Source of the DNA: Deltaproteobacteria bacterium
GTDB taxonomy: Bacteria > Desulfobacterota > Binatia > UBA9968
Assembly: GCA_016874755.1 (NCBI GenBank)
Contig: VGTH01000001.1
Coordinates: 124,001 to 188,000, forward strand
DNA: 64,000 nt
Direction: 5' to 3'
Shown here one piece after another: positions 1 through 64,000 of the stretch. The notes below the pieces were generated by a model that made no database searches, had not been told where the DNA came from, and saw only the letters and a program-made list of their open reading frames with translations. Every line of letters starts with the position of its first letter. Position 1 is the stretch's first letter. The translations under genes and the position numbers were made by a program.

Positions 1-41
1 GCCGCGGCGGCCAAATCCGCTTAGCAAAGAACTAAACGTCT

Positions 42-1094
42 ATGGAACCGTCGCGTCCGTTGCGCGGCCGCGGCTCGGCGACCAATCCCAAAAATCGTTT
101 TGAGTCGGTCGAGCGCGTCCCGGAGCCAACGGACGACGACGAGATCTCCTCTCCCCGCACCCAGTTTTTCCCCGATCATTCTAAATCGCTGATCGCCTAC
201 AACGACAGCCCCGACGTCGGTTTCGACGCCAGCATCAATCCCTATCGGGGATGCGAACATGGTTGCGTCTATTGTTACGCTCGGCCGACCCATGAGTATT
301 TAGGTTTTTCTTCCGGCCTCGACTTTGAGACCAAGGTCATGGTCAAGGACGACGCACCGGAGTTGTTGCGCAAAGAGCTTTCCAGCCCCAAGTGGAAGCC
401 GCAACTGGTGGCGCTCAGCGGCAATACCGATTGTTATCAACCCGTCGAAAAGAAGAAGCAGTTGACCCGCCGCTGTTTGGAAGTGTTTTTGGAATTTCGC
501 AATCCGGTGGCGATCGTTACCAAGAATCATCTGGTGACGCGCGATATCGATATTCTCGTCGAGCTGGCGAAATACCAGTGCATCGGCGTGACGATTTCTC
601 TGTCGACGTTGGATCACGACCTGTCGTCCAAAATGGAGCCGCGCGCGTCACGCCCGCTGCACCGACTGGCGGCGATCAAGATGTTGGCCGAAGCCGGCGT
701 GCCAGTCGGTTATCTACAAGCGCCGATGATTCCCGGCTTGACCGATGCAGAAGCGCCGGCCATTGCGATGGCAGCCGCGCAAGCCGGCGCGACTTTTTCT
801 GGCTATGTCGCGCTGCGGCTGCCGCACTCAGTCAAAGAACTGTTTGAAAATTGGCTTAAACAGCACTATCCCGACAAGAAAGAAAAAATCTTACATCGCG
901 TCATGGAAATTCGCGGCGGCAAACTGAACGATCCGAATTTCAAAACGAGGATGCGCGGAGAAGGTGTTTCTGCCGAACAGATGGCCGAGCTGTTTGCGCT
1001 GGCACGCAAGAAATCGGGCATCACCGAGAGATGGCCAAAATTCTCAGTGGAGCATTTCCGCCGCGCCGAACGCGGGCAGTTGAGTTTGTTTTGA
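42..1094 (+). CDS. PA0069-family radical SAM protein
   Basis: A 350-residue protein with a radical-SAM cluster motif CEHGCVYC (C71, C75, C78) directly followed by YARPTHEYLG, the signature of the PA0069/Rv2578c group distantly related to spore photoproduct lyase. The cluster would bind a [4Fe-4S] and cleave S-adenosylmethionine; the substrate is not known for this family. The N-terminus carries the conserved NRFESVERV stretch and the middle the ALSGNTDCYQPVE and AIVTKNHLVTRD blocks. The last residues are GQLSLF, which fits the bacterial sliding-clamp binding pentapeptide QLxLF. The ATG start gives a full-length family member. A palindromic repeat with a T-run lies just downstream, facing the VOC gene. 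Confidence 0.93.
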   Translation: MEPSRPLRGRGSATNPKNRFESVERVPEPTDDDEISSPRTQFFPDHSKSLIAYNDSPDVGFDASINPYRGCEHGCVYCYARPTHEYLGFSSGLDFETKVMVKDDAPELLRKELSSPKWKPQLVALSGNTDCYQPVEKKKQLTRRCLEVFLEFRNPVAIVTKNHLVTRDIDILVELAKYQCIGVTISLSTLDHDLSSKMEPRASRPLHRLAAIKMLAEAGVPVGYLQAPMIPGLTDAEAPAIAMAAAQAGATFSGYVALRLPHSVKELFENWLKQHYPDKKEKILHRVMEIRGGKLNDPNFKTRMRGEGVSAEQMAELFALARKKSGITERWPKFSVEHFRRAERGQLSLF

Positions 1095-1117
1095 TTGAGA
1101 GCAATCGGATTGGGAAA

Positions 1118-1245
1118 TTAACCGCAAAAAGTGCAAAGGGCGCAAAATCGGAGTCGGATAATTGTCTCGCGCAAAGGCGCAGAGGACGCAAAGTTCGGAA
1201 AAAAATTTCTTTGTGCCTTTGCGCGAGATTCTTTTTACTATTTTA
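1118..1245. repeat. Dispersed palindromic repeat, copy 1, terminator-like
   Basis: Intergenic repeat rich in GCAAAGG/CGCAAAG units. A perfect 13-bp inverted repeat CTCGCGCAAAGGC (1166-1178) pairs with GCCTTTGCGCGAG (1215-1227) and is followed by a T-rich run, so it could end both convergent genes. The centre holds TTCGGAAAAAAATTT, the core shared with copies near 11.0, 22.6, 24.3, 38.5 and 53.2 kb. Confidence 0.75.
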
Positions 1246-1593
1246 GTCGCAGTAATACTCGAGCTGATAGCCGTTGGGGTCGGTGATGTAGAAAGCGCTT
1301 TTGCCGCGCCGGCCGTCGATCTTGATGCCGTGCTCTTTGATTCTTTTTTCTGTTTGCTTCAATCCGGCTGTAGTTACTTTGAAACCGATGTGCTCTAATC
1401 CCTGATTGCCGGATAATTTCTGGTTGCTCTTCACAAAGTTGAGCAGATCGTTGCTGCCCGGCGTGCTTAGAAAAATCATGCTGGGCGGGTGGCGAAACGC
1501 AACCTTTAAACCCAAGACCTCGGTGTAGAACGCCTCGGTTTGTTTCAAGTCGCCCACCTTCAGCGCTACGTGGGTGAGACCTTTGCTTGCCAT
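1243..1593 (-). CDS. VOC/glyoxalase-family protein
   Basis: A 116-residue single vicinal-oxygen-chelate unit with two beta-alpha-beta modules: THVALKVGDL near the N-terminus, LEHIGFKV in the middle, and the DPNGYQLEYY ending typical of glyoxalase/bleomycin-resistance proteins. His-8, His near 69 and Glu near 112 are placed as metal ligands of this fold. The substrate cannot be told from sequence. A clear GGAGGA ribosome-binding site precedes the ATG. It is divergent from the MFS gene, with about 140 bp between the likely starts. Confidence 0.85.
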   Translation of the reverse strand: MASKGLTHVALKVGDLKQTEAFYTEVLGLKVAFRHPPSMIFLSTPGSNDLLNFVKSNQKLSGNQGLEHIGFKVTTAGLKQTEKRIKEHGIKIDGRRGKSAFYITDPNGYQLEYYCD

Positions 1594-1733
1594 TGGGACG
1601 ATCCTCCAGCGGTTCGAAACTTGCGCTTGTTATAGCTCCGCCCGAGCTCCGGAATCAAATAGATCGGCGCGAACCTTCCACGGGGTCGATAATCTTGCTA
1701 GTTTGGAAAAGCGTTGGCTGCCGCGGTTCCGTC

Positions 1734-3026
1734 TTGAGTCTTTATCCCCAACATAAACCGAAAATTTTCTACGGCTGGTATATTGTCGCCGTTGGTTTTC
1801 TTTCTCACGTTACCTGCGCGTTTCACATGTCGAGCACGCTTAGCGTGTTTCTCAAACCGTTAACCGAAGACCTAAACGTCTCGCGCGGACTGTTCTCGAT
1901 CTTGCGTTCCGGCGAAATCTTGATCGGTGCCGCCATGGCACCGCTGGTGGGCCCGTTGGTCGACCGCTACGGCGGCCGCTGGTTGATGGCCGGCGGCGCG
2001 CTGGTGGCGGGCACCGGATTGTTGCTGCTCGGCCAAGTCAGTTCGTTTTGGCAGTTCTTAGTGCTGCGTTGGCTGCTGGTCGCCATCGGCGGCGTCTTCA
2101 TGTGTCATATGGTTGTGAGCGTTACCATCTCACGCTGGTTTGTCCGCAAGCGCGGCCGCGCCATTGCGATTGCCAGCTTGGGGCAAGGTTCATCGAAGGT
2201 GCTGATCCCGGTCGTCACCGCGACGTTGTTCGCTTGGTTGGGTTGGCGCGGCACCTGGGCGGTGTTTGGCTTGATTACCCTGGTGCTGGTCGTAGTGCCG
2301 GCGCTGATCTTCATGCAGCGCAGCCCGGAAGAGCGTGGCTTGAGGCCCGATGGTCTCGATGAGCCGATCGAATCGTCATCTACGAAACCGACTCCGCAGG
2401 CGCGCCGCCGCATGGAAGTCGACGAAACCGTCTGGACATGGCAAGAGGTGATTCGCACGCGCACCTTTTGGATTATCTGTTTCATCTACGGCATGGCCAA
2501 CGTTGGCATCGCCGGGCTCAATTTGCACGTCTTTGCCTACGTTACCGACATCGGCTTTTCGACGCTAGTGGCCGCCACGGTGCTGAGCATCATTGCGTCG
2601 ACGCAGCTGGGCTCGACTTTGGTCTGGGGACTTGTCAGCGAACGGGTGGAAATTCGTCGCACCAACGCATTGATGTTTTTGATTCAAGCGATTGGTCTGG
2701 GCACCGCCATTGCCGGCAGCGGCGTGGCGCCGGTGTACGCGGGATTTTTTCTCTACGGTATCGGTCTTGGCGGCGGTTGGGTTTTGCAAGAGCTGATCTG
2801 GGCAACCTACTATGGCCGGGTTTCGCTCGGCATGGTGCGCGGCTTGGGGACGTTGGTGACGCACGCGTTTGGCGCCGCCGGCGCACCGTTTTTCGGTTTC
2901 GTCCACGACGCCACTGGCAGCTATCGGTCATCGTTTATTTCGTTCGTCATTGCGTTGGTGGCTTCGGCGCTCTTGTGTTTCATTTTGACCGCGCCGCGCA
3001 AGCGAGCCGCTGCGAGCGCGGGTTGA
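1734..3026 (+). CDS. MFS transporter, OFA/monocarboxylate-like
   Basis: Twelve-helix major facilitator protein beginning FYGWYIVAVGFLSH, the opening typical of oxalate/formate antiporter and monocarboxylate-type carriers. The open frame extends upstream to 1587, but that extension is not membrane-like and overlaps the VOC start. The TTG at 1734 sits 12 codons before the first helix and is the better start, giving about 430 residues. A cytoplasmic loop follows helix 6 (residues SPEERGLRPDG onward). Likely substrate is a small organic acid, by family only. Two other MFS genes lie in the window. Confidence 0.85.
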   Translation: MSLYPQHKPKIFYGWYIVAVGFLSHVTCAFHMSSTLSVFLKPLTEDLNVSRGLFSILRSGEILIGAAMAPLVGPLVDRYGGRWLMAGGALVAGTGLLLLGQVSSFWQFLVLRWLLVAIGGVFMCHMVVSVTISRWFVRKRGRAIAIASLGQGSSKVLIPVVTATLFAWLGWRGTWAVFGLITLVLVVVPALIFMQRSPEERGLRPDGLDEPIESSSTKPTPQARRRMEVDETVWTWQEVIRTRTFWIICFIYGMANVGIAGLNLHVFAYVTDIGFSTLVAATVLSIIASTQLGSTLVWGLVSERVEIRRTNALMFLIQAIGLGTAIAGSGVAPVYAGFFLYGIGLGGGWVLQELIWATYYGRVSLGMVRGLGTLVTHAFGAAGAPFFGFVHDATGSYRSSFISFVIALVASALLCFILTAPRKRAAASAG

Positions 3027-3066
3027 CCCAGCAAAGTGACTGCGCATAATAGTTAGATTCGAACCC

Positions 3067-4206
3067 ATGGCATCGACAACCACAACGACGGCCACGCTGC
3101 GCAGCGATGGCCTGCGCGACGGCGTGCTGCGGCTTGCCATCGAAGGCCGGCTCGACGCCAATAGCACGGGCGCCATTTGGCGCCAAGCCGACGCCAGCGT
3201 GACGAAAGCCAAAGCCAACACCGCCGTGCTCGATGCTTCGCAGGTCGACTACTGTGACGGCTCGGGCATCGCTCTACTGATCCACCTGCGCCAGCAGCAG
3301 GAAAAGCTGCGCGGCAGTTTGCGCATCGAAGGGCTGCGGCCGGAGTTTCAAGAACTGCTCGATGATTGGTCGCCCGGTTCTGTCGAACTCGAAACGAAAA
3401 AGCCGAAACCATCGGTGCGCTTGGCGGAAGAGATCGGCCAAGGCGCCGTGGAAGTTTGGCGTGACATTCACACGCTGGTTTCCTTTGTCGGGGAGTTGGG
3501 CGCGGCGCTCTTCAAAGCCGCACTCCAGCCGCGCACGATCCGCTGGAATGAGACCCTGAGGGCCGCTGAAGAAGTCGGCGTCAACGCCTTGCCCATTGTT
3601 GCCATGCTGAGTTTTCTGGTCGGCATCATCATGGCGTTCCAAGCCGCCGTGCCGCTGCGCCAATTTGGCGCCGAGATTTTTGTCGCCAACATGATCGGCC
3701 TTTCCGTGCTGCGTGAGATGGGGCCGCTGATGACGGCGATTATTCTCGCCGGCCGTTCCGGCTCCGCCTTTGCCGCCGAAATCGGCACAATGAAGGTGCG
3801 CGAAGAGATCGACGCGCTGAAAACCATGGGGCTTGAACCGGTGCGCTTTTTAGTCGTGCCGCGGGTCATCGCCGCCGTCGTGATGACGCCGGTGTTGACG
3901 GTCTTTGCCGACCTTTTGGGCATCATGGGCGGCTCGGTCGTCATGCTCTCGCTCGGCTTTCCGTTGGTCACTTTTTTCAATCAGCTTCAGTCGGCGGTCA
4001 GTTATGGTTCGCTGGTGGGCGGTTTGGTGAAGGCGTTGGCGTTTGGCATTCTCATCGCTGCCATCGGCTGCCTGCGCGGTCTCCAGACGCAAACCGGCGC
4101 CAGCGCCGTCGGACTTTCGACCACCCATGCGGTGGTGAGCGGGATCGTGTTGATCGTCATCACCGACGGAATTTTCTCCGTCATTTACTATTATCTTTGG
4201 GTTTGA
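3067..4206 (+). CDS. mlaE: STAS-MlaE fusion, ABC lipid-transport permease
   Basis: 379 residues. An N-terminal STAS-like domain (about 1-100, with VLDASQVDYCDGSGIALL) is fused to an MlaE permease carrying the EIGTMKVREEIDALKTMG loop and several hydrophobic helices. In E. coli the STAS protein MlaB is separate; fusion to MlaE is a common variant. The protein should form the inner-membrane part of a phospholipid or hydrophobic-solute importer/exporter with the ATPase and MCE protein encoded next. First gene of a tight operon; the MlaF GTG start lies 4 nt after its stop. Confidence 0.93.
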   Translation: MASTTTTTATLRSDGLRDGVLRLAIEGRLDANSTGAIWRQADASVTKAKANTAVLDASQVDYCDGSGIALLIHLRQQQEKLRGSLRIEGLRPEFQELLDDWSPGSVELETKKPKPSVRLAEEIGQGAVEVWRDIHTLVSFVGELGAALFKAALQPRTIRWNETLRAAEEVGVNALPIVAMLSFLVGIIMAFQAAVPLRQFGAEIFVANMIGLSVLREMGPLMTAIILAGRSGSAFAAEIGTMKVREEIDALKTMGLEPVRFLVVPRVIAAVVMTPVLTVFADLLGIMGGSVVMLSLGFPLVTFFNQLQSAVSYGSLVGGLVKALAFGILIAAIGCLRGLQTQTGASAVGLSTTHAVVSGIVLIVITDGIFSVIYYYLWV

Positions 4207-4210
4207 AGCT

Positions 4211-4996
4211 GTGGCGGACAATATCATCATTCGTGTCGAGGATTTCACTGCCGCCTACAACGGCCATGTGATTCTCAATCGGCTTAATTTTGAAGTCTTT
4301 CGCGGCGAGGTATTCGTCATCTTGGGCGGCTCGGGCTGCGGCAAGAGCACGCTGCTCAAGCATATGATCGGTCTCTATCCGCTGGCGTCCGGCAAGATAC
4401 TCATCGACGGCCAAAACATTGCGACGGCCGAAGGCGAGACGCGCCTGGAAATATTGCGCAAGTTTGGCGTCATGTATCAGAGCGGCGCGCTGTTCGGGTC
4501 GATGACCGTGCTCAACAACGTTGCCCTGCCGCTGCAGGAATTTACGGATCTACCGGCCGAAGCCATTCGGATGATTGCGACGATGAAATTGCAGCGGGTC
4601 GGCCTGGGCGGCTTCGGCGAGCATATGCCGTCGGAGTTGAGCGGCGGCATGCAAAAACGCGCGGCGATCGCGCGCGCCATGGCGCTCGATCCGCAAGTGA
4701 TCTTTCTCGATGAGCCGTCGGCGGGCTTGGACCCGATCACTTCGGCGGAGTTGGACGAATTGATCTTGAGCCTGGCGCGCAGCCTGAAGATAACTTTCGT
4801 CATCGTTACGCATGAGCTGGCGAGCATCTATGCGATTGCGGATCGGGTGATTATGTTGGATAAACGAGTCAAAGGGATCGTTGCCACTGGCAAGCCGCAA
4901 GAGCTGCGCGATCACAGCGACAATCCTTGGGTGCGCCAGTTTTTTTCACGCCAAGCCACCGACGACAGCCAGCGCAACCATCAATTCGTGAAATAG
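4211..4996 (+). CDS. mlaF: MlaF-type ABC ATPase
   Basis: 261-residue ABC ATP-binding subunit. Walker A is GGSGCGKST, the signature is LSGGMQKRAAIARA, Walker B is VIFLDEPSAGLDP and the switch His is in VTHEL. The Q-loop region FGVMYQSGALFGSMTVLNNVALP is characteristic of the Mla/Mce-linked ATPases. It should energise the permease encoded immediately upstream. GTG start, spaced 4 nt from the upstream stop. Confidence 0.95.
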   Translation: MADNIIIRVEDFTAAYNGHVILNRLNFEVFRGEVFVILGGSGCGKSTLLKHMIGLYPLASGKILIDGQNIATAEGETRLEILRKFGVMYQSGALFGSMTVLNNVALPLQEFTDLPAEAIRMIATMKLQRVGLGGFGEHMPSELSGGMQKRAAIARAMALDPQVIFLDEPSAGLDPITSAELDELILSLARSLKITFVIVTHELASIYAIADRVIMLDKRVKGIVATGKPQELRDHSDNPWVRQFFSRQATDDSQRNHQFVK

Positions 4997-5014
4997 ACTC
5001 CCAATCGTAACAAG

Positions 5015-6073
5015 ATGGAAAAAGCGAGTTATTTCAAAATCGGGTTGTTCATTATCGTCGGCACGATTATCGCGGTGATTGGCATTGTTGCCCTCGGTGT
5101 CGGCACCATCTTCGAGAAGAAAGTTTGGATCGAAACCTACGTCGACGAATCGGTGCAAGGCCTCGACATCGGTTCGGCGGTGAAATTTCGCGGCGTGTCG
5201 GTCGGTAAAGTCGAACAGATCAGCCTGACCAGCGCCGAATACAACACCCAGCGACGCTACATAATGTTGCGCATTGGCTTGACGAGTCAGATGTTTCAGT
5301 TCCCACTGGCGGACGCCGGCGGTCCGGCTTTCAAGAGCGAAGTCGATAAAGGATTGCGCGTGCGCCTGGCATCGGCCGGTTTGACAGGCGGAGCATATAT
5401 CGAAGCCGACTACCAAGATCCGGCGCGCAATCCGCCCCTCGAAATCGATTGGCAGCCGCGGTACCCCTATATCCCCTCAGCGCGCAGCAAGATCACGCAG
5501 CTGGCCGACTCCATGGATCGTATCTTGTCGAATATAGAAAAAATCGATGCCGCTCGCTTAGTGGAAGGCGTCGAGAAATCGCTGGCGACGATTACCAAAG
5601 TAGCCGAAGGCGCCAACTTCGACGCCTTGGGCAAACAGGCCAACGCTTTCTTGGCCGAGATTCGCGACAGCAACCGGCAGTTCCGTGATTTGATTGCTAG
5701 TGGTGACATCAAAAGCGCTGTGGCCGATGCAGCCGCCGCCGCGAAGTCGACGCGTGAGATCATGAGCGGCGCCGAGAAGCCGATCAAACAAGTACTTGCC
5801 GATCTGCCTCAGGCTTCTGAAAAGATCAGTGAGTTGATGAAACGGCTCGACACGATTTCCGCTGACCTGCCGGACTCCAGTAACCAGTTGCAACAAACTC
5901 TACGGCGGCTTAATCGACTCCTGGCGGGCCAGCAGCAGGAAATTCGCACGACGTTGGATAACCTTCGGGTCATCACTGAAAACCTCAAAGAGCTTTCCGA
6001 AGACTCAAAGAAATATCCGTCGCAAGTTATCTTCGGCGCGCCGCCGCCGCCCTCGGGAGTGATGAGCCGATGA
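5015..6073 (+). CDS. mlaD: MCE-domain lipid-binding protein (MlaD-like)
   Basis: 352 residues with one N-terminal membrane anchor (about 8-30), one MCE domain (about 38-140, with VQGLDIGSAVKFRGVSVGKV) and a long helical C-terminus rich in coiled-coil heptads, ending in a proline-rich tail. It should form a periplasmic ring in contact with the permease. The C-terminal part is longer than E. coli MlaD and more like MCE proteins whose helices form a tube towards the outer membrane. Its last 4 nt overlap the next gene (ATGA). Confidence 0.93.
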   Translation: MEKASYFKIGLFIIVGTIIAVIGIVALGVGTIFEKKVWIETYVDESVQGLDIGSAVKFRGVSVGKVEQISLTSAEYNTQRRYIMLRIGLTSQMFQFPLADAGGPAFKSEVDKGLRVRLASAGLTGGAYIEADYQDPARNPPLEIDWQPRYPYIPSARSKITQLADSMDRILSNIEKIDAARLVEGVEKSLATITKVAEGANFDALGKQANAFLAEIRDSNRQFRDLIASGDIKSAVADAAAAAKSTREIMSGAEKPIKQVLADLPQASEKISELMKRLDTISADLPDSSNQLQQTLRRLNRLLAGQQQEIRTTLDNLRVITENLKELSEDSKKYPSQVIFGAPPPPSGVMSR

Positions 6074-6678
6074 AATCGAGGATTGTGTTGAGTGTAGTTG
6101 CGTTGGCAACGTTGCTCTCGGGCTGCGTCAGCGTTGAGAAAAGCTATCCGGACAAGCGCTTCTTCGTGTTAGAGATCCCGCGCCGCGAAGCGCAAGCTAG
6201 CGCGCCTAGCAGCGGCGTGTTGATGGTGGCGCCGCTGCGCGTCTCACCGCGCTACGAAGGACGGAGCTTCGTTTATCGACGCAGCGAAGCGAGTTTCGAA
6301 TCGGACTTCTACAATCAGTTTTTGGTTTCACCCGGCCCACTGCTCACCGAAGAAGTTCGCCGCGAACTGAGCCAAGCACAAGTGGCGCAATATGTTGTCA
6401 GTGCATCGAGCCAAGCCGAACCAACGCTGGTCCTCGAAGGAACAATCGACGCGCTCTACGGGGACTTCAGAGACATCAACGCCCCGAAAGCAGTTTTGGA
6501 AATGGAATTTTTTCTCGCCAAAGAATCGCCCGCCAAAGCGGACATTGTTCTGCGCCGGCGCTACACGAAATCCATCGCGGTCAGCGGGCGCACGCCGGAA
6601 GCGTTGGTTAGAGGCTGGAACGACGCGCTGAGTGAGATTGTCGTCGGGCTGGCCGCCGATTTGAAACCAACGAAATAA
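6070..6678 (+). CDS. ABC-transport auxiliary lipoprotein (PqiC/DUF330-like)
   Basis: 202-residue lipoprotein with signal peptide and lipobox LLSGC (Cys-19). The body (KRFFVLEIPRREAQ, LLMVAPLRVSPRYEGRSFVYR, SEASFESDFYNQFLVSPGPLL) matches the auxiliary-lipoprotein family that partners MCE transporters, as PqiC does in the Pqi system. No MlaC-like soluble carrier is encoded here, so this protein may be the outer-membrane-side partner. It overlaps the MCE gene by 4 nt and ends the operon. Confidence 0.88.
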   Translation: MKSRIVLSVVALATLLSGCVSVEKSYPDKRFFVLEIPRREAQASAPSSGVLMVAPLRVSPRYEGRSFVYRRSEASFESDFYNQFLVSPGPLLTEEVRRELSQAQVAQYVVSASSQAEPTLVLEGTIDALYGDFRDINAPKAVLEMEFFLAKESPAKADIVLRRRYTKSIAVSGRTPEALVRGWNDALSEIVVGLAADLKPTK

Positions 6679-6980
6679 ACCGTTCCAGCGCCAATCAGCT
6701 CAAAAAGGCGCTGAAGGACGAACTCGGCCGTGCCAAATTGTCGGTTCGGGTGATTGCCGATGCGTTGAAAAATTCTCCTGCCCAAGTAGTTCGCTTATTG
6801 GAAGAGAACAAAGCCTCAAAGCAACTACTCCAATTGTGTCGCTTAGCTGAACTGGCTGGGTACGAGATTCAGTTCAACCTCAAAAAGAAAAAGCGGCATA
6901 GCGTCGTCCGGCTTTTCAGCTGTCTTATGCTGCGGAGCGTACTCGACATAAATACGACCGATGCGGCAGCGAGCCACTGA
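6678..6980 (+). pseudogene. Remnant of an XRE-like HTH antitoxin/regulator
   Basis: The frame reads NQLKKALKDELGRAKLSVRV, then IADALKNSPAQVVRLLEENK, ASKQLLQLCRLAELAGYEI and QFNLKKKK. This looks like the helix-turn-helix and tail of a small XRE-type antitoxin/regulator. There is no ATG or GTG at the expected place: upstream codons run back into the end of the lipoprotein gene, and only a TTG at 6738 inside the domain is available. Past LKKKK the frame continues about 30 unrelated residues and overlaps the 3-prime end of the molybdoenzyme gene. Decayed fragment, or a small protein with a non-standard start. Confidence 0.45.
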
Positions 6981-9330
6981 CTGGGTCGGCATATTCGGTG
7001 CCGATCAAGGTCGCCGGGTTTGCGCCGTATCGTTCGAACGCATCGTAACCAGGCAGTTCCAACTCTCTGCACGCTTGCCACCAACCGTGCTGCACGCAGA
7101 CGACGCCGTTTACGATATTCGTGGTCACGCGCGCTTTAACTTTGATCGCACCCTTCGGCGTTTCCACAACCATCCATTCTTTGTTTTTGACGCCATATTT
7201 TAATGCGGTTTCTGGGTGAATATCCGCCGTTGGCTCGGGCAACGACTTGCGCAGGCTGGTCAGGGAGCGGTGTTGGCTGTGGACGTAGGTTGTGTTTTTC
7301 GCGTTGGTTAAGACCAGTGGGAAATCCGCGGCGACTTCGGGGTTGCTTACCGGGCTCAGCGCTGGCTCAACGTATTCGGGCATGGCTGGATAGCCGGCGG
7401 CGGCGAACTTGTGACAGTAAAGCTCGACTCGTTTGGTTGGCGTGCCGACGCCGCTGAGATTTCCGTCCTTGTTTAACCTGCTGTGCTTTTCGTAGGTGGG
7501 TTGCCGCGTGCGCGAGATCCCTCCCGGCGTGTTCTTCAATTGCTCTAGCGTGATTCCGCTAGGCTCCAGTTCATAGGCATAGCCGGCTTCGATGTCGCCG
7601 TGCCAAAAGTGTTCGTCCATGCCCATGCGCTTGGCAAGCTCGAAAAGAATCCACGTATCGGAACGGCGCTCGTGCAGCGGCTCTACCACTGCCGGGCGAT
7701 ATTGGAAGTGCGTCTTGCCTGATGGGCGATGCTCGAACGCGGTGGTGATCGCGGACATTTCCAAGAAACTCGTTGCTGGCAACACGTAATCGCAAAACCC
7801 CGCCGTTGGTGTCATGAAGAGATCAATGGCGACGCCGAATTCCAATTTGCGCAGCGCCTCGCGGGCGCGCTGCGAGTCAGCATTGGACATCACTGGGTTA
7901 CAGCCGAAAGCCAGGAACGCTTTAATCGGATAGGGCTTCTCTTCGATGATCGCGTTGAAGATGTCGTAGGAAGCACAGTTGCCCGGCGCCGCCGGCGGGC
8001 CGAGCGGCTTTTGCTCACGGCCGATGCGCAGCGCGGCGGCTTCTTTCGGCAAAAATTCTTTGCCGTCGACGTTGTTGGTCGGCAATTTGGGAAAAGCGAC
8101 GTTGCCGCCCTGTTTGTCGAAGTCACCGAGCAGGGCGTAGAGCGACGAAATCGCTCGGCTGGTTTGCGTCGCATTGGTATGCTGGCCTAGGCCGTTCCAC
8201 ATGTACAGGCTCACCGGCCGGTTGTGCGCCAGCATCAGCGCGGTCTTCCAGACTTGTTCTGCCGGAACCCAGGTGATCTTTTCCGATTTTTCCGGCGCGA
8301 ACTCAGCCGCGATTTCGCCGAGGCGTTCGAAGACGGGTTTGCAAATTAACTCGCTGCCTTCTTTGTTTTTGAGAGTGCGGGCACCAAAGAGGGCAGGGCG
8401 TACGCCGTCGCGAGAATATTGGCCGCACTCGGGATCGTAGATGACAGCTTCATTCTTAGTTTCGTCCCAAACGAGGTAGCGGTTGGCGCTGCCGTCCTTG
8501 CTGATATCCGCTTCGGTAATGACCACGCCTGTGGCTGCGTTGAGCAGGAATACTCCGTTGGTCCATTGGCGGACGAAGTCGACGTCGTACCAGCTCTCTT
8601 CGATCAAACAGTGAATCATCGCCAGCGCCAGCGCGCCGTCGGTGCCGGGGCGCACTTGCAGCAGCATGTCGGCGTTGGCGCCGATGCCAACGCGGCGCGG
8701 ATCGATGACGACGGTTTTCATGCCGCGTTTGCGCGCCTCGACGATGTCGTGGGCGAGGATCAACGACGTCGAGCTTGGGTTGTGGCCCCAAAGCAAAAAA
8801 GTTTTGCTGTGCGCCAGGTCCGGTGTCTGAATCGTCGTGCCGAACGTGAAACTAAATCCGGTGTCCTTGTGCCAGTTGCAGACGTGAGTGGTCGAGACCC
8901 AATTCGGGCTGCCGTAAAGATATAAGAACCGGCCGAGCCAGCGCTCGACGTCGTCCACCGAGGTGCCGCTCTTGGTGCCTTTGCCGAGCGCCATCGCTTT
9001 GGCGCCATGCTGCTCGCGGATCGCGAGAAGTTTTCTCGCGATGTCGTCGAGCGCTTCCTCCCAACTGACACGCTGCCAGCCGGGATCGGTCTCAGTCTTT
9101 GGCCGCGTGCGCTTGAGCGGGTAATTCAAACGATCGGGGTTGTAGACCAGCTCCGGCGCAGCCTTGCCTTTGATGCACATGACGCCGCCGTTGGGATGAT
9201 CGTGGTCTGGGTCGAGCGAAATGACGCGGCCGTTCTGGACTGTTGCGATCGTGGCGCAGTGCGCAGTGCACAAGGCGCAGTAGCCACGAATTTTCTCTTG
9301 CGAATTTGGGGATTGCGCGGCTTTGGACAT
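6925..9330 (-). CDS. Molybdopterin oxidoreductase, acetylene-hydratase/DMSO-reductase superfamily
   Basis: 801 residues. The N-terminus holds a [4Fe-4S] site, C18-x2-C21-x3-C25 and C52 (in CIKG). The Mo/W-bis-MGD domains follow, and the C-terminal dinucleotide-binding barrel starts near FPLVLTNAKNTTYVHSQHRSL. Cys-151 in TTHVCNWHKDTG sits where the protein ligand to the metal lies in this superfamily, as in acetylene hydratase and periplasmic nitrate reductase. No Tat signal is visible, so it is probably cytoplasmic. No electron-transfer subunit is adjacent; the nearest neighbour is an FAD dehydrogenase in the same orientation 140 bp upstream. Substrate unknown. Confidence 0.88.
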   Translation of the reverse strand: MSKAAQSPNSQEKIRGYCALCTAHCATIATVQNGRVISLDPDHDHPNGGVMCIKGKAAPELVYNPDRLNYPLKRTRPKTETDPGWQRVSWEEALDDIARKLLAIREQHGAKAMALGKGTKSGTSVDDVERWLGRFLYLYGSPNWVSTTHVCNWHKDTGFSFTFGTTIQTPDLAHSKTFLLWGHNPSSTSLILAHDIVEARKRGMKTVVIDPRRVGIGANADMLLQVRPGTDGALALAMIHCLIEESWYDVDFVRQWTNGVFLLNAATGVVITEADISKDGSANRYLVWDETKNEAVIYDPECGQYSRDGVRPALFGARTLKNKEGSELICKPVFERLGEIAAEFAPEKSEKITWVPAEQVWKTALMLAHNRPVSLYMWNGLGQHTNATQTSRAISSLYALLGDFDKQGGNVAFPKLPTNNVDGKEFLPKEAAALRIGREQKPLGPPAAPGNCASYDIFNAIIEEKPYPIKAFLAFGCNPVMSNADSQRAREALRKLEFGVAIDLFMTPTAGFCDYVLPATSFLEMSAITTAFEHRPSGKTHFQYRPAVVEPLHERRSDTWILFELAKRMGMDEHFWHGDIEAGYAYELEPSGITLEQLKNTPGGISRTRQPTYEKHSRLNKDGNLSGVGTPTKRVELYCHKFAAAGYPAMPEYVEPALSPVSNPEVAADFPLVLTNAKNTTYVHSQHRSLTSLRKSLPEPTADIHPETALKYGVKNKEWMVVETPKGAIKVKARVTTNIVNGVVCVQHGWWQACRELELPGYDAFERYGANPATLIGTEYADPVSGSLPHRSYLCRVRSAA

Positions 9331-9386
9331 GGGCTCTCCGTTGTTGTCTCGGTTTTTATACTACGCAAATAAGAAAAATGCTTCTA

Positions 9387-9455
9387 ACCACGAAACACAC
9401 GAAAATCACGAAAAACGGCTACGCGCAGTCAATCTTTTCGTGTCTTTCGTGGTTT
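9387..9455. repeat. Dispersed palindromic repeat, copy 2
   Basis: ACCACGAAACACACGAAAATC pairs imperfectly with the distal TTTTCGTGTCTTTCGTGGTTT. Same CACGAAG-type arms as the copies near 11.0, 22.6, 24.3 and 38.5 kb. It lies between two minus-strand genes. Confidence 0.65.
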
Positions 9456-9470
9456 TGGTCTTTCTAGATT

Positions 9471-10949
9471 TCAATCCAGCTCGGGTCGATTCGGTTTGCC
9501 GACAAATCCCGGGCCGAATCCTGCTTCGTGCGCGGCCCAGGCTCCGGCGACTCGGCCGCTGAAAATCGACGGCCCCAGCATGGTTCCTTCAAGGCCGTGT
9601 TTGCCGTTGATATGGCCGCCCGCGCACCCGGCGACTTCGCCGGCGGCGTAGAGGCCGGGGATGGGTTCGAAGTATTTGTTCAACGCGCGGCAATGCAAAT
9701 CGGTTTTGACGCCGCCGAAATTTTTTCTTGCGAGCGGAAAAATCTGAATCGCGTAGTAGGGCGGCGTATCGAACTTCTTCGAGCCTTTGAGCGGCTTACC
9801 AAATCTTTTTTCCTTGTCGAGATCGGTATCGAAGCAATTGTTGTACTCTTCAATCTCCGCAAGAAAGTTCTTGACGTCTTCGAAGCCGCAATTCTGCGCC
9901 AACTCTACGAGCGTGTGGCCTTTCTTGATGAACGACGAGTTGTTCAACATCTCTTCAATCTTGCCTCGATCAATGACTTCGCCGTGTCTGTAATATGGGT
10001 CGGCTACGTCCATTTTGGCCAGCATCGGCGTGTCTGCAACTGCCCAGGCGTGCGGCGGATTCTGCCGAAGCACAGCGGGCGTTGCCGAGGCGCCGCCGGT
10101 GACTGCTTCGTTATGAAAGCGTCTGCCTTGCTGATTGAACCAGAGATAGCCCGGCACTTGGCGAAACGCGACACCGCGGCGCTGCTGCGGATCGCGATAA
10201 TCGGGTGTGGCGAAGACATAAAACCAGATGTCGCCCATGTGGGTGAGGTATCCGCCAAGTGCTTCGATCATCTTGTGGCCTTCGCCTTTGGCGTTGGCGC
10301 CTGAGCCTTCCATGACTCTGAATTTTTTGAATTCCGGGCGGTGCTCCAAGACCATGTCCAAATTCGAGTTGAATCCCCCGGTGGTAACAATCGTAGTCTT
10401 GCTGCGGACTTCGATGGTTTCATGGCCCTTGGTTGCCATCGCGCCACAGACGCGGCCTTGTTGGGTCAGGAGCTTGGTGACGGAGACATCGGTCAAAACC
10501 GTGATGTTCGGCATGGTCTCCGCAGTTTTGATGATTGCGGTCATGAGGCCCAAGCCGTTATTCGATGGCTGATGCCAGCGCGGCACGCGATTGCCTTCCT
10601 GGTGTTTCAAGTCAATCCACTTGACGCCGCAACTTTCGCCCCAGTGGTAGAGATCGTGCAGGGAATGCTCGATGTAATAACGTGCCCAGACTTCGTCGGC
10701 CGCACCGCCGCCGAACTTGATCCAATCCGCGAGCGCGACGTCGGGCGTGTCTTCGATGCCTTTCGATTTTTGCAGCGGCGTGCCGACGATGCAGCAACCG
10801 CCGCCAGAGATGGCCGCGGTGCCGCCGCATTCGCCGGCTTTTTCCAAGACGACGCATTTGCCGCCGGCTCTAGCGACTTCGATGGCGGCTGGTATGCCTG
10901 CGCCGCCGCCGCCGATGATCGCTACGTCGGTTTGGATGGGATTGGCGAT
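9471..10949 (-). CDS. FAD-dependent dehydrogenase, fumarate reductase/tricarballylate dehydrogenase-like; start codon abnormal
   Basis: About 492 residues. The FAD-binding motif VAIIGGGGAGIPAAIEVAR near the N-terminus and the ending GLYAAGEVAGCAGGHINGKHG place it in the succinate dehydrogenase/fumarate reductase flavoprotein family. No ATG, GTG or TTG precedes the FAD motif in frame; the in-frame stop is at 10977-10979. An AGGAG at 10956-10960 is followed after 6 nt by ATC (10947-10949), exactly where an ATG is expected. The first standard start, TTG at 10847, would remove the FAD motif. Either a rare ATC start, a point mutation or a sequence error. Probably linked to the molybdoenzyme downstream. 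Confidence 0.8.
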   Translation of the reverse strand: MANPIQTDVAIIGGGGAGIPAAIEVARAGGKCVVLEKAGECGGTAAISGGGCCIVGTPLQKSKGIEDTPDVALADWIKFGGGAADEVWARYYIEHSLHDLYHWGESCGVKWIDLKHQEGNRVPRWHQPSNNGLGLMTAIIKTAETMPNITVLTDVSVTKLLTQQGRVCGAMATKGHETIEVRSKTTIVTTGGFNSNLDMVLEHRPEFKKFRVMEGSGANAKGEGHKMIEALGGYLTHMGDIWFYVFATPDYRDPQQRRGVAFRQVPGYLWFNQQGRRFHNEAVTGGASATPAVLRQNPPHAWAVADTPMLAKMDVADPYYRHGEVIDRGKIEEMLNNSSFIKKGHTLVELAQNCGFEDVKNFLAEIEEYNNCFDTDLDKEKRFGKPLKGSKKFDTPPYYAIQIFPLARKNFGGVKTDLHCRALNKYFEPIPGLYAAGEVAGCAGGHINGKHGLEGTMLGPSIFSGRVAGAWAAHEAGFGPGFVGKPNRPELD

Positions 10950-11017
10950 GACAAACTCCTCATCTAGTGTAATGTCTCACTAATAGACGTGCTTGTTGTT
11001 GTGACACGCTCGCATGT

Positions 11018-11104
11018 TTTTCACCACGAAGATCACGAAGGGACACGAAGTTCGGAAAAGAATTTACTGTTTCTTCTCTTAGCTTCGCGTCCTTCGTGGT
11101 GAAA
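11018..11104. repeat. Dispersed palindromic repeat, copy 3
   Basis: TTTTTCACCACGAAGATCACG at the left end pairs with CGCGTCCTTCGTGGTGAAAA at the right end; the core contains ACACGAAGTTCGGAAAAGAA. Clearest example of the family, with arms of about 20 bp. Confidence 0.8.
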
Positions 11105-11180
11105 ATCCCCCTTTTGGGCTCCAGCCACAAATTTGGCATAATGCACAATCAGCGTGCTGCCGCAAAAACCATTCGGAGTC

Positions 11181-11257
11181 CTTCGACAGGCTCAGGAGGA
11201 ACGGATCGGAGGTCAAAATCGTTCGTGAAAATTCCGTTCATGCTGAACCCGTCGAAG
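11181..11257. repeat. Imperfect inverted repeat with TTCGACAGGCTCAGG arm
   Basis: CTTCGACAGGCTCAGGAGGA plus ACGG (11181-11204) is roughly complementary to CCGTTCATGCTGAACCCGTC plus GAAG (11234-11257). This is a different sequence family from the CACGAAG repeats. No coding frame is seen through it. Confidence 0.6.
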
Positions 11258-11499
11258 TATTCCAGGGTTTTGCGGCTCATCTCTCTGAGCGACGCTCTAT
11301 CATGAACGGGTTTGCCTGGAAACCCCACCTAGACTGTTCTTGCCAAGCTCCCGCTTCAAGGTAAGCGGAGGTTGTGTTCTCTTGTTTGCTATTCTGCTGG
11401 CAAATAGCCAACCCGATTGATTACAATAAGACGAGGCCAAGTTTCGAATAGGAATCTTTCTTTGCGGCCTTTGCGCGAGATATCCCGAGTTGCAAATTC

Positions 11500-13101
11500 A
11501 TGGCTGAAATCTTTCTAAGCTACGCCAACGAAGATCGCGAAACCGCCGGCAGAGTCGCTAAGCTTTTGGAATCGGCGGGTTGGACCGTGTGGTGGGATCG
11601 GCGCATTCCGGCGGGGCGCACTTGGCGTTCGGTGATCGAAGACGCGCTGACCGAGATGCGCTGCATGGTGGTGCTCTGGTCGAGCAACTCCATCGATAGT
11701 CATTGGGTGAAGGAAGAGGCCGAAGAGGCGCGGGCGCTCAATAAATTGATTCCGGTGTTGATCGAACCCGTCAATCCACCGGTGGGGTTTCGTTCGATTC
11801 AAGCGGCCGACCTCACCGACTATGACGGATCGAAAGACACCGAAGGGTCGCGTCAGCTGATTGCGGATCTACAGTCGCTGCTCGGCAAGGCGGCACCAAA
11901 ATCAACCGAACCGAAGATCGGTGCGGAACCGCCGGAGAATCGCCGGGCCGAAGGCTCAAGCCAGCCGCGCGACAAGCCAGCTGAACCCGAGCGGCAAGCT
12001 GTTATTGGTGAGAAGGTCAGGCATCCCGCCTCTTTGCCGCGCAGTCTTTTAAACACGAACTGGCAAGCGATCGGTGCGGGCGGCGCCGCGCTGGCGCTCG
12101 CATTGGGTGCGTGGTGGTTTTGGCCCAAGGGACAAACACCAGTGACGACATCAGAGCCGCCGCAGCAAAAGATTGTTGCTGAAGCTCCGCCGCCGGCGCG
12201 GCTGGTGAGATTGGGGGTAAAAAGCAGCGCCACTCAGTTTAAACCCGGCGAAACCAGACCGCTACTTCTTGAAGCTGAATACTCCGATGGCGCGTTGAAA
12301 GAGATCAAGGAGTCGGTCACGTGGACTAGCAGTGATACCAAAATTGCCCAAGTCGACGTTAATGGTAATGTCAAAGCGCTCGCGCCTGGAAGGGCCAGCA
12401 TTACCGCGCGACACGGTGAAGTTGTCAGCGGTGATTGGGCGTTGACGGTGGAAGCACCGCCACCGCAGGTTGTCGAGGTGCCGCCGGTCGCGAAGAAGGC
12501 CGAGCCCGCGGTGGCCAAAGCGCCTGAGCTGCCCGTGCAGGCGCCGGAACCGGTGAAGTTGACGACCTTATCGATCGGCACCGCGCGCCGAGAGATGCGG
12601 CCCGGGGAAAAGTTGCCATTGCGGGTGAGAGCGAGATTTTCCGACGGCAGCGAAAAGTATGCGCTGAGCAATGTTGAATGGCAGACGAGCGATGGCCGAG
12701 TCGCAGCGATCAATAGCCGTGGCGAGCTGGAAGCGCTGAGCGTGGGCCGCGTCGAGATTCGTGCCCGCGCTGAAGGTGTCGCGAGCGCCCCGGTTTCGAT
12801 AAGAGTTGCCGAAGCGCCAAAGCCGCTGGAGCCGATCCAACCAAAGCTTCCCGAGATGACTTTACGGCCGAAGGAGCCGCAGCAATATCTTGATTTAGAA
12901 TCGTTGCGCGCGCGTGTCGCGCCCTATCTGAGCCGCGCGAAAAGCTACCGCGCGCAAGGCAACTACGCCGGCGCCCTAGGTGAATTGGAACGCGCCCGCG
13001 CGCTCGACCCGTCGAACGCAGAAGTTCGCCAAGAAATCGATCAAACGCGCAAGGCCTGCAACGCCGAGCGCAGTCTAGGGTATAACGTGAATTGTGGGTG
13101 A
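11500..13101 (+). CDS. Membrane-anchored TIR protein with two BIG2 (Ig-like) domains
   Basis: 533 residues in four parts. An N-terminal TIR domain (about 1-130) opens EIFLSYANEDRETAGRVA, has WTVWWDRRIPAG, and carries SHWVKEEAEEAR, where Glu-73 (WxxxE) fits the catalytic Glu of NAD-cleaving TIR domains. A charged linker leads to one membrane helix (about 189-208, GAGGAALALALGAWWFW). Two BIG2-like domains follow (about 230-318 and 352-440; each has TWTSSDTKIAQVD or EWQTSDGRVAAIN and ends with a GRxxI(T/R)AR strand). A helical TPR-like tail (about 470-525, YRAQGNYAGALGELERARAL) ends the protein. TIR would face the cytoplasm and BIG2 the periplasm. No partner nuclease or cyclase is adjacent. Confidence 0.88.
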   Translation: MAEIFLSYANEDRETAGRVAKLLESAGWTVWWDRRIPAGRTWRSVIEDALTEMRCMVVLWSSNSIDSHWVKEEAEEARALNKLIPVLIEPVNPPVGFRSIQAADLTDYDGSKDTEGSRQLIADLQSLLGKAAPKSTEPKIGAEPPENRRAEGSSQPRDKPAEPERQAVIGEKVRHPASLPRSLLNTNWQAIGAGGAALALALGAWWFWPKGQTPVTTSEPPQQKIVAEAPPPARLVRLGVKSSATQFKPGETRPLLLEAEYSDGALKEIKESVTWTSSDTKIAQVDVNGNVKALAPGRASITARHGEVVSGDWALTVEAPPPQVVEVPPVAKKAEPAVAKAPELPVQAPEPVKLTTLSIGTARREMRPGEKLPLRVRARFSDGSEKYALSNVEWQTSDGRVAAINSRGELEALSVGRVEIRARAEGVASAPVSIRVAEAPKPLEPIQPKLPEMTLRPKEPQQYLDLESLRARVAPYLSRAKSYRAQGNYAGALGELERARALDPSNAEVRQEIDQTRKACNAERSLGYNVNCG

Positions 13102-13146
13102 AGGTTTGATCTGCAAGCGTGCCGCACAAGTGGATGGATATGGCGC

Positions 13147-13180
13147 AAAAAAGCAGATGCTTCGCTTCGCTCAGCATGAC
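13147..13180. repeat. Short dispersed repeat AAAGCAGATGCTTCGCTTCG, copy A
   Basis: AAAAGCAGAT(G)CTTCGCTTCG followed by CTCAGCATGAC. A near-identical unit lies at 50481-50513, there with CTTCGCTTGCG and CAGGATGAC. Both copies are intergenic. Confidence 0.65.
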
Positions 13181-13228
13181 ACCTGGTTAGCAGTTCCTGA
13201 AACACCGCCGGAGTAGTTCTGACGGATT

Positions 13229-13257
13229 CCCCCCTTTGACAAAGGGGGGCAGGGGGG
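13229..13257. repeat. G/C-run hairpin between convergent genes
   Basis: CCCCCCTTTG (13229-13238) pairs with CAAAGGGGGG (13240-13249), followed by a second GGGGGG and then ATTTTCC. It lies between convergent genes and could act as a bidirectional terminator-like hairpin, though it lacks a long T-run. Confidence 0.6.
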
Positions 13258-13304
13258 ATTTTCCAAAGAGGGGAGACGCAGAGCCAAAGAGCGCAGCGAC
13301 AAAA

Positions 13305-14144
13305 CTAACGCCGGCCGCGCTGCTCGTCGCGTTGGGCGCGCTCGGGCTCTTCGGTCATCTGGTAACCGACGGTTTCAGCGGTGGCGACGATGGCGTCCCA
13401 GTTTAACTGACGGGCGCCTAAGAGCGATTGGCTTTCCTGGATTTTGCCGCGAATGTCCCCGCCGGGATCCCAGAAGCGGCCCTGTATCGAATTGGCCCGT
13501 ATATAGTTCAAGAACTCGCTCAGGCCCGTAAGGGCGCTGCGCAATTCCTTGGCAGCTTGGTTAAGCTGATCGTCGCTAGCTCGGTTGCGCCGGTTTAGTT
13601 CAACGCGGATTTTTCTGATCTCGTCGAGCAGCGCGCCATCGGCGCCAAGGTTTCTTAGCTGAGTCTCGGTTTCACGGCTCAAGTCAAAAGCGACGCCACG
13701 GTCGCGCGCCAAAGTGGCAACACGCCTGGGGTCGACGCCTTCTTTGAGCGCGAAGGTGACTTCTTGTAGCGAGAACGGGTTGCGCGTTGCCGGCGGCGGC
13801 ACGCTTGAACCGGGCGCGCGGACGAGCGTCAAGCCGCGATAGAGCCGCGCCACATGCTCGTCGTTAAATTGCAGCAACGGACGATCGAAAGCGGCACGCG
13901 CCTCGGCGTATCGTCCCGAGTTGTAGTGGGCCCGGCCAACATAAGTCCAAACGCTTTCGCGCAGCGGCCCAGAGTAGGTCGAGTAGCCGCTATCGACGGC
14001 GGTAACTCGATTGAAATAGGTTAACGCGTTCTCTGGCTCAGCGCGCGATAGGGCTTGGCGTCCAAGTTGAAAGTCGCCCTGATTGCCAAGCGAAGTGCAG
14101 CCGGCGAAAAACAGGAAACCGATCAGTAAACGCAGGTGCTTCAC
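13305..14144 (-). CDS. TPR-containing lipoprotein
   Basis: 279 residues, GTG start, short signal peptide and lipobox FFAGC (Cys-16). The first half holds TPR-like helices (LGRQALSRAEPENALTYFNR, YVGRAHYNSGRYAEARAAFD). The middle contains VDPRRVATLARDRGVAFDLS, then LRNLGADGALLDEIRK, a short helical module recurrent in bacterial signalling and envelope proteins. Function is not known. It follows the SYLF gene with a 14-bp gap on the same strand, so the two are probably co-transcribed. Confidence 0.8.
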   Translation of the reverse strand: MKHLRLLIGFLFFAGCTSLGNQGDFQLGRQALSRAEPENALTYFNRVTAVDSGYSTYSGPLRESVWTYVGRAHYNSGRYAEARAAFDRPLLQFNDEHVARLYRGLTLVRAPGSSVPPPATRNPFSLQEVTFALKEGVDPRRVATLARDRGVAFDLSRETETQLRNLGADGALLDEIRKIRVELNRRNRASDDQLNQAAKELRSALTGLSEFLNYIRANSIQGRFWDPGGDIRGKIQESQSLLGARQLNWDAIVATAETVGYQMTEEPERAQRDEQRGRR

Positions 14145-14158
14145 GAGATCTATCGGGG

Positions 14159-14818
14159 CTAATACTTGCCCAGCGCTTGGATTAATTTCTGCGCGCCCGC
14201 CGTCGGTTTAACATCGCCGGCAAGTATGTCTCTGGCGAAAACGCGCTTGCCGTAGTATTGCTCGTTGGCGTCGTTGCGTGTGCCGATGACGGTGCCTTCC
14301 AATGAAAGACCGGCGAACAAGCCTTGGCTGCGGCTGTAGGTGTAAACGGCCGCGTTGATTGTGAGTCCCGCTTCCGCAGAACGGCCGACTGGTCCGGCCG
14401 CAGCGCTTAAGTTGCCGCCGAGGGTCACGTTACTATCGTAGGAAAAGGCTTTGACGGCCTCGTGGGTGTTGAGCACCAGGACAAATTCGGTGACTTGTGC
14501 TCCTGCTTGAAAGCCAAAACCGATACCGCCGGTGCCGATGGCCGAGGGTGCGCTCCAGCCTTTTTCCGCGCGCGCGATTACGAGACCCGTGCCGCCGCGC
14601 ACGCTGCCGATGAATCCCGCTTTGGTCACCGTGAGAATCGCCAATCCTTTGGCTTCGCGCAGAACCGCGCGTGGGATGGCTTGTTCGGGAATTTCTTGGA
14701 AGCGCTGAATGATCGTGACGGCTTGATCGATGTCGTCCTGCAAAGTGGCTTGCGCGGAAGAGGCGATGAGACACACTAGGCATGAAGCCACGATCCATGA
14801 AAAAACTTGCTTTCTCAT
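14159..14818 (-). CDS. Secreted SYLF/YSC84-domain protein
   Basis: 219 residues from the ATG at 14818, preceded by GGAGG at 6-nt spacing; the frame is open 16 codons further but lacks such a site. Signal peptide MRKQVFSWIVASCLVCLIAS, cleaved near SAQA. The mature protein has the SYLF features AKGLAILTVTKAGFIGSVRGG, GTGGIGFGFQAGAQ, VLVLNTHEAV and GLFAGLSLEG. SYLF domains bind lipids. A periplasmic or outer-membrane-linked role is inferred. Probably in an operon with the lipoprotein downstream. Confidence 0.9.
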   Translation of the reverse strand: MRKQVFSWIVASCLVCLIASSAQATLQDDIDQAVTIIQRFQEIPEQAIPRAVLREAKGLAILTVTKAGFIGSVRGGTGLVIARAEKGWSAPSAIGTGGIGFGFQAGAQVTEFVLVLNTHEAVKAFSYDSNVTLGGNLSAAAGPVGRSAEAGLTINAAVYTYSRSQGLFAGLSLEGTVIGTRNDANEQYYGKRVFARDILAGDVKPTAGAQKLIQALGKY

Positions 14819-15036
14819 AGTGGTCCTCCGTTGTTGTGATGCGAGTGCCGGGCGGAAAGGATTCACACCTAAAGACGATAACTCGCAGCGGTGAGTGAAG
14901 CAAACAAGTGAGCCGCCATACGGCTACCACCGGCCGTGCCAGTGGCCTATTGGCTAAACGCTGTCAGAGTACTCGTTAAGAAGCGCGGGCACGAGCGACC
15001 GAGAAAGACGGTTAACGATTTCGTCGCGAAAGGGCG

Positions 15037-16161
15037 TTATCCAATCCCATACAAGCGCGCCGGATTTTTCTCCAAGATACTCACCTTCGCCGATTCACTA
15101 ATATCCGTGCGCTTCTGCAAAATCCCCGCGGCGCAGCGGTCTCTGTCGCCGTGCGGCATGTCGCTGCCGAAGATCACCTGGCCTTCGCCGACGAGATTGA
15201 GCACGTGGGGCAGGATTTCGTCTTCGACCTCGGTGCTGAAAAAAATATTTCCCTGTTTGATGTATTCCATCACGGGCAGTTTTTGGATCGGCGTGGTTTG
15301 GGGCAGGAATTTTCTCAGCGTCGAGCCCTGGTTCTTAAAGCGGTGATGGATTCTTTCCAACATAAACGGCACCCACTGGCAGCCGGCTTCCAAAAACACC
15401 ACGCGTAGATTGGGAAAACGGTCGAGCACGCCGCCGCTGACCAGCGCCGTGATGGCCATGAGCAGCGGGACATGAAAGGCGATGACGCCGGACGGATAGA
15501 TGTGCGAGTAGAGATTATTTACCGAAGGGCAAGACCAGCCGACATGAACGCCGAGCGCTAAGTTGTTTTCACAAAGCGCGGCATAGAACGGATCGAGCCG
15601 CGGGTGATCGAGCATGTCGTCGCCGGCGGTGCCGAGCACCATGACGGAGACGGCGCCGAGCTTTTTTGCCTCGTGCACCTGCTTGACCGCGCCGGCGACG
15701 TCGTCGAGGTTGACCACGGCGGCCCATTTGATGCGCCGCTCGCCGGAGAGGCGCTCGCCCATCCAGCGGTTGTAAGAAGATGTGATGGCGGTGGCCAGCG
15801 GCACGTTCTTGGTTAACGGATAGGCGAGAAACAAGGTCGTGTAGATCACCTGAATGGCGATGCCCTCTTCGTCCATCAACATTAACCGCGCCGGGACATC
15901 GTCCAGCTCCATGTTGGCGATGCTTTCTTTCTTGCCGAGGCTGTGAGCAGCGAGCTGGCCGTTCACATTAGTCGGCGTGCCAAGATTGTTGCAGCCCGGC
16001 CCGACCCGGCGCGGGTAGAGCTGCTCGTCGATGACCCAGTAGGCCATACCGTCGACACCTGTCACCCGCGGCCGCAGGTCGCGAAACGCTGGGTCTAAAT
16101 ATTTATCGCTGAATGTGTTGACGTTCTCTTCGACGTGGCCGTCGGCATCGATGACGCGCAT
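15037..16161 (-). CDS. Amidohydrolase, ACMSD/gamma-resorcylate decarboxylase-like
   Basis: 374 residues starting MRVIDADGHVEE, where DADGH supplies the D-x-H metal site of amidohydrolase-2 proteins. Further conserved blocks are GVHVGWSCPS (metal His) and IFGSDMPHGDRD (active-site Asp). Members act as hydrolases or as metal-dependent decarboxylases of aromatic acids; this one cannot be assigned. GGGAGG precedes the ATG. It stands alone between the SYLF gene and the secreted-protein block. Confidence 0.87.
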   Translation of the reverse strand: MRVIDADGHVEENVNTFSDKYLDPAFRDLRPRVTGVDGMAYWVIDEQLYPRRVGPGCNNLGTPTNVNGQLAAHSLGKKESIANMELDDVPARLMLMDEEGIAIQVIYTTLFLAYPLTKNVPLATAITSSYNRWMGERLSGERRIKWAAVVNLDDVAGAVKQVHEAKKLGAVSVMVLGTAGDDMLDHPRLDPFYAALCENNLALGVHVGWSCPSVNNLYSHIYPSGVIAFHVPLLMAITALVSGGVLDRFPNLRVVFLEAGCQWVPFMLERIHHRFKNQGSTLRKFLPQTTPIQKLPVMEYIKQGNIFFSTEVEDEILPHVLNLVGEGQVIFGSDMPHGDRDRCAAGILQKRTDISESAKVSILEKNPARLYGIG

Positions 16162-16320
16162 GGTTTGGTCCTCCCGATTGGCTTACAGCTATGCCTCGCT
16201 TGGCCGTCTTGTCAAGGTTGCTGCGATAAGTGCAGGCGAGCTGCCTCAGTGGGAGATTTAGCGTTGCAGCTCAGGGTTGTTTGAAATATCTAGGTAGGGA
16301 CGAGGAGGAGAGCCGATACC

Positions 16321-17634
16321 ATGAGACACCTATCTTCTCTCTATTTCGGGGCGATGGTTTGGATAGTGATTCTTGCACCTGCATATTCACAGCTGCCAAC
16401 AAAACCCCCGGAGTTTCAACCGGTGCAGCCAATCCAGCCACCGAAGTTGCCGCCAAATGCGGTCCCGCAGATCCCCGTGAGGTTGGGCGCTGATCTTGTC
16501 GTGGAAACGATAGAAATCCTCGTGTCCAATCCTGGAGATAATCCTGCGTTCGCGACCGGGCGGCCGATATATACTCACAGCAGTGTGAATATAAGACCGA
16601 TTTTCAAAAACATTGGAACGACCACAGCAAACATTGAAGACGTCTCTTGGGCGCTCACCGGTGGTCCGACGATACCTCAGGGAACCCTTTACGGAAGGAC
16701 CTTTGGTGGTCGCTTGAGGGGCGCCCTTGCGCCGAACGCAACCACGACCGGTTCGTTGGGATATTTCGGCCCAGGCCAGGTGGCTGCTGGCACATACACT
16801 ATCAATGTCACTGTCGACTCTGCCAATCGGGTGGTCGAGCTGTCGGAGATCAATAATGTGACGAGTGTATCTCTAACGGTGTTGCCCTCGAATCTCTACA
16901 CTGGCCAGGCTGATCTGCGGTTTGGGACAGTCTCTGTGACCGAAGACACATCGAATCCATATTCGTTGAAGCGTAACTACGTCGTTGACGCAACTGTGAT
17001 TAACGCAGGAACATTTCCCGCCTACCTTCATGGCAATGGCGTGATTCGGGCAGAAAAAAATCTAACAACAAGTCATAGTGAGGGCTACTTTGTTTCACTC
17101 TTTCCTAACCAGACCAAAACGATTCGTTTCAGCGCGTCCGTGGACTACGGAGCGACGCTCACTGAAACGCTCACCACGGATTCCATGCAATTAGTCGCGG
17201 AAAGCGACGAGACCAACAATAGCTACACACTGACCATTGCTGCACCGCCGCGGCCGATAAGCGCAATCGGCGATTTGGTGATCACGGACGCCTATTTCGA
17301 ATACTTTCCTAACCCTAATCGTTTCTACTTTTTGAAAGTAACCCTACGAAATCACGGTCCTGGCACGGTGACCATTTGCGACCACTACTCTTGGGTCACA
17401 AAGAATGCTCCCGAAGGACTAGGCTGGGTTGCGAACGCACCGCAACATCCCGTGCAGCTCGGGCCGGGTCAGAGCTATACACCGTCTACCAGCGCTCGAC
17501 AGAGTTTGTCTCAGGGTGCATTTTCTCTAACCCTCGAAGCCAACCCTAATCGGACCATTCCAGAGAGGCACTACACTAATAACAGCTACACTTTTACGGT
17601 AAGGATTCCGGAAGACGTGAGAACCAGCCCATGA
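16321..17634 (+). CDS. Secreted protein with three CARDB-like domains
   Basis: 437 residues with a signal peptide ending near APAYS. A proline-rich spacer is followed by three Ig-fold repeats of about 110-120 residues (about 58-180, 190-305, 315-432). Each ends with a D/N-rich strand such as VVELSEINNVTSVSLTV, LVAESDETNNSYTLTI and TIPERHYTNNSYTFTV, the hallmark of CARDB adhesion modules. GAGGAG precedes the ATG. Base composition is visibly lower in GC than its neighbours. Likely cell-surface or extracellular; ligand unknown. The next gene starts about 50 bp downstream. Confidence 0.83.
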   Translation: MRHLSSLYFGAMVWIVILAPAYSQLPTKPPEFQPVQPIQPPKLPPNAVPQIPVRLGADLVVETIEILVSNPGDNPAFATGRPIYTHSSVNIRPIFKNIGTTTANIEDVSWALTGGPTIPQGTLYGRTFGGRLRGALAPNATTTGSLGYFGPGQVAAGTYTINVTVDSANRVVELSEINNVTSVSLTVLPSNLYTGQADLRFGTVSVTEDTSNPYSLKRNYVVDATVINAGTFPAYLHGNGVIRAEKNLTTSHSEGYFVSLFPNQTKTIRFSASVDYGATLTETLTTDSMQLVAESDETNNSYTLTIAAPPRPISAIGDLVITDAYFEYFPNPNRFYFLKVTLRNHGPGTVTICDHYSWVTKNAPEGLGWVANAPQHPVQLGPGQSYTPSTSARQSLSQGAFSLTLEANPNRTIPERHYTNNSYTFTVRIPEDVRTSP

Positions 17635-17686
17635 TTTGTCATGTGCACCAGGATTTGCCAACCATAGCCTTCCAAGAGAGAGACCG

Positions 17687-18625
17687 ATGAAGATCCGCAA
17701 ACATCCGTTCTTTTATCGATGCGGTGTTGGGCTCGCGACCGTGAGCGCGGCGGTGGTATTGGCAATGGCCGCCAGTGCCGCGAGCATAGCGAGAGCACAG
17801 ACACCGGCGGTGGGCGGCGGCCAACTTGAGATTTCAGTTACCGACACTGGCGCACTAGTTCCCGGTGCTACGGTGTGTGTTGGGATTAACCAGGATCTCA
17901 ACTTGTATGCTCAGGGCGGAACCGACGCGCAGGGACGGTTGAGAATTAGCCCGATGCCGCCACTGCCATTTGTCATCACGGCGCATCAAGGGGAGCGCGC
18001 GGTGCAGGTGTGGCGCAGCGAATCGGCGCCGGAGGTTTCTTTCTTGCCCCTGGCGGCCCCGCTCGGCACCTCGACGGCGCGCTGCCCGAAGACCATTGCA
18101 GCAGGCCCGAATCGCAAGCTCGGCGGCGACATCAAATTTGAGGGTGGCGTAGGCTTTCCGACGGCCGGTGTGAGCAATCCGTTCAGACGCCCCGAGTTTT
18201 GCTTCGGTGCAGCCGGCGTGGCCTGCGGCCAAGTGCCGCCAGGTATTCCTGTCACCGCGGCATGCGCGGCCGGCCGGTGCACGGTCAACGGCGGCAGTTG
18301 GGACCACGATACTTGCTGTCATGCCAACCCCGGAGGCTATGCGTGCGATGGCGCCGGTTCCTTTGGCGCCAGCTCAACTTGCCGTGCGTCGTGGGACAAG
18401 GCGGTGCGGCTTACCACCAAGGGCCTGAGCTGGATTCGCTCCGTGGATTTCTCACGCGCAAACTCCAGCGGCACGGTGGAACACGACAAGTACTGCGCAC
18501 CAAGGGATGCCCTGGTCCCGCCGGGGGATGCGCCAAAGTGCTGCTCGCGAAGCACGCGCGCCCTGACGCTGGTGGAGCAGGGGATCGCTACGGCAAAAGG
18601 GGAAACGTTGCTGGCCTGCCGGTGA
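17687..18625 (+). CDS. Secreted Cys-rich protein, unknown function
   Basis: The ATG at 17687 follows AGAGAGA and begins a clear signal peptide (MKIRKHPFFYRCGVG onward, cleaved near SIARAQ); the longer frame from 17636 is less likely. About 312 residues. The first mature domain (LEISVTDTGALVPGATVCVG, then TDAQGRLRI) resembles a carboxypeptidase-regulatory/transthyretin-like beta sandwich. The C-terminal half has about a dozen cysteines (for example CAAGRCTVNGG, DHDTCCHANPGGYAC, PKCCSRS) and probably several disulfides. I do not recognise the family. It follows the CARDB gene closely. Confidence 0.7.
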   Translation: MKIRKHPFFYRCGVGLATVSAAVVLAMAASAASIARAQTPAVGGGQLEISVTDTGALVPGATVCVGINQDLNLYAQGGTDAQGRLRISPMPPLPFVITAHQGERAVQVWRSESAPEVSFLPLAAPLGTSTARCPKTIAAGPNRKLGGDIKFEGGVGFPTAGVSNPFRRPEFCFGAAGVACGQVPPGIPVTAACAAGRCTVNGGSWDHDTCCHANPGGYACDGAGSFGASSTCRASWDKAVRLTTKGLSWIRSVDFSRANSSGTVEHDKYCAPRDALVPPGDAPKCCSRSTRALTLVEQGIATAKGETLLACR

Positions 18626-18698
18626 GCGACTTCACCGCTAGAACTCCCAAGGACGCTAAAACCAAATATCGCTTTGGCGATCCACGATTGCGCCGAAT

Positions 18699-19966
18699 CT
18701 ATTGCGCCACCAGCGCCTGACAAGGCGCATAGCGGCGTTCCACTTCATAATTCACTTGGATGGAGAGCTGATTCGACCCCGGTGCCACCGTCCACTGTGG
18801 CATGGTCGACGGCGCGACTCGTGTTCCTGGCGTGACGGCGCGGGCAAGTTTGGCGCGACCGGAGGGCTCAGTGAAAGTCAGGCCGCGCCAGACCAGATAG
18901 TTGCCACCGCAGGACGGCGCCGCTTCGCCCATGTAGTCGTTGGTGCTGGGCGTGCCGGTGATGACAGCAGCCTGCGTGGCAATGGACGCGGGCAGCGTCA
19001 CCGTTTGATTTTCACTGAGCACGGCGGACGGGAAGGTGACGTTGAGATCGACCGTACCGCTGGCACCGTAGGGATTGAACAAACGCACCCGGATGACGCC
19101 GGAGCCTTCGAGATTCAAAACTTTGACTCCACATTGTGTTGCGCTGGGGCAGTGATCGTTGGTGCTACCTAGTTGCCCATTGGATCGGAGGCCGTCGAGA
19201 CACAACACTCTTAGCCCGCTCGGGTAGGTGCATTCAGCGCGGGTTTCGCGGGTGAGGGACGGACTGAGGTTGTCGCGAGTATCGAAGTTTGTCGCTTGCA
19301 ACGTATATGTCTGGGCCGAAACCAAAGTATTGGGTGTTGTGGTACTTGTTGCTTGACTTACTTGTGTAAGACTGGGTGCCTTGCAGGCTCTGGTTCCACG
19401 CAATTGAAAGTTGATGCCCCGTTTTCCCGCTGAGGCGTCGCTCGCGAACACCGATACGTCGGCAAAAAGGAAACCCAGATCGTAACTGCGGTTCCATTGG
19501 GACAATACTACTCTCAACAGTCTCGAGGATGAGCCGGCCGGGTTGAGAGTAGACGGAGGAGGCGGCGGTGGCGGGTTGGGTTGGCCGTTGAGGTCCACAA
19601 GCTCCAACGCGAGCCCCGTTGCCGATCCGGTGTAGTTCCAGGCAATTGGCGCATAGCCGCCCTTGGAGTCGAAACGAAGCGATTGCACTCCACAGGTTTG
19701 CACATCCGGAAGGTAGAACGGTCCGCTGCCCGACGGCTGCATGGTTACACTAAGTGGTTCGGCGAATAATTTGGGTGGGTTAATGGGTGGCACTTTGAGA
19801 TCCGGCATCGTTAGTCCTGTCGGCGTCGGTATGCCGGGAGCTTTTTGGCCGGGATCTGGGCGGTGGCTGCTGCTGGAATGATCATCGCCAAACAGGCTGC
19901 GGCGATAAGTTCCACCAATCTTATCGGTCGCCAAAGAGCCGAGGTAATTTTGCCCACGGGAGCCAT
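18699..19966 (-). pseudogene. Secreted protein of unknown function, frameshifted after its signal peptide
   Basis: Two frames join to one protein. From ATG 19966 one frame encodes a good signal peptide (PIRLVELIAAACLAMIIPAA, cleaved near TAQ) but stops about 12 residues after the run CCAAAAAG. The next frame carries the mature part from APGIPTPTGLTMPDLKVPP to the stop at 18699. Adding one A to the five-A run (T-run 19842-19846 on the plus strand) fuses them cleanly as AQIPAKKAPGIPTP. The mature part is about 385 residues, with a PPPPPPP stretch and paired cysteines. Family not recognised. It converges on the Cys-rich secreted gene. A sequencing indel is as likely as true decay. Confidence 0.72.
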
Positions 19967-20002
19967 TCTAAGTGCAAGAACGGGACGCGAAGAAGTTGTT
20001 CA

Positions 20003-21613
20003 TTATTGCCTCACCGGATGAGATGCGTTTGGACCGACTGTTGGCGTGACAAGTGCCGTACGGAGTATCTTACCGACAGCGCTCTTGGGCAGAGTATCGA
20101 CGAATTCTATTTTATGCGGCATTTTGTACGGCGCGATCTGACCGAGCAGCATGGCACGAATTCTTTCGACTAATTCGTTGGACTGACTTTGACCCTCGGC
20201 CAGCACTACCACAGCGCGAATCTTGTTGCCAATTTCTGCGTCGGGTTCGGCAACCACGGCGGCCTCAATAATCGCCGGATGTTTCTGTAGCGCATTTTCG
20301 ATTTCTGTCGGCGAGATAAAAATGCCCCGGCTTTTGAAGCAGTCGTCGCGCCGGCCGGCGATCAAGAAATAGCCTTCAATGTCTTGATAGGCGAGATCGC
20401 CGGTGAAGTACCAGCCGTTGCGCACGACGGCGTCCGTGCGCTCCTGGTCTTTGTAGTAGCCAAGGAACAAGCCTGGGTCTTGTGTCGAAATGGCGAATTG
20501 GCCTAGCTCGCCCTTTGGAACCGGATTGAAATCGTCGTCGAGAATGGCGACGCCGACTCCGGGCAAGGGTTTGCCTACCGACCCCGGTTTCACTGGATCA
20601 CGAACGCCATTCCCTATGACGAGTTGATACTCCGACACGCCGTAGTGCTCGTAGAGCTCGCTGCCGACGCGCTGATTCCATTCCGTATAAGTCGCTGCAC
20701 GCAGCGCTTCGCCGGTGGAGTGAGCGCAGCGCAGGCTGGTGAGGTCGTGTTGTTTCTCGAAATCCGGCGTCGCCAGCAGGCGGCGATAAACCGTTGCGAC
20801 TGAGTGAAGCACGGTGATCCGATGTTTTGCGATGGCGGCGAGAATATTTTCCGGCGTCGCACGGTCGGAAAGAATCGCACCGGTGACGCCGTTGCGTAGT
20901 GGAAAAAGTAAATTGTGACCCAGCGCGCTGATGAAACTCCACTCGCCAGTGGCGAGCACAACGTCATTGTCTTGCGGCGGCAAACGGTAACGATTGAGAT
21001 CGCCAAGGGCGACGATCCAACGATGGGCGTGGACGATGCCCTTGGGTTTGCCGGTGGTGCCGGAGGTGTAGACGATGAACGCGGGCTCGTCCGACGCGGT
21101 CTCGGCGCTTGGCGGCGTGCTCGCATTATTCTTCGCCAACGAGTGGAACGCGATCTCATCCGCCAAGCTTTCACCGGCACAAACGACCTGGTTGAATAAC
21201 TTTGCGGCGCGCAGCTCGCGAACGGCGCCAGCGCGCGACGCTTCGGTGAAAACTAGCTTAGGCTGAGTTTGCTCCAGCACGCTGTGCAATTCGCTGGCCG
21301 TGAGCAGGGAGTTTACCAGCACGGGAATAACCCCGAGCCGTACCGAGGCGAGAAACGCCACGGCGAATTCGATCGAGTTGCCCATCTTGATCAGCGCCAG
21401 ATCGCCCTGGCGCAAGCCGAGATCGATTAAGCTCGCCGACAGAGCTTTGACTTGGTGGTGCAAAGATTCGTAGGTTGTCGTGCCCTGCTCGCCGATCAGC
21501 GCGGCGCGCCCGCCGCACCCACGGGCAATCGATGCGTCGAGCACTTCGCGCGCTATATTGAGTTTGGCCGGCGCGCTGCGGTAGCCCGGCCAGGGTGGGG
21601 TCGGTTCGCTCAT
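20003..21613 (-). CDS. Acyl-CoA synthetase, benzoate-CoA-ligase-like
   Basis: 536-residue AMP-forming ligase. The AMP loop is IVYTSGTTGKPKGIVHAHRW, the A5 motif EHYGVSEYQ, the A7/A8 region GWYFTGDLAYQDIEGYFLIAG, and the terminal Lys is in PKSAVGKILR. The overall pattern is closest to benzoate/aminobenzoate-type ligases, but substrate is not resolved. It overlaps the enoyl-CoA hydratase gene by 4 nt (ATGA) and ends the operon, so it likely activates the acid that the other two enzymes handle. Confidence 0.9.
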   Translation of the reverse strand: MSEPTPPWPGYRSAPAKLNIAREVLDASIARGCGGRAALIGEQGTTTYESLHHQVKALSASLIDLGLRQGDLALIKMGNSIEFAVAFLASVRLGVIPVLVNSLLTASELHSVLEQTQPKLVFTEASRAGAVRELRAAKLFNQVVCAGESLADEIAFHSLAKNNASTPPSAETASDEPAFIVYTSGTTGKPKGIVHAHRWIVALGDLNRYRLPPQDNDVVLATGEWSFISALGHNLLFPLRNGVTGAILSDRATPENILAAIAKHRITVLHSVATVYRRLLATPDFEKQHDLTSLRCAHSTGEALRAATYTEWNQRVGSELYEHYGVSEYQLVIGNGVRDPVKPGSVGKPLPGVGVAILDDDFNPVPKGELGQFAISTQDPGLFLGYYKDQERTDAVVRNGWYFTGDLAYQDIEGYFLIAGRRDDCFKSRGIFISPTEIENALQKHPAIIEAAVVAEPDAEIGNKIRAVVVLAEGQSQSNELVERIRAMLLGQIAPYKMPHKIEFVDTLPKSAVGKILRTALVTPTVGPNASHPVRQ

Positions 21614-22524
21614 TTCTTTGTTTGCTTTGTGCCGGGAGTAGACGGAAATGGCCAGTTCTCACCGTAGGGGTCGGTGTAGTGTGGCGTTCGCTTCTCGACG
21701 AAGGCGCGCATGCCTTCCTGACAATCTTTGGTGCGTGTGATCTCCAGCACCGCTTCGAGCTCCTGCTGGTAGCCTTCGTCGGTGCGGTTGAAGTTCCAAT
21801 ACATTTTCACCAAGCGCTTGGCGTGGCGCACGGAGAGATAAGGGTTGGCGGCAATTTTGCCCGCGAGCTTGAAGGCCGTGTTCATCAGCTCGTCATGGGG
21901 AACGACCTCTTCGACGAGGCCGATGCGTTCGGCTTCTTTCGCGTCGATGATTTCACCCATGAGAATCAGCCGCATGGCGCGGCCGATGCCGACCAACTTA
22001 GGCAGATTGCGCGAGCCGCCGCTCTCGGGCACGAAGCCGGCGGGCACGGCGACCTCCCCGAAACGGGCGCGCTCGGAAGCGATGCGCATGTCGCACAGCG
22101 TGCACATCTCCAGGCCGACACCGACGGCGGCGCCGTTGACGGCGGCAATTGTCACCTGGGGCAAGTCTTCGAGCTTGCGCATGGCGCTTTGCAAGACTTT
22201 ATGGCGCAGGTCGTTGAAGAAATATTCCGCCAGCTCTTTGTAGGGACCGGTGATACCCATGGAGCCTTCGAAGGCGCCGAGCACGTCGCCTTCCGATTTC
22301 AAATCGCCGCCGGCGCAAAAGCCGCGCCCCTCGCCGGTTAGAATCACGACTTTGACGATCGAGTTGCGCGCGATCTCGTTGCACAGCGCGTCCAACTCCA
22401 GGCGCATAAGCGGGTCCACCGCGTTCATCCGCTCGGGGCGGTTGAGGGTGATGACACCAATCGACGGCTCACCGGGCTTCTGCGGGTTGTCGTGGGTCGT
22501 CCATTTGAGGGCTTTGTAGTCCAT
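21610..22524 (-). CDS. Enoyl-CoA hydratase/isomerase family protein
   Basis: 304-residue crotonase-fold protein. Oxyanion-hole segments are GRGFCAGGDLKSEGD and AVNGAAVGVGLEMCTLCDMR, followed by FGEVAVPAGFVPESGGSRNL, with the glutamate expected of hydratases or isomerases. The C-terminal helices (EAERIGLVEEVVPHDEL) are normal. It lies between the UbiD gene (110 bp upstream, with a palindromic repeat between) and the CoA ligase (4-nt overlap). Confidence 0.92.
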   Translation of the reverse strand: MDYKALKWTTHDNPQKPGEPSIGVITLNRPERMNAVDPLMRLELDALCNEIARNSIVKVVILTGEGRGFCAGGDLKSEGDVLGAFEGSMGITGPYKELAEYFFNDLRHKVLQSAMRKLEDLPQVTIAAVNGAAVGVGLEMCTLCDMRIASERARFGEVAVPAGFVPESGGSRNLPKLVGIGRAMRLILMGEIIDAKEAERIGLVEEVVPHDELMNTAFKLAGKIAANPYLSVRHAKRLVKMYWNFNRTDEGYQQELEAVLEITRTKDCQEGMRAFVEKRTPHYTDPYGENWPFPSTPGTKQTKK

Positions 22525-22544
22525 GAGGGCTCCTAAGAGACTAT

Positions 22545-22630
22545 CTCACCACGAAGTGACACGAAGAGCGCGAAGGTAGGACAAGGAAAAGTATCACCAA
22601 TCTTTTCCGAACTTCGTGTCTTCGTGGTGA
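22545..22630. repeat. Dispersed palindromic repeat, copy 4
   Basis: CTCACCACGAAGTGACACGAA at the left pairs with TTCGTGTCTTCGTGGTGAAT at the right; the core TCTTTTCCGAACTTCG is in the opposite orientation to copies 1, 3 and 5. It interrupts the UbiD - enoyl-CoA hydratase pair. Confidence 0.8.
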
Positions 22631-22634
22631 ATCG

Positions 22635-24293
22635 TTACTTCTCTTTTTGCTGGCCGTAATACGAAGTATTCACCGCCACTTCGTCCGTGCTTTTGCGCTC
22701 GCGGGCGATTTTCTCACCCGTCTTCCAAAATTCGCCGATCACCGCGAGCTTGGCTTCTTCGTCGAGCTCCGGGTTCCAGTCGCCGAGCGAGTAGCCGTGC
22801 CAGGGGGCTTCCGGTTCGAGCTTGGGCAACTCCAGCCGCTCCCACAGTTTTCGGGCGCGTTCCATGTATTCTTTCTTGGGCAAAGAGATCGGCGGGAAGG
22901 TTTCGCGCAGCGTCGCGTTCCACAGCAGGCAGGAATCGTCCGCTCCACCGCGCTCGTCATGGCGCGGCGCATGGCCGATATCCGTTCCGCGGATAATCTG
23001 CACGTCACGGTGCGGCTGCGAGCGATAGCCCAGCGCCCAGAAAACCGCGTCGAGGTTGTCCGGGTCGATATCCTCGTCGACGCCGATGACGATCTTCGAC
23101 ATCGACGGCCGAAAGGTCACCGCCCCCATGAGCGCGCGCCAGACCTCGGCTTGGGTCGGCTTGCGCATTTGAATGATCGTCAATTTCTGCGTCGCCGTGA
23201 GCGGCTCGTGCAGTAATACGCGCGTGACGCACTTGATGCCGAGCACGTTTCTCAAGTGATCGAGGTATAGCGGCTCGTAGGCCATTTTCTTGATCACGCT
23301 CGACTCCGACGGCGTCACCTGGCTGATGATCGAGCAGAGTATCGCTTTTTTGCGCCGCGTGATCGCGGTCACTTCCATGTAGGGATTGTATTCTTTGGGA
23401 TTGACATGGCCGTGGGATTCGCCGAAGGGCGCTTCGGGTTCGAGAAACTCCGTCGACACGTAGCCTTCAATTATTATTTCTGCGTCCGCCGGCACCATCA
23501 GCGGCACGGTCTTGGCTTTGACGACGCGGATCGGCGCTTTGACCAAACCGCCGGCGACGGCGAATTCGTCGACGTCGTAATTCAATTTTTGCGCGGCGAC
23601 GTAGGAGATCGCCGGCACACCGCCGATGCAGAGCGCCGCTGGCATCTTTTCTTTGCGCGCACGATATTTTTCCCAATGCACGTAGATGCCCTGGCCCAAT
23701 TCCAACGATGGATTGCAGCCAACCCGGTCGCGTGCCTTGATCATGGCGCGGTAGGTGCCGATGTTGTGGATGCCGTTCTCCGGGTCCTTGGTAATGTAGT
23801 GCGCCGCGCTGATATAAGGCGCGTTGTCCCAACCGGGCGTAGAGATTGGCACCGGGATGGCGTCGAGTCCCTGCCCGGGCAGCTGCAACTGTTCTCCTGC
23901 ATGGACGATCTCATGCACCGGCGCCGCTTCGGACGCTATTTCCACCGGCGCGATCGGATTGGCTTTCGCCTCGGCCCACAGTTGATTGACCTTGGCCGGA
24001 TCGGTGCCAAGGCCGATGCCGTAGATGCGCCGGTTGGCGGCGAGAATGCCGATGGCGACCGGGATGTCGTAGGACTTGCCCTGCGCGTCAACTGGTTTTT
24101 CGAAGAGAAATGCCCTGCGGTCCTGCTCTTTGATGCCGCCGCGAAATTGCCAGCGCACCAGCGGATGCATCTCCTGATCTTTGCACACCGGGTCTTGGAT
24201 GCGGATTAGCAAGCCCTCGCGCTCGAGGGCAGCTAGATGATCGTGTAGGTCCGGGTACTCTCGGCGTGGGATCGCCAGATCTTTCGTGGCCAT
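22635..24293 (-). CDS. UbiD-family decarboxylase
   Basis: 552 residues. The conserved block EFLEPEAPFGESHGHVNPKEYNP contains the acidic residues of the prenylated-FMN site, with VGCNPSLELGQGIYVHWEKY and DNLDAVFWALGYRSQPHRD elsewhere. UbiD enzymes reversibly (de)carboxylate aromatic or unsaturated acids using prFMN made by UbiX, which is not in this window. Co-orientation with a crotonase and a CoA ligase suggests catabolism of an aromatic or alpha,beta-unsaturated acid. Confidence 0.92.
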   Translation of the reverse strand: MATKDLAIPRREYPDLHDHLAALEREGLLIRIQDPVCKDQEMHPLVRWQFRGGIKEQDRRAFLFEKPVDAQGKSYDIPVAIGILAANRRIYGIGLGTDPAKVNQLWAEAKANPIAPVEIASEAAPVHEIVHAGEQLQLPGQGLDAIPVPISTPGWDNAPYISAAHYITKDPENGIHNIGTYRAMIKARDRVGCNPSLELGQGIYVHWEKYRARKEKMPAALCIGGVPAISYVAAQKLNYDVDEFAVAGGLVKAPIRVVKAKTVPLMVPADAEIIIEGYVSTEFLEPEAPFGESHGHVNPKEYNPYMEVTAITRRKKAILCSIISQVTPSESSVIKKMAYEPLYLDHLRNVLGIKCVTRVLLHEPLTATQKLTIIQMRKPTQAEVWRALMGAVTFRPSMSKIVIGVDEDIDPDNLDAVFWALGYRSQPHRDVQIIRGTDIGHAPRHDERGGADDSCLLWNATLRETFPPISLPKKEYMERARKLWERLELPKLEPEAPWHGYSLGDWNPELDEEAKLAVIGEFWKTGEKIARERKSTDEVAVNTSYYGQQKEK

Positions 24294-24316
24294 GTGGCGT
24301 TTCCTTGAGATAATGA

Positions 24317-24392
24317 TTCACCACGAAGACACGAAGGTCGGAAAAGAAAAATTTTCTTTCGGTCCCTTTGCGCTCTTGGTGTCTGCGTTGTG
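24317..24392. repeat. Dispersed palindromic repeat, copy 5
   Basis: ATTCACCACGAAGACACGAA begins it, the core GGTCGGAAAAGAAAAATTTT follows, and the right arm (CTTTGCGCTCTTGGTGTCTG) is diverged. It lies between the divergent UbiD and MFS genes. Confidence 0.7.
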
Positions 24393-24507
24393 TGATGCCT
24401 ATACGAGCCCGATCTTATAACACCCACGCCGGCGCGGTAAAGACGATCCGCGGCGACCTTTGCTTGTGGATCACCGGCAGCTCTGTTACAGACAAGGGAT
24501 TCTCGTC

Positions 24508-25746
24508 ATGCGCTTTTCTCCCACACCCTGGCTCATCGCGGCAATTGCTTTCGTAGTTCTCGGATTTTCCCGTGGATTGCATTCGGCTTTTGGCGTTTTC
24601 AACGTTGCGCTGCTTGACACCTTCGGCTGGAGCCGCGGCGCCACGGCGGGGATTTTTTCCGTGGTTTTGGCGGTGGACGCTCTGCTATCGCCGGTGGCGG
24701 GCCATCTGCTCGATCGCTTTGGCGTCAAGCGCATCACCATCGCCGGTTGCCTGACGTTGGTTATCGGCCTTTATCTTAGCAGCCATGTGACGGCGTTGTG
24801 GCAGCTCTACATCTGCTTTGGGATTATTCTTTCGATCGGCTTCACCTTTACCGGCATGGTGCCGCATGTGTTTCTAATCTCCGAATGGTTTTCGACGAAG
24901 CGCGCATCGGCCATTGGCGTGGTCTATGCCGGCAGCGGCGTGGGCATCATGATTCTGGCGCCGCTCAGTGAATGGCTGATCGCTAACTATGGCTGGGCAC
25001 GAACTTTTGAGACTTACGCCGTCGTCGTGCTGATCGCGCTGGTGCCGGTGGTGTGGTTTTCCTATCGGAGCGGTCCGCACAGCCATCGTGGCGCGCATGC
25101 GGCCAAATACGCTGACGGCGGCAAACAATGGACCGCCAAGTTGGCGCTCCAGAGCTTGCAGTTTTGGCTGCTGTTCATCGCGCGCATCGGCGCCGCGTCG
25201 GGCACGACCGTGATCGTCACCCATCAGGTCGCGCACGTGGCCGATGTTGGCTTTAGTAAATTTGTCGCCGCGTCGGTTTTCGGACTGGCTGGTATCACCA
25301 GCAGTTTTGGCCGGGTCATCTTTGGTTTCATCGCCGATCGCTTGACCAAGCAGGCAGCGTACACGCTCAACATCGCCATGACGGTGGTCGGCGTCGGCGC
25401 GCTGATGATCTTGAGCAACCCCAGCCAGGTCTGGCTGCTTTACGTCTATGTAATTTTCTTCGGCATCGGCTTCGGCTCGCGCGCGGTGATCTTTTCTTCA
25501 TTGACCGCCGATATTTTCTCCGGCAAAGGCTTCGGCTCGATTCTCGGCTACTCGACAGTGGCGGTGGGCGTCGGCGGCGCGTTGGGCTCTTATTTCGGCG
25601 GCGTGTTTCACGACTGGACCGGCAGCTACACGATGTCGTTTACCCTGTCGACGCTGCTGCTGGCGATTTCCGACGTGTGCATCTGGCTCGCCGCCGTGCC
25701 GGCCGTTTCGGCCTACGACAAGCGGTTGTGGGGCGAGGCGCGCTGA
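24508..25746 (+). CDS. MFS transporter, OFA/monocarboxylate-like
   Basis: The ATG at 24508, with AAGGG upstream, is preferred over the frame opening at 24460. About 412 residues with 12 predicted helices. The first is WLIAAIAFVVLGFSRGLHSAFG; the A-motif-like loop is GHLLDRFGVKR, and the second half has GFIADRLTKQAAY. It faces the UbiD operon across 214 bp and is a good candidate for uptake of the acid degraded by that operon (inference from position). Confidence 0.88.
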   Translation: MRFSPTPWLIAAIAFVVLGFSRGLHSAFGVFNVALLDTFGWSRGATAGIFSVVLAVDALLSPVAGHLLDRFGVKRITIAGCLTLVIGLYLSSHVTALWQLYICFGIILSIGFTFTGMVPHVFLISEWFSTKRASAIGVVYAGSGVGIMILAPLSEWLIANYGWARTFETYAVVVLIALVPVVWFSYRSGPHSHRGAHAAKYADGGKQWTAKLALQSLQFWLLFIARIGAASGTTVIVTHQVAHVADVGFSKFVAASVFGLAGITSSFGRVIFGFIADRLTKQAAYTLNIAMTVVGVGALMILSNPSQVWLLYVYVIFFGIGFGSRAVIFSSLTADIFSGKGFGSILGYSTVAVGVGGALGSYFGGVFHDWTGSYTMSFTLSTLLLAISDVCIWLAAVPAVSAYDKRLWGEAR

Positions 25747-25872
25747 CACGCTTTCGAGAAAAGGCGAGGATAGAGCATTATAGAGGATGGCTAAGAGGGG
25801 GAACGCGGTTGTCCATCTTCCCTTCTTTCCTTGAGCCCTTTCGGCAAACTTGCTACTTTTTTACATTCACGT

Positions 25873-26225
25873 ATGGATGCTCGGCTGCGAGAGGGCATTG
25901 CTCTGTTCAATGCCCAGAAATTTTTTGAGTGCCACGAGGTTTTGGAGACGTTTTACCAAGAAACCGAGGTGGCACAGAAGCCGTTTCTCGAAGGGTTGGT
26001 GCAACTCGCCGCGGCGTTTAGGATGTTTGTCGATTTCGGTGAGGTCAAAGGGCCGGTGCGCATGGTGCGCCAGGCGCTGATCCGCTTCGAGGAATACCAG
26101 CCGAATTTTCTCCAAGTGAAAGTCAAAGAGTTGAGCGAGTCATTGAATCTGTGGGCGCAAGCCGTGGAAAAGGGCGGCGCGGCTGAGATTCCGAAGATTG
26201 CGCTGCAGCGTTTTAGTTTCTTCTC

Positions 26226-26229
<4 letters not shown>
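25873..26229 (+). CDS. DUF309 family protein
   Basis: 118 residues from ATG 25873. The signature FFECHEVLETFYQE and the following KPFLEGLVQLAAAFRMF match DUF309, a small all-helical family of unknown function. Fourteen more codons are open upstream without better support. Its stop overlaps the mfd start by 4 nt (ATGA), so the two are translationally coupled. Confidence 0.87.
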
Positions 26230-29759
<3,530 letters not shown>

Positions 29760-30172
29760 ACGCCGGACGGCGTGCATGTCTAGCCCGCGGACTGTTCACG
29801 GTGTGGCGTCGATCGAGGTGAAACCCTTCCGGAGCAAAGGCAACAGGGCATCGGCTTGACGCCGCGATGTCGGGGCGACCGGCGGTCGCCCTCTTTTGCG
29901 CCTGACGGTGCGGGGGTCGAAGATGAATTGAATTGGCGGCGAACAAGACGAAAGTTTTGCGCCGACGCCTTCGATCCTCCAGGGTTCCACCTCGATCGCC
30001 AGGATCGTTGGTTGCCCAGAGACCTGCTAACCGATGTCGGAGAAATTGCGAAGAAAAAAGGCCCGCCGGCGTCTAACTGGAGATTAGCGGTATCTTTGCG
30101 AAGTGGTTGGTTTTTCTGGGCCTCTGTGCTAGCTCTAATTCACATTCAGCGGAAGGTTGAGAACTCTTTTCT
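29760..30172. other. Gene-free interval holding a 190-bp repeat element
   Basis: No supported gene between mfd and the surA-like gene. Most of the space is the element at 29810-29998. The rest should carry the promoter of the surA-like operon, but I cannot point to a convincing box. Confidence 0.6.
29810..29998. repeat. 190-bp element with inverted termini, copy 1
   Basis: Begins CGATCGAGGTGAAACCCTTC and ends AGGGTTCCACCTCGATCG, an imperfect terminal inverted repeat of about 25 bp. Internal blocks GGGGCGACCGGCGGTCGCC and TTTGCGCCGACGCCTTCGAT are shared, with changes, with the copy at 34022-34212. No coding frame is conserved between the copies. Confidence 0.8.
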
Positions 30173-31549
30173 ATGCTGAAGCGCACTATTCATCGGGCTC
30201 GGTTCCTCCTGGTTTTGTTCCTTTTTTGGGGCTGGTCGGTTAACGCGCCGGCGGCGGTGATCGAACAGATCATCGCGGTCATTAACGGCGAGCCCTACAC
30301 ACTTTCCAACATTACTAATTTCGCCAAGACCAAAGTCGGGCGGTCCTTTCCAAGCGGCGATCTCAATCGGATCAACGACGCCGATCGCGATGTGCTCGAA
30401 CAGTTTATCACCGATAAATTGTTGGAAGCCGAAACGCGCGAGGCCGGTATCAAGATTTCCGAAGAAGAGATCAATCAATATATCGAGCAGGTCAAGCGCA
30501 ATAATCGGTTGTCGGAAGACGACTTCAAGACCGTGCTGAGTCGCGAAGGGCAGACACTGGCGGCCTATAAGCTTTCGGTCAAAAGCGAAATGGAAAAGAG
30601 CGAGCTGATCAATCGCCAAGTCAAGTCCAAGGTCAACATCACCAACGAGGACGTCGAACGTTACTACAAACTGAACTCGAAGAATTACCGCTCCGGCGAT
30701 CGGGCGCGCATCCGCCATATTTTGTTCTCCGTGTCGGAGAAGGCTTCGGCGGACCAGGTGGCGGCAGCGAGCGCGCGCAGCAATGAAATTCTCCAGCGCA
30801 TCCGAGGCGGCGAAGATTTCGGTCAATTGGCGCGCCAATATTCGGAGGGTGCGGGGCGCGCCGATGGCGGCGATATCGGTTGGGTAAACCGCGGCACGTT
30901 GCTGCCGGGACTCGAAGAAGTCGCGTTTCAAAAACTCGCGGTCGGGCAGGTGAGCGAACCGTTTCGCACCAGCATGGGGCTGCACATCGTCAAGCTGGAA
31001 GCTCGCGAGGCTGGGGCGACTTTGCCGCTGTCGACGGTGGCGCCCAAGATCAAAGACGATCTTTACGCCAAAGCTCTGGAAGAGCGTTTTGCTAAGTGGA
31101 TGAAGAGCGACCTGCGCCGGCGGCACCGCGTCGATGTCAAATTGGCGGGGGTCGTGTTTCGGCCGGAAGAATCGAAGGAAGGCACCGTCGATTCGTTGAT
31201 GACCAGAACGACGCGCACCGCGCCGCGGCGTGAGGATCGGTCCTTTTTTAGTTACCTCAATCCGATGACGTATATCTCGAAAGAAATTCCCTTCGAAGAA
31301 ACCGATCCAAAGAGCCCGCTCTACGGCAAAAGCATCGTCACCTTATTTGGCATGCCGCTCTTTACCAAGGATAGCCACGATGATGTGCCGGACATTCTGA
31401 GCACGCCTACTGGCCGCAGCGGCGGCGCGGGGCTGGATCTGCCTGCTGGCAACGCGCCGGCAGGGCCGGCGACTTCGTCGTCGTCAAGCGGCGGCTTTTT
31501 CTCCGGACTGGTTGATTCGCTGAACCCGTTCTCATCGAAAAAGCCTTAG
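30173..31549 (+). CDS. SurA-like periplasmic peptidyl-prolyl isomerase
   Basis: 458 residues with a signal peptide (RFLLVLFLFWGWSVNAPAAV). A SurA-type N-terminal helical domain (IAVINGEPYTLSNI, EQFITDKLLEAETREAGI) precedes one PpiC parvulin domain (about 178-285, RARIRHILFSVSEKA, FGQLARQYSEGAGRADGGDIG, MGLHIVKLEAREAG). The last 120 residues are a low-complexity extension with a serine-rich stretch, not part of SurA proper. Chaperoning of outer-membrane proteins is likely. The next gene is pdxA, as in the surA-pdxA neighbourhood of E. coli. Confidence 0.88.
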   Translation: MLKRTIHRARFLLVLFLFWGWSVNAPAAVIEQIIAVINGEPYTLSNITNFAKTKVGRSFPSGDLNRINDADRDVLEQFITDKLLEAETREAGIKISEEEINQYIEQVKRNNRLSEDDFKTVLSREGQTLAAYKLSVKSEMEKSELINRQVKSKVNITNEDVERYYKLNSKNYRSGDRARIRHILFSVSEKASADQVAAASARSNEILQRIRGGEDFGQLARQYSEGAGRADGGDIGWVNRGTLLPGLEEVAFQKLAVGQVSEPFRTSMGLHIVKLEAREAGATLPLSTVAPKIKDDLYAKALEERFAKWMKSDLRRRHRVDVKLAGVVFRPEESKEGTVDSLMTRTTRTAPRREDRSFFSYLNPMTYISKEIPFEETDPKSPLYGKSIVTLFGMPLFTKDSHDDVPDILSTPTGRSGGAGLDLPAGNAPAGPATSSSSSGGFFSGLVDSLNPFSSKKP

Positions 31550-31623
31550 CGCTTGCCTCCACGTTCCCAAGCGTGGATAATTTCTCTGCGCAGTCTTTTT
31601 CTAAAATTCACCAGGAGCTTATT

Positions 31624-32640
31624 TTGCGAAAACCGATCGTTGCCATCACGATGGGCGACCCGGCCGGTATCGGTCCGGAAATCGTTTTGAAAGCCCTCGC
31701 TAATCCGGCGATCAAGAAAAACTGTTTGCCCTTGGTATTGGGCGACTGGGGTGTGTTACAGCGGACTAAAGTGCAAGCCAAATTGTTGACGAAGCTGCGG
31801 CACTGGCAAAAGGGCGACGCGCTTCTGCCGATGCTGAACAATAGTAGCGGTGTCGTCATGCCGCTGTCCGAGCTCAAGGCAGCGGAGTCGCGTCCCGCCA
31901 AACCGACCAAGGCGGCGGGCCATGCAGCGTACCGATATATTTACGAAGCGGCGCAGATGGTGCTGATGCGCTCGGCGGATGCGATGGCGACGGCGCCGAT
32001 CAGCAAGCATAGTTTGATCGACGCGGGCTACGACTATCCGGGTCATACGGAGCTCTTAGCGGAGCTCGGCGGCACGCCCGAGTGCCGCATGATGCTGATC
32101 GGCGCTAAACTGCGGGTGGTGCCGGTGACCGGCCACATCGCGATGAGCGAGGTGCCACAGCAGCTCAATCGCGACGGAATTTTGACGACGTTGGAATTGA
32201 CGCAGCGCAACTTAAAGAACGCTTTCGCCATCAAAAAGCCGCGTATCGCGGTGGCGGCGTTGAACCCGCACGCCGGCGAAAAAGGCATCTTTGGCGACGA
32301 GGAGATAAAAATCATCGCGCCGGCGGTGCAAGCGGCGAAGCGCAAAGGGATCGAAGCCCATGGCCCGCTGCCGGCGGATACTTTGTTTCACCACGCGGCG
32401 CGCGGCAAATATGACGCGGTCGTCTGCATGTATCACGACCAGGGGTTGATTCCGCTGAAGCTGCACCATTTCTACGGCGGTGTCGCCTATACGTTGGGAC
32501 CGCCGTTTATTCGCACCTCGGTGGATCACGGCACGGCGTACGATATCGCCGGCAAGAACCGCGCCGACGAAACCAGCATGATCGAAGCGATTTTATTGGC
32601 GGCGCGTCTGGCGCGGCTCAGAATCAAGCGGAGGCAGTAG
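31624..32640 (+). CDS. pdxA: 4-hydroxythreonine-4-phosphate dehydrogenase
   Basis: TTG start at 31624, with AGGAG 6 nt upstream; it begins RKPIVAITMGDPAGIGPE, the normal N-terminus. The frame is open 17 codons further back to a GTG but without a ribosome site. About 338 residues. Metal-binding and active-site segments are DYPGHTELLAELGG, VTGHIAMSEVP, NPHAGEKGIFGDEE and MYHDQGLIPLK. The enzyme makes the precursor of pyridoxal phosphate, the cofactor of both cysteine desulfurases encoded downstream. Its stop overlaps the next start by 1 nt. Confidence 0.95.
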   Translation: MRKPIVAITMGDPAGIGPEIVLKALANPAIKKNCLPLVLGDWGVLQRTKVQAKLLTKLRHWQKGDALLPMLNNSSGVVMPLSELKAAESRPAKPTKAAGHAAYRYIYEAAQMVLMRSADAMATAPISKHSLIDAGYDYPGHTELLAELGGTPECRMMLIGAKLRVVPVTGHIAMSEVPQQLNRDGILTTLELTQRNLKNAFAIKKPRIAVAALNPHAGEKGIFGDEEIKIIAPAVQAAKRKGIEAHGPLPADTLFHHAARGKYDAVVCMYHDQGLIPLKLHHFYGGVAYTLGPPFIRTSVDHGTAYDIAGKNRADETSMIEAILLAARLARLRIKRRQ

Positions 32641-33998
32641 TGAAAGTTACAGCGGCGATTTTTCGCGAATACGACATCCGCGGTTTGGCGGAAAAAGAGT
32701 TCGACAAAGAGTTTGCCTTACAGCTCGGCAAAGTCCACGGCACGGCGATCGCCGCTAGAGGCGGCACGCGGGTTCCCGTGGGGCGCGATTGCCGCGCCAC
32801 CTCCGATCCCTACGCCGAAGCGGTGATCGCCGGCTTGATGTCCGCGGGGTTGCACGTCTACGACATCGGTGTTTGCCCGACGCCGCTCATGTACTTTTCG
32901 CTGTTTCATCTCGACGTCGACGGCGGCATTCAGGTGACCGCCAGCCATAATCCGTCAGAGTACAACGGTTTCAAGATCTGCCTGGGCAAAGACACGCTCT
33001 ATGGCGACGCTATCCAAGACATTCGCGCGCGCATGGAGCGCGACGAATTTAGCGCCAAGCCGGGCGGCAAGGTCGAGCGCTACGAGATTATTCCGCCCTA
33101 CGAAAAGCACGTGTTGGCGGACATTCCCAAACTGGCGCGGCCGCTGAAAGTCGTCGTCGATGCCGGCAGCGGTGTCGGCGGGCCGGTGGCGCCGCCGATC
33201 TTTCGCAAGCTTGGATGCCAGGTTTGGGAGATCGCCTGCGACATGGACGGGCGCTTTCCGATTCATCATCCCGATCCGACGGTGCCGGAAAATTTGGAAA
33301 TGCTGATTGAAAAAGTCCGCCATGAAAAAGCCGACCTCGGCATCGCCTACGACGGCGACGCCGATCGCATTGGCGCGGTGGACGAAAACGGCAACATTCT
33401 TTGGGGCGATGAGTTGTTGGTGTTGTTTTCGCGCGACGTGCTCAAACGCAATCCCAAAGCGGTGATCATCTCCGAAGTGAAATGCTCGCAGCGCTTGTAC
33501 GACGACATCGCCAAGAACAACGGCGTGCCGATCATGTGGAAGGCGGGCCATTCGCTGCTCAAAGCCAAAATGAAAGAGACCCACGCGCTTTTGGCCGGCG
33601 AGATGAGCGGCCACATGTTTTTCAAAGAGCGCTATTTCGGCTACGACGACGCGGTCTATGCGTCGATGCGCTTATTGGAAATACTTGCCAACTCGGGCAA
33701 GCCGTTGTCGGCGCTGCTGGCGGATTTGCCGAAGGCCGTCAATACCCCTGAGCTGCGCGTCGACTGTCCCGACGATAAGAAATTCGCCATCGCCGCCAAG
33801 GCCACCGAATATTTTCGCCAACACTACGAAGTCGTCGACGTCGACGGCGTGCGCATGAAGTTTCCTGACGGTTGGGGGCTGATCCGCGCGTCCAATACCC
33901 AGCCGGCGTTGGTATTGCGCTTCGAAGCGAGCTCGCAGGCGAAGCTCAACGAATATCGCGCGCTGGTCGAGAATAAGTTGAAAGAGTTTAAGGCATAG
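32640..33998 (+). CDS. Phosphomannomutase/phosphoglucomutase
   Basis: 452-residue alpha-D-phosphohexomutase, GTG start overlapping the pdxA stop by 1 nt. The phosphoserine loop is TASHNPSEYNGFK (Ser-102), the Mg loop YDGDADRIGAVDE and the sugar-binding loop GEMSGHMFFKERY. The C-terminal phosphate site is LIRASNTQPALVLRFE. It interconverts hexose 1- and 6-phosphates for LPS or exopolysaccharide precursors (AlgC/ManB type). Confidence 0.95.
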   Translation: MKVTAAIFREYDIRGLAEKEFDKEFALQLGKVHGTAIAARGGTRVPVGRDCRATSDPYAEAVIAGLMSAGLHVYDIGVCPTPLMYFSLFHLDVDGGIQVTASHNPSEYNGFKICLGKDTLYGDAIQDIRARMERDEFSAKPGGKVERYEIIPPYEKHVLADIPKLARPLKVVVDAGSGVGGPVAPPIFRKLGCQVWEIACDMDGRFPIHHPDPTVPENLEMLIEKVRHEKADLGIAYDGDADRIGAVDENGNILWGDELLVLFSRDVLKRNPKAVIISEVKCSQRLYDDIAKNNGVPIMWKAGHSLLKAKMKETHALLAGEMSGHMFFKERYFGYDDAVYASMRLLEILANSGKPLSALLADLPKAVNTPELRVDCPDDKKFAIAAKATEYFRQHYEVVDVDGVRMKFPDGWGLIRASNTQPALVLRFEASSQAKLNEYRALVENKLKEFKA

Positions 33999-34021
33999 AA
34001 TTGGCGCAGGACTGCGGACGT

Positions 34022-34212
34022 CGATCGAGGCAAAACCCTTCCGGAGCGAAAGCGAAACGGCATCGCCTTGAAGCCGTTTGCGAAGGGGCGACCGAACGGT
34101 CGCCTCTGCCGCGCGTTAGGCACCGCAAACGTCAAACAATATCGTAAAGCGTAAAACCACTCCGCGAAATTTGCGCTGACGCCTTCGCTCCTACAGGGTT
34201 TCGCCTCGATCG
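34022..34212. repeat. 190-bp element with inverted termini, copy 2
   Basis: Begins CGATCGAGGCAAAACCCTTC and ends CAGGGTTTCGCCTCGATCG. Shares CCTTCCGGAGC, GGGGCGACCG-x-CGGTCGCC and TTTGCGC-x-GACGCCTTCG-x-TCC with copy 1 at 29810-29998; lengths are 191 and 189 bp. Sits between the phosphohexomutase gene and uvrA. Confidence 0.8.
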
Positions 34213-34248
34213 ACTCAAAGCGTTGAATCGAGGTAGGTTTGTGTCCTT

Positions 34249-36783
34249 ATGTCCTCTAAGATCGTTATCCGCGGCGCACGGGTTCACAATCTCAAAAACA
34301 TCGACCTGGAAATTCCCCGCGATCAGTTGGTAGTCATCACCGGCGTTTCGGGGTCGGGCAAGTCTTCTCTAGCTTTCGATACGCTCTACGCCGAGGGGCA
34401 GCGGCGCTATCTCGAAGCGCTCGCCGTCGATGCGCGGCAGTTTATCCATCAAATCGAGAGGCCGGATGTCGATACGATAGACGGCCTGTCGCCGGCCATC
34501 GCCATCGAGCAGAAAGCCGGCCGCTACTCGCCCCGTTCGACGGTCGGCACGATGAGCGAAATCTACGACTACCTGCGGTTGTTATTTGCGCGCGTCGGCC
34601 AGCCGAATTGCGTGCAGTGCGGTTGCGCTATCAAAGCCTATACAACCCAGCAGATCGTCGACGAGCTGATGTCATTGCCGGCGCAGACGCGACTGCAGCT
34701 TATGGCGCCGATTGCCATCGCCTCTGCAGGCGCGCGCCAAAAGATTTTGCGCGAGCTCGCGCGCAACGGTTTTGCCCGCGTGCGCATCGGCGCGCACGTG
34801 CATGAGCTGTCCGACGCGATGGAAGACGATGCCGGCGCCGATGCGCCGATGGACTTAATCGTCGACCGCATCGTGGTGCGCGAGGGCGTGGAGAAACGGC
34901 TGGCCGATTCCATCGAAGTCGCAGCCCGGGCCGGCGCGCAGATCGTCAAAGTTTCGGCGCAGTCGGCAAGCGGCGCAGAGCCGGCAAGCGATCTCGTTTT
35001 CAGCCAGAAATTCGCCTGCGTCGAATGCGGCAGCGCGTTGCCCGAGATTACGCCGACGCTGTTTTCTTTTAATAGCCCGAGCGGTGCTTGTTCCGGCTGC
35101 AGTGGCAGCGGCGTGAAGAGCAAAGCAGCGGGACGCAAAAATCCAGAGGCTGAAGCGACCTCGAACAGCCAACCCTGCACGGAATGTGAGGGCCGCCGTC
35201 TTAGAAAGGAAAGTCTCGCGATTAAAATGAGCGGGCGGAACATCGCCGAGGTGAGCGCTCTGCCGGTGGTCGAAGCGTTGGAATTTTTTCGGAATCTCCA
35301 GTGGGACGAGCGTGAGCGCGCCGTTGGCAAAAAAATTCTCGATGAGATTACCAGCCGGTTGCGCTACCTGATGCAGGTCGGAGTCGACTATTTGAGCCTC
35401 GATCGCGCCGCGACGACGCTTTCCGGCGGCGAGGCGCAGCGGGTGCGATTGGCAACCCAGATTGGCGCGGCTCTGGCCGGTGTGCTCTACATTCTTGATG
35501 AACCAAGTATCGGTCTGCATCAAAAGGACAACGCCCGCTTGTTGGCGCTGTTGCAGCGACTGCGCGAGAGCGGCAATTCGGTGATTCTAGTCGAGCACGA
35601 TCCGGACGCGATGCGCGCCGCGGATTATCTGATCGACATGGGTCCCGGCGCCGGCGAACAAGGCGGCTCGGTCGTCGCCTGTGGCACGCCGAAAGAATTG
35701 ATGCGCGCCGCGGCGTCGCGCACGGGACAGTATCTGTCCGGGCAACTGCAAATTTCTCCACCGGCGCAGCGGCGCAAAGGCAGCGGCGTTTTTTTAACCA
35801 TCAAAGGCGCGCGGGAGCACAACCTGAAAAACCTCACCGTGCAGTTTCCCATTGGCGCATTAACCTGCGTCACGGGCGTGTCGGGCTCCGGCAAGAGCAG
35901 CTTGGTGATGGACATTCTTTACAACGAGATGGCGCGCCGGCTGCACAAGGCGCAGGCGCCGGCCGGCAGCTTCGATGAAATAAGCGGCGCGGAAAATTTC
36001 GACCGGGTGATCGGCGTCGATCAAAGCCCGATCGGGCGCACGCCGCGCTCCAACCCGGCGACCTATACCGGCATCCACGATCACTTGCGCGAATTATTCG
36101 CGCAGCTCCCCGAAGCTCGGCTGCGCGGCTACAAGGCCGAGCGCTTTTCTTTTAACGCGAAGGGCGGGCGCTGCGAAGCTTGCGGCGGCGATGGCGTGAC
36201 GCAGGTCGACATGTATTTTCTCGCCGATGTGTTCGTCACCTGCGAGGTGTGCAAGGGCAGGCGCTACAACCGCGAGACTCTGGACATCAAATACAAAGGC
36301 TTGAGCATCGCCGACGTGCTCGATCTCACCGTGGCGCAGGCTGCCGAATTGCTAGCGAGCATTCCAGCGATCTTCGAGCGGCTGCGCACCCTGCGTGACG
36401 TGGGCCTGGGCTATTTGCGCTTGGGCCAGAGTGCGGCGACGCTTTCGGGCGGCGAAGCGCAGCGGGTCAAGCTGGCGCGCGAATTGGCGCGCCGCTCGAC
36501 GGGCAATTCGCTTTACATCCTCGACGAGCCCACCAGCGGTTTGCACTTCGACGACATCCGGCAACTCTTGGATGTGCTCAATCGTCTAATCGACGCGGGC
36601 AATACCATGGTCATCATCGAGCACAATCTCGATGTCATCAAATGCGCCGATTATGTGATCGATCTCGGCCCCCAGGGCGGGAGGCACGGGGGTGAGGTGG
36701 TCGCGGCGGGAGCTCCGGAAGAAGTCTGCCAGAAACCTGTTTCTCTGACCGGCCAATATTTGCGGCCTTTGCTGGTTGCCTGA
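34249..36783 (+). CDS. uvrA: UvrA excinuclease subunit lacking the insertion domain
   Basis: 844 residues against about 940 usual. ATPase I (TGVSGSGKSSLAFDTLYAEG) and the UvrB-interacting region (about 125-235) are present. Zinc site 1 is C257, C260, C281, C284. After CSGCSGSG only about 20 residues lead to C310-x2-C313 (PCTECEGRRL), where UvrA normally has an insertion domain of about 100 residues. ATPase signature TLSGGEAQRVRLATQIG, Walker B YILDEPSIGLHQ. The second half is complete: CEACGGDG and CEVCKGRRYN zinc cysteines, TLSGGEAQRVKLARELARR and YILDEPTSGLH. It should recognise DNA damage with UvrB, though the shortened core could change damage sensing. Confidence 0.93.
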   Translation: MSSKIVIRGARVHNLKNIDLEIPRDQLVVITGVSGSGKSSLAFDTLYAEGQRRYLEALAVDARQFIHQIERPDVDTIDGLSPAIAIEQKAGRYSPRSTVGTMSEIYDYLRLLFARVGQPNCVQCGCAIKAYTTQQIVDELMSLPAQTRLQLMAPIAIASAGARQKILRELARNGFARVRIGAHVHELSDAMEDDAGADAPMDLIVDRIVVREGVEKRLADSIEVAARAGAQIVKVSAQSASGAEPASDLVFSQKFACVECGSALPEITPTLFSFNSPSGACSGCSGSGVKSKAAGRKNPEAEATSNSQPCTECEGRRLRKESLAIKMSGRNIAEVSALPVVEALEFFRNLQWDERERAVGKKILDEITSRLRYLMQVGVDYLSLDRAATTLSGGEAQRVRLATQIGAALAGVLYILDEPSIGLHQKDNARLLALLQRLRESGNSVILVEHDPDAMRAADYLIDMGPGAGEQGGSVVACGTPKELMRAAASRTGQYLSGQLQISPPAQRRKGSGVFLTIKGAREHNLKNLTVQFPIGALTCVTGVSGSGKSSLVMDILYNEMARRLHKAQAPAGSFDEISGAENFDRVIGVDQSPIGRTPRSNPATYTGIHDHLRELFAQLPEARLRGYKAERFSFNAKGGRCEACGGDGVTQVDMYFLADVFVTCEVCKGRRYNRETLDIKYKGLSIADVLDLTVAQAAELLASIPAIFERLRTLRDVGLGYLRLGQSAATLSGGEAQRVKLARELARRSTGNSLYILDEPTSGLHFDDIRQLLDVLNRLIDAGNTMVIIEHNLDVIKCADYVIDLGPQGGRHGGEVVAAGAPEEVCQKPVSLTGQYLRPLLVA

Positions 36784-36810
36784 TGGAGCCCTGCCTTAGA
36801 TCGAAACCCT

Positions 36811-36839
36811 TTGTTTCCAATGGCTTAGGTGCTTATAAT
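36811..36839 (+). promoter_or_regulatory. Candidate sigma-70 promoter of the Fe-S operon
   Basis: TTGTTT (36811-36816), a 17-bp spacer, and a perfect TATAAT (36834-36839). A second, weaker candidate is TTGACT (36844-36849) with TATCTT (36867-36872), also at 17-bp spacing. Either would start transcription just upstream of, or within, the palindrome at 36875. Confidence 0.55.
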
Positions 36840-36874
36840 TTCGTTGACTCAGCCTTGGCCATTGATTATCTTAT

Positions 36875-36899
36875 ATATCAGACTGAATCAGTAGGATAT
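36875..36899. promoter_or_regulatory. Candidate IscR/Rrf2 operator (type-1-like)
   Basis: A 25-bp palindrome reading ATATCAGACTGAATCAGTAG then GATAT. Compared with the E. coli IscR type-1 consensus (ATA-SYY-GACT-RWWW-YAGT-C-RRS-TAT), 21 of 25 positions agree, including GACT, AGT and the outer ATA/TAT. It overlaps the ATG at 36898 of the first Fe-S gene. The operon encodes an Rrf2/IscR-like protein at 41281, so autoregulation is the simple reading. Confidence 0.65.
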
Positions 36900-38130
36900 G
36901 CCGAGCATCATGAAAACGCCGATTTATTTGGATAATCACGCCACCACGCCGGTGGATCCGCGGGTGCTGGAAGCGATGCTGCCCTATTTCGGCGACAAAT
37001 TTGGCAACGCGGCGAGTAAGAGCCATGCGTTTGGTTGGGAGGCGGACTCTGCGGTCGATACGGCACGCGAGCAGGTGGCTAAGTTGATTCATGCGGCGTC
37101 GCCGCGCGAGATCGTTTTCACCAGCGGCGCAACGGAGTCGGATAATCTGGCGATTAAGGGCGTCGCCGAGGCGTACAAAGAAAAAGGCAATCATATCGTC
37201 ACCTGCGTGACCGAGCACAAGGCGGTGCTCGATAGCTGCAAAATATTGCAGAAGCATGGCTTCGAGGTGACCTCTCTGCCGGTGCGGCCGGATGGGTTGA
37301 TCGATCTGCAAAGATTGCGCAGCGCGCTGACTGACAAGACGATCTTGGTTTCGATCATGGCGGCCAACAATGAGATCGGCACGATCCACCCGGTGAAAGA
37401 GATCGGCCGCATGACGCGCGAGCGCGGGATCTTTTTTCACACCGACGCTACTCAGGCGGTGGGTAAAGTACCGATCGACGTCGATGATCTGTGCATCGAC
37501 CTACTGTCGATCACGGCGCACAAAATGTATGGCCCCAAGGGTGTCGGCGCTTTGTATGTGCGCTCAAAAAATCCGCGGGTAAAACTGACGCAGCAAATCG
37601 ATGGCGGCGGTCACGAGCAGGGAATGCGCTCGGGGACGTTGAACGTGCCGGGAATCGTCGGGTTGGGCGCCGCCTGCGCGCTGGCGCAGAAAGAGATGGC
37701 CGCCGAAGGCGAGCGCATGATCGCACTGCGCGAGCGGCTGCGCCAGGGCATCATGAGCCAGCTCGACGACGTGCGGATCAACGGTCACGCGACCGAGCGG
37801 CTGCCGGGTAACCTCAATATGAGCTTTGCCTACGTCGAAGGGGAATCGTTATTGATGGGGCTCAAAGAAATCGCCGTGTCCACTGGCTCCGCGTGCACCT
37901 CGGCCAATCTGGAGCCGTCCCACGTGTTGAAAGCGATCGGGCTTGAAGACGAGCTGGCACACACGTCAATTCGTTTCGGCTTGGGCCGGTTCAATACTGA
38001 GGAAGAGGTCGATTACACGATCGGTCGAGTTGTCGAAGAAGTGCGCCGGCTGCGCGAGATTTCGCCCCTGTACAAGGCGCGCAAAGCCAAACTGGCCAAA
38101 CAGCAATCTGGGGCGGAACCAATTTCTTAA
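36898..38130 (+). CDS. iscS: Cysteine desulfurase, IscS-type
   Basis: 410 residues. PLP-binding Lys-209 in [15 protein letters not shown]-stacking His in VTEHKAV; catalytic Cys-333 in [18 protein letters not shown] on an IscS-length mobile loop. It supplies sulfane sulfur for Fe-S assembly. An internal ATG at 36910 ([13 protein letters not shown]) is an alternative start; neither has a strong ribosome site, and the first overlaps the operator. First gene of a six-gene run with A-type carrier, SufB, second desulfurase and regulator. Confidence 0.95.
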
Positions 38131-38154
38131 CCGATTGGTTTTAAGGAGACGGAC

Positions 38155-38487
38155 ATGGCGATGGGAGTCACACTGACGGAACGGGCGGCCGCGCGGATCA
38201 AAGAGTTGATTGCCGCGGAGAATCGCGACGGCCAAGGGCTGCGCGTCAAAGTCATCGGCGGCGGCTGTTCAGGCTTGCAGTATAAAGTCGATCTCGATGC
38301 GCCCAAGGGCACCGACAAGATCTTCGAGAAAGACGGCGCCAAGGTGCTGGTCGATATGAAGAGCCTACTCTATTTGGGCGGCACCGAGTTGGATTACAAA
38401 GATGAATTGATGCAATCGGGATTTGTTTTTCAAAATCCCAACGTGAAAAAAGCCTGCGGCTGTGGCGCGTCGTTCGCAGTGTCGTAA
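38155..38487 (+). CDS. A-type Fe-S carrier (IscA/ErpA/HesB family)
   Basis: 110 residues with the three conserved cysteines C38 (GGGCSGLQY), C101 and C103 (ACGCGASF). It would receive or deliver clusters assembled by the neighbouring machinery. AAGGAG precedes the ATG at 6-nt spacing. 24 bp after the iscS stop. Confidence 0.95.
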   Translation: MAMGVTLTERAAARIKELIAAENRDGQGLRVKVIGGGCSGLQYKVDLDAPKGTDKIFEKDGAKVLVDMKSLLYLGGTELDYKDELMQSGFVFQNPNVKKACGCGASFAVS

Positions 38488-38513
38488 TGCGAGTGCGCCG
38501 AATCAGAGAACCA

Positions 38514-38600
38514 TTTTCACCACGATGGACACGAAGATCACGAAGGAAAGCCAAAGAAACAAATTTCCGAACTTCGGCTCCTTCGAGCGCTTCGTGGTGA
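38514..38600. repeat. Dispersed palindromic repeat, copy 6, inside the Fe-S operon
   Basis: TTTTCACCACGATGGACACG at the left, the core AAATTTCCGAACTTCG, and CGAGCGCTTCGTGGTGAGTA at the right. It lies between the A-type carrier and sufB and could form a hairpin within the operon message. Confidence 0.75.
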
Positions 38601-38623
38601 GTAATTCTTGAAGGAAGTGAGCA

Positions 38624-40072
38624 ATGTCTACCGTAGAAGAGCTGGCGCAGCAGGAATACAAATGGGGTTTTGTCACCGACATCGCCGCCGACACGGTGCC
38701 CCCAGGGCTAAACGAAGATGTCGTTCAGCTGATTTCGGCCAAGAAAAACGAGCCGGCGTTCATGCTCGAGTGGCGGCTTAAGGCCTATCGCCATTGGGCC
38801 AAGCTGGAGAAGAGCCAAGCCGAACCGAAATGGGCGAAGGTTCATTATCCAGCGATCGACTATCAAGCGATCAGCTACTATTCGGCGCCCAAGGCAAAAG
38901 CCGACGGGCCGAAGAGTTTAGAAGAAGTCGACCCTGAGCTGCTCAAGACCTACGAGAAATTGGGCATTCCGCTCAAAGAGCAGGAACGCTTGAGCGGCAT
39001 CGCCGTCGATGCGGTGTTCGATAGCGTCTCGGTGGCGACAACTTTCAAAGGCAAATTGGCCGAGATGGGGGTGATTTTTTGCTCGTTCTCGGAGGCGGTG
39101 CAGAATCATCCTGACCTGGTGCAGAAATATTTAGGCTCAGTGGTGCCTTATACTGACAACTTTTTCGCGGCCTTGAATTCGGCGGTCTTTAGCGACGGTT
39201 CTTTTTGCTACATCCCGAAAGATGTCCGCTGCCCGATGGAGCTGTCGACCTATTTTCGCATTAACGCCGCGGAGACCGGGCAGTTCGAGCGCACGCTGAT
39301 CGTCGCCGACGAGCGTGCCTATGTCAGCTATCTCGAAGGCTGCACCGCGCCGATGCGCGATAAAAATCAGCTCCATGCCGCGGTGGTCGAGCTGGTGGCC
39401 CATGACGACGCGCAGATCAAGTATTCCACCGTGCAGAACTGGTACCCGGGCGACAAAGAGGGCAAGGGCGGCATTTATAACTTCGTCACCAAGCGCGGCA
39501 AATGCCTGGGCAAGCGCTCGAAGATTTCCTGGACCCAGGTGGAGACCGGCTCGGCGATTACCTGGAAGTATCCCAGTTGTATCCTGCAGGGCGACGATTC
39601 GGCGGGTGAGTTCTACTCGGTGGCGCTGACGAATAATTATCAACAGGCCGACACCGGCACCAAGATGATTCACATGGGCAAGAACACCAAGAGCACGATT
39701 ATTTCGAAGGGCATCTCCGCCGGCCATGGACAGAACACCTATCGCGGTTTGGTCAAGGTGCTGAAGGGCGCCAGCGGCGCGCGCAACTACTCGCAGTGCG
39801 ATTCCTTGCTGCTGGGCGACAAGTGCGGCGCGCATACTTTCCCTTACCTGGAAGTGGCCAACAGCGGCGCGCAGGTGGAGCATGAGGCATCGACTTCGAA
39901 GATCGGCGAAGACCAGTTGTTTTATTGCCGGCAGCGCGGCATCTCCAATGAAGACGCCGTCAATATGATCGTCAACGGTTTTTGCAAGCAGGTTTTCAAA
40001 GAGCTGCCGATGGAGTTCGCGGTGGAAGCGCAGAAGCTATTGGGTGTCAGCCTCGAGGGCAGCGTCGGATGA
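38624..40072 (+). CDS. sufB: Fe-S scaffold SufB
   Basis: 482 residues, full SufB length. Conserved features are [54 protein letters not shown] and the C-terminal [25 protein letters not shown] precedes the ATG. SufB normally works with the ATPase SufC and with SufD; neither follows here, and the stop overlaps the start of a second cysteine desulfurase (ATGA). Confidence 0.96.
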
Positions 40073-41277
40073 TTAAAGAAGTCTACTTTGACAACAACGC
40101 GACGACGCGGGTGATTCCTGAAGTCATCGATGCGATGGTGCCATTTCTCGGTGAATACTATGGCAACCCGTCGAGTATTCATCGCTTCGGCAGCGGCGTC
40201 GGCCAAAAGCTCGCTGAGGCGCGGCCGCAGGTCGCCAAGCTGATCGGCGCCGCCGATCCCGTGGAAATTATTTTCACCAGCTGCGGCACCGAAGGCGACA
40301 ACGCGGCGATTCGCGGCATGCTCGAGGCGCGGCCGGACAAACGCCATATCGTCACGACGCAGGTGGAGCATCCCGCGGTGCTACAGCTATGCCAGCACCT
40401 GGAGAAAAAAGGCTGGCGGGTGACCTGGCTGGGGGTCGACGAAAATGGCGCACTCGATTTGGACGAGCTGCGCGCTGCCTTGAGCGACGACACGGCGCTG
40501 GTTTCGGTCATGCACGCCAACAATGAAACCGGCGTGATTTTTCCGATCGACAAAATTGCCGAGATTGTCCGGGCCAAGGGCATCCCGTTCCACGTCGATG
40601 CGGTGCAAACCGCCGGAAAAATTCCCATCGACGTCCGGGCCAGCGGCGTCGATTTGCTCACGATATCCGGCCACAAATTTCACGGTCCCAAGGGGATTGG
40701 GGCGCTTTATGTGCGGCGCGGCATTACCTTCCCGCCCTTTTTGATCGGCGGACATCAAGAGAGAAACCGCCGTGCCGGCACCGAAAACGTCGCGGGCATT
40801 ATCGGCATGGGTAAAGCTGCGGAGCTGGCATTTACGCGCCTGGGCGATTATGGCAGCCAAGTTCGGGCGCTGCGGGACCAGTTGGAACAGTCGTTATCGG
40901 CATCTGGATTGGAGATTCGTATCAACGGACAGTCGCAGGAGCGCTTGCCGAACACTTCCAACGTGAGTTTTCGTTATTTGGAGGGGGAGTCCATCCTGGT
41001 TTTGCTCGATCAGCAGGGCATTTGTGCCTCGACGGGTTCGGCGTGCACGGCGGGGTCGTCCGAGCCGTCGCATGTGCTGCGCGCGATGAAAGTGCCGACG
41101 GACTGGCTCCAAGGCGCGGTGCGATTTAGCCTGAGTCGACTAAATAGCGCCGATGAAGTCGATTACGTGAACGAAAAGTTGCCGCCAATCGTCCAAAGAC
41201 TAAAGGGGTTTTCCGCATTGGGCCGTTTGGGGGAGCGCTCGGCAACGGTTGCCTCCAATCTCGGAGCAAGGGGGTAG
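40069..41277 (+). CDS. Cysteine desulfurase, NifS-type
   Basis: 402 residues from ATG 40069, which overlaps the sufB stop; an upstream frame from 39982 lies inside sufB and is rejected. PLP Lys-203 in [12 protein letters not shown], catalytic Cys-326 in [20 protein letters not shown]. The class I loop length makes it NifS/IscS-like rather than SufS-like. It differs from the first desulfurase across the length, so this is not a recent duplication. Its placement suggests dedicated sulfur donation to SufB. Confidence 0.94.
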
Positions 41278-41280
41278 CCG

Positions 41281-41733
41281 ATGAGCCTGATGCAGATACC
41301 GCGGCGAGTGGATTACGGCCTTAGAGCGGTGATTTATCTTGCCAGCCAGAGTTCGGAGAAGTGCTGCTCGATTGCGGAAATTGCCCAGGAACAGGGAGTG
41401 CCGAAGAAGTTTTTGGAGAAGATCATTCAAGATCTCATGCGCAAGGGTTTGATCAAGTCCAAGCGCGGCGCCAATGGCGGCTACGTGCTGGCGCGGCCCG
41501 CGGAGACGATCTCCTTCTACGATGTCATTGAGGCCATTGAAGGGCCTATTGCAGTCAATGCTTGCATGGACTCCCATGTGTCCTGCGACCAAATGCCGCG
41601 CTGCACCATGATCGGTGTCTGGAGCGAAGTGCAGAAAAAAATCACGGAGGTTTTTACCCGGACAACAATTGCCGATTTACGACAAACACCTTGCCGGGAT
41701 TTGTTGACTTCTTCTCTTTCGAGTGCGGCATGA
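41281..41733 (+). CDS. Rrf2-family regulator, IscR-like
   Basis: 150 residues. Winged-helix N-terminus (RRVDYGLRAVIYLASQ, IAQEQGVPKKFLEKIIQDLM, KSKRGANGGYVLARP) and three cysteines C95, C102, C108 (ACMDSHVSCDQMPRC) placed like the cluster ligands of IscR. It begins 3 nt after the preceding stop. A regulator of the operon it lies in is the obvious reading; the palindrome at 36875 is a candidate target. Confidence 0.92.
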   Translation: MSLMQIPRRVDYGLRAVIYLASQSSEKCCSIAEIAQEQGVPKKFLEKIIQDLMRKGLIKSKRGANGGYVLARPAETISFYDVIEAIEGPIAVNACMDSHVSCDQMPRCTMIGVWSEVQKKITEVFTRTTIADLRQTPCRDLLTSSLSSAA

Positions 41734-41797
41734 CACGGATCGAATATTGCTTTGTTGGTCGTGACTTCAGGCCGTACCCAATAGGGAGGTGGCGTTT

Positions 41798-42256
41798 ATG
41801 AGTTATGAAACAGGATTGAGCATGGAAGAGCGGGTTACGTCGCTCTTTCAGCCCGACACTTTGCTGCCGGAGCAGTTCCTCGATACTTTCCGGCGCAAAC
41901 TGCATTTAGAGCCGGAAAAGAAGCTTATGCTTGCGGTGCTCGAGGACGCCGTGGCGTGCTATCAGAAATATCTGTTTGCGCGCGATGGCAAAGGCAAGAC
42001 GCTGTTCCGCGAGACCGAAGAGTGGGTGATAGACGATCACGGCGATTGGCTGTTTTCGTTTGCCAACGTGTGCGACTTGTTGGGCTTCGAAGCCGACTAT
42101 CTTCGCCAAGGTTTGTTGAAATGGAAGGAACGCCGGCTGGCAGAACATACGCAGGCGAAAGTCTACACGTTAACGACGGAGCGGCCGAAGAACCGGCGCG
42201 GCGGCGCAGTGGCGCACCCCGCTCGGCGGCGGTTGCGGCGGGCCGCCAGCCGGTAA
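41798..42256 (+). CDS. Conserved hypothetical protein next to the Fe-S operon
   Basis: 152 residues from ATG 41798, with GGGAGG upstream. Mostly helical; conserved-looking stretches are LAVLEDAVACYQKYLFARDG, WLFSFANVCDLLGFEADYL and LRQGLLKWKER, followed by a basic tail rich in Arg. The central part suggests a small DNA- or RNA-associated protein but I cannot name a family. A strong terminator follows, so it may be the last gene of the Fe-S transcription unit. Confidence 0.75.
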   Translation: MSYETGLSMEERVTSLFQPDTLLPEQFLDTFRRKLHLEPEKKLMLAVLEDAVACYQKYLFARDGKGKTLFRETEEWVIDDHGDWLFSFANVCDLLGFEADYLRQGLLKWKERRLAEHTQAKVYTLTTERPKNRRGGAVAHPARRRLRRAASR

Positions 42257-42274
42257 GTAAGAACAATTCCTGAC

Positions 42275-42318
42275 CAAAGGCGGCGGATGATAATTTCATC
42301 ACGCCGCCTTTGTTTTTC
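42275..42318 (+). terminator. Rho-independent terminator
   Basis: Perfect 11-bp stem CAAAGGCGGCG (42275-42285) with CGCCGCCTTTG (42302-42312), loop of 16 nt, then TTTTTC. It lies 18 bp after the hypothetical gene and closes the Fe-S operon. Confidence 0.85.
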
Positions 42319-42367
42319 TGCTGCCCTGTTGCTTGAAAAGGCCGGCAAACAACTTCATAAATTAAGG

Positions 42368-43435
42368 ATGGCTCAAGGTTTCGCCCAGCACTTCGACAAC
42401 CTACGCTATCGTTTGGGCGAATATTCCCTGCGCGCTTTTGTCGCCTGCCTGCCAGCGATTCCGCAATGGATTCCTAACGCTTTCCTGGCCGTCATGGGGC
42501 GGCTGACGTTTGCGCTGCTGTGGAATTACCGCAGCCGCATGGAGGCCAACGTGACGCTCGCCCTGGGCCATGAAATCAAGGATGACTCTCAGCGCAGAGC
42601 GCTGATTTGGCGCGCCTGGCAGAACTTTGCCCGCGGGGTTTACGACACCAGCGCGGTTATGCATTACTCCAAAGAACAGTTTATCAAACGGATCGCGCTC
42701 TACGGCGAAGAACATTTGCAGCGCGCCTTGGCCCAGGGCAAAGGCGTGCTGGCACTGAGCGCCCACTTGGGCGGCTTCACGTTGATCGGCGGCCGGCTGG
42801 CCGCCGCCGGCTACAAATTCAGTGTCGTCGTCAAACACCCGAGCAATCAGCGCTTCGCCCGGCTGCTCGACCAATACCGCGCGCAGCTCGGTATTCAGAC
42901 CATTTCTGCCAAGCCGCGCCGCGAAGCGGTGCGCGGCATTATCAAAGCGTTGCGGCAAAATCACATCGTTTTGGTGATCGCCGATGAATTCAAATCGGGC
43001 GAAGTGATGATCGATTTTTTCGGCCAGTCCTGCGCGGCGCCGCGCGGTCCGGCCGCGTTGGCGTTGCGCACCGGCGCGGTCACGCTGCCGATGTTTGCGG
43101 TGCGCCAGCCCGACAACTCATTCGTCCTGACAATCGATCCGGAGATTCCACCGGTCCAAAAAGAAAACCTTGACGACAGCGTAGCTGCCACCACGGTGGT
43201 TTATTCGCAGCGCCTAGAAGAAGAGATTCGCCGCCACCCCGATCAATGGAACTGGCTGGGCTTTCCGCACAGCGACGGGCGCATCTCGCGCGCTGAGTAC
43301 GCGCGCAGGGCTGGACTGCGGCGGCCGATGCGCAAGCCGCCAGTAGATCCCGGCGCCGAGCAGACGCCGGTTGCCGAAGCGGTTGTCAAACCTGCCACGA
43401 GCCAATCGACTGGCCAGGTGGTGGAAAAGATCTAG
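42368..43435 (+). CDS. LpxL/HtrB-family lipid acyltransferase-like protein, atypical active site
   Basis: 355 residues from ATG 42368; the frame is open back to 42287 but that part lies in the terminator. Resembles lauroyl/myristoyl acyltransferases of lipid A: an N-terminal hydrophobic segment, MEANVTLALG, GKGVLALSAHLGGFTLIGG, then VVVKHPSNQ and the late block FFGQSCAAPRGPAALALRTGA. The family catalytic pair is H-x4-E/D; here His-133 is followed at +5 by Thr-138, so the acid is missing. A proline-rich C-terminal tail is added. Its stop abuts the stop of the convergent gene. Confidence 0.82.
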   Translation: MAQGFAQHFDNLRYRLGEYSLRAFVACLPAIPQWIPNAFLAVMGRLTFALLWNYRSRMEANVTLALGHEIKDDSQRRALIWRAWQNFARGVYDTSAVMHYSKEQFIKRIALYGEEHLQRALAQGKGVLALSAHLGGFTLIGGRLAAAGYKFSVVVKHPSNQRFARLLDQYRAQLGIQTISAKPRREAVRGIIKALRQNHIVLVIADEFKSGEVMIDFFGQSCAAPRGPAALALRTGAVTLPMFAVRQPDNSFVLTIDPEIPPVQKENLDDSVAATTVVYSQRLEEEIRRHPDQWNWLGFPHSDGRISRAEYARRAGLRRPMRKPPVDPGAEQTPVAEAVVKPATSQSTGQVVEKI

Positions 43436-44035
43436 CTACAGTTTTGAATCGAAACCGGGATTCAAGATCCGCTTCTTTTCCGATTCCTCGAGATAGCGCA
43501 TAAAGCGATATTTGTTTTCGATCTCGTCGAGTTTCAATGCCGGCAGGTCCTGCGGCTGTCCCGGGTCGACTTTGACGGCGATCAGCGTCAGCTGATTTTT
43601 CTTCCATGCCTCGATGAACGCAGCGCGGAACTCCTCCGGGGTTTTGACCCACAGGGCGTTTTTATAGCCGGCGCCGCGGGCGAGCGTGACGGCATCGACG
43701 ATTGACGACGCCGTGGTGGTGCCGCCCGAGGCTTCGTAGATCTCGTTGTCGAACAGCAGATGAATAAAATTGCCCGGGCTCTGCCGGGCAATCGTCGGCA
43801 GGCCGCAAAGGTTCATGAGAAAGGCGCCGTCGCCGTCGATGGCAACGACTTTGCGGTGCGGCAGCGCGATGGCGAGGCCGGCGGACACCGAGGAGACCAG
43901 TCCTAAGGTGCGAGTCTTCAAGTTGCCTTCGCTGGGCCGCACCGCCCACCATTCGCGCGACGCCCAACCGGTGGAAACCACCAACGCGTCGGCGCAATCG
44001 TTGGCGATGACCTTTAGATAATCGTAGCGCTGCAT
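43436..44035 (-). CDS. ThDP-dependent decarboxylase, beta-type subunit (sulfopyruvate/phosphonopyruvate-like)
   Basis: 199 residues. The diphosphate-Mg motif KVVAIDGDGAFLMNLCGLPT is complete, and GWASREWWAVRPSEG and IYEASGGTTTASSIVDAVT match the ComE-type half. It needs the pyrimidine-binding half encoded by the gene just upstream (1-nt overlap). Candidate reactions are decarboxylation of sulfopyruvate or phosphonopyruvate; no C-P or sulfonate genes lie nearby to decide. Confidence 0.85.
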   Translation of the reverse strand: MQRYDYLKVIANDCADALVVSTGWASREWWAVRPSEGNLKTRTLGLVSSVSAGLAIALPHRKVVAIDGDGAFLMNLCGLPTIARQSPGNFIHLLFDNEIYEASGGTTTASSIVDAVTLARGAGYKNALWVKTPEEFRAAFIEAWKKNQLTLIAVKVDPGQPQDLPALKLDEIENKYRFMRYLEESEKKRILNPGFDSKL

Positions 44036-44538
44036 TATTTCACTCCTAACACCGACTTGGTCAGCAACACCGCCACCGGTTTTTTCGAGTCGTCGGCAAG
44101 CACCTGGGCGCCGCTGAGAATATCGTCGATCTCTTCGGTGCGGCGCAGCACGTAGTTGCGGATGCCCATGGCGTTTAACACCGGCTCGGTCACTGCGCCC
44201 AGCGTGGTAAAGCCGCGATCGCCGCGGTCGCCGGCATAGTAGATCAGCAGCAGCACGGGAATTTGCAGCTGCATCGACGTGGTGGTGAGGGCGTTGCAGC
44301 TATTTAAGAATCCGGCGTTCTGCATGATCAACGCGGTTTTCTTGCCGGCGAGATAGGCGCCGGCACAGATGCCGATGCCTTCTTCTTCGCGGCAAAGCGG
44401 CACATGCTTGAGCTCTTTATCGCTTTCCACCGTGCGGATCACTTCGAGCATTTTTTCGTCGGGTAAGGTCGCCACGAAATCGATGCCGGCTTTTTTTAAG
44501 CCGGCGACGATCAGCGCGGCGCATTGGTTTGGGTTCAT
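44035..44538 (-). CDS. ThDP-dependent decarboxylase, alpha-type subunit
   Basis: 167 residues forming the pyrimidine-binding half. The ThDP-activating Glu is in VPLCREEEGIGICAGAYLAG, and IMQNAGFLNSCNALTT and LLIYYAGDRGDRGFTTLG are typical of ComD. It pairs with the downstream beta-type gene; the split-subunit arrangement is that of sulfopyruvate decarboxylase. Confidence 0.85.
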   Translation of the reverse strand: MNPNQCAALIVAGLKKAGIDFVATLPDEKMLEVIRTVESDKELKHVPLCREEEGIGICAGAYLAGKKTALIMQNAGFLNSCNALTTTSMQLQIPVLLLIYYAGDRGDRGFTTLGAVTEPVLNAMGIRNYVLRRTEEIDDILSGAQVLADDSKKPVAVLLTKSVLGVK

Positions 44539-44686
44539 ACGGTTTCCTTTTTCTCGCGCACTGCTTGAGGCTGTGAGTCAGTGCATACTGAAGGCGCTGC
44601 AAGATTTCAAGACAAGCGTTTGGCAGTCAATTCCAGTCTTGACACCGATTGGTCACTTCCTATAGTGAGCAAAGTAAAAGGACGCC

Positions 44687-45070
44687 ATGGAAAAAGAAGT
44701 AAAAGTGAGTCAGCAGCATGTTTGGGTCGGCATCGAAGGCCAACATGTCTACTTGGGTCTGACCAATTTCATTCAAGGCGAGCTGGGCAAGATGATTTCT
44801 GTGGAGCTGCCCGATGTTGGCGATCGCATCGAGGAAGGCGAAATCTTCGCCGAGCTGGAATCGGTTTCGACGGTGCACGAGTTGATTTCACCGATCACCG
44901 GCACCGTGCTTGCGGTCAATCCCCACCTGGAAGATCAACCGACAATCATCAATGAAGACCCCTATAACGACGGCTGGCTGATCGAGGTTCGGCTCAAGGA
45001 CGAGTCGGAGCTGGATTCATTGATGGATATGGACGAGTACTACCACTTCGTTTTCAAAGACAAGAAGTAG
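44687..45070 (+). CDS. GcvH-like protein without the lipoylated lysine
   Basis: 127 residues, clearly homologous over its full length to glycine-cleavage H protein: HVWVGIEG, VYLGLTNFIQGELGKMISVE, LPDVGDRIEEGE, PTIINEDPYNDGWLIEV. The lipoyl site is usually ESVKA; here it reads ESVSTVHELISPITG, so Ser-61 replaces the Lys that carries lipoate. It therefore cannot act as a normal aminomethyl carrier. No gcvT, gcvP, lipA or lipB is near. AAAGGA precedes the ATG. Confidence 0.87.
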   Translation: MEKEVKVSQQHVWVGIEGQHVYLGLTNFIQGELGKMISVELPDVGDRIEEGEIFAELESVSTVHELISPITGTVLAVNPHLEDQPTIINEDPYNDGWLIEVRLKDESELDSLMDMDEYYHFVFKDKK

Positions 45071-45084
45071 GAGACAGAGCCGCT

Positions 45085-45459
45085 CTAACGTTTCTTGTGC
45101 GCCGGCGCGCTTGAGTCGCTGAGGGTTTCGGCGGGCGCGCGGCGTGCGTTGTTGGGGTCCGAGGAGGGGAAGCGATAGATGACTTCACCCCGGCGCACCA
45201 GATTCAACTCCTCGCGCGCGAGTTTTTCCAAATAATGATTGTTGTTGCGCAGCTGACGGATGCGCTGCGCCAGGACTTCGTTTTCTCTCTGTAAACGAAA
45301 GTTCTGTTCGTCTAGTTTCGCCTTCTCGCCGCGCAGACGCCAGAGGTGAACCGCGCCGCGGTCGCCGGTAAGCGTGTAGATGGCTACTAAAACGATCAGC
45401 CCGGCGAGCGTGTAAAGCAGCCAATTGGGCGGTAGTTGGAAGCGGAGCTTGAACGCCAT
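45085..45459 (-). CDS. ftsB: FtsB/DivIC-family septum protein
   Basis: 124 residues from ATG 45459 (MAFKLRFQLPPNW); the frame opens 7 codons earlier without support. One membrane helix (LLYTLAGLIVLVAIYTL), then a coiled coil (RGEKAKLDEQNFRLQRENEV onward) and the conserved LAREELNLVRRGEVIYRFP ending. FtsB bridges FtsL and FtsQ in the divisome. In many proteobacteria ftsB follows eno; here the two are divergent and 68 bp apart. Confidence 0.9.
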   Translation of the reverse strand: MAFKLRFQLPPNWLLYTLAGLIVLVAIYTLTGDRGAVHLWRLRGEKAKLDEQNFRLQRENEVLAQRIRQLRNNNHYLEKLAREELNLVRRGEVIYRFPSSDPNNARRAPAETLSDSSAPAHKKR

Positions 45460-45503
45460 AGCGCAGTAGCAATATAGCATATTTTATGATTTTGTCTTGC
45501 TGA

Positions 45504-46814
<1,311 letters not shown>

Positions 46815-46815
46815 G

Positions 46816-47517
46816 TTGAAACAGGAAACTGTTTCGACCAAGCAACCCCAGCCGCCAAAAAAAAGGCGCGAAACCCTTCAAGAAAAAAGCGCGCGGGCGC
46901 TGGCCATCGCCGGCGCGCTTGGGCGCTCATACGCGGACCTCGAGTGTCTGCTGACCCATCGAAATCATTTCGAGCTGCTCGCCGCGGTGATTCTTTCGGC
47001 GCAATGCACCGACGCCGCGGTCAATAAAGTCACCCCGGAGCTCTTCCGCCGCTTTCCCGATCCGCCCGCCATGGCGCGGGCCTCCACCGACGAGATCGCC
47101 GCGATCATCCGCACCCTCGGCCTGTTTCGCGCCAAAGCCAAATCGCTGCAACGATGCGCGCGCCAGCTGGTCGAAGACTTTAGCGGCGAAGTGCCGTCAG
47201 CCATGGAGGACTTAACCAAGCTCACCGGTGTCGGCAGAAAGACCGCCAACGTCATCCGCGGTCATGCCTTTGTCATGCCCGGCATCGCCGTCGACACCCA
47301 CTGCGGACGATTGGCGCGGCGCTTGGGATTGACGCGCCAACAAGATCCGGTCAAAGTCGAACACGACCTGAGTAAGATTCTGCCGGCGCAAGAGTGGACC
47401 GACTTCTCACACCGGCTCATTCTCCACGGACGACAGGTTTGCTACGCCAGAAAACCCGCCTGCGAGCGGTGCGTGTTGAGCGACCTGTGTCCGTCGAGCG
47501 GCGCCAGCGACCGCTAA
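46816..47517 (+). CDS. nth: Endonuclease III
   Basis: TTG start 1 nt after the eno stop; about 233 residues. Helix-hairpin-helix LTGVGRKTANVI with catalytic Lys-142, catalytic Asp-160 in IAVDTHCGR, and the [4Fe-4S] site C209-x6-C216-x2-C219-x5-C225 (CYARKPACERCVLSDLC). The first 25 residues are a charged extension. Removes oxidised pyrimidines. The longer frame from 46627 lies inside eno and is rejected. Confidence 0.95.
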   Translation: MKQETVSTKQPQPPKKRRETLQEKSARALAIAGALGRSYADLECLLTHRNHFELLAAVILSAQCTDAAVNKVTPELFRRFPDPPAMARASTDEIAAIIRTLGLFRAKAKSLQRCARQLVEDFSGEVPSAMEDLTKLTGVGRKTANVIRGHAFVMPGIAVDTHCGRLARRLGLTRQQDPVKVEHDLSKILPAQEWTDFSHRLILHGRQVCYARKPACERCVLSDLCPSSGASDR

Positions 47518-47525
47518 CCATTGCC

Positions 47526-48902
47526 ATGAATGTTCAACCAACCGCTGCCCAGCGGCTCGCCCAATTTATTTGCCAGCTCAAGTATGGCGAGATTCCGGCT
47601 GCGGCGGTGTCGCGCTGCAAAGACCTTTTGTTGGATCAGCTCGGCTGTCAGTTAATCGGCTCGCTCATGCCGTGGAATCAGCCGGTCTATCGGTTTGTCA
47701 AAGCGAACAAATCGGGCGGGCCAGCGCGGATTGTGAAAACCGGCGAGCCGGTGCCGCTCGACGACGCCGTGTTGGTCAACGGCACCTACGCGCAGGGTTG
47801 TGAGCTTGACGACTACTACGATCAGGGCGGCGGCCATCCTGGGGCGGCGTCGGTGCCGGTGATTCTTGCTTTGGCGGAGCAGCAGCCGGTGAGCGGTCAA
47901 GAACTGGTCACAGCGCTGGTCGCCGGCTGCGAAGTCGGCTGGCGCGTCGGCCGCGCGCTCTTGCCGGAGCTGATGCGGCGCGGCTATCACGCGCAAAGCG
48001 CTGTGGGTGTTTTCATTGCCGCTGCTGCGGCGGGAAAAATTCTTCGGCTCGATGCCGAGCAGATGACCCATGCGCTGGCCATTGCCGGCAGTCACGCCGG
48101 CGGGACGATGGAATATGATCAGAGCGGCGGTGAGGTCAAGCGCGTGCACAACGGCATGGCCTGCTGCGGCGGGCTGCGCTCGGCCATGTTGGCGCAGGTC
48201 GGGCTGACTGGGCCGCCGACGATTTTCGAAGGGGAGCGCGGCATTCTCAAAGTGATGTCCGGCGCGTGCAACGTTGAGCCGCTCGTCAAGGATTTGGCCG
48301 TGGGCGATCATCTGGGCATCTACCACGCGGCGATGAAACGCTTTCCGGTAAATGCGAGCCAGCACGCGCCCATCGAGCTGCTCGACAAGATAATCCGCGC
48401 CAATGGAATCGCTGCCAAACAAGTCGTCAAGATTACGGCCGGCGTCAACGAAGGGATCTTGCTGCACGGCGGCACGATTTACGAACCGCAGGAAGTCATC
48501 GAAGCGCAGTTCAGCTTGCGCTTTTCGCTCGCCTTAAGACTGTTGAAGGGCAACAACGATTTGCAGAATTATCTCGATGAAAAGCTCTGGCACGATGCCG
48601 CGATGTTGGATATTGGCAGAAAGATTGATTTAATCGCCGACCCGAACGCAGTCGGGCCGCGGCGCTTTGCCTGCGCGATGACAATCGATCTGAACGATGG
48701 ACGACAAGTGAGCGACCAATTGGCCGCGCCAAAAGGCAACTATCGAAATCCGTTGACGAGGGAAGAGCTGGTGGACAAGTTTAATCGGCTCGGACGCGGG
48801 GCGCTGGGCCAAGACCGGCTCACCGGCATCGTAGAAAGCGTCGCTGTCATCGAGAACGCGCCCAACGTTGCTAGTCTTTGCGGAAGCATGGTTGCGGCTT
48901 GA
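47526..48902 (+). CDS. MmgE/PrpD family protein, copy 1
   Basis: 458 residues from ATG 47526. MmgE/PrpD fold marked by RCKDLLLDQLGCQLIGS, NGTYAQGCELDDYYDQGGGHPGA (with the family HPG) and GSHAGGTMEYDQSGGEVKR. Family members are 2-methylcitrate dehydratases, cis-aconitate decarboxylases and related enzymes of unknown substrate. It is about one-third to one-half identical by eye to the copy at 51624. First gene of a carboxylate cluster. Confidence 0.9.
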   Translation: MNVQPTAAQRLAQFICQLKYGEIPAAAVSRCKDLLLDQLGCQLIGSLMPWNQPVYRFVKANKSGGPARIVKTGEPVPLDDAVLVNGTYAQGCELDDYYDQGGGHPGAASVPVILALAEQQPVSGQELVTALVAGCEVGWRVGRALLPELMRRGYHAQSAVGVFIAAAAAGKILRLDAEQMTHALAIAGSHAGGTMEYDQSGGEVKRVHNGMACCGGLRSAMLAQVGLTGPPTIFEGERGILKVMSGACNVEPLVKDLAVGDHLGIYHAAMKRFPVNASQHAPIELLDKIIRANGIAAKQVVKITAGVNEGILLHGGTIYEPQEVIEAQFSLRFSLALRLLKGNNDLQNYLDEKLWHDAAMLDIGRKIDLIADPNAVGPRRFACAMTIDLNDGRQVSDQLAAPKGNYRNPLTREELVDKFNRLGRGALGQDRLTGIVESVAVIENAPNVASLCGSMVAA

Positions 48903-48928
48903 GAGCCGGTGCAAGGGAGAGAAGGAAA

Positions 48929-50407
48929 ATGGCAGGAACAACTTACGACGTGATTGTAGTCGGTGCCGGCAATGCCGGCTTGACCGCGGCGCTGGCGGCG
49001 CGTCAAGGCGGCGCACATGTGCTGCTCTTGGATAAATGTCCCAAAGAAGTACGCGGCGGCAATACGCGGTTTTCCGGCGGCGGCTTTCGCTTTACCTACA
49101 GCAGCATGGACGACATCCGGCCGATGGTGCCGCAGGTGACCGACGAAGAAGCCTCGCACATGGAGACGGGTACCTATTCGACGGCGGATTTTTTTGATGA
49201 CGTCATGCAGGTGACCGAATATGCGGCGGACAAAAAGCTGACCAATATTTTGGTGGAAAATTCTTATGCTACCGCCCGTTGGCTGACTGACATGAACGTC
49301 AAATGGATTCTCGCGACGAGCACGCACGCGGTCAAGACTGGCGGCAGGATCAAGTTTCCGTCCGGCCGCGTGATCTCCGTCAACGACGGCGGCCTTGGTT
49401 TGGTGGAGATGTTGTTCCCCACAGCGGAGAAAAACGGTGTGGAGATTGTCTACGGTGCCAATGCCAATGGCTTTATCGCCGATGGCAAAGGCGCGCTCGC
49501 CGGTGTGCATGTGCGCAGGCGTGAAGGCATAGTCGATTTCAAAAGCAAGGCAGTGGTCCTCGCCGCGGGCGGCTTTGAGGCCAATCCCGAGATGCGCGCG
49601 CGCTACCTCGGCACCGGCTGGGATTTGGTCAAGGTGCGCGGCTCGCGTTACAACACCGGCGAAGCGTTGAATATGGCGCTGGGCCACGGCGCCCAGCCGG
49701 TCGGTCATTGGAGCGGCTGCCACGCCGTGTTGGTCGATGCCGAAGCGCCCGACGTCGAGTGCGCCTACGAGCACCGCTATTCGTACCCCTACGGCATCAT
49801 GGTCGACATCAACGGCAAACGATTCGTCGACGAAGGCGAAGATTTTTTCAGCTACACTTATGCCAAGTGCGGGCGCGAAGTTCTTCGTTTGCCCTGGCGC
49901 ACGGCGTATCAGATCTTCGATAGTAAAACTCGCCCGCTGCTCCGCTCGGAATACAATCGCGGTTTTCACGTTTCGGCTGACAGCATTGAAGCCCTGGCGA
50001 AGAAATTGCCAGGATTGGACTGGGAGAATGTCGTGAAATCGGTGAGCGCGTTCAACGATGCTGTCAGCGATGCGCCCTTCGATCCAGCCAAGCATGACGG
50101 CAAATGCACGAAGGGGATCACGCCGGTGAAATCGAACTGGGCGCAGCGTTTGGACACGCCGCCGTATTATTTGTTTCCCGTGACCTGCGGGATTACGTTT
50201 ACTTTCGGCGGCATCGGCATCACCGAGAAGGGCGAAGTCAAAGATACGAGCGGCAACGTGATCAGCGGGTTGTTTGCCGCGGGCGAAATCACCGGCGGTT
50301 CGTTTTTTAACAATTATCCTGGCGGCTCAGGCTTAATGAAAGGCGCGGTGTTTGGACGATTGGCGGGAACCAGCGCGGCAGAATATGCCAAGGCGAAGAG
50401 AGTTTGA
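48929..50407 (+). CDS. FAD-dependent oxidoreductase, tricarballylate dehydrogenase (TcuA)-like
   Basis: 492 residues from ATG 48929 after GAAGG. FAD motif DVIVVGAGNAGLTAALAARQGG, FSGGGFRFTY, VVLAAGGFEANPEMRARYLG and the flavin-binding end ISGLFAAGEITGGSFFNNYP. Similar in plan to the flavoprotein at 9471. Between a PrpD gene and a solute-binding protein, so it probably oxidises an imported di- or tricarboxylate. Confidence 0.9.
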   Translation: MAGTTYDVIVVGAGNAGLTAALAARQGGAHVLLLDKCPKEVRGGNTRFSGGGFRFTYSSMDDIRPMVPQVTDEEASHMETGTYSTADFFDDVMQVTEYAADKKLTNILVENSYATARWLTDMNVKWILATSTHAVKTGGRIKFPSGRVISVNDGGLGLVEMLFPTAEKNGVEIVYGANANGFIADGKGALAGVHVRRREGIVDFKSKAVVLAAGGFEANPEMRARYLGTGWDLVKVRGSRYNTGEALNMALGHGAQPVGHWSGCHAVLVDAEAPDVECAYEHRYSYPYGIMVDINGKRFVDEGEDFFSYTYAKCGREVLRLPWRTAYQIFDSKTRPLLRSEYNRGFHVSADSIEALAKKLPGLDWENVVKSVSAFNDAVSDAPFDPAKHDGKCTKGITPVKSNWAQRLDTPPYYLFPVTCGITFTFGGIGITEKGEVKDTSGNVISGLFAAGEITGGSFFNNYPGGSGLMKGAVFGRLAGTSAAEYAKAKRV

Positions 50408-50425
50408 TGCATTGATTCCGAGCCT

Positions 50426-50444
50426 CCTCTCCCTCTGGGAGAGG
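50426..50444. repeat. Short hairpin CCTCTCCC/GGGAGAGG
   Basis: Perfect 8-bp arms with loop TCT, followed by CTAGAGGTGAGGGTGC, 19 bp after the TcuA-like gene. A common intergenic hairpin type; it could weakly terminate. A second repeat (50481-50513) follows. Confidence 0.6.
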
Positions 50445-50480
50445 CTAGAGGTGAGGGTGCGTTGCTGAACGCAAGCGCGC

Positions 50481-50513
50481 GAAAAGCAGATCCTTCGCTT
50501 GCGCTCAGGATGA
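50481..50513. repeat. Short dispersed repeat, copy B
   Basis: GAAAAGCAGATCCTTCGCTT then GCGCTCAGGATGAC, near-identical to the unit at 13147-13180. Confidence 0.65.
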
Positions 50514-50590
50514 CAAAACCGGCGATTTAAGCGTTGCGACACAGTTTCACAGGGCGAGGGAATAACTACGGAGTGATAGAAGGGGTTAGC

Positions 50591-51607
50591 GTGAATCAGC
50601 CAACAGCATCTTTGGTTTCTACGGTGATCATCGCGTTCGCGATTTTCCTGGCAGGCCGGCTCTCCGCCCAAGACCGCGACGCAATCATCGCCAAGGCTAG
50701 GCAGGAAAAAGAGCTGGTTTACTACAGCACCGCCGATATCCGCGATGGCACGGCGCTGGTGCACGCGTTTCAGAAGAAGTATCCCTTCGTCGAGCCGAAG
50801 TTGCTACGGCTCGGCAGTACTCAAGTGGTCACCAAGGTCTTGCAGGAGCACCGTGGCGGCGCACGCTTGTTCGACGTGATCTCGGCAACCAGTTTTCAAT
50901 TCTACGAGATTCACAAGGAAGATCTGTTTCAGAAACACGAGTCGCCGGAGCGGCGTGCCTTTCACGATGACTTCAAAGATAAAGAAGGTTACTGGGTCAG
51001 TGCTTATCACAACGCCAGCGTGGTGGCCTACAACACCCACCTAGTCAAGCCGGTGGAATTGCCGAAAAGCCTAGACGACCTGCTCGATCCCAAGTGGAAG
51101 GGCAAGATGTTGATGGACAGCCGTGAGACCGAATGGTACGCCAGCATGATTCAAATTTTGGGGCGAGAAAAGGCGCTGCGCTTGATGCGCGGTTTGGCGA
51201 AACAAGATTTGAGTTTTCGCCCGGGCCGGACTTTGATCACTCAAGTGCTGGCCTCGGGGGAAGCGCCGCTGGCGGTGAACAATTACGATCACTTGGTCCA
51301 GGCGGCTAAGAAGCGCGGCGCGCCGGTGGAGTCGCTGCCCTTGACGCCGGTGGTGAGCCGGGTGACGCCGATCGCATTGGGCCGCTACGCGCCCCATCCG
51401 AACGTGGGCCGATTGTTCATCGATTTTTCGCTCTCCGAAGAAGGGCAAAAGATTCTCCGCGGCTTCGGGCGCAGCTCGGCGCGCCGGGGCATCGAGCCCG
51501 ACGACTTGCAGCGCAAGGGCATTAAGCTCTACGTCAGCGACATCGCGCTGGCGAAGGACTACGCGCGTTACGACAAAGAGTTCAAAGAGATCTTTGGGCT
51601 GAGATAG
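50591..51607 (+). CDS. Extracellular solute-binding protein, iron(III)/ABC type-1-like
   Basis: GTG start at 50591 with AAGGGG upstream; about 338 residues. Signal peptide (ASLVSTVIIAFAIFLAGRLSAQ). The mature protein has the two-lobed periplasmic-binding pattern: ELVYYSTADIRDGTALVHAF, FDVISATSFQFYE, LDDLLDPKWKGKMLMDSRET, FSLSEEGQKILR. Transporter membrane subunits are not adjacent. Substrate unknown; the neighbours suggest an organic acid. Confidence 0.85.
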   Translation: MNQPTASLVSTVIIAFAIFLAGRLSAQDRDAIIAKARQEKELVYYSTADIRDGTALVHAFQKKYPFVEPKLLRLGSTQVVTKVLQEHRGGARLFDVISATSFQFYEIHKEDLFQKHESPERRAFHDDFKDKEGYWVSAYHNASVVAYNTHLVKPVELPKSLDDLLDPKWKGKMLMDSRETEWYASMIQILGREKALRLMRGLAKQDLSFRPGRTLITQVLASGEAPLAVNNYDHLVQAAKKRGAPVESLPLTPVVSRVTPIALGRYAPHPNVGRLFIDFSLSEEGQKILRGFGRSSARRGIEPDDLQRKGIKLYVSDIALAKDYARYDKEFKEIFGLR

Positions 51608-51623
51608 GCAAGAGGAAACGCAG

Positions 51624-52985
51624 ATGGAAACTGGCATCACGGCAAGGTTGGCACAGCATACTTCACACGTTCGCTACGAAGATATTCCGCCCGAGGCGAT
51701 CGAAAGAGCCAAGGACTGCATCCTCGATCAGGTCGGTGTCGAGCTGATCGGCTCCACTCTCGACTGGAACAAGATCGCCTATCGCTATGTCACCGACATG
51801 GGCGGGCGCGGCGAAAGCACCGTAGTCAATTATGGCACCAAGGTGCTGGCGCAGGACGCCGCCTTCGTCAACGCGACCTTCGGTCAAGGCTGCGAGCTCG
51901 ACGATGTCGGTTTCGCTGCCGGCGGTCATCTCGGCGCCGCCACCGTGCCGGCAGCGCTGGCGGTGGGCGAAAAGCAGCACTGCAGCGGCAAGGATTTTCT
52001 CGCCGCCGTGGTGGTGGGCTGCGATGTGATGTATCGCCTGCTGCGCGCGGTGCGGCCGTCGTCGGGCAAGCGCGGCTTTCATAGCCACGGCATCGGCTCG
52101 CCCTTTGGCGCGGTGGCAACCGCAGCGAGATTGCTGCGCTTAAGCGATGACCAAATGCTCCACGCATATGGCATCGCCGGCATGCATTCGAGCGGCACCA
52201 TGGAATACGACCAGACCGGCGGCGAAGTAAAACGCGTGATCGCCGGCATCGGCGCGCGCGGCGGCGTGCAATCGGCCATGCTGGCCCAACTTGGCCTTAC
52301 CGGGCCGCCGACGATCATCGAAGGCAAGCGCGGTTTCTTGAGGGTGTTTGCCGATGAGATCGAACCCGAGGAAATCACCAACGACCTTGGCAGCCATTTC
52401 AAGATCATGCGCGTCTGGTTCAAGCTCTACCCCTGCGTCGCCACGGTGCAGGGTGTTATTTACACGCTGACCAAGATGGCCGACGAGCACAAGTTTCGCG
52501 CCGAGGATATCGAAGAAATCCGCGTCGGTATTTCCGAGACCTCACTGTCTCACGGCGGCGCCATTTACGAACCGCACGATACGGCCAGCGCGCAGTTCAG
52601 CCTGCCGTTCTCGCTGGCGATCCGTTTGCTGAAAGGGGACAACGACCTGAGCTATTACATGGACTCGAAATTGTGGACCGATCCGAAAGTATTGGCGCTG
52701 GCGAAGAAAGTGAAAAGCTACGCCGATCCCAATGCCAAGAAAGATCAGAACTACAACACGACAATGGAAGTGAAGCTCACTAACGGCAAAAGCTACAAAG
52801 CCTTCGAAGCCTACCCGCCCGGCTCGCCGCTCAACATGGTGAGCCGCGACGTGCTGCGCGCCAAGTTCCGCAAGATGGCGCGCGCGGTGCTGCCAGATGA
52901 GCGCATCGACAAATTGATTGAAGCGGTCGACCGGCTCGAAAAAATAAAAGATGCCGCGCAGTTGTTGCCTTTGTTGGTGCGATAA
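51624..52985 (+). CDS. MmgE/PrpD family protein, copy 2
   Basis: 453 residues. Features parallel copy 1: RAKDCILDQVGVELIGSTLD, FVNATFGQGCELDDVGFAAG, GMHSSGTMEYDQTGGEVKR, and the same LSHGGAIYEPHDTASAQFSL block. Located 16 bp after the solute-binding gene. The two copies in one cluster probably handle related substrates. Confidence 0.9.
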   Translation: METGITARLAQHTSHVRYEDIPPEAIERAKDCILDQVGVELIGSTLDWNKIAYRYVTDMGGRGESTVVNYGTKVLAQDAAFVNATFGQGCELDDVGFAAGGHLGAATVPAALAVGEKQHCSGKDFLAAVVVGCDVMYRLLRAVRPSSGKRGFHSHGIGSPFGAVATAARLLRLSDDQMLHAYGIAGMHSSGTMEYDQTGGEVKRVIAGIGARGGVQSAMLAQLGLTGPPTIIEGKRGFLRVFADEIEPEEITNDLGSHFKIMRVWFKLYPCVATVQGVIYTLTKMADEHKFRAEDIEEIRVGISETSLSHGGAIYEPHDTASAQFSLPFSLAIRLLKGDNDLSYYMDSKLWTDPKVLALAKKVKSYADPNAKKDQNYNTTMEVKLTNGKSYKAFEAYPPGSPLNMVSRDVLRAKFRKMARAVLPDERIDKLIEAVDRLEKIKDAAQLLPLLVR

Positions 52986-53044
52986 TTTGTTTTTAGCACG
53001 GAGCACCTAGCGCGGCATAGCCGCAACCGAACCAGGCAAGAAAT

Positions 53045-53250
53045 TTTAACACAAAGAGCACAAGGGAGCACAAAGGCTGCTGCGCGCCGGATTCGGAATC
53101 GGACTCAAAGAATTTAACCGCAGAGAACGCAAAGGACGCAAAACTTCGGAGAGGAAATATTCACCACTCTAAGCGAGCTATTTCGAAGGAGGCCACGAAG
53201 GTAAGAAGCGAAATAAATGTTTTCTTCGAACTTCGCGCTCTTCGTAGCAA
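53045..53250. repeat. Dispersed palindromic repeats, copy 7 (compound)
   Basis: Three blocks in tandem: ACACAAAGAGCACAAGGGAG, then ACCGCAGAGAACGCAAAGGA with CTTCGGAGAGGAAATATTC, then CACCACTCT through GGCCACGAAGG and the right arm AACTTCGCGCTCTTCGTAGC. This fills the 282-bp gap between the convergent PrpD and MFS genes, where I see no gene. Confidence 0.7.
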
Positions 53251-53267
53251 TATCGGCGCAGTGAACT

Positions 53268-54512
53268 TCATGCAGGCTCTTCGACCAATGTCGCTCGTTC
53301 TTTGCCTTCTTCGCGGATCGCCAGGACCACCAGGTTGGCGACGAATACCGTGCCGGCGAGAAAATAGAAGGCGGTGAGAATCCCCCAACGGTCGGCGATG
53401 AAGCCGCAGAGCAGCGGCGCGATCGAGCTTAGCAAAGATTGAGCGCCGGAGAAGAAGCTCACGGTGCTGCCGCCCACTTCCTTTGGGCTCAGGTCGAGCA
53501 CCCAAGCCCAGATCACCGGACGAACGGCGTAGAGGAAGAAGCCCATGACCGCGAGGCCCGTGATGAACAACCAATTCAAGCGAAAATAGGCGAGCACAAT
53601 CAGGGCCAGGCTCGTGGAAATCAGTCCGGCGGAAAGGACACGCTTGCGACCGCTGCGATCGGAAATGCTGCCGGCAATGGGCGTGCCGACGAGTCCGGCG
53701 GTCTGAATCACGGATAGATAGAGCCCTGCCATGGCGCTGGAGAGTCCCAAATCATTGGTCAGATAGAGCGGAATAAACGTGTGCAGCCCTTGCTGCGTCA
53801 TCGAGCGCATGCCTGCGACCAGGACCAGCATAAGAATGCTCGGGTTCTGCGCCAGCTTCTTCATTCCCGATAAGTATTCTTTGGCGGAGAGACCTTTTTT
53901 CGACTGGGCGCGGCTTTCGAGCTTGCCGAAAAGGAACTTCCACAGGACCAAGGCGATGACAATGCCAGGGATCAAATTGATAAACAGCACGTTGCGCCAA
54001 GATAGGTAGAGCAGCAGCACCCCGACAAAAAGCGGCGCCAGGCTTTCGCCGACGTTGGGCCCCATGGCATGGATCGCGATGGCGAAACCGCGCTTGTCGG
54101 GATACTTTTCCGAAAGCGTCGAGATGGCCGCCGGATGCCAAAGATAGTTGCCGACGCCGACAAAGGCCATGAAGAGGGCGATCCAAAAAAAGTTCTGGCT
54201 GACGCCGACGAGAAAATAGGGCACGCCGGTGGCGACGAGCGCGAGCGCCATGAGCAGCGCTTTTTTGCCGATCAAGTCGACGAGCATGCCTGCAGGGATG
54301 TTGATCAGCAGGTTGGCGGCGGCGCGGATGGTGACGAGAAAGCCGGCTTGGCTGTAGCTGAGCCCCATCTCTTTGACCAAAAACGGCAGCAGTAGATAGA
54401 AAGTCGCCGGGCACCAGTGTGTGAACGTATGGCCCAGGGCGATCATCCATAGAACCGAATCGGTTCGGCGCAGCTCGCGAACCTGATCTGAAAACTTTTG
54501 CGTGAGTGACAT
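53268..54512 (-). CDS. MFS transporter
   Basis: 414 residues with 12 predicted helices. A-motif-like loop GMLVDLIGKKALLM after helix 2, and GSISDRSGRKRVLSAG in the second half. Starts FSDQVRELRRTDSVLWMIALGHTFTHW, unlike the OFA carriers at 1734 and 24508. Substrate not predictable. It is divergent from the ornithine-cyclodeaminase-like gene. Confidence 0.88.
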   Translation of the reverse strand: MSLTQKFSDQVRELRRTDSVLWMIALGHTFTHWCPATFYLLLPFLVKEMGLSYSQAGFLVTIRAAANLLINIPAGMLVDLIGKKALLMALALVATGVPYFLVGVSQNFFWIALFMAFVGVGNYLWHPAAISTLSEKYPDKRGFAIAIHAMGPNVGESLAPLFVGVLLLYLSWRNVLFINLIPGIVIALVLWKFLFGKLESRAQSKKGLSAKEYLSGMKKLAQNPSILMLVLVAGMRSMTQQGLHTFIPLYLTNDLGLSSAMAGLYLSVIQTAGLVGTPIAGSISDRSGRKRVLSAGLISTSLALIVLAYFRLNWLFITGLAVMGFFLYAVRPVIWAWVLDLSPKEVGGSTVSFFSGAQSLLSSIAPLLCGFIADRWGILTAFYFLAGTVFVANLVVLAIREEGKERATLVEEPA

Positions 54513-54628
54513 GGGAATGAGTTCTTGAATTCCAAGATTGATTTCCAGTCATAGTCCCGCCTGGTGACTTTTACAACTGGAAATAGCCACGCTACCAAAG
54601 GGCTTTGTCTTCGTGCTAAAAAAGATCG

Positions 54629-55606
54629 ATGTTGCTGCTCTCCGAAAAAGAAGTTGCCAGCCTGATCGACGTTGACGAACTGATCGCCGCTCTCGAGCAA
54701 GCGCACGTGCAGTACTCCACCGGCAAGGCGGTGATGCCGGTGCGTTTGGTGGTGCCGCTGGCGCAGATTCAGGGGCGCATCACGAGCATGCCCGGCTACT
54801 TGAACGAGGACAAAGCGCTCGGCATGAAAGTCGTCACTTATTTTCAGGACAATCCCAAGCGGGGGCTGCCGGCGATACTTGCGACCATCATGTTGTTTAG
54901 CAGCGAGACCGGCAAAATGATCGCGGCGATGGATGGGACTTACATCACGACCATTCGCACCGCTTGCGCATCGGCGATGGCGACCAAGGTTTTGGCGAAT
55001 GCCCAGGCGCCAGAGCTTGGAATTCTTGGCGCCGGTGTGCAGGCGCGTGCGCATATCGAAGCGCTGGCGCGCGTGCGGAAACTTGAACGGATCAAAATAT
55101 ACAGCCCATCTGGAACTAGCGCCGCAAAGATCAAGAGCGAAATGGAGCGTCAGGTCGGTGTTCCCATCGAGGTTGCCGCGAGCGCTGAAGCGGCGGTGCG
55201 TGAGGTTGATTTGCTCGTGACCGTGACAACGGCCAAAGAGCCGATCGTCAAAGCGGAATGGTTAAAGCCCGGCGTGCATATCAACGCGGTGGGATCGCAC
55301 CGGCCTGATTTGCGTGAGTTGGACGGCGCGACGTTGGCGCAGTCGAAAGTCGTCGTCGATTCGCGTGAAGCGATCATGGGGGAGTGCGGCGATATATTGC
55401 TGGCGCTGAAAGAAAAATCGGTTGGCGAGAATGTCATCCACGGTGAAATTGGCGAGGTGCTGGCGGGTGCCAAGGCGGCCCGTGCCAAGGCGAGCGAGAT
55501 CACGATCTACAAGTCGGTGGGCATCGCGATCCAAGACGTTGCTACGGCGCAGTTGGTTTATCGTAAGGCTTTGGAAAGCAAGACTGGTACAAATGTGGAG
55601 ATATAA
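54629..55606 (+). CDS. Ornithine cyclodeaminase/mu-crystallin family protein
   Basis: 325 residues. Rossmann motif LGILGAGVQARAHIEAL, plus VMPVRLVVPLAQIQGRITSM, GMKVVTYFQDNPKRGLP, INAVGSHRPDLRELDGATL. The family includes ornithine cyclodeaminase, alanine dehydrogenase and ketimine reductases; the substrate residues do not decide. NAD(P)-dependent, cytoplasmic. Confidence 0.9.
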   Translation: MLLLSEKEVASLIDVDELIAALEQAHVQYSTGKAVMPVRLVVPLAQIQGRITSMPGYLNEDKALGMKVVTYFQDNPKRGLPAILATIMLFSSETGKMIAAMDGTYITTIRTACASAMATKVLANAQAPELGILGAGVQARAHIEALARVRKLERIKIYSPSGTSAAKIKSEMERQVGVPIEVAASAEAAVREVDLLVTVTTAKEPIVKAEWLKPGVHINAVGSHRPDLRELDGATLAQSKVVVDSREAIMGECGDILLALKEKSVGENVIHGEIGEVLAGAKAARAKASEITIYKSVGIAIQDVATAQLVYRKALESKTGTNVEI

Positions 55607-55685
55607 CGGCGCCGAGGGTTTAGCGTCTCGCGTCTTGGGTTAATCCGAATCAACGCCAAACGTTAGACGCTAGACGCAGAACAAA

Positions 55686-57485
55686 ATGACTTGGGATTTA
55701 ACTACCTACTTTCCTGAATTTAATGGTCCGGCGATGCAGCAATTTAAAGCTGCGGTGCAGAGTGATGTGGATGCCTTGAAGCGCCAGGCAGCTACGTTGG
55801 GAGTCCTGCGAGCGGACAACGCGGATGCGTGGGAAGATGTTCTTTTACGCACCGAAGATGTGGCGCGCCGCTTGTCGCATCTGGGTTCTTACATCGGTTG
55901 TCTGGCTTCGTCCGATGCGCGCAACGAAGCCTATCAGCAGGAAGAAGCGGCGTTGGTTCGTTTGCGCGCCGAAGCGGGCAAGCTGCGCGTCGAGCTGTTG
56001 CGTGCCTTCAAAGAGAGCGACGAGCAGCTCTTCGGCTCGTTCATCGCGAGGCCGGCGCTCGACGGCGCGCAGCATTATCTCAAGCGGCTGCGCGAGGACG
56101 CGCGCCGTTCGATGTCGACGGAGAAAGAAATTCTCGCGACGGAATTGGGCATCGACGGCATTCAAGCCTGGGGCCGGCTTTACGACACGGTCTCGGCAAA
56201 GCTCGAGTTCGATATGGTGTTTCCCGACGGCAAGTCGGTGCGCACGCCGATGGCGCAGCGCCGCTCGCTGACGGAAAAACCCGATCGGCGTGTGCGTAAA
56301 GCGGCGTTCGAAGGCGGCAATGCGGCGTGGCAAACGGTCGAAGACACCGCCGCCAGCGCGCTCAATGCCATTGCCGGCGCGCGGCTGACGCTTAACCGGC
56401 ATCGTGGCGTCGAGCATTTTCTCGATATCGCGTTGTTTCAGGCGTCGATCACGCGCAAAACGCTCGACGCCATGTTCGAAGCGCTGTTTGCCAACTTGGA
56501 TATTCCGCGGCGTATTCTGAAACTCAAAGCGAAAGCGATGGGACGCGAAAACATCGCCTGGTATGACCTTGGGGCGCCGCTCGATTTGCCGAATCAAGAA
56601 AGACTCTCGTGGGGCAAAGCCAAGGCGACCGTGAGTGAATCGTTCGGTCGCGCCTACGCCGCCCTGGGAAAATTTTTCTCGGAGCAAGTGATTGGCAAGA
56701 ATTGGGTCGATTGGGAGCCACGCCCCGGCAAACGGCCGGGAGCTTATTGCACCGGCTCCATGCTCAGCAAAGAGTCGCGGGTGTTCATGACCTTCAACGA
56801 CTCTCTGGGGGACATGCTGACGCTGGCGCACGAGTCCGGCCACGCCTTTCACGGCGCCGTGATGCGCGAGCTGCGCCCCTATGCGCGCGCCTATCCGATG
56901 ACGCTGGCGGAGACCGCGTCGACCTTCGGGGGAAATGTATTAATGAACGGCATACTCGACGACCCGACTGTGAGTGACGCGCAGAAGGCGATGATCCTCG
57001 ACATCGAAGCCGGCCACGGCGCGGTCTATTTGTTGGATATTCCCGTGCGCTATGAGTTCGAAAAAGCTTTTTATGAAGAACGCAAAGCCGGGCCGCTGAT
57101 TGTTTCGCGCTTGAAGGAGCTGATGGCACAGACGCAACGAAAAATTCTCGGCGACGTCCTCGAAGTCGGCGGCGAAGACCCGTACTTCTGGGCTTCGAAG
57201 CTGCATTTCTACATCACTGGAATTACTTTCTACAATTTTCCGTACACGTTTGGCTATCTGCTAAGTCGGGGACTGTACGCGATGTTCAAAGAGCAAGGCG
57301 CGAGCTTCCTACCGAAATACGAAGAGTTTTTGCGTCTAGCGGGTAGCGATACGGCCGAGAATGTCGTGAAGCGAACAGTTGGAAGTGATATCGAGAAGAC
57401 AGCATTTTGGAGTGAAGCGATTCACAGCTTGCAGGAGCCAACGCGGCGGTTGGAGGAGTTGCTGCCTAAGGTGTTGCCTCAATAG
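55686..57485 (+). CDS. M3-family oligoendopeptidase (PepF-like)
   Basis: 599 residues. Zinc motif LAHESGHAFHG with the third ligand Glu in LAETASTFGGNVL, and C-terminal FYNFPYTFGYLLSRGLYAMF. No signal peptide, so cytoplasmic peptide degradation. The N-terminal half is helical, as in PepF. Confidence 0.94.
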   Translation: MTWDLTTYFPEFNGPAMQQFKAAVQSDVDALKRQAATLGVLRADNADAWEDVLLRTEDVARRLSHLGSYIGCLASSDARNEAYQQEEAALVRLRAEAGKLRVELLRAFKESDEQLFGSFIARPALDGAQHYLKRLREDARRSMSTEKEILATELGIDGIQAWGRLYDTVSAKLEFDMVFPDGKSVRTPMAQRRSLTEKPDRRVRKAAFEGGNAAWQTVEDTAASALNAIAGARLTLNRHRGVEHFLDIALFQASITRKTLDAMFEALFANLDIPRRILKLKAKAMGRENIAWYDLGAPLDLPNQERLSWGKAKATVSESFGRAYAALGKFFSEQVIGKNWVDWEPRPGKRPGAYCTGSMLSKESRVFMTFNDSLGDMLTLAHESGHAFHGAVMRELRPYARAYPMTLAETASTFGGNVLMNGILDDPTVSDAQKAMILDIEAGHGAVYLLDIPVRYEFEKAFYEERKAGPLIVSRLKELMAQTQRKILGDVLEVGGEDPYFWASKLHFYITGITFYNFPYTFGYLLSRGLYAMFKEQGASFLPKYEEFLRLAGSDTAENVVKRTVGSDIEKTAFWSEAIHSLQEPTRRLEELLPKVLPQ

Positions 57486-57533
57486 TTTCGTTGTCGTTGT
57501 CGCGCCTGCAACAATTCTGCTGCGGGAGGCTTT

Positions 57534-58025
57534 ATGTTGTCTCGACTGGCTCTGGTCGGTGTGGTCGCCACTCTGCTTGCGGGTTGTGTTCTCAATTGAC
57601 CGAGCGGCCCAAACTTTTCACCGCACTCCGTCTCCGGCGCCGACATGGCGCTGGTCTATTTCTATAGACCGAGGGGCGAATCGTTTGGCTACGATCGAAC
57701 CTACTTTCTCGGAGTCAACGGGCAAATTGTTACAGATCTTTTGCACGGTGGTTACTTTCCTTACGAGACGGCCTTGCGCAGCCTATCTCTCGTCTCGGAC
57801 CTGAACCGATCCGTGAGAACCTATGTCGCCGGCACCTTGTTCGCGCTGCCGACCACCCCCGAAGCGGCCCGCCTCGAATTCCAACTCGAAGCTGGGAAAA
57901 CCTACTATGTGCGCATGCGTCCTCAGGCAGGCGCACTGAATTTCACGCCACATTTGACCCTGGTACCGAAAGAGGTCGCCGAAAAAGAAATCGCAGATTG
58001 CAAATTGCTTGCGAGTAGAATGTGA
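57534..58025 (+). pseudogene. Lipoprotein gene with an in-frame TGA after the lipobox
   Basis: ATG 57534 follows GGGAGG and encodes MLSRLALVGVVATLLAGC, a textbook lipoprotein signal (Cys-18). Codon 22 is TGA (57597-57599). The same frame then continues without break as PSGPNFSPHSVSGADMALVY, then FYRPRGESFGYDRTYFLGVN, to the stop at 58025, resembling DUF2846-type lipoproteins. A sense codon at 57597 would give a normal 163-residue lipoprotein. A separate start at ATG 57645 would yield a cytosolic fragment with no ribosome site. Nonsense mutation or sequence error is likely. Confidence 0.7.
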
Positions 58026-58030
58026 TCCCG

Positions 58031-58127
58031 CACGCTAGCCCCATATGCCCTAACCCGTCGGGGTCAGGCTTTTAAACACGACAATTTTCAAGATTGTCAA
58101 TAAACCAAAGTCTGACCCCCTAGCGTG
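58031..58127. repeat. REP-like nested palindrome with GGGGTCAG/CTGACCCC
   Basis: Outer arms CACGCTAG (58031-58038) and CTAGCGTG (58120-58127). Inside, GGGGTCAGGCTT (from 58060) faces AAGTCTGACCCC (to 58119), and innermost GACAATTTT/AAGATTGTC form a third stem. GGGGTCAG palindromes are often linked to REP-associated tyrosine transposases; no such gene is in the window. It lies between convergent genes. Confidence 0.75.
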
Positions 58128-58154
58128 CCGAGTTGCTGAGATATTCCGACGGGA

Positions 58155-59408
58155 CTACTTCATCCCTTCCAACAAAGCGGTTCTAAGCAAATCAATGGCA
58201 TTCAGCGTCATACGTGAGCGGTCGTAGGCACCGCGGCCAGCGCTGATGCTTTCCCGGCGCAGAAAGTTGGTTCCATCAGTCAGCGAAACGTAGGTTTGGC
58301 CGCGCGCGAGATTCTGAATGCCGCTGCTCGCGGGGTCGGGGATGGCATGCAACGCGAGACCGAAGTCGCTGCCCGATTGTTTTCGGACCGCGAAGGCGAG
58401 TTCGTCGGTGAGCTCCACGGGATTCTTCAACAACGCGTCGGTGTTTTGTGGGGCGCGGCTGTTGGCGAGCAGGGCGCGCAGAGATTTCTCGCCGTTGGCG
58501 ATGAAGCCGGCGCCGAAGTGATCCGTGCTCGCGGTTTGCATTCTCTCTGCCAATTGGCCGCAGGTCATGTCTTCGTAGACGGCAACGGTTTTATTTTTTT
58601 CGCGCAGCAATTTGCCGGTGACATGTTCCATGGTTTCTTCGTCGGCGGCGAAGATCGCGTTGCCGAGCAAGCCGCGCACTTCGGCTTCCACCGGGGCGAT
58701 CATTTTGTTGGCTTCGTCTTTGTTGGCGGCTTTGGCGGCGATGCGCACGTCGACTTGGCCGGGTAGGGCGAGCACACCGACGGTGGGGTTGCTTGAGTTG
58801 GCGATCAGGTGGCCGACTTTGTCGTCCACTGCGCTTTCACCGATGCCGATGATTTTGAGCACGCGATAGTGGATGACTTCAGCGAGGTTGTATTTTTTGC
58901 GCAGGTAGGGCTCGACTTCGTTCTCAAACAGCCACTTCATTTCCACCGGTACGCCGGGCAGTGAAAAAATAATGCCGCGCTGATCTTCGACCACGAAGGA
59001 CGGCGCGGTGCCGTTGGGGTTTTTCACCGGCGTGGCGCCTTCGGGCATGTAGGACTGGCGAATATTGTTCGGCGTCATCGGCCGGCCGCGGCGGCGGAAG
59101 TGCGCTTCCACTTGTTCCAACATGCCGGGGTCCTGGATCAGTTTCCGCCCCATGACTTCGGCGACGATCTCGCGCGTCAGGTCATCTTGGGTCGGGCCGA
59201 TGCCGCCGCTGGTGATAACGATGTCGGCGCGCTCGTGGGCGCGCTGGATGACCTCTTTCATGCGCCCCGGGTTGTCGCCGACGACGGATTTAAAATAAAG
59301 ATTCACGCCGAGCGCCGTCAGCCGCTGCGCCATCCACGCTGAATTGGTGTCGACGATCTGGCCGAGCAAAAGTTCCGAGCCGATAGCGACGATTTCCGCG
59401 TTTGCCAT
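58155..59408 (-). CDS. cinA: CinA-like protein with degenerate amidohydrolase domain
   Basis: 417 residues. The N-terminal MoCF/COG1058 domain is intact (AIGSELLLGQIVDTNSAWMA, VITSGGIGPTQDDLTREI, IIFSLPGVPVEMK). The C-terminal CinA domain keeps length but where active NMN amidohydrolases have AESCTGG this protein has YEDMTCG, so Asp-280 replaces the catalytic Ser. Probably active, if at all, through the N-terminal pyrophosphatase domain. Confidence 0.87.
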   Translation of the reverse strand: MANAEIVAIGSELLLGQIVDTNSAWMAQRLTALGVNLYFKSVVGDNPGRMKEVIQRAHERADIVITSGGIGPTQDDLTREIVAEVMGRKLIQDPGMLEQVEAHFRRRGRPMTPNNIRQSYMPEGATPVKNPNGTAPSFVVEDQRGIIFSLPGVPVEMKWLFENEVEPYLRKKYNLAEVIHYRVLKIIGIGESAVDDKVGHLIANSSNPTVGVLALPGQVDVRIAAKAANKDEANKMIAPVEAEVRGLLGNAIFAADEETMEHVTGKLLREKNKTVAVYEDMTCGQLAERMQTASTDHFGAGFIANGEKSLRALLANSRAPQNTDALLKNPVELTDELAFAVRKQSGSDFGLALHAIPDPASSGIQNLARGQTYVSLTDGTNFLRRESISAGRGAYDRSRMTLNAIDLLRTALLEGMK

Positions 59409-59478
59409 GAGTAACTCTCCTTGCGAGCAAGTGAAATTTATACCGCAGCTCGCGGCTCAGCCGCAACCAGGGAACTCG

Positions 59479-60076
59479 CTAGGCCTTACCGCGTGGTTTC
59501 GGCAAATCCTTCCTCGGATCGAAATTTTCGCCATAGAACTTGCGAATCAGCAAACGCAGATTGAAGTCTGTGTTCCGCGGGTTGGTATAGTACGCTCGCG
59601 CGGTTGCGTGCCGTCGAAGTAAAGTTGTTCTGCTGATTTTTTCGCCCCTTATCTTCGACATCGACCTGCTGAAATCTCGACAACTTGGAAATTGCCAAGT
59701 CCAACGGCGATAGCCGGTACACTCTGATTTGCGGCGGGAAGGAAAGTTCGCGCACATACTTACACGTGCGGCGATAATCCGGATGAAGGCAAAGAAACGA
59801 GTCGGCAACTGGCTGAATGGGAAACTTCAGTGCCCCAGCTCTCTGGAGACTCGCAAAGGTATTGGCCGAGGCTAGAATATCGAAATCTTGAGTGATCCGT
59901 TCGAACGCGTGGCTCAACAGTGCGGCGGCGCCGCCAATCAAGATTAATTCAAAAGGCTGTTCGACCTTCTGACGCGCATCCTGCAAAAGCTGGCGCAGAG
60001 ATTCAAGCGGCTCGTCTAAAAGCTGCACCGAAGCGCTCCAAGCTATAGGCGCCGTAGACTCGCCATTTTTTCCCAA
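59479..60076 (-). pseudogene. Nucleotidyltransferase-fold (DUF6036-like) gene, frameshifted
   Basis: The first part contains FELILIGGAAALLSHAFERI followed by TQDFDIL, the GG and D-x-D pattern of minimal nucleotidyltransferases, then SPLDLAISKLSRFQQVDVED. At about 59650 the frame breaks; the continuation in another frame, IRGEKISRTTLLRRHATARA and then YYTNPRNTDFNLRLLIRKFY, reads naturally to a stop at 59479. The joined protein is of family length. The start is unclear (TTG at 60076 is the first option). Decayed gene or assembly indel. Confidence 0.6.
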
Positions 60077-60234
60077 GCGCCGGCGTCTTTTTTAACGCCC
60101 ATTCGCGCAACTCAGAATCCTGAGGAGCGGGGCCTTGGTAAGCCGCGTTTCGATGGGTTTGGGCTTTTCGCGGCCCTGCAGGGGGAGCAAGCCCTTCGCT
60201 TGTCGGCACTAAACAACTTTGTCACAATGCGCCA

Positions 60235-60984
60235 ATGATCCTGTTGCTTTCCAACGACGACGGCATTCAATCCGAGGGGTTGATCGCGCTGGAGCGAAGC
60301 CTGGCCGCGCTTGGAGACATCTACACCGTCGCCCCCGATCGGGCGCAGAGCTCGATGAGCCACGCCTTGACGCTGCATCGGCCGCTGCGCGCGTTCGATG
60401 CCGGGCCGCGCCGGCTGGCGGTGGACGGCACGCCGGTGGATTGTGTCAAGCTGGCGCTCACCGGTTTGTTGCCGGTGAAGCCCGATCTGGTTGTCTCTGG
60501 CATCAACAAGGGGCCCAATCTCGGCGACGATATCCTTTATTCCGGCACCGTGTCGGCGGCGATCGAGGGGACGCTGCTCGGCATTCCGGCCATCGCCGTG
60601 TCGCTGGCAACGTTTGAGAACTTTGACTTTCGCGCCGCCGCCGAGTTTATGGCCGAGCTGGTGGCGCACATAGTGCGGCCGAAGATTCCGCCCGGAACCT
60701 TGCTTAACGTGAATGTTCCGCCATTGCCCAAAGATCAGTTGAAAGGCTGGAAGCTCACGCGCATGGGCAAGCGCCACTACAGCGAGAATATCGTCGAGCG
60801 CATTGACCCGCGCGGCGGGAAATATTATTGGATCGGCGGCGACGATCTTGGCTTCGACCACGACGACGGCACCGACTGCGTTGCGGTGCATGAAGGATTC
60901 GTTTCGGTGACGCCGCTGCAGGTCGATCTCACCAATTACAAACTTTTGCATGAGAGTCCGTTGGCAAGTTTCAACTGGCCGTGA
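60235..60984 (+). CDS. surE: 5-prime/3-prime-nucleotidase SurE
   Basis: 249 residues starting MILLLSNDDG with metal ligands D8 and D9. Further blocks are TVAPDRAQSSMSHALTLHRP, DLVVSGINKGPNLGDDILYSGTVSAA and NVNVPPLPKDQLKGWKLTRMG. Dephosphorylates nucleoside monophosphates in stationary phase or stress. Stop overlaps the next frame by 4 nt. Confidence 0.96.
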   Translation: MILLLSNDDGIQSEGLIALERSLAALGDIYTVAPDRAQSSMSHALTLHRPLRAFDAGPRRLAVDGTPVDCVKLALTGLLPVKPDLVVSGINKGPNLGDDILYSGTVSAAIEGTLLGIPAIAVSLATFENFDFRAAAEFMAELVAHIVRPKIPPGTLLNVNVPPLPKDQLKGWKLTRMGKRHYSENIVERIDPRGGKYYWIGGDDLGFDHDDGTDCVAVHEGFVSVTPLQVDLTNYKLLHESPLASFNWP

Positions 60985-61388
60985 TTGTTATGAGTGACCA
61001 CGAAAACGACGAAGAGATCCGCCTCGACAAATGGCTCTGGGCGGCGCGCTTTTTTAAGACGCGCTCTCTGGCGGCCGAAGCCATTGGCGGCGGCAAAGTT
61101 GAAATCAATGGCGATCGCGCCAAGCCAAGCCGCATTGTGCGCGCCGGCGACACGCTCAGCGTGCGGCGCGGTTCCTACGAGTGGACGGTGATTGTCAAAG
61201 AGGTTGCTCGGCTACGCGGTCCGGCGCCACAAGCGCAGCTGCTCTACGATGAAACCGAAGAAAGCGTGCGTAAGCGCGAAGCCGCCGCGGCGCAGATGAA
61301 GCTCGAACGGCCAGCCGAGTTCGACTCCTATGGCCGTCCAACCAAGAAAGACCGGCGCGACATCGCGCGCTTTAAAAGAGGCTGGTAA
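60981..61388 (+). CDS. S4-domain RNA-binding protein (HslR/Hsp15-like)
   Basis: 135 residues from the GTG at 60981, or 132 from ATG 60990 ([15 protein letters not shown]). The S4 domain is complete: [38 protein letters not shown] and [16 protein letters not shown]. The C-terminal tail ends [17 protein letters not shown], as in Hsp15. Likely a ribosome rescue factor. Translationally coupled to surE and the next gene. Confidence 0.92.
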
Positions 61389-61726
61389 TGATCGAAGACA
61401 AAATGGTCACCACAGTGCAGGAGCTGCCAGGCTATCGGGTCAAGACCAATCTTGGTGTGGTGCGCGGCATTGTCGTACGCTCGCGCAGCATCGTCGGCAA
61501 CATCGGCGCCAGCATCCAAACCTTGTTCGGCGGCAACATCACGCTTTACACCGAGCTTTGCGAAAAAGCCCGCGCCGACGCGCACAAGCTGATGATCGAC
61601 CACGCAACGCAGCTCGCCGCCAACGCCATCATCGGCGTGCGCTACGACGCCAACGAGATTGCGCCCGGTGTGACCGAAGTGCTCGCCTACGGCACGGCGG
61701 TCTATATGGAGCCCTATAGAGGTTAG
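61388..61726 (+). CDS. YbjQ/DUF74 heavy-metal-binding-domain protein
   Basis: 112 residues. [40 protein letters not shown] and [20 protein letters not shown] match the YbjQ family, which forms pentamers and has no settled function. The start overlaps the preceding stop by 1 nt (TAATG), so the three genes surE-S4-ybjQ are one unit. Confidence 0.93.
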
Positions 61727-61844
61727 GGTTCTCAGCGTTTCAATTCCCACAACCGCACTCTGCGACTTTCTGGCTAGCTTCTTGACTCCCAATCGGGGAA
61801 CCGTTAGTGGGTTACGCACTCCCATATCGGTATAGGAAGGTGTA

Positions 61845-62909
61845 ATGATCCTCAGACTGTTCTTTCTCTCCCTGTTCGCTGCGGTTCTCCTGGGGCCGGC
61901 GCAGCCTCGGCCGGCGAGTGCGCAATCGACGCCTTACTTTCAGGGCAAGACCATAATGTTGATCCAGGGTCGCGAGCCCGGCGGCACGGGAGCTTTGCGC
62001 GTCCAAGCGGCCATTCCATTCTTGAAGAAGTATCTGCCCGGCGAACCTATTATTGTCACCCAGTTCATGGCCGGCGGCGGCGGGCGCAAGGCGACCAACT
62101 TCGTCGCCCGCAACGCCAAACCGGATGGTTTAACCATTGGCAACGTCGGCTCGGGGCTGGTCGCCAACGCGATTCTCGGCTCCATCGGCGTCGAATACGA
62201 CCTCGACAAACTCATCTATCTTGGGGCCTCCAACAGTACGGCACAATATGTTTTCGCCACAAGCGCCAAGTTGGGTTTGGATAATATCGACAAATTGCGC
62301 GTCCGGCCGGGGATTCGTGTCGGCGCCCAGACCGTCGGCCACGATATCTATATTAACGGTCGTTTGTTCTCTTGGATCCTCGGTCTCAAAGAGCCGCGCT
62401 TTGTCACTGGTTTCTCCGGTCCCGAGCTTGATCTTGCCATCGACCGCAACGAGCTCGACGCCCGCGCCAACATCCCCGACACTGTCTTACAGCGCAATGC
62501 CGATATGATTGAAAAACGGGCGCTCAATTTTCACGCGATCATCCAGATCCCCAAGGAGGATCGCCACCCCCATCCGCTGTTCAATAAACTCCCCGAGCTG
62601 GAAACGTTCGCCAAAAGCGATCGCGAGAAAAAGATCCTCACCATGTTTCGCACCTTCCGGATGGTCGGCTCACCCTACATTTTGCCGCCGGGCACTCCGC
62701 CGGAAGCGGTGCAGCACTGGCGCGAAGCGATGCGCAAAACCTTTCGCGACCCGGCGTTCCTGAAAGAGTTCAAACGATTGTCGGCTGACGACGCGACGCC
62801 GCTGACGCCCGAGGCACAGGAGAAGGCGATCAAAGAGATACCGCGTGATGCCGAAGCCATCGCGACATTCAACAAGATCGCCGGCGGCGATCCGTTACCG
62901 GCGCGGTAG
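61845..62909 (+). CDS. Tripartite-tricarboxylate-type solute-binding protein (TctC/Bug-like), copy 1
   Basis: 354 residues with signal peptide (ending near RPASAQS). Mature protein opens YFQGKTIMLIQGREPGGTGA; later YLPGEPIIVTQFMAGGGGRK, NAKPDGLTIGNVGSGLVAN. These are the Bug-type pattern, but with a divergent C-terminal half (PYILPPGTPPEAVQHWREAM). No TctA or TctB membrane subunit is in the window. Probably binds an organic acid. Confidence 0.85.
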   Translation: MILRLFFLSLFAAVLLGPAQPRPASAQSTPYFQGKTIMLIQGREPGGTGALRVQAAIPFLKKYLPGEPIIVTQFMAGGGGRKATNFVARNAKPDGLTIGNVGSGLVANAILGSIGVEYDLDKLIYLGASNSTAQYVFATSAKLGLDNIDKLRVRPGIRVGAQTVGHDIYINGRLFSWILGLKEPRFVTGFSGPELDLAIDRNELDARANIPDTVLQRNADMIEKRALNFHAIIQIPKEDRHPHPLFNKLPELETFAKSDREKKILTMFRTFRMVGSPYILPPGTPPEAVQHWREAMRKTFRDPAFLKEFKRLSADDATPLTPEAQEKAIKEIPRDAEAIATFNKIAGGDPLPAR

Positions 62910-62930
62910 GAAAATGAACGCGTTCAAACC

Positions 62931-62965
62931 GTTCCAGCCCTCTTTCGGAGGTTCACGGCTGGAAC
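62931..62965 (+). other. Hairpin between the two receptor genes
   Basis: GTTCCAGCC (62931-62939) pairs perfectly with GGCTGGAAC (62957-62965), loop 17 nt, followed by CAAAACAGGAGGG. It could weaken read-through from copy 1 into copy 2 or stabilise the upstream message. No T-run follows. Confidence 0.5.
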
Positions 62966-62983
62966 CAAAACAGGAGGGTTGGC

Positions 62984-64000
62984 ATGAATCTACTCTTTAG
63001 CGTGCTCGCGACGTTGGCATTGTTCCTGTCACTGCCGCAATCGGTGGTTGCCCAGACGCCGTTTTACCAAGGCAAGACGATCACCATCGTTCAAGGCCGC
63101 GACCCGGGCGGCACCGGCGATCTGCGCGTGCGCGCGCTGGTGCCGTTTCTGCAAAATACATTCCGGGCAATCCGCAGATCATCATGGAGTTCATGCCCGG
63201 CGGCGGCAGCCGCAAGGCGGCCAATCATGTCTATCGAAGCGCCAAGCCGGACGGATTAACGATCGGCAACTTAAGCTCGGGGATGGTTTCGCTCGCCGTA
63301 CTCGGTGAATCGGGCGTGTTATACGATATCGACAAATTCCATTATTTGGGCTCGCCCTATAGTACCTACCATTCGGTGTTCTTTACCCGCCGCGACGCTG
63401 GCTGGAACAGCCTGGGAAAACTACGCGCCGCCACCGGTGTCAAGATTGGCGGCCAGTCGCTGGGTTTTTCCACCTACAATGAAGGCCGGCTTTTTGGCTA
63501 TATGCTGGGACTCAAAGATCCGCTGTTCATCGCTGCCTTCGGCGGCGCCGAGCTCGATCCGGCGGTTATGCGCGGCGAGATCGACGGTCGGGCGAGCGGT
63601 CCCGATACGGTGTTGCAGCGTAACCGTGATTTTATTGACAAGGGATTGGTTGATTTTCACGCCATCATGGAAACTCCCAAAGGCGACCGGCATCCGCATC
63701 CCTTCTTCGCCAAGCTCCCGGAGATCGAGACCTTTGCCAAGAACGACAAGGAACGCAAAATGCTCGCCCTGCAGCGCGGCTTTCGCGTCACTGGCACGCC
63801 GTTCATTTTACCTCCCGGGACGCCGAAGGACCGTTTCGACATCTTGAAAGACGCCTTCCGCAAGACTTATTTAGACCCCGAGTTCGCCAAGTCTTATCAC
63901 AAAACCACCGGTGACGATCCGTCGCCGCTTTTGCCGGAAAACCACGAGAAGGCGATCCGGGAAATACCGCGGGATGCGGAGGCCATCGAGTTGTTTAAAA
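62984..64000 (+). pseudogene. TctC/Bug-like solute-binding protein, copy 2; frameshifted, cut by window end
   Basis: AGGAGGG precedes the ATG. Signal peptide (NLLFSVLATLALFLSLPQSVV), then TPFYQGKTITIVQGRDPGGT. After LVPFLQ the frame breaks at the four-A run 63153-63156. Adding one A restores QKYIPGNPQIIMEFMPGGG and the rest, in line with FLKKYLPGEP in copy 1. The restored protein continues to HEKAIREIPRDAEAIELFK at the window edge; by comparison with copy 1 about 10-12 residues are missing. A tandem paralogue, inactive as written. Confidence 0.8.

Follow-up and report, generated by a model that had tools for sequence, protein, structure and literature searches.

The window, a 64-kb stretch of a Binatia genome, contains an Fe-S operon in the order iscS-like, A-type carrier, sufB, nifS-like and rrf2, after which come a gene for a small conserved protein and one that is lipid A acyltransferase-like (Table 1). 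The product of the first gene lies above the cut-off of NF010611 and under that of TIGR02006 (605.7 bits, cut-off 643.2), and the carrier protein is under the cut-off of the IscA, ErpA and SufA equivalogs. A promoter and a palindrome precede the operon, and a second Rrf2 paralogue is found at the head of a suf locus elsewhere in the genome.

Table 1. Features of the Fe-S operon, its upstream region and the suf locus of the paralogue
Feature	Coordinates	Strand	Remarks
-35 element TTGACT	36844..36849	+	TTGAC in 20/20 aligned promoters
-10 element TATCTT, 17-nt spacer	36867..36872	+	TANNNT at spacer 17 in 20/20 genomes
Putative operator, 25-bp imperfect palindrome	36875..36899	.	Conserved dyad; inferred span about -5 to +20
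iscS-like cysteine desulfurase, first gene	36910..38130	+	NF010611 626.9 bits, cut-off 548
A-type Fe-S carrier (IscA/ErpA/SufA-like)	38155..38487	+	TIGR00049 above cut-off
sufB	38624..40072	+	Sole SufB found in genome; sufC/sufD elsewhere
nifS-like second cysteine desulfurase	40069..41277	+	TIGR03402 581.6 bits, cut-off 530.75
Rrf2 regulator, inferred cognate repressor	41281..41733	+	Pfam Rrf2; D11, C95, C102, C108 invariant
Conserved small protein adjoining rrf2	41789..42256	+	Without Pfam or NCBIfam match
sufCDSU locus with second Rrf2	G000:C3:177000-182000 (L088)

The palindrome, ATATCAGACTGAATCAGTAGGATAT, is imperfect, with 10 of its 12 base pairs complementary by direct reading. Its core reads AGACT-N5-AGTAG, of which the right half deviates from the AGTCT found in most relatives, and the window's own copy is GAC-N7-GTA where the relatives' consensus is GAC-N7-GTC. 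The initial annotation had described a 25-bp palindrome with 21 of 25 positions in agreement with the E. coli IscR type-1 consensus, and this count (made against the E. coli string as quoted in the available text of PMC6599224) is confirmed. No other place in the window reaches 21, and the maximum in 20 Markov simulations of the window is 20 of 25. The same count gives 24 and 22 of 25 for the two sites upstream of E. coli iscR, and 16 to 21 of 25 across the 20 genomes in which the operator-like site was aligned. With a symmetric 25-bp matrix, trained on 16 relatives outside the genus of the window, the palindrome scores 31.3 bits, against 6.5 for the runner-up in the window and 15.1 for the best of 20 simulated windows. 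The palindrome is confirmed as real, well above chance and conserved. Its likeness to the type-1 consensus is unspecific, however, because it is mostly that of the GAC-N7-GTC core, which is common to several Rrf2 operators, including that of the second Rrf2 and the RisR sites of Myxococcus xanthus.

Comparison of 20 genomes aligned on the palindrome leads to another promoter than the TTGTTT-17-TATAAT of the initial annotation. The columns of that TATAAT hold 0.01-0.59 bits and those of TTGTTT 0.15-0.92 bits, versus 1.25-1.71 bits for a conserved TTGAC, which makes TTGACT-17-TATCTT (36844-36872) the most likely promoter. The rejected pair may be a second promoter, in the window's genome alone. 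The dyad begins 0-2 nt after the -10 element in all 20 genomes, and TTGA lies 29-31 nt ahead of the operator, whereas the distance from the operator to the aligned IscS start varies from 5 to 84 nt. As the distance to the promoter is fixed and that to the gene variable, the operator appears to be placed by the promoter, and its overlap with ATG 36898, to which the initial annotation had attached meaning, appears incidental. The other start that had been proposed, ATG 36910, fares better: 11 of 19 relatives have ATG at the codon aligned with it, and the remaining eight have their nearest start no more than 9 nt upstream. I therefore prefer ATG 36910 as the probable iscS start over ATG 36898, 12 nt upstream, which may still serve as such. 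Judged from the position of the -10 element, transcription would start near 36879-36880, which would put the operator at about -5 to +20.

A start near 36880 would also leave most of the palindrome transcribed, as expected of an RNA element in the leader, such as an attenuator or a riboswitch-like hairpin. I consider this highly improbable, as the leader shows no folding beyond that of shuffled sequences (z 1.00, with 178 of 200 shuffles folding equally well or better) and has no Rfam match at gathering score, and as the dyad in distant relatives starts 19-27 nt after TTGA, where it would overlap the -10 element.

The family to which the window belongs comprises 25 genomes of Candidatus Binatia relatives, the window's own included. 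An iscS orthologue at E 1e-60 or better is present in 22 of them, with a readable upstream region in 21; left out were G008, in which iscS is cut before its start, and G003, G015 and G023, with no iscS match at E 1e-60. The expectation that the palindrome is conserved in relatives is borne out, as TTGAC-N17-TANNNT and the dyad precede iscS in 20 of the 21 readable genomes (in G005 the operator was placed by eye). The exception is G017, which was left out of the promoter model. A promoter profile, R1, was built from the 20 promoters with operators, and at most 150 candidates were scored per genome. It gives one full-length match, at E 3e-8 or better, in 20 of the 24 other family genomes, 19 of which are training rows that match by construction. 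The twentieth is the held-out G015, where the match (E 5.1e-10) sits at the end of a contig, with the start of iscS encoded by the bases after it. No match at E 0.01 was found among the candidates scored in G003, G008, G017 and G023, and the site of G017 itself gives E 0.63 with the profile. In G025, from a sister family of the same order, there is a site scoring 29.2 bits on the 25-bp matrix, but R1 missed it with 150 of 324 candidates scored.

More distant loci (L119-L139) encode an Rrf2 protein that is 47-55% identical, and where they are long enough they show the order iscS, gap, iscA, long gap, rrf2, small protein. In L119, the only distant locus whose gap genes were read, the gaps hold IscU and HscA above cut-off and an HscB-like protein under the HscB cut-offs, which has a DnaJ domain; a gene in the same locus is IscX-like by reading, while the scanned stretch, maybe out of frame, gave no match. 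Eight of the 21 ISC-type loci end before the region upstream of iscS is reached (L118 and L243 both denote one place in G025). A matching site is present in all 13 readable regions, with 6.5 to 26.9 bits and at most one of 300 shuffles scoring as high. As these sites lie 19-27 nt after TTGA, they would overlap the -10 element. Since the site occurs with ISC operons of distant relatives, the switch seems to predate the conversion of an ISC operon into today's hybrid. Separately, L122 carries a tandem pair of TTGAC-plus-palindrome units, one roughly 205 nt and the other roughly 100 nt upstream of its iscS match at 3166, an arrangement that looks like a duplication of promoter and operator. The records of L135 and L134, loci of Binatota type, are titled Klebsiella pneumoniae and Alphaproteobacteria bacterium, and these titles look wrong.

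The operon-encoded protein at 41281-41733 belongs to the Rrf2 family (Pfam Rrf2, 145.7 bits, cut-off 30) and has C95, C102 and C108, as described in the initial annotation; together with D11, these are invariant in 21 orthologues. The same annotation had proposed an IscR circuit. Of that proposal, the part that stands as the likely reading of the sequence comparison is an operator serving an Rrf2 repressor whose gene lies in the operon itself, but IscR is too narrow a label. The protein is far under the cut-offs of the IscR equivalog models (TIGR02010, 86.1 vs 207.55; NF008110, 62.4 vs 275), and of the three Cys and one His that serve as ligands in IscR it has the three Cys, with I111 at the position of H107. 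In a tree, a branch of 1.46 with support of 100/100 parts it from E. coli IscR, the tree being midpoint-rooted, of a short protein and with several long branches. The NsrR equivalog NF008240 does not reach its cut-off either (80.1 vs 182), and the best specific NCBIfam model is TIGR02944, the Xanthomonas-type SUF regulator, at 94.7 bits with a cut-off of 110.65. An AlphaFold model with a mean pLDDT of 77.5 matches the fold of the CymR, Thermincola potens IscR, RsrR and IscR structures; it is poor at the Cys region 93-101, and hence does not test the cluster ligands. Because of the three Cys with D11, the retained E46 and R62, the missing His and the precedent of RisR, I expect the protein to be a holo repressor of RisR/IscR type with an NsrR-like ligand set. 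Two more Rrf2 proteins, which may be binders of the site as well, are encoded in the window's genome, on C13 and C37.

Orthologues of this regulator, with 60-100% identity, are present in 21 of the 25 family genomes. Of the 20 genomes carrying a window-type operator, all but one have the orthologous rrf2, in 17 cases on the same contig, and in the twentieth, G013, the contig stops about 600 bases after iscS. In the sister family, G025 has both the gene (64% identity) and the site. No orthologous rrf2 was found in the nine genomes of genus g15, where Rrf2 matches in eight genomes have only 26-42% identity (E 1.9e-27 or weaker) and one genome has none. The window-type site is also absent from all eight readable g15 iscS promoters, their best scores, -6.9 to -18.4, being reached by 8.7-91.7% of 300 shuffles, even though these promoters keep TTGACA. 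Three g15 operons (L264-L266) consist of uvrA, iscS, iscA, nifS and the acyltransferase gene, without rrf2. The site thus appears to track the operon's own rrf2, the losses amounting to only two events, one in a genus and one in a single genome. The small protein of 41789-42256 is encoded beside rrf2 in near and distant relatives and is retained in G017, and it was not found beside the three g15 operons without rrf2; that it is tied to the circuit is unproven.

The conservation of the site and its loss together with the 41281-type rrf2 gene argue against an unlinked regulator as its user, just as its margin over the window and the simulated windows argues against a chance likeness. I regard both of these explanations as very unlikely, although the core by itself occurs no more often in the genome than its control does (a scan with the 15-base core and at most two mismatches gave nine forward matches, and ten for the reversed control), and the putative operator role rests on comparison. 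On the 25-bp matrix none of the eight other core matches exceeds 7.5. Many equal-scoring sites elsewhere in the genome, which would have spoken against the initial annotation, did not turn up: with 150 of 368 profile candidates scored there is a single match at E up to 10, leaving no further target among them.

The second Rrf2 paralogue of the window's genome heads an operon of sufC, sufD, sufS, sufU and a SUF-associated gene, each above its NCBIfam cut-off, together with what by reading is a second SufT-like gene. Two genes in the genome match Pfam SUFBD_core. The one on C3 fits SufD (293.6 bits, cut-off 222) and does not reach the SufB cut-off (112.8 bits, cut-off 346.4), and therefore the sufB of the window is the only SufB found, and it lies at a distance from sufCD. 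In g15, sufB directly follows the paralogue in all eight loci (seven genomes), from which I infer that sufB moved from the suf operon to the window's operon. G025 holds another paralogue-like gene (C269), and beside the paralogue-like gene at L261 of this genome neither suf genes nor a paralogue-type site were found. The promoters of the paralogue, 21 in number from the 25 family genomes, carry an operator of their own, AGACCT-N3-AGGTCTA, between a TTGA element and TATATT or TATAAT in 20 cases; G014, with no clear site, was dropped from the matrix.

As both operators have the GAC-N7-GTC frame, the palindrome of the window could instead be used by this second paralogue, either by itself or alongside the operon's own Rrf2. 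The cognate matrix gives 15.1 for four of the 20 paralogue sites, which makes cross-binding possible, and the isc operator of G017 fits the matrix of the paralogue. However, the 20 window-type operators fit that matrix poorly (-12.7 to 10.7), and g15 keeps the suf-linked paralogue and its operator (eight loci, seven genomes) without a window-type operator. The two proteins also differ at a residue of the recognition helix, E46 in the 41281 protein and Ser in the paralogue. Use by the paralogue is thus improbable for the window, and the operon's own Rrf2 is the preferred candidate.

The situation in G017 is different. This genome is 98% complete and its operon (L086) lies inside a 245-kb contig, but the operon is without rrf2, and no remnant was found where one was looked for. 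Its operator core, AAGACCTACAAGGTCTA, scores 6.9 on the 17-bp matrix of the window type and 22.7 on that of the paralogue type (22.2 when the paralogue site of G017 itself is left out), the reverse of the 20 other operators, which reach 15.2 to 25.7 on the cognate matrix. The paralogue-type sequence RGACCTNNNAGGTCTA occurs exactly at three places in the genome, namely in the isc promoter, in the paralogue's own promoter and at L234; with one mismatch there are six forward and four reverse matches, versus four and one for the reversed control. At L234 (G017:C35:39686-39701) the site lies 22 nt upstream of a MoeB/ThiF-rhodanese gene, possibly a further target in sulfur transfer. My reading, which rests on one genome, is that the operator of G017 may have been converted to the paralogue type. 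A history in which sufB moved from the suf operon to the isc-like operon, after which G017 lost the repressor of the isc-like operon and the operator of that repressor was rewritten in place to the sequence of the suf-linked paralogue, is somewhat favoured; if true, sufB of G017 would have returned to the same control as sufCD.

Taken together, the palindrome is likely the operator of the Rrf2 protein of its own operon, with the cluster-bound form repressing and the apo form releasing it. An Fe-S cluster would be held by the three Cys of one subunit, probably with Asp11 of the other, and the holo dimer would sit just downstream of the -10 element, at about -5 to +20, where it would keep RNA polymerase from starting. 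When clusters become scarce, apo Rrf2 would let go of the operator, and iscS, the A-type carrier, sufB, nifS and rrf2 itself would be made. Such a feedback circuit on the Fe-S operon is well supported by comparison, which shows the site, its fixed place by a conserved promoter and its co-inheritance with rrf2; binding, repression as its direction, the cluster and the signal are predicted. In the parts of the literature available to the search, I found no account of this circuit in Binatota, and its novelty is judged within that search.

These observations add a little-studied bacterial group to those with a predicted Fe-S feedback circuit, and they name the residues and bases concerned. The Rrf2 paralogues, whose operators have a common GAC-N7-GTC frame but differ inside it, and of which one regulator is lost in some genomes, offer a natural experiment on the co-evolution of repressor and operator, and an unusual record of both changing together. 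The separation of SufB from sufCD, under another Rrf2 switch, provides a testable case of the balance between subunits of a complex.

The proposed circuit shares with that of IscR the Rrf2 fold, three Cys, E43 and R59 (kept as E46 and R62), a 21 of 25 match to type 1 and, as predicted here, an autoregulated Fe-S operon. It differs in that the 41281 protein has no His ligand (I111), has D11 for R8, and has K43 and K47 for the IscR contacts S40 and Q44 (DNA contacts as given in the accessible part of PMC9338935), and in that its gene is the last of the operon, not the first. The P. aeruginosa IscR sites, with 68% and 76% identity to the type-1 consensus, lie upstream at -18 to -42 and -43 to -67, according to the portion of PMC6599224 at hand, while the operator of the window lies downstream of the -10 element. 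In NsrR of Streptomyces coelicolor, one of the cluster ligands is Asp8, contributed by the opposite subunit (PMC5411485, in the text available), and D11 of the 41281 protein aligns with this residue at an offset of 3. NsrR senses NO, however, and its sequence match to the 41281 protein is weak (E 2.8e-6). The Xanthomonas-type SUF regulator is the nearest specific model, yet under its cut-off. The second paralogue of the same genome has the same operator frame, an Asp with three Cys and a place at the head of an Fe-S operon; it differs by an identity of 35-42%, by an operator of its own between -35 and -10, and by Ser at the position of E46. M. xanthus RisR is an Rrf2 protein outside the IscR group that heads sufBCDSUT and controls two operons. 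As holo-RisR it represses from T(t/g)GAC-N7-GTCC(t/a), with a footprint on the -10 element and the start at the isc promoter and on the -35 and -10 elements at the suf promoter (all from the available sections of PMC9973013). Compared by these published features, the circuit of the window likewise has a non-IscR Rrf2 protein, a GAC-N7-GTC palindrome over promoter or start and, as predicted here, a repressing holo form, but RisR is itself suf-linked, whereas the suf-linked Rrf2 of the window's genome is a separate paralogue.
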